DNA of 64,000 nt, from the NCBI RefSeq assembly GCF_024679245.1, contig NC_090178.1:29359955-29423954 (forward strand), written 5' to 3'. The notes under the pieces were generated by a model. It was not told where the DNA came from, did not search any database, and saw only the letters and a program-made list of their open reading frames with translations. Positions 1 to 64,000 of the stretch are shown piece by piece. A program made the position numbers and the translations under genes. This DNA is from Pseudorasbora parva. Its lineage: Eukaryota; Chordata; Actinopteri; Cypriniformes; Gobionidae. Position 1 is the first letter of the stretch. Every line of letters starts with the position of its first letter.

Positions 1-243
1 AAGAAGAGGGGATGCCACACAATGGTAAACATGGCCTTGTCACAACTTTTTTGAGATGTGCTTATGCCAAGAAATTTAAAATCAACATATTTTCCCTTAA
101 AATGATACATTTTCTCAGTTTAAACATTTGATAAGTCATCTGTGTTGTATTGTGAATGAAATATTGAAATTTTAAATTTCCACATCATTGTTTCTGGTTT
201 TATTCACAATTTATACAGTGTTCCAAATTTTTGGAATCGGGTT

Positions 244-247
<4 letters not shown>

Positions 248-317
<70 letters not shown>
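248..317. repeat. (AT)n microsatellite in itga10 intron 4
   Basis: About 35 uninterrupted AT units. The rest of 1-371 is AT-rich intron with no other feature seen. Confidence 0.95.
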
Positions 318-318
<1 letters not shown>

Positions 319-371
319 TTAAACCTGCTTGAATAATCCAAAATATAGCTGAAATTCAAATATAATCTCAC

Positions 372-14604
<14,233 letters not shown>

Positions 14605-15709
14605 TTGCCAGATATGTGATTCAGTCTATTTTTCTCCTTTCTTCAATTTGGAATGGTCAGCATCGATTGTAAATACAGCGCGCGCAAATAAGCAGGGGCG
14701 CACGCGCGTGTCCTCTCAGGTGGAGATGTGCTTCCTCTCCAGTGGCATAAATCACGCGCTCATAGTGCAGTACTGTAGCACACGCGCCGCTCTCACGGTC
14801 CCTGCGCATGAAAGACATTACTGTGTAGTATTCTGGCCATGTCGCAACTTTTTACTCTTTCTTTTGCTCAAACAAGTATTACAAAAATGTTTGACCATGT
14901 ACCAAATAAGTAACAATACACTTGCCTATATGGTGTTTTTAATAATAGCCTAACAACAACAACAACAACGATTTTCGCTCATAACTTTCATAAGCAAATG
15001 GGTACCTAAAATGAAAATTCACCAATTTACCCTATGCCATTCCAAAACCGACTTTTTTCTTTCGGGAAACACAAATGGAGATATTAGGCAGAATGTTAAG
15101 AACTGACACTGTCAGTTTACTTTTTTTATTAATAAAGTAAAGGGTGACTGAGTTTCAGTCATTATTCACGTCTCCTTTTGTGTCCCACTTAAAAAAATAA
15201 GACTGTTTGGAACAACTTGGGTATAGGCTAAGTCATGACAGCCTCATTTTTAGGCGAAGACGAAGTGTAATGCTAATTAAAACTTGATAAACGAACATAT
15301 TAAAAACTTAGGTTAACTTACCGTCTTGTTCCCCACATAAACGACGATTATTCAAAATCCAGGTTTGCGCGGCTCCAACACCTGCTGACGTTAAATAAGC
15401 GCGCGCATGAGTTTAGTCCAGCTCTTGCAGACGAGTGGTTCCCAAAATAAATACAATCACAAAAACAACTGACAAAAATATTATATCCAGGGATTTTCTC
15501 TTAATGTTGTTAGAGGAGCCTTTATCCTTTGCATATGGAAATTTTCATAAATAATTATTTTCCTGAGATTAAAACTGATTTAACTGCCTTCGTAGCTGCT
15601 TTCCTTCGACAGTGTATCCAATAACCTACTAGAAAAATGAAAGAGCTCCTTGATTCTGCAACAAGACCTTAGTTTCCCTCAGTCAACTGGACCCCTTTTG
15701 AGCCTGGCC

Positions 15710-15715
<6 letters not shown>
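14605..15715 (-). promoter_or_regulatory. itga10: Probable itga10 5' UTR and upstream region
   Basis: 14640-14830 is CpG-richer than its surroundings (several CGCGCG runs, e.g. near 14680 and 14702), as expected near a vertebrate start. The transcription start and core promoter could not be identified. From 15799 a large LINE occupies the upstream flank, about 1.2 kb from the start codon. Confidence 0.35.

Positions 15716-15798
<83 letters not shown>
15716..15798. repeat. (CT)n microsatellite at the 5' side of the Tx1 LINE
   Basis: About 41 CT units ending where LINE 5' UTR-like sequence starts (GTGCGCATGTGCG). Its counterpart lies at the 3' end of the same LINE at 24754. Confidence 0.95.
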
Positions 15799-15802
<4 letters not shown>

Positions 15803-16671
15803 GCATGTGCGAGTGATTGTGGAGTGAGTGAGTGGACTGCTTGGTGAGTGATCTCTTTCCAACTTTTTTGTAGTTTGTTGTGTTGTGTTTGTTTGTTTTT
15901 GTGTGTGTTATTTGCAGGGCCGGCGCAAGCTCAAATGCCGCTCTAGGCAGAGCACGATCGTGCCGCCCCACTCACAATTAGGTATCCTTAAGATGCATGT
16001 ACATACAAATTAATATTTTCTTTATCTATAAAATTAAACTAAAATAAAAACGTGCAAGCATGTTTTCAGATTTTATTTTTCATTCTGCAACGTGAAAAAA
16101 GTACACAGTGCTACAGCTGCAATTTCTGTTTTATAATAGACAGTGTACCGAATAAAACTAAACATAGGTCAGTGTATATGGTATTCAAAAACAAAAAACG
16201 GCTCCTTTTTCGTTTTTTCATTTTTTAAACAAAACGAAAAACAAGAATTCAGCATGATTTGTCGTTTTTCGTTCAGAGGTAGAAAATGAATAAACAGCTT
16301 GAATATTCGATTTCTACACATGGGCGGTAATTATACGCCCGTGTCTGCTGATTGGTCAGCCGAAGATCAAACTGCTCTTCCTCAGTTAAGCACAGCAGAA
16401 TAAAAGTACGAACGAAATATCGAACCCATAAACCGCAAACGAAATATGAAAAATCGAGCCAAAATCAAATTTTTCGTTTTTAAACTAAACAAAAAAACGA
16501 ATAAACAAGCGGATTTATCTGTTCTCATTATTCCATTCCTAACAGGAAATGAAATGATCAGATGATACACGGACCTGATGCACGCAACTTTTTAGCTCAT
16601 TGGAGGTTTTGATTTTTTCTTGACTGATACACACAAACAGACATTCACTGATTCACATAATAGCCTACATT

Positions 16672-16950
16672 TCAGAAGCGTGCGCTTCGGGCTTTCGCAG
16701 CGGCAAACGCTTTGGTTGCGTCCTCGAGTTTAACTTTTTCTACAAGTTCATGCTCAATTGCAATTGTTGCTAGTCCATTGAGTCTGTCTTTTGTCATTGT
16801 ACGTCGGACTCGGAGATCATTTTTAATCAGTTTGAGCTTTGAGAAACTGCGTTCTCCAGAGCTCACAGTGACGGGGAGAGTGAGAAGCACTCTCAATGCT
16901 ATAAAAACATTTGGAAAAATCAACACAATCTCATGGTCATGCGTATAAAT
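16672..16950 (-). pseudogene. hAT transposase C-terminal dimerisation segment
   Basis: Reads HEIVLIFPNVFIALRVLL, then TLPVTVSSGERSFSKLKLIK, then DRLNGLATIAIEHEL, and ends at a stop after KARSARF. The pattern SxERxFSxLKxIK...RLNGLA is the hAT C-terminal dimerisation region as found in ZMYM1/TTF-finger-like hAT proteins. The protein is cut upstream by the nested insertion. Confidence 0.85.
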
Positions 16951-17124
16951 AGATACGCACTTTATGCGTATAATACGCCATAACCCTAATAATACGGTTC
17001 GTATGTATAATACGCCATAAAGTGCGTATCATATGCACGCGAAAAACCGCGTACCATATGCACCACAAGATTGCAAACTCGAGAGCGCATTATTGTAGCA
17101 CGAAAGTACATTAATATAGTGCGC

Positions 17125-18493
17125 GAGCGCAAATCTCTCTCTGCTCGCGCGCGGAATGTAATGTGCGAGCGCGAATCTCCCTGCTCGTGCGCGATAACTC
17201 TGCGTGCTCTCAGATACGCTGCTCTTGTTAGAATGTTTTGTCTGGGCTCACTCAGAGAATATGCCTGCACTTAAAACGTGTCCAGTGCAATCGCGAATTC
17301 AGATTCCAAAAGGCAAAAATAATTAAAATCTGAACAAAATGCCCCCTAATAGATATAATATAAGCATATATAATGTAATAATAGATACGTGGGCAAAATG
17401 CCCCAGTAAAATTATGATATATCTAACTGCATCAAACACAAATGCAACAGAATAAAACTAATTAAAAATACTGACTACTAAATTAATGAAATCCATTTTA
17501 TTGGGAAAATGTTACTGCAATTTGTGAGTTAAGTTATCTTTCACCGCAAAAGTTGGCATACATTTCTAAATAATCCACTGGCAGTGGCAGAACAAGACTT
17601 TTGACCAATGTAACCTTAAATGGCTAGGCAACGTGGGGGAGAGGACGCTGGCGTCGTCTGTTCGCCGCTTCTCCACCCACAACAAATCATGTTAATGTAC
17701 TATTAGATTTACATTTTATTTTATTTCCTTATGTTTGTGACTAGTCTAACAGTCAGAGCTACAATTGGGACTGTTGCTGATTGCTGGCAGCCACTGAGAA
17801 GTCGTTGTTCGTCGTTTCGCCGTTTTCAACCGCTTCTCTAATGTTTACATTTGAATTGCTGCGGTTGGTTTCTGGTTTGGAGGACATTTTATGTTTCTCG
17901 CCGCGGGTGCTCACTGGTGGTCTCCCTTGGGCTTAAGCTGCATGGTGGCTGAAGTTTGCACCGGGCTAGCGTCATCCGGGCTCTCGTCGTCGGCGTCCGG
18001 CATGATGTTGGGATGTTCTGCTTCTCGGCTGCGCCGCTGTTCCGTCCTGCATTGCGACCGTGGAGCGACATCTGCGCCGGCCCCGGTGTGTCCACAGAAG
18101 TGCCCGGAGGAATGTTCTGCCTCCTGCATGGTGCTGCAGCGATCCCCATCGTTTGAATCATCATGAAGAAGACCCATCATCTGGTCTTCAGCTGTCGTGT
18201 CTCAGCGATGTCATCGGGACACTGCCGCTGGGAGAAATCTGAAACATGGAGTGGACCACAGTGTGCTGCGGAGCTAACAGAGACTTCCACCATCAGCTGT
18301 TTTCTGTTCACCATCAGCTCTGTTTCTGTTCACCATCAGCTCTGTTTCTGTTCTGTTTTCTGTGTTGGTTGATTGTTTGTAGTATTCTATATTTTTACTT
18401 GTTATTCATTTTTTTGTTGTTATTCCCCCCCCCCCCCCCCCCTTGTTGCACTTTGAGATTCTTCGGAATGAAAAGTGCATTATAAATAAAATC

Positions 18494-18529
<36 letters not shown>

Positions 18530-18858
18530 ATATGTAACAATAAATAAGCACCCACAACAGTAGATATCAGTGAAATTTCACAATTCTCAGCCTAATAATA
18601 TAAATGTAAAACATTATTGAATACAAGTGAACAGTTGAAGCTGCAGGACACAGTGATTCAGGTACAGAAATTAAATAATCAAACATAATAACATTGCATA
18701 ATCGTTTTAAGTGCAGGCATATTCTCTGAGTGAGCCCAGACAAACATTTCTAACAAGAGCAGCGTATCTGAGAGCGCACGCAGAGTTCTCGCGCACGAGC
18801 AGGAAGATTCGCGCTCGCACATTACATTCCGCGTGCGAGCAGAGAGAGATTTGCGCTC
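17125..18858. mobile_element. Nested element with ~155-bp long inverted repeats inside the hAT
   Basis: 17125-17278 (GAGCGCAAATCTCTC ... TGCACTTAAAACG) reappears inverted at 18703-18858 with only a few differences. The arms enclose about 1.4 kb including a LINE-type tail, and sit exactly where the hAT transposase is missing its middle. Class unknown; no transposase seen. Confidence 0.7.
17889..18530 (+). mobile_element. Non-LTR retroelement fragment with (ATT)n tail
   Basis: The plus strand ends TTGTTGCACTTTGAGATTCT, then AAAAGTGCATTATAAATAAA, then (ATT)n at 18495-18528, a fish LINE/SINE 3'-end signature. A poly-C run lies at 18426-18442. Upstream GC-rich sequence (17890-18250) probably belongs to the same insertion but has no clear protein. 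Confidence 0.6.
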
Positions 18859-18865
18859 TCGACAT

Positions 18866-19049
18866 TTGACAGGGAAATAACGCCATACTTTTCCAGTCTT
18901 AAGCAATCCTGAAGAACTATTGTAGGCTGTTCTCCTATTTCTTTGAGAGATGCGATGTCATATAAAAGTCCAAATAAGCGCCCATGGTCTCGAAGCAGCG
19001 GAAAGCGCTCTTCCACGGAACGGATGGAACAGTCGAGCGTATTTTGCAC
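18866..19049 (-). pseudogene. hAT transposase internal segment
   Basis: The frame contains LDCSIRSVEERFPLLRDHGR and LFGLLYDIASLKE, typical of the middle of the same hAT transposase family as 16672-16950. It stops matching at the border of the nested inverted repeat (about 18860). Confidence 0.75.
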
Positions 19050-19409
19050 GCATATACTAATCGATGCTGCTCTAAGTGAGGTGGGGGCGCGATCGGGCGG
19101 GAATTTTTATTCTAAATTTAAAGTTAATTTAAATTCATACTAATGGAGTGGGAAAAAATGTTGTTGATATAAGTGCGATAATTGTAACCTACCTAATGTA
19201 AAACTAACAAATAAATTTATAAAAAAAAATTCTCTCTCTCGCTTTCGCTCTCTCGCCTTCTCTCTCTCTTGCCGCCCTGGCTGAGCTGCCGCCCTAGGCG
19301 GCTGCCTAGTTCGCCTATAGGCACGCGCCGGCCCTGGTTATTTGTTAAAGAAGACTATTTTTTTCTTGTGAAAGTTGTGGGAGTCTGCTCCCGGCGTTTG
19401 CCGGGACGC

Positions 19410-20681
19410 ATGGCTGCTTCAGGTGTTTCGGGTAGTGAAGGTTTGACTCGGCGTCATGGGATTAAGATTTTGTGTAAATGTACCGTAGAGGAATGTGCGC
19501 TAGCAGTTGGCAACGTTGTTGGTTACAACGCTATTGTTTCTGCTTCTAAAATGAATAACGCGATTGTTTTGTTTTTAAACGCGATTGAAAAAGCAAACGA
19601 GGTTGTTCAAACGGGAGTCGTAATTAACGCCGCGCTTACACCTGTTCTCCCTCTTAGTAGCCCTTCCAGAAAGATTATTTTGTCAAACGTGCCTCCTTTT
19701 GTTTCTGATGCAAGTATTGCTAAAGAATTGTCTTCCTTTGGTAAGATAGTTTCCCCCATTAGGAAAATTGCTCTTAGCTGCAAATCACCCTTGCTGAAAC
19801 ATGTAGTGTCGTTTCGGAGACAGGTTTATATGATCTTGAAGAATAATGCTGACGAACTTAATCTGTCTTTTAATGTTAAAGTTGAGGACTTTAACTATAC
19901 AGTTTATGCAACATCTGAAAGCATAATGAAATGCTTTGGTTGTGGCAAAATTGGTCATCTGATACGTGCCTGTCCTGAAAAAGTGGATGAAGATGCTACT
20001 GTACAGCCGAACTCTCAGAGTGCTCATTCTGAGGCTGTGTCTGTTACAGAGGATGTTGTGGCCTCTGATGCTGTTGAGTCAGGTTCTGGTAAAGCGGTTG
20101 CCATTAAGCCAAATAAACCCACTATGGCTGAGGTTACTGCAGGTTTGTGCTCTGGATATGATCTTATGGTTTTTGAAAAGGCTAATTTAAGCAGTGACAT
20201 CTCTGTAAATACAGATACAATGACTGCTGATAAACAGGTCAGTGAGGGTGTTGTTGATTTAGAGATGGACGTAGAGTCAATCTTCAAAGTCCCTACTAAA
20301 AGGAAGAAAGTTTGTCAGAGCAAGGTGATTAAACAAGCAAAAAAAGACAAAAATGAAGCTGAATGTTTATACTCAGAAAATGAAAGTGACTCTACGGATT
20401 CCAATACTTCTGATTGTTCCCATCTTTCATCGCAAAATGAAAATGAAAACCAGAAAACAGTATATAAAGTTGAGGAAATTAGCAAATTTTTGAAAGAAAC
20501 TAAAGGCCTACCTGGAGTTCAGGTTGAAGATTATTTCCCTGATCGCTCAACTTTCATTAATGATGCAAAAATTCTAATGAAAGAAGGTGCTTTTGTAGAT
20601 AAAGATGTTTACCGTCTCAGAAAAATTGTGAGTAAACTTAGAAAGCGAATCCTTAATGATGAAAAACAAGATATGGTGTAA
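19410..20681 (+). CDS. Tx1-LINE ORF1, zinc-knuckle nucleic-acid-binding protein
   Basis: 423 aa, intact. The start ATG (19410, MAASGVSGSEG) lies downstream of the hAT insertion. The frame stays open into hAT sequence back to 19269, but those codons come from the inserted element. An N-terminal RRM-like region (RKIILSNVPPFVSDASIAKE) precedes one CCHC knuckle, CFGCGKIGHLIRAC, at residues 175-188. A Ser/Glu-rich linker and a basic KRKKVCQSKVIKQAKK patch follow. This ORF1 build is typical of the Tx1/L1 group: it coats the element RNA. Its 3' end reaches past 20656, an upstream in-frame ATG of ORF2. Confidence 0.85.
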   Translation: MAASGVSGSEGLTRRHGIKILCKCTVEECALAVGNVVGYNAIVSASKMNNAIVLFLNAIEKANEVVQTGVVINAALTPVLPLSSPSRKIILSNVPPFVSDASIAKELSSFGKIVSPIRKIALSCKSPLLKHVVSFRRQVYMILKNNADELNLSFNVKVEDFNYTVYATSESIMKCFGCGKIGHLIRACPEKVDEDATVQPNSQSAHSEAVSVTEDVVASDAVESGSGKAVAIKPNKPTMAEVTAGLCSGYDLMVFEKANLSSDISVNTDTMTADKQVSEGVVDLEMDVESIFKVPTKRKKVCQSKVIKQAKKDKNEAECLYSENESDSTDSNTSDCSHLSSQNENENQKTVYKVEEISKFLKETKGLPGVQVEDYFPDRSTFINDAKILMKEGAFVDKDVYRLRKIVSKLRKRILNDEKQDMV

Positions 20682-20760
20682 CTTATTTTTTCTGGTAGAA
20701 GTCTTTGCCTTGCTGACTGTTTCTTTTAATTACTTCTGTTTCTTAAAACCATCATTTTCT

Positions 20761-23700
20761 ATGGGAGACTTTAAAATTGGAACTCTCAATTTAAATGGTG
20801 CCAGAGACTGTCAGAAGAGAATGTGTTTGTTTGAATTTATAAAACAAAAGCACATTGATGTTACGTTTATTCAAGAATCACATAGTGACTTAAAAAATGA
20901 GGTAGACTGGAAAAAAGAATGGGATGGGCAAATTTTTATGAGTCATATGTCTTCTAATAGTGGCGGAGTAGCTGTTTTGTTTTCAAAGAAATCACTACCA
21001 ATTTCTTGTGAAATAGAAGAAATAGTTAAAGGTCGTCTTTTAAAAGTTAAAGCTAAGTTTGAAAACACTATAATGACTTTTTTAAATGTCTATGCCCCCA
21101 CAAAAGGGGCTGAAAGATTAGTGTTTTTTGATACAATTAGTGTTGCTATGAAAGATTTAAACTCGGAAGAATTGTTGTTCCTTGGTGGAGATTTTAACTG
21201 TACTGAAAATGATCAGTTAGACAGAAATCACTTAGAGCCACATGTCGCCTCACAAAAAGCTCTTACACAACTAATAAGAGCATTTGATTTGTGTGATGTT
21301 TGGAGAAACATGCATCACAAGAATAGACAATATACCTGGGCACATAGTAGAGATAATCTTATTTCTATGGCAAGGCTGGATAGGCTTTATGTGTTTCATT
21401 TTCAAGCAAATCTGGCTAGAGATTGTAAAATAATTCCAGTTGGTTTTTCTGATCATTGTTGTGTTATTTGTAACATTTTCATTAATTCTGTGAATTTGAA
21501 GAGTGCGTATTGGCATTTTAATACATCACTTTTAAATGATAAAAAGTTTATTGACACTTTTATTTTGTTTTGGGAAAATTTTAAAGAACAAAAACTGTTT
21601 TATACTTCCTTGCAACAGTGGTGGGATTGTGGCAAGGTTCACATTAAACAACTCTGTCAAGAGTATACTTTAAATGCTACAAAAGAAATGGCCCAGTCAA
21701 TGAAAAAGTTAGAATTTGAAATAATTGAACTTTGGAGCACAACAGCTTCTACAAGTGACGGTGAATGTTTTGAAAGTAGTAAATCTAAAAAAGATTTGCT
21801 TGCAGACTTATTGGGTGTGAAAGCACAAGGGGCATTAATTCGTTCCCGTTTTCAAAGCATCTCACAAATGGATGCACCATCCAAATTTTTTTTCAATTTG
21901 GAAAAAAAAAATGGACAAAGTCGTATTATTCACTCATTAAGATCTGATACTGGGAAAGAGCTTGTTGAACCTAGTGAAATACGCAAACACGCTGTTGATT
22001 TCTACTCAAATTTATATAAATGTGAGTTGGTTCAAAGAGAAGATGAAACATTTTCTTTTCTTAATGATCTTCCAAAGATTGATGAGGAGTCTAATAATGT
22101 GCTTAAACAATCATTGTCACAAAATGAACTATATACTGCTATGATGGACATGGAAAATGGAAAGGCTCCTGGTATTGACGGGATTCCTGTTGATTTTTAT
22201 AAAATTTTATGGCCGGTGATTGGTGAAGATTTCTTTTTGGTCCTTAATGACAGTTTGAATATGGGATTGTTACCGTTAAGTTGTAGAAGAGCTGTAATAA
22301 CTCTTTTGCCTAAAAAGGGAGATCTCCAAAATATAAGTAATTGGAGACCAATATCTCTTTTATGTGCCGATTATAAAATACTATCAAAGGCTCTAGCCAC
22401 AAGGCTAAGTAAAGTTCTGAGTCAAGTAATACATTCTGATCAGAATTATTGTATACCCAATAGATCCATCTTCGATAATATATCTTTGGTCAGAGATGTA
22501 CTTGAGGTTGCAAGAATATTAGGTGTTAATTGTGGTCTAATTTCATTAGACCAGGAAAAAGCCTTCGACCGTGTAGAACATGGATATTTGAGAGATGTTT
22601 TAGAAGCTTTTGGTTTTAATCAGAGTTTTATAAATATGATAGAGGCCATGTACAGTAACATTGAGAGTATACTCAAAGTCAATGGTGGTTTGAGTGCTCC
22701 TTTTGAAGTCCAGAGGGGAGTTCGACAGGGATGTGCTATGTCAGGAATGTTATACTCCCTGGCCATTGAACCTCTGCTTCATAAATTAAGAACTGAGTTG
22801 AATGGGTTTACCATACCACATTATAATGTCTCGTTGCACCTTTCTGCTTATGCCGATGATGTAATTGTTTTTATATCTTGTGCTGATGATATTAAGAAAT
22901 TAGAGTTTATTGTTAACTGCTTTAATAAAATCTCTTCTGCAAAAGTCAACTGGGGGAAAAGTGAGGCCCTTTTAATGGGTGACTGGGATAAATGTCCTCC
23001 CAGTTTACCTGGAGGTCTAATCTGGAAGAAAGGCGGATTAAAATATCTTGGAATTTTTTTAGGAAATGATGATTTTATTCAAAAGAATTGGGATTGTATG
23101 CTGGAAAAAATAAAAGGACGTTTACAGAAATGGAAATGGCTGCTTCCCAAACTGTCTTATCGAGGCCGTACACTTATAATCAACAATCTGGTTGGGTCCT
23201 CTTTATGGCATAAACTTGCATGTGTTGATCCGCCTGTTGGACTTTTACCAAAACTTCAAGGAGAGATGGTCAACTTTTTCTGGGATAATTTGCACTGGAC
23301 ACCTCAAAGTGTTCTTTTCCTGCCAAGAGATGAAGGAGGTCAAGGCCTGGTGAATCTGGTCAGTAGAGGAGCGACTTATCGGTTGCAGTTTATTCAGCGA
23401 TTACTGACGGGACCTCAGAATCTAGTGTGGAAACCCTTGGCACAAATCATTTTGCATGAGGTGAATGGAATGGGACTCCATGATGCACTTTTCTTAATGG
23501 ATCATACTCTTCTAGATATGACCGGACTACCCTCTTTTTATAAAAGTCTTTTTAAAGCGTGGAGACTTTTTAAACATCAGTGGACAGAGTCAGCTACCTC
23601 TCTCTTTTGGTTGCTGGAGGAACCTGTGGTTTTCGGGAGTCGCCTTGATGTGTCGGGAGATGACTTTCCAGGGCTAAAAGACTTGCTTGTGTCAAAAAAA

Positions 23701-24663
23701 GTTTTGCAATTGAAAGATCTTGTGGACAAAACAGGACCTGGACTAAAGAATGCAGAAACTGTTGCCATACTTCTGGATATAAGATCAGTGAGATTTGTAA
23801 GAAAGTTTCTGAACAAACTGGATGGGGTTTTAAACTCCAAGGAAAAAACTCTCCTAGACAAATACTGCATGGGTGATATTTCCCCTGACTCTAATGACTT
23901 TTTCCCAGATATCAGAATTATACCTGATCTTGAAAAGTCTTCATATAACAGTCCATTGTTGTCTTTGAATAAAAATGAAAATGTTGATTTTTGTACAGTT
24001 AAAGGAAAGGTGATATATAAATGCATTGTGAAGGTAATTAATAAGCATACGTTAAAAGACAGAGTTGACACAGTGTGGAGAGACAAACTGGGAGTGGTAG
24101 AGGAAATGAAGCCAGAGTGGAGAGTACTATACAAACCACCATTGACTAAAAGGGCAGGTGATCTCCAATGGAGAATCCTGCAAGGTGCAATAGCCACTAA
24201 TGCTTTTGTGACAAAAATGAATCCCAATGTAAATGATATTTGTCCTTTCTGTTCAGAGAGAGAAACAATATTTCATTGTTTTATGAATTGCTTTAGACTT
24301 TCCCCACTCTTTGATCTCTTAGAATTTTTATTTTCTTTATTAGGGACTTTCTTTACAAAGCAATGTTTTATTTTTGGTTTTAAGTATAGTAGACTTCAGA
24401 AATACAAGTGTCAATTAATGAACTTCATTGTAGGACAAGCCAAACTTGCAATTTATATTTCCAGAAGAAATGAATTAGAGCAGAGAAACGGACAACATAT
24501 TGTATCTGTTTTTAAGAATATGTTTAAATCAAGAATTCTTGTTGATTTTAATTATTATAAAATGATGAATGCAATCAATGTTTTTGAGATTGAATGGTGC
24601 TGTGATGTTGGGATGTGTTCTGTGCTCAATGATGAGTTGTTTTTTATACATGAATTAAGGTAG
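20761..24663 (+). CDS. Tx1-LINE ORF2, endonuclease-reverse transcriptase
   Basis: Intact 1300-aa frame from ATG 20761. An in-frame ATG at 20656 would add 35 hydrophobic residues and overlap ORF1. Numbering from 20656: the AP endonuclease is at 40-270 with IGTLNLNGA, IQES (E74), GGDFNC and SDH (D266-H267). RT spans about 500-800 with WRPISLL, AFDR (D638), GVRQGCAMSGMLYSLAIEPL and YADD (732-735). A C-terminal CCHC-like zinc motif is at 1196-1212 (CPFC...H...C). It makes the element DNA by target-primed reverse transcription. All catalytic motifs are present, so the copy may be recent or active. Confidence 0.9.
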   Translation: MGDFKIGTLNLNGARDCQKRMCLFEFIKQKHIDVTFIQESHSDLKNEVDWKKEWDGQIFMSHMSSNSGGVAVLFSKKSLPISCEIEEIVKGRLLKVKAKFENTIMTFLNVYAPTKGAERLVFFDTISVAMKDLNSEELLFLGGDFNCTENDQLDRNHLEPHVASQKALTQLIRAFDLCDVWRNMHHKNRQYTWAHSRDNLISMARLDRLYVFHFQANLARDCKIIPVGFSDHCCVICNIFINSVNLKSAYWHFNTSLLNDKKFIDTFILFWENFKEQKLFYTSLQQWWDCGKVHIKQLCQEYTLNATKEMAQSMKKLEFEIIELWSTTASTSDGECFESSKSKKDLLADLLGVKAQGALIRSRFQSISQMDAPSKFFFNLEKKNGQSRIIHSLRSDTGKELVEPSEIRKHAVDFYSNLYKCELVQREDETFSFLNDLPKIDEESNNVLKQSLSQNELYTAMMDMENGKAPGIDGIPVDFYKILWPVIGEDFFLVLNDSLNMGLLPLSCRRAVITLLPKKGDLQNISNWRPISLLCADYKILSKALATRLSKVLSQVIHSDQNYCIPNRSIFDNISLVRDVLEVARILGVNCGLISLDQEKAFDRVEHGYLRDVLEAFGFNQSFINMIEAMYSNIESILKVNGGLSAPFEVQRGVRQGCAMSGMLYSLAIEPLLHKLRTELNGFTIPHYNVSLHLSAYADDVIVFISCADDIKKLEFIVNCFNKISSAKVNWGKSEALLMGDWDKCPPSLPGGLIWKKGGLKYLGIFLGNDDFIQKNWDCMLEKIKGRLQKWKWLLPKLSYRGRTLIINNLVGSSLWHKLACVDPPVGLLPKLQGEMVNFFWDNLHWTPQSVLFLPRDEGGQGLVNLVSRGATYRLQFIQRLLTGPQNLVWKPLAQIILHEVNGMGLHDALFLMDHTLLDMTGLPSFYKSLFKAWRLFKHQWTESATSLFWLLEEPVVFGSRLDVSGDDFPGLKDLLVSKKVLQLKDLVDKTGPGLKNAETVAILLDIRSVRFVRKFLNKLDGVLNSKEKTLLDKYCMGDISPDSNDFFPDIRIIPDLEKSSYNSPLLSLNKNENVDFCTVKGKVIYKCIVKVINKHTLKDRVDTVWRDKLGVVEEMKPEWRVLYKPPLTKRAGDLQWRILQGAIATNAFVTKMNPNVNDICPFCSERETIFHCFMNCFRLSPLFDLLEFLFSLLGTFFTKQCFIFGFKYSRLQKYKCQLMNFIVGQAKLAIYISRRNELEQRNGQHIVSVFKNMFKSRILVDFNYYKMMNAINVFEIEWCCDVGMCSVLNDELFFIHELR

Positions 24664-24748
24664 TTAAATTATGTAGTGTTTTTTTGTTTGTTAATTTTTA
24701 TTAATGTTTTTGAAATAATTGTTTTTTAATAAAGCGTTTGTAAAACTC

Positions 24749-24753
<5 letters not shown>

Positions 24754-24828
<75 letters not shown>
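24754..24828. repeat. (CT)n(CA)n microsatellite at the 3' side of the LINE
   Basis: About 17 CT units directly follow the LINE 3' end (ACTCAAAAA), then about 20 CA units. With 15716-15798 it brackets the LINE. Confidence 0.95.
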
Positions 24829-25667
24829 TATAACTTTCTTTTACTCGTATACGTGAAGTACATCAGATGCGGTTTTGTTGGAAAGATTTGAGAGGAAAAT
24901 AAAATATTATTACATTTTCCAACCGTAGTAAATCGAATAACAAATATATTATGGATTTGCCAACTCCATGTAGATTCTGGTTTTGATAACATAGACCGTT
25001 TTAATTCCCTTTAAATAAACCTTTGATTTTATGACATAATCGTGTTATCATAAATTTTCTAATCTAACGCATCAAAATGCATTAAAAGAGCATCTGAAGC
25101 ATGAAAAGCAGACAGACCTTCTATTTAATGAAGCAAGATTTGGGTGTTTTTTTTTTCATTCGCCACAGTCATGCCACAGATATGATCAACTTTGTTATAT
25201 TAAGACTTTGTCAAAATATTGTACTGCCTTGGGTCATGTCTGGGTTCACCACAACCCAGAAAACTCATTTAGTTTTGCTCGAGTAGGAGATCTATGAAAA
25301 ACGCAACAATTGTGTCTAATTTCTGGTATTACAGGGTTATTAATTTATTTGCCTGTTCGCTCCTCTCATCACCAAATTTCCATCGCATTATTTCACCACA
25401 TTTAAAAACGTTTGCAATTTAATTTTATATCTCTTAAATATACACCATATTTACAAATGTTTTGCATATCTACAAAATTAAAGCTTAATTGAAAAATCAA
25501 AATCTGAACTTTTTGAAAACTATTTTTTCTTTAGGCGTAGTTATTGACTAACAACTGACTGTAATTGAACATTTATTTCATACCAAAAATGGTAAATATA
25601 ATTATTATTTGCAGTTTTTTTGCCTTATGGCCTTAAAGGCTTTAAAAAAATAAATAATAATAAATAA
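24829..25667. other. Unannotated AT-rich stretch
   Basis: No coding or transposon signature recognised. A short 61-codon frame near 25101 is chance-like. Confidence 0.5.
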
Positions 25668-26570
25668 AAATGACCCATGATTTTCTCACCCTCAAGCCAT
25701 AGGTGTATGTGACAATTTTTCTTACACAAAAACGCATAGATTCACTTCAGAAGGGCTTTATTAACCCCCTGGAGCCACGTGAGCACTTTTATAATGGATG
25801 GATACACTTTTTTGGGCTTCAAATTTTGGGCTGCCATTTACAGAGCCAGTACATTTTTTTGAAGGTGTCATGAACTGGCTTTTTTTATACTGTTGTCTGA
25901 GGTCAACTAATGATGTTTAAAAACATCATAACTAATAAGTATAGGTTATTTTTTATTTTGAGGCTCTCTCCTGAATGCTGGGTTTTGATGGGCGTGCCGC
26001 ACTGAAGATTTTGAAGTAAACGCCCACGGCTAGGATTTGATAATATTTGCATATTTAATGAGCTTCTGCTCCCCTGTCAGTTCACATGAGAAGGGATTGT
26101 TTTGAAAGCAGAAACCAGAATGATTCTCTCGATCACAGGGCTCGTAAACGTCTTTATCAAACAAACACAATAATTTATTTCTCATCCACCAGCAATTGAT
26201 TGGAATAATATTTTTGTACTACATGGCCCGCCCGATGGGTGGATATAAAAGCAAACCATACACACACACACACACACACACACACGCATGTTGGTCTATG
26301 TGGTTTACAGGGACTGTCCATAGGCGCAATGGTTTAATGTACAAACCGTATTTTCTATCCCCTTACACTGCCCCTGCCCCTAAACCTACCCATCACAGGA
26401 AACATTCTGCATTTTTACTTTCTCAAAAAATCATCATTTAGTATGTTTTTAAGGCCATTTGAATTATGAGGACATTTGATATGTCCTCATAAACCACATT
26501 TATAGTGTAATAACAGTGTAATACCCATGTAGTTATACAAATTTGTGTCCTCATAAACCACATAAACAGG

Positions 26571-26625
<55 letters not shown>

Positions 26626-27545
26626 CCTTCAAATATCATAGATCAAGAAAGGAATGTTATATTTCACTAGATTCACTGGCCTGCCGATGGGCTTCCGTTC
26701 TGGTAGCCCCTAAGGAAAACACTGCCCCAGGACGTTGGGCTTAGCGAGCCCCAGGAGTCTGATCCCAAATCTCAATGGACCAACAAAAAAAGTATTCTCC
26801 AGCCTGTGACAGCGTGCTAAAGTAACAATCCAATACTATCACATAAAAAAATATGTGATAGTATACTTTTACTCACATAATTGTGCTGCACCATTCCTGT
26901 CGTATCCAATATAGAAGGCACAGCATTGTGTTTTAATCTCAATATGTCTGCAAATCCACTATCGACCTGAGACTTTATTACAAAATATTCCGCAGTGAAA
27001 TGAAGCAAACACACTATAGTTCTTCCCCACGTGAGCTGGAACTTCATTAAAAATAAAGTTCAACCATATATTCCTAATATTAGGATCCGAATGAAGCTTA
27101 TCCAGCGACTGTGTTCTTCCACAACCAGGAATAGTGCAACAAGAACTATCTTCTTCGGCATGTTTATTGCTGCTGGCTAGCGCGATCCGAACAGTTCCAC
27201 TAGTATGTGGGCGGGGCTACTGAATTAGGTTGTTTTATTCAGTAGAGGCGGTGTTTCATCACACAATGACGTCAAGGTGTGGCATATTCTGAGATCAATC
27301 GTTTTCTGAGCCTGGTGTCTATAAAAGCTTTTCTTTGACTAACAAGGAAGTTTTCAGCTCTGAAACTAACAGGATATTCTTATATTACCATGACCTTTTA
27401 AATATCAAGAGCTCAAGGGAAAGTTGATTTATCAATTCATCACCCCTTTAATATAACTCTTATTTTATTCGTCTGAAAGAAGAATCTTACATACAACTAT
27501 AGGCTTGAGGGTCAGTAAATCACAGGATAATTTTAGGGTGAAATT
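25668..27545. mobile_element. Foldback-type non-autonomous DNA element, copy 1
   Basis: The left end CATGATTTTCTCACCCTCAA followed by GCCATAGGTGTATGT near 25677 is mirrored by ATAGGCTTGAGGGTCAGTAAATC at about 27500. The same terminal sequence starts a second copy at about 27556. The interior carries a CA-bounded repeat (26260-26620) and sequence unlike any gene. No transposase seen. Confidence 0.6.
26260..26620 (+). repeat. CA-bounded dispersed repeat, copy A
   Basis: A core (26286-26573) with GTTTACAGGGACTGTCCATA, TTTTCTATCCCCTTACACTG, CCCATCACAGGAAACATT and a GTCCTCATAAACCACAT motif. It is bounded by (CA)n at 26260-26285 and 26574-26620. Related copies are at 37028 and, inverted, at 44150. 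Confidence 0.8.
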
Positions 27546-28497
27546 TAAAGGTTTTCCACCCAAAAAATTTAATTATCCCATGATTTACTTACCCTCAAGC
27601 CATAGGTGTATATGGCATTCTTTTTTCTGATGAATCAAATCAGAGTTATATTAAAAATGTCCTGGCTCTTCCAAGTTTTATAATGGCAGTGACTGTTGGG
27701 TCATTTTTTAAGTCTGTCCAGTCCGTAATAAAACTGCTCCACACGGCTTAGAGGAAATATAGGCCTTCTGAAGCAAAGCAACACGTTTGTGTAAGAAAAA
27801 TATCCATATATAAAACTCAACTTTATTAACCCCCCCCCCCCCCCCCCCCCGAGTATGGAGCCAGAAATATGACAAAATTATCTGAATTTGAATTAAATCT
27901 GAATTATTAGCAAGTGTAATCTAACAAAATTGAATATTATGTTGCATTTTACATAGTTCTGAATTTGAATTTTTAAATGTTGAATATAGAACATTTAAAA
28001 TTGAACACATCTGAAATGTTTTTATGTCGAAATTGTATAGACATGTATTTTCAAACAGCAGATTTTTGTTGTTGTTCTGAATTAATAGACTGGAAATATT
28101 CAGTTTTTTAAAAAAATACAGATTCAAGATTTCAGATGAAGTCAAATTCAATATTCTAACATTCAAATCGCAAAAATACAGCTCCAAAAAAAGCTTGAAT
28201 CCCCAAAGCTCTAAACAGATTTTAGAATCAGACAGCATCAGTTAAGCTAGACTAAAAAAGTGAAATATAGGCTACATAAATAAAATGTTTAGGTTACAGC
28301 TGCATCTGTCTCTGAGAATTTTTTATTATTATTATTATTTTTTTTTTTGATGTTATTGAACTCTGAAGTAAAATTCAAATAAAGAACTATGTAAAATGCA
28401 ACATAATATTTCATTTTGTTAGATTACACTTGTCAATAATTCAGATTTATACAATTCAAATTCAGATCATTCTGTCCTATTTCTAATAGAACTTTAA

Positions 28498-29513
28498 AGC
28501 AGCACTAGGTAACTTTTCAACCTTCATAATATATTTTTTAAGACTCTTGTGATGATAAATCGACTTACAATAGGTTGAATGACACGTCTGCCATAGCCTG
28601 ATGGGGTCTGTATCGTTTTTAATCGTACTTTTAAACTTCGGGTTTCGGGTAGTAACCCGAGAACAAAAAGAACTACAAAATTCGACTGCTTTACGGCATA
28701 TACGTCACTTCCACCAACACACACACTTCCTTACATTCAGACGTGCGAGCCCAACTTTGTTCGTCGGATAATATAGTCATGTCCGAAGCAGCACAGACAC
28801 ATAAGAAAGAAAAGGTTTTGTTGGAGGAAAGCAATAAGAGGAAACGAAAAAGTGATGTGATTAAAGGCAGGACGAGGATCAAAATGTGACCAGCGTTTTC
28901 TCGTTGGCGTGAGCTGAAGGAGGCGTGCCCGACCGATGCTGTCATGCTTGTTACGGTGAGCTACCACTCAAACATTGAACTGAAGTATCATATAGATTCT
29001 GTAAAACGGTAACCAATAGACTACTATAATGACGCTGGCTTGTAAACGTGAGCATCATGATTATTTGGCGTTTGAAAAAAATAAAACCCATGAAATTATA
29101 TTCATATGACATGCTGAAGCATATGCCACTGACTGTAACGTTACCTGGGATGAAGACATTTCACACGCGACGCCAGAAGAACTCGAAATCCTCTTGCAGT
29201 TTTCAGGGGAACTGTTAGTGCTGCACCAACCCGCGGGGACGCTTTTATGAAGTTATTTGGCCCGCACCGCACCACTGTATATATTTTTACAACCCGCCGC
29301 GCACCCGCGACCATTAAATAGACATACGGGGTCCGCGGGTTATGAGACGACCCACGCATCACTAGTTCAGGGCTATCAGGGTTGTCATGTCAACAAATGC
29401 ATGCGCGATGGCATGCCCTGTTGTAGGATTACAGAGCTTACGACAGTAGTTGAGGACATTATTTTTTCCAAACTGTAGGGGGACCCCGAGAGGAAAAGTA
29501 GCCAAGTGGGGCT
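28498..29513. mobile_element. TTAA-flanked piggyBac-like element, second type
   Basis: Termini AGCAGCACTAGGTAACTTTTC and the inverse of AGCCCCACTTGGCTACTTTTC, an imperfect inverted repeat. TTAA lies at 28494-28497 and 29514-29517. It includes a short open stretch from ATG 28780 (MSEAAQTHKKEKVLLEES) that soon meets a stop; this kind of passenger frame appears repeat-associated rather than genic. A smaller GC-rich foldback sits at about 29216-29365. Confidence 0.6.
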
Positions 29514-29551
29514 TTAATAGAAATTTAATTTGTCTGAAAGAATCTCATATA

Positions 29552-31069
29552 CAGGTCCTTCTCAAAAAATTAGCATATTGTGATAAAGTTCATTATTTCC
29601 CATAATGTAATGATACAAATTAAACTTTCATATATATTTAGATTCATTGCACACCAACTGAAATATTTCAGGTCTTTTATTGTTTTAATACTGATGATTT
29701 TGGCATACAGCTCATGAAAACCCAAAAATCTCAGAAAATTAGCATATTTCATCCGACCAATAAAAGAAAAGTGCTTTTAATTAAAAAAAAGTCAAACTTC
29801 AAATAATTATGTTCAGTTATGCACTCAATACTTGGTCAGGAATCCTTTTGCAGAAATGACTGCTTCAATGCGGCGTGGCATGGAGGCGATCAGCCTGTGG
29901 CACTGCTGAGGTGTTATGGAGGCCCAGGATGCTTCGATAGCGGCCTTAAGCTCATCCAGAGTGTTGGGTCTTGCGTCTCTCAACTTTCTCTTCACAATAT
30001 CCCACAGATTCTCTATGGGGTTCAGGTCAGGAGAGTTGGCAGGTCAATTGAGCACAGTAATACCATGGTCTTTAAAGCATTTACCAGTGGTTTTGGCACT
30101 GTGAGCAGGTGCCAGGTCGTGCTGAAAAACCAAATCTTCATCTCCATAAAGCTTTTTAGCAGATGGAAGCATGAAGTGTTCCAAAATCTCCTGATAGCTA
30201 GCTGCATTGACCCTGCCCTTGATAAAACACAGTGGACCAACACCAGCAGCTGACATGGCACCCCAGACCATCACTGACTGTGGGTACTTGACACTGGACT
30301 TCAGGCATTTTGGCATTTCCTTCTCTCCAGTCTTCCTCTAGACTCTGGCACCTTGATTTCCAAATGACATGCAAGAATTGCTTTCATGCTGTGACATGCT
30401 GCTTCTCTGTAGCCCAAAGTGGCTTGACCTGGGGAATGCGGCACCTGTAGCCCATTTCCTGCACACGCCTGTGCACGGTGGCTCTGGATGTTTCTACTCC
30501 AGACTCAGTCCACTGCTTCCGCAGGTCCCCCAAGGTCTGGAGTCGATCCTTCTCCACAGTCTTCCTCAGGGTCCAGGATCCTCTTCTCGTTGTGCTTCCT
30601 TCCCACAGACTTCCCACAGAGGTGCCTTGATACAGCACTCTGGGAACAGCCTATTCGTTCAGAAATTTCTTTCTGTGTCTTACCTTCTCGCTTGAGGGTG
30701 TCAATGATGGCCTTCTGGACAGGGTCGGGTCGGCAGTCTTACCCATGATTGCGGTTTAGAGTAATGAACCAGGCTGGGAGTTTTTAAAAGCCTCAGGAAT
30801 CTTTTGCAGGTGTTTAGAGTTAATTAGTTGATTCAGATGATTCGGTTAATAGCTCGTTTAGAGAACCTTTTCATGATATGCAATTATTTTGAATTCTGGG
30901 TTTTTATGAGCTGTATGCCAAAATCATCAGTATTAACACAATAAAAGACCTGAAATATTTCAGTTGGTGTGCAATGAATCTAAAATATATGAAAGCTTAA
31001 TTTTTATCATTACAATATGGAAAATAATGAACTTTATCACAATATGCTATTTTTTTTGAGAAGGACCTG
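29552..31069 (-). mobile_element. Tc1-like DNA transposon B
   Basis: Terminal repeats CAGGTCCTTCTCAAAAAAT and its complement, about 190 bp per arm (29552-29745 against 30895-31069). TA duplications are at 29550-29551 and 31070-31071. The 1.52 kb length and arrangement are typical of Tc1. It inserted into the right end of the 27546-31137 element. Confidence 0.95.
29825..30746 (-). pseudogene. Tc1 B transposase, frameshifted
   Basis: ATG at 30746 (MGKTAD). The natural end TKY-stop is at 29827-29825. The span is 922 nt, not a multiple of three, and readable parts fall in different frames. These are the N-terminal helix-turn-helix (about 30700-30640), the linker (30638-30384, DLRKQWTESGVE) and the catalytic part (30316-30044, VMVWGAMSAAGVGPL and FQHDLAPAHSAK). 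The conserved SPDLNPIENLWD-type block around 30005-30040 is in yet another phase. Inactive. Confidence 0.88.
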
Positions 31070-31137
31070 TACACCTAGGACTTAAGGGTGAGTAAATCAT
31101 GGGCTAATTTTAATTTTTAAGTGAACTATCCCTTTAA

Positions 31138-35056
<3,919 letters not shown>

Positions 35057-36421
35057 AAGGATTTAAAAGCAGAAATGTGAAGCTTCAACATCAACATTAT
35101 GTCAGAAATGCTGTCGATTGAACTAAACTTCAACCCAGAATATTCCTTTTAACTGACAGTTGACCTATAAGCCTGGCCATGAGATGTGACTGTTTCCGTG
35201 TGATTCTGCTCTCCACACCTCAGTGCGGGACTCACTCTTTCCGCACGTCTGGAATCTTGGAATCTTCACCGCCAGCTCACTTTGAGTCAGCACCACAGTG
35301 AGAAATGTTTTAGACTGTTTGTCTTTTTCTGCTGGAAGTAAATCCCCAAGCGTATGTGTGTAGTTGTGTACGAATTGCCTCTTTGGTAGTGTGCACGCAA
35401 AATGCGTAGAGTAATGGGTGTGAAAAACATATTTGTCGATCTTAACCCTGTTTACTTTTGTGTGTGTGCATAATTATCTCACAGACTGCCCTCAAGGTTC
35501 ATGGATCAGGGCCAGCTGTGATCCACCAATCAGCTGTAAGACGACAGTAGTTGGTTTGACCCATAATGCTTTGCATTAAGCCCACAGGGCATTTTGTAGT
35601 GTGTTGTCTGTGGGCCGTTTCTCACTGTTAACTGTTTAACACACACACGCTTGTACATGTCATACTTGGGAAAACTCTGTGCCCACACAGTTTCTGCACA
35701 CACACCCTCCGCTTCAGTTTCCCTCTCTGTTGCCACTCGGTGTCATTGACAAATTGTTTTTGCCAGCATATGCACAACCATACACACGAACAGTCATATA
35801 AATCTTTCTATCTTTCACAATGTCCTGTGCAGTCTTTGCTGCAGGGCATAACATACTATTATACCCAACTGTCTGTCCATATATTTACATGCATAAATCT
35901 GATCCAAATCACACCGTGCTGTCAGATTTAACATGGATCTGGTATATCTGTTATCTTTCAACAACTGAGATTAAGATCTGACATCGTATGACAGCCAGCT
36001 CTTAGTTTGAGTATCACAAGCTCACAGCCCATGGTTTGTCTATGCCCCACACAAAATTATTTACAAGTCTTTTGTCCATTAAAATGGTATGAGAGATTAG
36101 ATTGAGTTTTAAAGAGTTGTTACTACAACATCGCTGTTGGTAAGAGAATTTAGTGGGTTTGTGGATTTTTTGTAAAAATGAAAATATTTGTATTTTCAGT
36201 ATATGTAACAGTATATGTAAAACTACTATTTGAGTATGGAGTCAGTTATCATTGTTTATTGCAATGATGCACTAAATTGATAATAAAGACTTTCATTGTC
36301 ACATATAAATGTTGTTATTTTGAACTTTCTGTTAGAACAAAACAATTAAGCAGCACAACTTTTTTTGCAACCCTGAAAATAAAAAATACAAGAAATGTTT
36401 GTTGACACTAAATCTGCATAA
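35057..36421. other. Unannotated intergenic stretch
   Basis: Nothing recognisable; ORFs at 35530-35736 and 35740-35931 are short and featureless. Confidence 0.5.
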
Positions 36422-36835
36422 GTGACCCTGGACCAAAAAACCATTCATAAGTCACACAGGTATATTTGTGGCAATAGCCAAAAATGCATTGTATGGGTCA
36501 AAATTATCGATTTTTCTTCTATGCCAATTGCCAAAAATCATTCGGATTTTGGAGGAAAGATCATGTTCCATGAAGATGTTTTGTAAATGTCCTACTGCAA
36601 ATATATAAAAAAAAATAATTCTTAGTAATATGCATTGCTATGGACTTCATCTAGACAACTTTAAAGGCGATTTTCTCAATATTTAGATTTTTTTGCACCC
36701 TCAGATTCCAGATGGTCAAATAGTTGTATTTCGGCCAAACCGTCCTATCCTAACAAGCCATGTACATTAATGGAAAGCATTCAGGTGATGTATTTTTTAT
36801 GTACCCTTATGACTGGTTTTGCTGTGTAGGGTCAC
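36422..36835. mobile_element. MITE with GTGACCCTGGACC / GGGTCAC termini
   Basis: The left end GTGACCCTGGACCAAAAAAC and the right end GACTGGTTTTGCTGTGTAGG followed by GTCAC are imperfect inverted copies. This terminus belongs to a very common fish MITE family. No target duplication is clear. Confidence 0.7.
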
Positions 36836-37025
36836 ATTTGGAATGATTTATTTAAGATTATCTGACACTCAAGAGTCAAGACTGAACTGCTGCTGAAAAT
36901 TAACTTAATTTAATTAAGCTTACATAGCCATATTTTAAACAAAATATTTCTAAGAAACTTTATTATGGCCAAAATTGTTCTGTGTGGTGAAATTAGGCCA
37001 CAGTTGTAAAAAACGTATATAAATC

Positions 37026-37027
<2 letters not shown>

Positions 37028-37080
<53 letters not shown>

Positions 37081-37335
37081 GTGGTTCACTATCTTTTGGG
37101 GAGTCTCCATAGACATAATGGTTTTTATACTGTACAAACTGTACATTCTATCCCCCTACACTGCCACTAAACCTTCCCATCACAGGAAACATTTTTACTT
37201 GTTCAAAAAAACTCATCCTGTAGGATTTTTAAGCGTTTTGAAACCGTTGGCTGGTCCCCCAAATGTAGGTGATCTCAGGTTTTACTATCCTTATGGGGTT
37301 TTATCTTATTGGTCACCACAATGCAATATAAACAA

Positions 37336-37378
<43 letters not shown>
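37028..37378 (+). repeat. CA-bounded dispersed repeat, copy B
   Basis: (CA)n at 37028-37080 and 37340-37378 enclose a core with GTCTCCATAGACATAATGGTTTTTATACTGTACAAACTG-type sequence and CCCATCACAGGAAACATTTT, in the same order as copies A and C. Confidence 0.8.
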
Positions 37379-40293
<2,915 letters not shown>

Positions 40294-41075
40294 AAGGCCT
40301 GCTCACACCAAGAACGACAACTATGACCCTGTCCCAAATGGCACACTTCATGTGCACTTTCGGTCTTGTGGGCTTACAATGGCCACTGCATGTGTCCGTT
40401 TAGTCCATAAGACTGTAGGGTGTCCCGTTCGTCATTTAAGCTTAAAGAAGGGTGCTCGAGAGCGGCTGCGCCTTAAGCAGAGGACTTCTACCCAGAAGTC
40501 AAAGCGGCATTACGTGGTCAAAGTGTGGACTCAGAGGAGGACCGTGAGGGCTTAGGGTGCCATTTGTGACAGGGCCTATAAAGATAACTATGGCTAAATC
40601 CGAAATCGCCCCCTAAACCCACATTCACTATTCCCTACGTCAGTTCACTTGAAGGAGTAAATGAAAATGAGTGAGTGAATTCGGACAGCTGTTGTGTGTA
40701 CACATCGTTCGCAATCGATTGTACATTATTGCGGTGCAAAGTGGGATTGAATGAGTGCACTCAATAACGTCCACTATGGTTTCGGATACCACTACAAATT
40801 TCTGTCCCCTCAAAAAAACGCCCTCGTTGAGGGTATAGGGGGAGATTTCAGATTCAGCCTATATTAGCGTCCACATGTGCGCATGTCTGTCTCTTTATGT
40901 TCAAGCTCATACAGCAGGATGGATTCTGATTGGCTATTCCAACAATTTAATTTCTCTAAGGTTATCATAATAACTGTGGTGTGAACTCTGCTATTCTTTA
41001 ATATTGAGAATGATTTTTAGAACTATATCTTTATCATTACCTTTATAGTTATCATCCTTGGTGTGAACTGGCCTT
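40294..41075. mobile_element. MITE (AAGGCCTGCTCACACC termini) containing two smaller MITEs
   Basis: The outer ends AAGGCCTGCTCACACCAAGA and CCTTGGTGTGAACTGGCCTT are inverted. Inside, 40326-40578 is bounded by CCCTGTCCCAAATGGCAC / TGCCATTTGTGACAGGG. 40589-40860 is bounded by GGCTAAATCCGAAATCGCCC / GGGGGAGATTTCAGATTCAG. No coding capacity. Confidence 0.7.
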
Positions 41076-41797
41076 CGGAGAGCAAAAGCCTGTCTGAGGA
41101 AATGGAGGACTGCAACAGTTGCTAAGGTAAAATTGGTCAGTAACATTTTAAGACTGAGCTTAGCAAAGGGTCAACTGAGAAAAAAGAAAATTATAGACTA
41201 AACTACAGACATAACATGTTCCAAAAGGCAATATTGTACATTGACGTATTCTTAAGGTGCGGTTACATTGATGAAACTTTGCAGGGAAAAAACCTCCATT
41301 GTCTATTTTCATTAGTGTAGAGATTTATGAAGCATAGATCACATAAGTCATTTTCCAACCTTTCAATTGGTTAATGCTGTTAATCAGTTGAATCCGTTGC
41401 GAAAGTTCTGCGATCTACGATAAATGTGACTGCACCTTTTCTGTGGTGATTATGGACTGTCTTACCAAAGGCTGATTTCCAAGCTTTAGATTTCTAGGTC
41501 TTCGTCTACGTGGAGACCAACCGTCAAAAGTGCTTTTGAGCCCAAATGATGTATTTGTTAAATGATCAATCAGGGCCCATTTACAAAAAAAAAATCTTTG
41601 CTTGGATCTCTGGAACCTCGCATGAATTATTTGCATGGCTCTGTAATGCATTATTCAAAAACACGGTCAACAAAAGAGCATAAAAGAAGAGATGAGGGAG
41701 AAAGGAAATAGATGATATAAAATCACAGTCAATGTGGTTAATGAGGAAAGAGAGAGTGATCTAGAAAGATGGATATTCTTCCTTTTTCCTCATACTT
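41076..41797 (-). other. crabp2: Region just downstream of the crabp2 stop codon
   Basis: Probably includes the crabp2 3' UTR. No AATAAA in the minus orientation is obvious here, so the transcript end is unknown. Confidence 0.35.
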
Positions 41798-46265
<4,468 letters not shown>

Positions 46266-46569
46266 CGTGCGTTCTGTCTAGCCTTAGAGTGTATCCCGCA
46301 ATTATTCTCTCTGGTCTCTCTGGTGTGTGGCTGAGTGACAGTCCTTGATCCTGACACCCTCTAAAAGTACCTGCGACTTTGATTCTGAAAGCAAGGTTCC
46401 CACTGATAAAGTTAAAATGATTTTTTTCTCCTTCCTCTACCCTATTGCTCTATCTCTCTCTCTCTGTCTCCCGGCGTTGACAAGAGAAACTGAAGATGTC
46501 AGTGGGTGCCTTTTTCTGCCCGTCTAAGACTTCATTCAGTTCTTCCAAGCGTTATAGCTTGCGGTGAAT

Positions 46570-46720
46570 AGGTTGAATCTAAAATTTGGGCCAGTTATCA
46601 CGCTTAATCTGTGAGCGCGCACACCCCTTTTTTTGAGAAACCCCACCCACTCTTTGCCTTGTCAAATCAAGGCGCCAATGATACTTCGAGATGATCTTGT
46701 CCCGCCCACACCACGCCCCG
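46570..46720 (-). promoter_or_regulatory. crabp2: Likely crabp2 promoter
   Basis: On the minus strand, GC boxes GGGGCGTGG (46711-46719) and GTGGGCGGG (46701-46709) are followed by ATTGGCGCC (CCAAT box, 46673-46679). This is about 410-455 bp before the start codon. No clear TATA box. The transcription start is not defined. Confidence 0.45.
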
Positions 46721-47551
46721 CTTAAAACATGTGCGCGTTTGAAAATGCCCATTCGAGCTCCTGGCTATTTATTTGTTTGCCCTTTTTCTAAAATTATAAA
46801 TAATTTAAACGAATACGACTTTGTTTCTTATTGCACGTTGAAAATGATTGCTATAACTTTCGTTTTAGTCCTATTTTACTATCCTCAATCTTACGCATAG
46901 GGGTCTATGATGGAGTCGTGCGAGGACACCCATCGGGCATCTATATTTAAAGTGATACTGTGTTATGTCTAAATAGGCTATTTATTTGGAAATATTTAGT
47001 TTATATTAAGTAATTTCCCCCTAATCATTACAGCATCCTATAGCTAATGTATATTAATCATTTAGTAATTTATTTACTTATTTTTCTTATTTTAATAGGG
47101 CTATAATATATATATATTTAATAGGCTCTCTCTCTAGTGCTAGACCACCTAGCACTCCCTTGCGGCTTTAATGTCCCAGGACCCGCTTGGTTGAAAACTC
47201 CTGGCATATGATAGGCAAACACAAAGTAAATAGGGACAATGAATAAAATGGGAATTTAATTACATACTAATATGTTATATAGACTGCAAAATATGTAAAA
47301 ATCTATTTGGGAGCATTTTACCTAATAGACACAATTATTGGTGGTGTGCATTGTTAATTCCTCCCTCCTCTCTCAAGGAGCCTATAGATAATTTATTGGC
47401 ATGTTTTTTTGTTGTTGCATTTAATCATTATAAACAATAAAAAGTGACAGGAAAAATATATATAAATAATAATAAGTTAATAAAATGCTATAAGGCCTAG
47501 AATTGAATAGACATTCAACGAGACATAATGAACAGGATGTAGGCTATTGCA

Positions 47552-47553
<2 letters not shown>
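46721..47553. other. Upstream intergenic, AT-rich
   Basis: Nothing recognised; a short AT run lies near 47108-47120. Confidence 0.5.

Positions 47554-47606
<53 letters not shown>
47554..47606. repeat. (CT)n microsatellite
   Basis: About 26 CT units. Confidence 0.95.
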
Positions 47607-47609
<3 letters not shown>

Positions 47610-47745
47610 CCTCTCTGAGGCTGTGTACAAGTAGGACACAAAAATGTGAATATATGAGCATAAAACATTCAGGACAATTTATCAGACTGATTGTTAAAAC
47701 AGAGCTCTGTCAAGTTCAGTCCCTCTTGTCTATTCCCGCGGTTAT

Positions 47746-48081
47746 CTAAATCAACGCACACTCAAAGCTCCTGTAACTGGATCTGCCTCCGCTGCGGTTA
47801 CCGTCTTCCCCGTTTGGGTCTGAGGGAGACACGGAGGGTCTTCTGAGGGAGGTGGAAATTCCAGAGATGTTGACGGGAGCAAGAGAACGCGAGTGAAGGG
47901 AATAAGGCACAAAAGGTGACCTGGCAGAGGCCAGGAGGTTGCAGCAGTGTCCCCGAGGGTCTTTAGTCTCCCCCTCACCCCTGCTGTTGAAGCGGAAGAA
48001 AAGAGCTGAGCATAAGGGGGGTAGGGGCTTGGTAAAAGGTGGAGAGGCGAGGTTTGGGTCTCTAATGAAGACGTGCGCCAT
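47746..48081 (-). CDS. Uncharacterised 111-codon ORF in a GC-richer patch
   Basis: Open from ATG 48081 to a stop at 47746. It lies in a patch (about 47740-48240) clearly richer in G+C than the AT-rich flanks. The product is Ser/Arg/Pro-rich (SGISTSLRRPSVSPSDPNGE) with no signal peptide, membrane segment or domain I know. A second frame (48128-47751) is open too, which weakens the coding case. It could be a non-coding exon, a promoter patch or chance. Confidence 0.2.
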   Translation of the reverse strand: MAHVFIRDPNLASPPFTKPLPPLCSALFFRFNSRGEGETKDPRGHCCNLLASARSPFVPYSLHSRSLAPVNISGISTSLRRPSVSPSDPNGEDGNRSGGRSSYRSFECALI

Positions 48082-48240
48082 GGAGACTGGATGATGAATG
48101 TGAGTTGCACAAAGAAGCCGTTAACCATTTACTTTTGATGGATGGTCTTCCGAGCCACAGCGAACGGCAGATTTTAATGCGCGAGTTACCGGGGTGACAG
48201 CATGGACCGCTCGCGCTGCGCAATTAGCCTACTTCAGTGT

Positions 48241-50027
<1,787 letters not shown>

Positions 50028-50916
50028 TCGAAGGGAATAAGGAGATATGCTTGGCAATGAGGGCAAAAATATTTCTGTGCACTTTGAAAGAGGAATTAGG
50101 GTTTCATTTTACATTTCTCTCACTTTCCCTCCCTCTCTTCCTCTCTCTCTTTCTGCTCTTCACTCCTCTTGCCAAGAGCTCAGCAGGGTAAGTGATACTC
50201 CACTCCGGGGACTCACATAACCCCAAACACATGCCACCAGCACATTGGCTTACACGCGTACGCCTTGAACACCACACGCAATTGCACCTTATCTCATCCA
50301 TGACGCCACACTCAAACGTTAGTTTCATTGTTATGAAAGGCATCATACAGACAATGATTTTAGGTGTTCCCAAAACCCTAACTTGCCCCCAAAACCTCAT
50401 GCCATCCTGTCAACATTATTAGTCTGAAAGCTAAACAGCCTTTTAAGTAGTGAAGACCACTTCAAAAGTCCACATAAAGTTGATTCTAGACTTGTTTCAC
50501 TGTTTGTGAGAACATTTCACTCTTACAAGTGTAGCCAAACCTGCGCACACACACATCCACACACTGCCTGACAAATAGGTCAATGATGTGACACTTATGT
50601 TTTTGTCCTATTCATTTATTTAAAAAAACATATTCACATACAAGCACCTGAAATCACCTACAATCAGCATGTCTTTTTTGTATAAAAATATTGTTTATAT
50701 TTTTTGGAGGAAGTTTTTAGAGTAGTGGTTTAAAGTAAAACAAAAATGTCAGGGTGAAACAAGTGTCCTTACATCAAAATGTTTTATATATATATATATA
50801 TAATTATATTTATATAGATATGATTATATACATAATTATGTATATATAATTGTGTGTGTATCATATGTCGTGTGTATATAAGTCATATATGACATGGGAA
50901 GCATATGCATATATAA

Positions 50917-50979
<63 letters not shown>

Positions 50980-51113
50980 TGCTGTCAAACAATTAATCAT
51001 TTAATCATCAATGTCACATCCAAATAAAAGATTGTGTTTACATAATATGTGTGTGTACTGTGTATAATTATTATGTATATATAATTATAATGCACACACA
51101 TGCATGAATTTAT

Positions 51114-51182
<69 letters not shown>
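50028..51182. other. Intergenic with AT arrays and a MITE left end
   Basis: (AT)n at 50920-50976 and 51121-51181. Between them TAGTGCTGTCAAACAATTAA at 50977 begins the left half of a common hAT-type MITE whose right half is missing. No gene seen in 50028-50780. Confidence 0.6.
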
Positions 51183-51186
<4 letters not shown>

Positions 51187-51555
51187 CCTAAAGGATTAGT
51201 AACACCATACTAATACTGTGTTTGACCCCCTTTTCGCCTTCAGAACTGCCTTAATTCTACATGGCATTGATTCAACAAGGTGCTGAAAGCATTCTTTAGA
51301 AATGTTGGCCCATATTTATTGGATAGCATCTTGCAGTTGATGGAGATTTGTGGGATGCAATGAAGCTCCCGTTCCACCACATCCCAAAGATTCTCTATTG
51401 GGTTGAGATCTGGTGACTGTGGGGGCCATTTTAGTACAGTGAAACCAATTTGAAATGATTCGAGCTTTGTGAAATGGTGCATTATCCTGCTGGAAGTAGC
51501 CATCAGAGGATGGGTACATAGTGGTCATAAAGGGATGGACATTGTCAGAAACAAT

Positions 51556-51736
51556 TAGGGGTGTGCCATATCATATTGTCCGCGATAATACCGTTATAAT
51601 TTTTTACATGATAAAAAAGTGTCATATCGCGATATCAATGATATAGCGACGCGATGACGTATTTACTTTCCCTAGCGCGCACAACAACAACACCTGTCTG
51701 AGAGAGAAGAGCACAAAGAGCAGCACGTCAGCCTCC

Positions 51737-51783
<47 letters not shown>

Positions 51784-52038
51784 AGTACCTAAAGGGGAGC
51801 TACTTGGTTGCAAGAGGTTAGCTCTCTTGACAACTGAAATTACATTGTCAGCTTAAAGCTGTTTTTGATGTTTGTCGCGAATATTTGACCGGAAGGGTAA
51901 CATTGACGGTTATTTTCGTCAGTTACAGCTAGTTAGATATAGCATTGTGCACGCTTTGAATGAGACACCGAGATAAAGAAAGTAGTGTATAAAGTAATAT
52001 GTTTATTTGAATGAATGGATTATAGCATTTATTTGAAT

Positions 52039-52084
<46 letters not shown>

Positions 52085-53505
52085 CGTACATGCGTGACTG
52101 CGTCTGTTCAGCGTCTCTCTAAACAATGCAGTTATGCAGACAGTTGTGCGTTTATTACTTTAAAATAGCGACTAACCCCATCATTGCTGAGAAATATAAT
52201 GTAGTGATCCAGTAGGTTAGCTATTTTGTTTCTAAAAGTCACGGGGCGGCGTTGATAACTAGTTTCCGTTAGCCTGACGTGGTCATACTCAATTCTAGTC
52301 AGAATATGAGTCTGAAACTGCTCCATTGGGCAGTGATTATGAGGCGTGTTTCAACCGAACTCGGAAAGACATAAATTGGACAGACCTACAACCAATCAGA
52401 GCAACGAAGGGACGCATAACATTACTTGTCAAATGCATAGACTGTAAAAAAAAGGTCAAATGTCAACAGAGCTCAACTGCACTGTGATGCCAAGTCCGCG
52501 TTTTTACACGGGTTCTTTTCTATGTCTGCGGTTGAAGCGACTATTATGTGATATATAGACCCTGGAGTGAGAATTTTAGCAGGCAACCTTGCCACAATAA
52601 CACACATTTTACCCCCAAAAGCCATTTTTTCCCCGGAGAACCCCCCTAGTAGTTGCTGCGTTTTGTTGTAAAAACTTGGCAACCCTGTCTGCATGCGCGC
52701 TGAAATCAGGCTGGAATACACGATCTTTGCCAGAGTTGTAAAATAATTTAATGATACACAGAGTACTTACCCAACATGATCATCATTTCTGAGAGAAATT
52801 GTGATGGTGAATGCATATACAAACAAGCTCTCCGTTTAGGATTCAAACAAATATAATCCAAGCTCCTTTGATGACGTTTATGATTACGTTACTGTTGATC
52901 ATCTGTCCGTCATCGTCTAAAGCCCGCCCTTGATGATTTCATTGGTCCGAACAGTTTCTGTTCGGGGATAATTACTCCTCTATGGAGCGAGGCCAGACCG
53001 AATTGCCCGACCTAAAATTTTTGTGGGCGGGGCTAAGTTCGGCTGGCATCCAGGCTAAGTTTCCGTGCTCCTGAATCTGCAGCGCGATCTCTGTATGCGA
53101 GTGACGTGTGAATTACCTCTGCTATTGTACAACTTCCAGGCAATCAGAATTGAATATTCAGACAGACCATGGCATAAATTACTTTATTGGTAAATGTTTT
53201 ATATATATATATAAGTTGTTTTTATTTTATTTTAAGATTTCCAGTGAAAACACTAGTAACTTGTACTTTATGAAATTAGATTTACACTTTGAATTAAATA
53301 TTCTCTCATCAATGACATTAGCTCATTGGAAAAGGATAAACAATGCCGTTAATTTTGTTTGCTCTAATAAATGCTGCTGCCTATTAGCTGCAATAACCAA
53401 TAAAACTTTGTTCCATATATTTTTTTCTATATCGTCATTAATATCGTTATCGCAAATATTCTTGAAATATCGTGATATAATTTTAGGCTATATCGCCCAC
53501 CCCTA
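51556..53505. mobile_element. hAT-type non-autonomous element 1 inside Tc1 C
   Basis: Termini TAGGGGTGTGCC and the complement of TAGGGGTGGGCGATAT. Perfect 8-bp duplication GAAACAAT at 51548-51555 and 53506-53513. 1950 bp with (GAT)n (51737-51781) and (GA)n (52040-52081) arrays and no transposase frame. Confidence 0.9.
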
Positions 53506-53603
53506 GAAACAATGATCAGGTAGGCCGTGGCATTTAAACGATGCCCAATTGGCACTAAGGGGCCTAAAGTGTGCCAAGAAAACATCCCCCATACCATTAC
53601 ACC

Positions 53604-54376
53604 TAGGGTTGCCACCCGTCCCTTGAAATACGGAATCGTCCCGTATTTTCAGGAAAAATGACGCGTCCCGTATCAAAGCAATACGGGACGCGATTTGTCC
53701 CGTATTTTACATAGGTCCACCCGCATTGTGTGAAGACACGTCCTATTCTGCCCCTAATTGGGTCGCTGCCGTCGTTGGTTTGTTTGATTGGTTTGTTTCA
53801 GGTTCACGGGCCGTGAATCACGGCCAATCAGAGTCAGAAGAGGTATAGGTTCTTTTCTATATGGGCAGAATCCATTTGAAACGATGGCGGAGGCAGGTCC
53901 AAATACCTCCGCGTCCAGCTGTAAAAGTTTCAGAGCAGAAACGCAAGCGGATGCAGAGGTACAGACGAGAGTGGGAAGAAATAAATATTTGGCTGGAAAG
54001 TGTCCGCGGCAATGAATACCAAGTCAATTGCACAATAATTATTTGTCGGCGAGTGTTTTCAGTGGCGCACGCTGGCCTGTCAGATGTGAGACAGCATGCA
54101 TCGGGAGAGCAACATTCACTAAATGCAAGAGCTCACCGAAATCAAAGCACTGTCGCACAGTTCTTCATACCTCAAGCATCTCCTGAGGCAGACAGTTATG
54201 TTTTTGTTTTTTTTTATCACCTCAATTTTTTGATTGATAACGTTAGATTTCATAAATGCTGCCTATTAAGAAATAATGTTAATAATGTAGGCTACATTAA
54301 TGATGTTATGGTATGATTTGTTTATTAAGGTTAAGTTGTATAGTCAGACACAAGCATTACTTTAATAAGAGATAAG

Positions 54377-54444
<68 letters not shown>

Positions 54445-54906
54445 TTTAATCAAAATAGGACCTTTTAGGAATAAAATAAACAACTATTTGTTATGCTTAA
54501 CAAATTTAAATAATTGCATCATCCAATACTATAGAATTAACAATAGACTATAAAAACGGAATAATACATAAATATATTTACTTAACTTACCAAAAATAAA
54601 AAGGTTGTTTAGTGTTTTATTAAAATAAGAAATGATTGTAGATATTATATAATTTACCGTTATTTAGGTGTGGTTTCACTGTTTGGATGGAGTTACTGCA
54701 AACAATGACAAATATTTTAGTCAAAATCTTTGTTCACAACACTACAAAATTACTCAAGTTAATTTGCAATTTCTTATCCTACTCCCCTCTAGGTTACAGC
54801 AGCTGAGTTTGTTTTTCATTGTCATAGCTGTGTATTATACTGAGTGCATCTGTTCACACTGATTTCAATAGCAGATATCCTATTATAATGTCCATTGGTA
54901 TCAATC

Positions 54907-54984
<78 letters not shown>

Positions 54985-55119
54985 AATTAGGTTTTAAGTT
55001 ATGATATACGACCACTGCACTGGCACACCATCGGGACTGTGGTCATCGTGGCCCCGAGGGGTGTGGCCACCGCTGCGGCAGGCGTCCCTTATTTTTCTGT
55101 ATTGAAGGTGGCAACCCTA
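53604..55119 (+). mobile_element. hAT-type element 2 inside Tc1 C
   Basis: Termini TAGGGTTGCCACC and GGTGGCAACCCTA. Perfect 8-bp duplication ATTACACC at 53596-53603 and 55120-55127. 1516 bp, with a residual N-terminal zinc-finger frame and two (AT)n arrays (54379-54437, 54909-54981). The catalytic and dimerisation parts of a transposase are absent. Confidence 0.9.
53861..54316 (+). pseudogene. hAT transposase N-terminal zinc-finger remnant
   Basis: Contains EWEEINIWLESVRGNEYQVN, then a finger VNCTIIICRRVFSVAH followed by GLSDVRQHASGEQH and a STVAQFF motif. This is the N-terminal BED-like finger module of fish hAT transposases. The Cys pair is spaced by four residues where I would expect two, as if two Ile codons were added. 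The frame then drifts into non-homologous sequence, so only the DNA-binding end remains. Confidence 0.65.
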
Positions 55120-55804
55120 ATTACACCACCACCAGCAGCCTGCACAGTGGTAACAAGGAATGATGGATCCATGTTCTCATTCTGTTTACGCTAAATTCTG
55201 ACTCTACCATCTGAATGTCTCAACAGAAATTTAGACTCATCAGATCAGGCGACATTTTTCCAGTCTTCAACTGTTCTATTTTGGTGAGCTTGTGCAAATT
55301 GTAGCCTCTTTTTCCTATTTGTAGTGGTGATGAGTGGTACCCAGTGGGGTCTTCCACTGTTGTAGCCCATCTGCCTCAAGGTTGTGCGTGTTGTGGCTTC
55401 ACAAATGCTTTGCTGCATACCTCGGTTGTAACGAGTGGTTATTTTAGTCAAAGTTGCTCTTCTATCAGCTTGAATCAGTCGGTCCATTCCCCTCTGACCT
55501 CTAGCATCAACAAGGCATTTTCACCCACAGGACTGCTGCATACCTGAGTTTTTCCCTTTTCACACCCGTCTTTGTAAATCCTAGAAATGGTTGTACGTGA
55601 AAATCCCAGTAACTGAGAAGATTGTGAAATACTCAGACCAGCCCGTCTGGCACCAACAACCATGCTCAAAATCACCTTTCTTTCCCATTCTGACATTCAG
55701 TTTGGAGTTCAGGAGATTGTCTTGACCTATAATATGTTAATATTATGTGATTGTAAACACTAACTTTTATTTTAGATTCAATTTGACATATATTGACATA
55801 TGTA

Positions 55805-55808
55805 TATG

Positions 55809-55896
<88 letters not shown>

Positions 55897-55908
55897 TTAT
55901 ATATATTT
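55805..55908. repeat. (AT)n microsatellite
   Basis: About 50 AT units, directly beyond the truncated end of Tc1 C. Confidence 0.95.
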
Positions 55909-56784
55909 ATTATATATTTATAGTATATATTTTGCAACTATCATGCAAAACAAAATATACTGATCAAAGTGGGGAACCCTGCAAGCCTAATGGTTATAAA
56001 GACTAATAACTCCCTTAAAAAGTTATATAATTTTATAATTTTATGGCAAGACTAGGTTGGTTAAGGTTGTAAAATGTTATAATGTTATATCACTCTATAA
56101 CAACTTATTCTTCAAATATTTGTGAATAAATAATTCATTATGTCTTGCAAAAAAAAAAGTTTTTTTCAAAAATCTTTTCTTTTCTTTCTTTATTGTGGGC
56201 ACACTTATACATTATTAAAAATTAAAATGTTCCATCTTGCTCACACAAACACGCACACATGCATCTGATGAAGGGTCGATTTGTAGTGTGGATGAAGCTA
56301 AATTAATTTGGGCGAAGAAGTAAATGTAGATCATGCCTGAGTATTTACTTTGACTTATAATCCTTTTACAGTATATCTATTAAATTTAATATGAACCACA
56401 TGATTTTTTTCAATCAAGCTGTTTCTTTTTCATTCTCTTTCTATATACATCATGTTCCTCCCTTTTTCCCCATGTGTTGTTCATTCTCTCTTAGTCCACC
56501 TTTTGCTCATTATCAAACTGTTCCACTTTTCATCTCCCCCTTTCCTCCTCCTTAATTCTCCCTCCCACATGAACATACACACAATCGCACACACACCTCT
56601 AATCATTTAGTCTCTGTACAGTCAAATCAGTCTCGGACTGGTGAGGCAATAGCCAAACATTCATCTACCCGTATTGGCTGGCTTCTTATCTCCGAAATCA
56701 CTTCCTACTGTCTTCGGTTATCCATCCTGTTTCCATCAGAACAATACTCTCAGCTCAAACACACACACATTGTTTGTCTTGTAA
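55909..56784. other. Unannotated intergenic
   Basis: AT-rich then pyrimidine-rich (56400-56600); no feature supported. Confidence 0.5.
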
Positions 56785-57033
56785 ATGTTGTTCACCTTTT
56801 TCTTGGTCACACTTCTGGCAAACCACAGCCACTCCGGCACTAAACTTGACCCGACCTTTGACTTGGTGTCCTATGACACCAATTACCACCAGGCTGTTTC
56901 TTCCCCTTGTTCTGAAAAGGAGCATTTCAGAATCCAGAGTGAATGTTCTCCAGTTTTGTTTGTTGAATGTGATCCAAAATGCTGCATAAATGAACTCTTT
57001 TACCTCAACAAACCTCAGTCATCTGAGGCTGCG
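56785..57033 (+). CDS. Candidate first coding exon of an unrecognised secreted protein
   Basis: ATG at 56785 opens a frame of exactly 83 codons ending at a consensus donor (GCG|GTAAGTG, GT at 57034). The first residues MLFTFFLVTLLANHSHSGT look like a signal peptide. The rest is Cys-containing (SSPCSEKEHFRIQSECSPVL, ECDPKCCINELFYL), compatible with an extracellular protein. I do not recognise the family and found no convincing second exon. The 3' part of this exon (GATCCAAAATGCTG... CAGTCATCT) is repeated in diverged form at about 57494-57560. It may be a real small gene, a decayed gene or chance. Confidence 0.35.
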
Positions 57034-60000
57034 GTAAGTGTGTGCGTTAAAACTGGCACTTGAAACGAAAAGGCCCGTTCCTTACCCATCAGGCATCCAT
57101 GTTATCCGCTTTCTGTGCCAAAGCATTTGGTTCTTGTTTATTTTTCCCTGTTGGTTTTAGTCTGGAGGTTGAAAGTCAGCTTAAAAGGCCATTTTCATAT
57201 TAGAATAATGCAGAAAGAACAAACAGTGATGTTCAATAGCCTACATTAACTGTATATGGTAAAGAGTTCTTGGACCAAGGGCCTTAGCAAATACTAGAAC
57301 ATTTTTGGTTGCTAACGCCATATAACAGACAGCTGACCTGAGTTTCTTTCAAGAAAGAAGAACAGAGTGTAGCTGAGGTAACGGGAGTTAAATTTAATTA
57401 TAATGTACGGTAGATCTCTTCCTCTCTTTCTGTCTCTCTAAGTGGGGGATTTCTGAGACTGATATTTTGTTAAGAGTCCTCGTGCCTTGATTTAGATCCA
57501 AAATGCTGTATAAATGAACTCTTCCACCCACATCTTTCAGTAGCTTTCAGTCATCTAAAGCTTGAGTATGTAAAGGTTCATCAGTACGGTTAATGAACAA
57601 GTCTTATGATGAATAATCTCTGTAAAAGTCTGACAATACCTTACAGGACATGGCTACTTAACACTGAATCATGACTCACTTATTGAACTGCAAGTTCTGA
57701 GTAAATTCATCATTGCTCTTACACGCTGTGCAACCAACTCTTTATCAGTGTAGTTATGTGTGTTTCTTGTATAGCTCTTGTATAGCCTTATTGTAATAAG
57801 TATGCATTAAAAAATAATAAGTAGCATAATATGACAATAAAATTATAACTATAATTATAGAAAAAGACATGGGAAGAAAAACAAGAGGCTTTTCCCAGGC
57901 TCTGTCACCTTAGTTTATGTACAAACCGCTTATTTTCCTGCTTTTTTTTTTTTTTTGGCTATAAAAGTTCAATTTAAGTGCAAGCCCGGTTTAAAACACT
58001 CCACCCTTTTCTACCCTACCGCCACCCCTCAGCCTTTCACTCTTCACTCATTCTTTCAGTTCATTCTTTCCTCCTTTCTCCTCAAAACCAATTGTTGCAT
58101 TTGTTGGCTCTGCCTGGTGTGTGCATGTATTGATTTGCCTAATGTCATAATTGTGTCATGACCTATTGACTGAAGTCAGTGCCAGCTTGCCAGAGCTTAA
58201 GGCTTGATTGATAGTTGTTCAGTGGAGTCTCAAAGGGAATGAACAGGGAGTCCTCATGAAGACTGGTGCGTGTTTATGATATAATGCGTCATCAGATGTA
58301 TCTTAGCATTGAAAATGTACAGCAACATTGTGTCTAGAGTCTCAATGATTATATCAGTACATGATCTGAAAACAGTGTAGAACCAAAGACTTTGATGTGC
58401 CTATGAGAAGAGTATATGGAAATGGAATAAAAGAAAGACATTAATATGACAAAGCCAATGGGAGAAAGAAAAAGGGTGGAAATGTGGTGGAATGCTTGTA
58501 TAGAAAGGCCAGATTCCTGTACCACATAACAATAACTGCACACGGAAAGCCCAGAGAAGTGATTTAATGGTTGGAAAGGTGAAGAAGAGGTTAAAGGTGC
58601 TGTCATTTTTACTTGATTTCCCATAAAAAGTGTTAACACTGTGGCTTTGCGGTGGTAAAAAAATAAAAAAATAAAACCTTGCTCTGTTTGTTTGAGCATC
58701 CCAACCAGCCTGTATACCTGAATGGGGCCTATAATACCTTAGCTCCTGTGGATTATGAGATGGCAAAATGTCCACACAATCATGTCAGGTTGAACGTTTC
58801 AGAATCTTATGCAGTAATTCATCGGGTAAACTGCTCTTTTGGATGTCATACTCATATGTTGCAGCTTTCTGAATGCTATACTAGGGAAATATGCATATTT
58901 TGAATGCAAGGAATCCTTTTTTACAATTATGCTTGTGGTAGAGGCACAGAAATTACGCATGATAACATGACAAAAATATATAAGTGAGGAAAACATAGGA
59001 AATATAGTATAGACCTATTGAGAGTAAAATTCCTATAGATATAAGTCTCACACTGTTGCCATCAGTCGAGAAGTCTTGATAATGATCTTGAAAGGAAATT
59101 TCATTGAGGGAAAAAAGCAGCGAATGCCAATATGAATGGGGAAAATCTGCCTCGTGCTGTCATTACATTTGAGCAATAGTGTCATCTAGTGGATAAGGAG
59201 AGGTCACAAAATGCATCTTTACAGAGGGAGTTTGCAGATCAGTACTTTCACAACTTGGCTTAGTTCAGTTCACCTGCCATATAGCTACTGGCTTGCAAAA
59301 ATATCCTACCCAAGTAGCCTAGCTCTGTTTGGAAAATTTGACTTTTTCCTTAAGTTTTCTTCAGGATCTGAAATATTCTGTTCAATTTGTTTAATAGATT
59401 AGCCTTCACGGAGCACACGAGCCCTCTGCTGGCAAATAGGCTTTGAACGTTTTGCACCTGCAACCAGGCATTTCAAATTAAAGAGGTGAAGAGGATCAAT
59501 GTTAATGTTACATTTTGTTTCCACAAGCAGGTGAAAAAAAAAAAGATCTTCAAATGTCAAGTAGGCCTAGACATTTTTTTTGTGCTAATTTAATACCCCA
59601 ACCAAGTTACAATTAAGGAGACAGGGGATGTTTCAGTGGTAACAATTCCAATCTGGCCAATCAGGAACTAGTTACAAATCATCTGATTCACTTCACACAT
59701 GCTACGTTTAGTCCTTATTCCACATGTGGTAAAGTAAAACCCTGTGGTTTTCGAGTTGTAACAACAAGACTGGGGGTTAGTTGTAACAACAATGAAACAT
59801 TATGGAAGAACATTTTTTTGAATTTATATAGGTTTTTATTTGAATTTCAGTATAGGTCTTGGAAGATGTTAGAAGATAAAGAGGGTATTCACGGAGGAAT
59901 AAGAAAAACTACTTCAAGTGGTCAAATTAAATTTATTACAGTCAATTATCATGACTGAGAGTGACCCACACAGACACACACATCAGTTATATCAAAAAGT

Positions 60001-60739
60001 CAGTGTTGAACAAAAAGCTTTCAAAATCCTTTGTTTTGTTTTTGTGTGTGGTCGTAATCCTTATTCATTATGTTATATATCATCCCGGTGAATATCACAT
60101 TGTTACATCTCACCTCAGGGCATGTTAAAACCAACCCAGACTATGGGGTAAATTGCACCATTTCACTCCTTGTGTCTGAATCGAAACCACACATTTTCTG
60201 TGTATTGCAAAGATATGTAATTTAATAGACACTTTTAACTAGCTTGAATTACATTTTGAACACACTGTCTTAAAAGCACTCCCAAGATATAGACAGAAAG
60301 ATAAAACATGTTACAGCCACACCCAGACCCCATGTCCTCCATCTCCTCACATTGACCTGATATCAAAGACTCATGACCCAATTATATGCTGTCTAACACA
60401 CCCCAATACCACAACATATCACTTCTGCATTTTTAAAGGTTTTTCCATCTCAGTTGGTTTCTGTCTAACCTTAACTTCCTATCAAAAAACATCTGTTTAA
60501 AAAAACTAAAAAGACAGAAACTATGTCATTGTTGAAAACACAGGCCAAAAACAGAAAGATTGCATTTTTTTTAAAGCGTTTTTATTAATGGATAAAATAT
60601 GGTAGCTAATAAACTTGATAAACTCAGGTCCCTTTGGTATCTAGTTCTTTTGTGACACACACAAAATTTTAAAAACACACAGACTACATGAATTCCTGAT
60701 GGAACCATCTCGACATATATCACACCATAGGCCTACACA

Positions 60740-60808
<69 letters not shown>

Positions 60809-61134
60809 ACGAATGAAACAAGTTTTTGTACTTTTGTTTATTTGACCTGAGTGCCGACCTTTCAGCCGCAGGGCCAAACATTAAAAAAAAGAAGAAATGG
60901 TATCAACCATCTAGGCTAATTATTGAGCAGTTCAGTCATTTGAGGTAACAGCTGGCAGTCGATTTAAAAGAATACTTCGTTTATTATTTATGCACAATTA
61001 GCCTATTACTGTTGTTTTAAAACCTTTGTATTATGTTATAAAAATTAACAAACAAATAGAAACACAACAAAAATGCATGTCTTTTGAGGTCTTTAACATA
61101 CAAGTAGCACTAAAAACATATATATGTTTTAATC
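57034..61134. other. Intergenic, mostly unannotated
   Basis: Contains a diverged repeat of the 56963-57026 segment at about 57494-57560 and (GT)n at 60742-60800. Short ORFs (58349-58699, 58401-58775, 58679-58903) have no domains. No splice-supported exons seen. Confidence 0.5.
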
Positions 61135-61710
61135 TTACGAAATGTAAACCATTACTACCAAAGTAAACAGAAAAGAAAGTACGTTTATCACGGTAGTTTT
61201 AGTCCCCGAGCTCCCCTTAGCCCCGCAGTCCAGCTGGTTATTACTTGGCGCTGCGTTTTCTGGGTTTCCCTCGAAATGGACCGGTTGACAGGCATCTTCT
61301 ATCTCTTCACAAGCGAGGATGATGTGTTTGGTTTCATTGCGCATGCTTCTGATCCCGCACGTGCCATCGGTGGTATCAATCCGCACTGTTACGAAGGAGA
61401 ATTTCTCTTTACTGATACACAGGTTACCTGACTTGGTCTTGCCCCCAGCTTTAGTACACACATTTTCCACCCTCTGTTTCTCGCTGGCTCGGAAAAACGA
61501 CTGCGTCGGTCTGCCGCACGTCTGAATTTTCCTCAGGAAACTTTCCCATGCGTTTTGGTCCCACGTTTTTGGCACCCCATCAGGAATATGGCGCTTGAGG
61601 AAAATACTATGAGCGTTGTTGTACTTCGCTGGCATACAAGGCTTAGAGTTTGTATCCGCTGACTGACTTTGAGGCAAAACAAATACCAAAAGTACCAAAA
61701 AGGGAATCAT
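61135..61710 (-). CDS. RNase A-superfamily-like secreted protein with GPI-anchor-like tail
   Basis: 191 aa, single coding exon. Signal peptide MIPFLVLLVFVLPQSQSA. RNase A landmarks in order: FLKRH (H41, equals His12), TC65 (Cys40), NVC85 (Cys58), NLC98 (Cys72), TC118 (Cys95), ILAC134 (Cys110) and QPVHFE (H145, equals His119). The usual CKxxNTF with catalytic Lys41 is CGRPTQSF here, so ribonuclease activity is doubtful. Cys26 and Cys84 are both absent. Extra cysteines C25, C141 and C162 resemble the rewired disulfides of frog RNases. The C-terminal 20 residues are hydrophobic after a Gly/Ser-rich stretch, as in GPI-anchored proteins. An acceptor (TTTTTTTAG) at 61720 and a donor at 61930 indicate an upstream non-coding exon, as is usual for this family. 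Confidence 0.75.
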   Translation of the reverse strand: MIPFLVLLVFVLPQSQSADTNSKPCMPAKYNNAHSIFLKRHIPDGVPKTWDQNAWESFLRKIQTCGRPTQSFFRASEKQRVENVCTKAGGKTKSGNLCISKEKFSFVTVRIDTTDGTCGIRSMRNETKHIILACEEIEDACQPVHFEGNPENAAPSNNQLDCGAKGSSGTKTTVINVLSFLFTLVVMVYIS

Positions 61711-61930
61711 TTTGAAGACCTAAAAAAAGGGGGAAAGCAGACGGGTTACTATTACGCTTCGCGGCCACGTATAGTCATTTAAAATGGCTTACGCCTCCCA
61801 TTTAAATGTATAAAAATAGCATGCGTTACAAACAGCTCTGCTGGCGACTCTGGCACGCGCGTGGTAGCCTATAGGCTATTCTTTCCCTAAAAAGCAAACG
61901 AGGTAGTTTACATTTGATGATTAGGCTTAC

Positions 61931-62060
61931 CGAAATATTGCAGACCTTCGTGTTGGTGACTACGTTTGCAAAGCCCTTCTGTCTCTTTTTTGCTTCCTCC
62001 TTTAGCTGAACGAAATAGTTATTTGTGCATTTCTCTCTTTGAGTTTCAATCTCCCAGTGT
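61931..62060 (-). other. Probable 5' non-coding exon of the RNase-like gene
   Basis: Donor CG|GTAAGCC (GT at 61930-61929) pairs with acceptor AG at 61721-61720; exon 2 starts at 61719, nine bases before the ATG. The 5' boundary is not visible; the end given is a guess. Confidence 0.45.
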
Positions 62061-63669
62061 AGCCTATGACCAAAATCCTAAATCTTGTTATGACACGTCA
62101 ACCAGCTCCTTCAGTTTTGATTGTGGGCCATAGGATGACTCATTGTCCTTTTTCCGGCAGATTATAGGCTAATTATAGTACTCTGTTACATGCATTTGGA
62201 TATCAAGGGCTCTATTATATAAATAAAACATTTACTGTAGCCTATTATTTGATCAAAATTTTGACAAAAATACGTTTTTTCTTTTATTATGATTTTAAAT
62301 TCATAACCTAAATTTGTAATGACATAAACTCATTTTAATTTAATTTAATTTAAACTCATTAAACTTTCATTTAAATGTCTATAAATTAGTATTTTCTTTG
62401 TCGTTGTGAAATCCATAGCCTATCTAAAAGAAATCCTAAATCATCATGGATGAGCAGTGTAGGAGTAAGATAACTCTTTTGGAATACTGGAGGCGGCAGT
62501 TTCAGAATTGCATTTCTAGGAAACTTTTTTTTGTTGGTATTAGCAGTTTATACTATTTTATGGCACTTACTATTCAATTCGGTATCCATTTTATTATTTT
62601 TTAATGAATGATTCAGATGTTTAAAATTGTATAAATTGAATTGATAAAGCCCTAAAGGCACAATATGTAACGTTTTTGGATTAAAATATTAAAAAAAAAA
62701 CACTAGAACAATGTTATATATATATTTAGTTGACTTGTGTGGACACAGGAAGCCATCAAAGGCAGAAGGTGCCGGAAAAACACCTCAATATAGAAAGCCA
62801 GGCTACTAGACTTGTTCTTGTCTCACAAACTGAAAATCTCTGACTGTTTTGGTCAGACAAAGGAGCCCCGAATTTAGTCAGGAATAGTATTTTAGCATTT
62901 AGTTAAAATATGATTGTTGAAAATATGATATTTTTATTTCTCATAGATGATCTTTTTATTTGTTATGCATATGTTGTGTTTATTCTATCACTATTTTAAT
63001 ACCCTTTCTATGTAAAGGACTTTGAATTACCATTGCATATGAAATGTGCTATATAAATAAACTGGCCTTGACAAGAATGTTTAAATCCAGAGAAATCCAC
63101 GTTACCCTTGATTTCCATTTTTATTTTGTAGAAAATATGGAAACATCAAAGACGCTTTAATATATGATGTCTTATTACAGCGATGAGCAACTATTTAGAC
63201 ATTCATAGACAGAAAACGAATCATTGTTATATAGCTCAACACAGTTATTCTTGTTGTTTAAATCACATACCATGTTTTACCCTGCCTAATATTGATCTAG
63301 CTTACAACAGTGTGCAACAAGTGTCTCATAGTAGCCACTGAGCAAATGCACATATAGCATAATAACAACTTTCACATTGATCAAATATGATAAAACAGAA
63401 CTGTATACGCATGACCAGATAAAGCTGACATCTGTGGCATAATAAAAGCTTCCAGGCTTTTTCAAGCTACGCCGTTGCAAAAAACAAACAAACAACATAT
63501 TTTGTTAAAACATTAACAGTGAGAAAGTTGTGAAAGTTGACATTTATTTATTCTTTCATCAACAATTTCATCAACTGACAGAAAAAGAATATAGTACTTA
63601 GTTCTTTAGCTCAGAGGTACATTACAGTCAGGAAAACACTTCCTCCTCATTAATAGACCTGAGCTTTAG
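62061..63669. other. Spacer between the two RNase-like genes
   Basis: A MITE-type end (AAAGGCACAATATGTAACG) near 62653 and a LINE/SINE-type tail (AAAGGACTTTGAATTACC, GTGCTATATAAATAAA) at about 63016-63062. AATAAA on the minus strand near 63546 probably ends the downstream paralogue transcript. Confidence 0.55.
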
Positions 63670-64000
63670 TTAACTGCAGTCTGGTTTTTTATTATTTGGT
63701 TTTATCTTTTCTGTATTTGCCTGAAAATGATCAGGGAGACATTTGTTTTTAAATTTATCACAGGCAAGAATAACATGCTGTTTCTGACGTTTGACGCTTT
63801 TGACCATTTTAGCCTTACTGTCGATGTTAACAGTTATGAAGGAAAAAGGCTTCTTGCTGATGCAGAGGTTGCCTTTATACATCTTTCCTCCTGATGAACA
63901 CACAGCTATGACACTGTTTTTTTCACCGAAGGGAAAGAATGACTGAGTCAGCCTGTCCCAGGTGCCGATTTTATTAATGAACATCTTCCAGTTCTCTTTT
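63670..64000 (-). CDS. Second RNase A-like paralogue, 3' part (runs off window)
   Basis: The frame is open from the window edge (ENWKMFINKIGTWDRLTQSF) to a stop at 63670. It is clearly paralogous to 61135-61710: LTQSFF, AVCSSGG, GNLCISKKPFSFITV, VILAC, and KCLPDHFQ holding the His119 equivalent. The Cys40 equivalent is Trp and the Cys95 equivalent is missing, so a whole disulfide partner pair is gone. It ends after NNKKPDCS, without the hydrophobic tail of its neighbour, so it would be secreted rather than GPI-anchored. The N-terminal third, including any His12, lies outside the window. Confidence 0.7.
   Translation of the reverse strand, partial: KENWKMFINKIGTWDRLTQSFFPFGEKNSVIAVCSSGGKMYKGNLCISKKPFSFITVNIDSKAKMVKSVKRQKQHVILACDKFKNKCLPDHFQANTEKIKPNNKKPDCS

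Follow-up and report, generated by a model that had tools for sequence, protein, structure and literature searches.

A tandem pair of divergent RNase A-like genes in Pseudorasbora parva belongs to a teleost family with a remodelled active site and, in one gene type, a candidate GPI signal

We analysed a stretch of 64,000 nucleotides from Pseudorasbora parva (contig NC_090178.1), referred to here as the window. Its last 3 kb hold two RNase A-like genes, both on the minus strand. Gene 1 is complete, and gene 2 runs on the minus strand from beyond the window edge at 64000, where its 5' part and N-terminus lie outside the window, to a stop at 63670. The features of the two genes are as follows.

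61135..61710, minus strand: gene 1 coding sequence, 191 amino acids in one ORF including the stop codon at 61137-61135 (ORF list and sequence)
61138..61191, minus strand: hydrophobic C-terminal tail of gene 1, residues 174-191, GPI-signal-like by hydropathy rules (helix 171-190 modelled with moderate confidence)
61207..61215, minus strand: Gly166-Ser-Ser, a candidate omega site for GPI attachment among several triplets of small residues (home-made rule, a weak criterion)
61276..61278, minus strand: His145 of gene 1, aligned with catalytic His119 within P-[VI]-H-F-E
61495..61512, minus strand: R67-P-T-Q-S-F72 of gene 1, in register with K41-P-V-N-T-F46, with Arg for Lys41 (alignment and HMMER)
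61588..61590, minus strand: His41 of gene 1, aligned with catalytic His12 of RNase A
61660..61710, minus strand: N-terminal hydrophobic signal peptide of gene 1, residues 1-17 (cleavage point by eye; helix 2-11 in the model)
61720..61930, minus strand: likely 5'-UTR intron of gene 1 (sequence motifs only)
63670..64000, minus strand: 3' part of the gene 2 coding sequence, 109 codons visible, without a hydrophobic tail (open frame, cut by the window end)
63727..63729, minus strand: His of gene 2 at the His119 position (window row; His also in 15/15 aligned relatives)
63952..63954, minus strand: Arg of gene 2 at the Lys41 position (window row; Arg also in 15/15 aligned relatives)
63958..63960, minus strand: Trp of gene 2 at the Cys40 position (window row; Trp also in 15/15 aligned relatives)

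In gene 1, the signal segment (read by eye) and the whole coding sequence lie within one unbroken ORF. A splice acceptor consensus stands nine bases ahead of the ATG, with a donor about 210 bases further upstream; the putative 5'-UTR intron would extend from a GTAAGC donor at 61930 to a polypyrimidine-AG acceptor at 61721-61720. RNase A genes usually carry a 5'-UTR intron, and, judged from these motifs, the layout of gene 1 matches the usual arrangement of such an intron and one coding exon. Passages of two published accounts likewise give RNase A family genes a single coding exon (PMC5852591, PMC3845642). The possibility that gene 1 is a pseudogene was ruled out by its open and conserved reading frame.

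The stop of gene 2 falls immediately past the last conserved cysteine, and the DNA at 63601-63672 (minus strand) retains similarity to the short hydrophilic stretch that extends the C-terminus of its relatives, which suggests, at the level of sequence, that a dispensable C-terminal end was lost recently. A tblastn search of the window (E<=1), with nine proteins of the family and a canonical salmon RNase as queries, yielded no third copy; the matches of P0033 at 22507-22767 (E 4e-4, 25% identity, within a LINE-like ORF) and of P0088 at 30426-30232 (E 0.36) were taken as chance. Elsewhere in the window, two long overlapping ORFs of 488 and 1343 amino acids at 19215-24663 (plus strand) are seemingly, by eye only, an intact LINE retrotransposon whose ORF1 carries a zinc knuckle and whose ORF2 encodes an endonuclease/reverse transcriptase, and frame-broken ORFs at 1852-2713 (plus strand) look, again by eye only, like a Tc1/mariner transposase remnant. 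A CRABP2-like exon (cellular retinoic acid-binding protein 2) at 42302-42658 on the minus strand, with a PDB phmmer E of 1.3e-25, lies about 19 kb from gene 1 and offers a synteny marker.

The earlier note had read the two genes as RNase A-like and named a search against PF00074 and a structure prediction as checks. Pfam assigned no family to either window protein at E<=1, whereas PF00074 was found at E<=0.01 in 62 of the 127 family members that were aligned and was lacking in the other 65. Phmmer searches of the PDB gave angiogenins for both window proteins (E 6.3e-4 for gene 1, where they are the best matches, and 1.9e-4 for gene 2), and the family profile reached E 2.6e-7, with 50/50 of its PDB matches at E<=0.01 being RNase A-type. 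The models of gene 1 and of a full-length gene 2 relative gave clear structure matches to the RNase A fold. Chance resemblance was ruled out by the fold and profile matches, which show the two genes to encode proteins of predicted RNase A fold that belong to a distinct teleost family. The kinship with RNase A is not new in itself, since databases already name some members "Ribonuclease A-domain", "angiogenin" or "angiogenin-like".

We next describe how the family is spread. A search with gene 1 of 5.8 billion proteins returned 195 matches at E<=1, of which 120 are listed; the closest relative among those listed is 88% identical, and the best species-named ones come from Danio (82%) and Labeo (79%). 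Sixty-seven of the 120 listed matches are species-named, all of them teleosts by our reading, spanning Clupeiformes (Denticeps among them), Ostariophysi and percomorphs. Gene 2 has 20 matches, the best-named from Leuciscus (86% identity) and Anabarilius (84%), and the seven that are species-named all belong to cyprinid-type fishes.

In a 61-row tree, the family is set off from three canonical fish RNases by a single, very long branch (support 100/100) that measures 3.82 changes per column to one side of the midpoint and 2.13 to the other, the three canonical rows being too few to test nesting. The gene-2-type rows are monophyletic (100/100); their branch measures 1.14 changes per column and lies next to the otophysan gene-1-type rows. 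On the question of a gene 2 origin by duplication within Cypriniformes, a topology test on a 48-row tree did not reject the placing together of gene-2-type and cypriniform gene-1-type rows (p-AU 0.383), the alternative having support of 50/38. In Cirrhinus molitorella, the locus tags 009829, 009831 and 009832 comprise two gene-2-type genes and one gene-1-type gene within four numbers, on contigs of identical length, which shows a tandem layout similar to that of the window. One of the gene-1-type matches, P0021 of Bagarius yarrelli, deposited as "Sister chromatid cohesion protein DCC1", is gene-1-type over its C-terminal two thirds; its gene model has probably fused two neighbouring genes; residues 1-109 of P0021 found no match to dscc1 in the window (tblastn, E<=1).

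To compare active sites, we placed the family in register with RNase A through a His12-Cys26 spacing of 14 and a Cys72-Cys84 spacing of 12 in both, with HMMER setting R-P on K-P of the ARH-II chimera; the residue numbers used here (His12, Cys26, Cys72, Cys84) are those of RNase A. Residues were counted in an alignment (A3) of 112 gene-1-type rows, the window's included, and 15 gene-2-type rows. Nine of the 120 gene-1-type matches were left out for odd length or gene model (P0015, P0021, P0030, P0041, P0079, P0088, P0095, P0117 and P0119), as were five partial ones of the 20 gene-2-type matches (P0135 and P0137-P0140); window gene 2 is absent from these counts, and its residues were taken from a separate alignment row.

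Both catalytic histidines are kept throughout, His12 in 112/112 gene-1-type and 15/15 gene-2-type rows and His119 in the same proportions, and only Lys41 is replaced, leaving the canonical His-Lys-His triad incomplete. Arg takes its place in every one of the 127 aligned rows (112/112 and 15/15). Asn44 has become Gln and Thr45 has become Ser with the same regularity (112/112 and 15/15; QSF for NTF), and Phe46 and Phe120 are invariant in the alignment. CKxxNTF is thus absent, reading C-x-R-P-T-Q-S-F in gene 1 and W-x-R-x-x-Q-S-F in the gene 2 type. These counts bear out two observations of the earlier note, that both genes keep a His119-like position and that both lack the lysine context of CKxxNTF. 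Residue 11, adjoining His12, is Arg in 111/112 gene-1-type rows, and P-[VI]-H-F-E around His119 is common to all 112, with Glu in place of Asp121. Among gene-2-type rows, position 118 is Asp in 7/15 and position 121 is variable, and the site may be weakened there.

Seven positions (H12, K41, N44, T45, F46, H119 and F120) all fall among the 31 invariant columns of 189; the hypergeometric probability is 1.7e-6 for the seven, which were picked after the alignment had been seen, and 0.004 for the triad alone, both figures ignoring the kinship of the sequences. As far as aligned residues can tell, the active site is remodelled yet preserved, frozen rather than eroded.

The disulfides have been rewired. 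The three canonical bonds, 26-84, 40-95 and 58-110, are an incomplete set in both gene types. Equivalents of Cys58 and Cys110 are present in both genes, as had been claimed, and gene 1 also keeps the cysteines of 40-95. The claimed loss of the Cys26/Cys84 pair holds as well: Cys26 is replaced by Trp and Cys84 by Arg in 112/112 gene-1-type rows, both cysteines are missing in 15/15 gene-2-type rows, and window gene 2 itself has Trp and Asn at the two positions. In addition, the gene 2 type has Trp for Cys40 (15/15) and no Cys95 (15/15), and window gene 2 likewise lacks this pair, a joint loss consistent with the known bond between 40 and 95.

Four further cysteines occur in gene 1, at residues 25, 98, 141 and 162; of these, window gene 2 shows the equivalents of the last three. 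Cys98 occupies the Cys72 position without a Cys65 partner. Both Cys98 and Cys141 are present in 112/112 gene-1-type and 15/15 gene-2-type rows, Cys25 in 109/112 (three gaps) and 15/15, and Cys162 in 110/112 and 15/15. Of the predicted structures, model 1 shows isolated strand residues at 26-27 and at 161, and model 2 shows them at 33-34 and at 165, in each case beside the first and the last of the four cysteines and with the strand partners unnamed. If residue 26 pairs with 161, then a 25-162 disulfide (32-166 in model 2) would probably staple the chain ends, and by elimination 98-141 would be the second new bond. Together the two would probably stand in for 26-84 and 65-72.

We measured the C-terminal tail of gene 1 in two ways. 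The loose measure takes the best 12-residue hydropathy window past the last His-Phe and calls a tail hydrophobic at >=1.6, which holds for 118 of the 120 gene-1-type matches listed of 195; the two exceptions, P0034 and P0117, have divergent gene-model ends. The hydrophobic tail that the earlier note saw on the complete copy is confirmed. By this measure the maximum is 0.88 among 20 gene-2-type proteins and 0.73 among six canonical salmonid RNases, a small control set, so that 0/20 and 0/6 have such a tail. P0139, which lacks the His119 region, was left out of the 0/20, its value of 2.68 reflecting an upstream stretch; with none of the 20 gene-2-type proteins that reach the His119 region bearing the tail, the description of a pair with only one tailed member also holds.

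The strict rule, likewise home-made, looks for an unbroken hydrophobic run near the C-terminus and an omega triplet upstream of it. It was passed by 101/121 gene-1-type proteins (gene 1 included), 0/21 gene-2-type proteins and 0/6 canonical RNases, compared with 230/12100 shuffled tails. Of the 20 failures, 15 go with a Pro, Asn, His, Gln or Glu within the run and five with an extended or divergent end. The omega triplet was found in all 101 passers and also in 9057/10100 sequences with the upstream letters shuffled, and so has little power. Since the hydrophobic character is kept while the letters change, the tail is probably translated and used, as these comparisons suggest.

Drawing on sequence and structure models, we lean, by a modest margin over even chances, towards an explanation in which gene 1 encodes a GPI-anchored ecto-RNase that cleaves slowly or binds RNA, and gene 2 a soluble, basic paralogue. 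The gene 1 product would be held by a GPI anchor at the outer surface of the cell, bind RNA or nucleotides there and cleave RNA slowly, with Arg41 taking over from Lys41 in stabilising the transition state, perhaps aided by the Arg adjoining His12. Gene 2 would be a tandem paralogue that lacks both the anchor and the 40-95 disulfide and is more basic; its product would be secreted, soluble and faster-evolving, and would most likely serve host defence. Two full-length gene-2-type relatives have calculated pI values of 9.71 and 9.66, compared with 8.65 for residues 18-166 of gene 1 and 8.26 for a canonical RNase of trout; the basic charge, together with the fast change and the tandem copies, suggests a role of gene-2-type proteins in host defence.

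The earlier note had gone further and proposed a fish-specific branch that became a surface protein or ligand rather than an enzyme. The restriction to fish, among the named and listed matches, and the conserved GPI-type tail agree with that proposal, but its non-enzyme part runs against the invariance of His12, Arg41, QSF and His119 in 112/112 and 15/15 aligned proteins. A catalytically dead surface ligand or receptor, whose fold is kept for protein-protein contact and displayed by the anchor in the manner of mammalian RNases 9-12, would accord with the replacement of Lys41 in every aligned row, and sections of one report describe recombinant mammalian RNases 9-12 as without RNase activity and their loss as affecting fertility and sperm small RNAs (PMC11647505). 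Yet a pure ligand has no obvious need of both catalytic histidines and an invariant R-x-x-Q-S-F, and RNases 9-13 are described as lacking catalytic residues, unlike the present family (PMC6313885, PMC11647505). We give this alternative something under one chance in three. How much activity an Arg could leave is indicated by passages of a study of human angiogenin, where K40R keeps 6.3% of the activity and is likened to K41R in RNase A, and where K40Q lowers activity at least 2000-fold (PMC5296752). The changes at Arg41, Gln44 and Glu121 combined could abolish cleavage, and the conservation could then mean RNA or nucleotide binding only; in our judgement, a weak or specialised RNase is likelier than a non-enzyme.

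The tail itself could be read as a single-pass transmembrane helix, as a hydrophobic helix is predicted at 171-190, runs of 18-20 residues occur in 10/101 strict-rule passers and the omega triplet discriminates poorly. Nevertheless, the chain usually ends inside the hydrophobic stretch or a few residues beyond it, 80/101 runs have 13-17 residues, short for a plasma-membrane span, and at least two Lys/Arg follow the hydrophobic window in only 3/118 tails. Because the runs are short and basic residues after them rare, a GPI signal is, by our home-made rules, the likeliest reading of the tail, and a transmembrane span is improbable. Still more remote is the idea that these are ordinary secreted canonical fish RNases, that is, angiogenin orthologues: database names such as "angiogenin" and "angiogenin-like" and the best PDB matches point that way, but the very long, fully supported branch from the three canonical fish RNases sets the family apart, and its cysteine pattern, motif and C-terminus all differ. 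Returning to the anchored ecto-RNase, its extension to the whole family, as teleost-wide membrane-tethered enzymes with Arg for Lys41, a GPI anchor, new disulfides, extracellular RNA as target and a soluble cationic cyprinid offshoot, is a tentative proposal to which we give slightly less than even chances.

RNase A is a textbook enzyme family of small secreted proteins, and no other member of the superfamily is known to us to be GPI-anchored. With angiogenin and the fish canonical RNases (zebrafish RNase 1 and 5, salmon SS-RNase-2), the present family shares the fold, the N-terminal signal, an intronless ORF, the His pair and Cys58-110, as well as 40-95 in gene 1; it differs from them in Arg for Lys41, QSF for NTF, the missing 26-84 pair and the additional cysteines, and the GPI-type tail of gene 1 is found in none of the six canonical salmonid RNases. 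Mammalian RNases 9-13 are likewise divergent RNase A relatives without the canonical motif; as portrayed in parts of two publications, they are secreted, lack catalytic residues and keep three disulfides (PMC6313885, PMC11647505), whereas the family here keeps both His and rewires the disulfides. The Trp of gene 2 at the Cys40 position (63958-63960, minus strand; 15/15 relatives) equals the human angiogenin variant C39W, which is tabulated in PMC5296752, with the partner cysteine here gone as well.

Zebrafish has an uncharacterised relative, LOC110437975, that is 82% identical to gene 1, and the uncharacterised gene name si:dkey-237j11.3 is borne by relatives of both types in other species; a search of the open-access literature found no paper naming either. 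Nor did the matches listed from that literature, which leaves most subscription journals outside, include a GPI-anchored RNase A protein or an account of this family. Within that open-access literature we found no description of the anchor-type tail that gene-1-type proteins conserve, of the invariant Arg41 site or of the rewired disulfides. Fish and other non-mammalian vertebrates are credited with only 3-5 RNase A genes (PMC3845642).

The zebrafish relative makes the family directly testable, and its members offer natural test cases for an Arg standing in for the catalytic Lys and for the loss and replacement of paired disulfides. If the explanation favoured here is true, a surface-anchored teleost branch would add a new mode of action to the RNase A family, namely contact-dependent handling of extracellular RNA.
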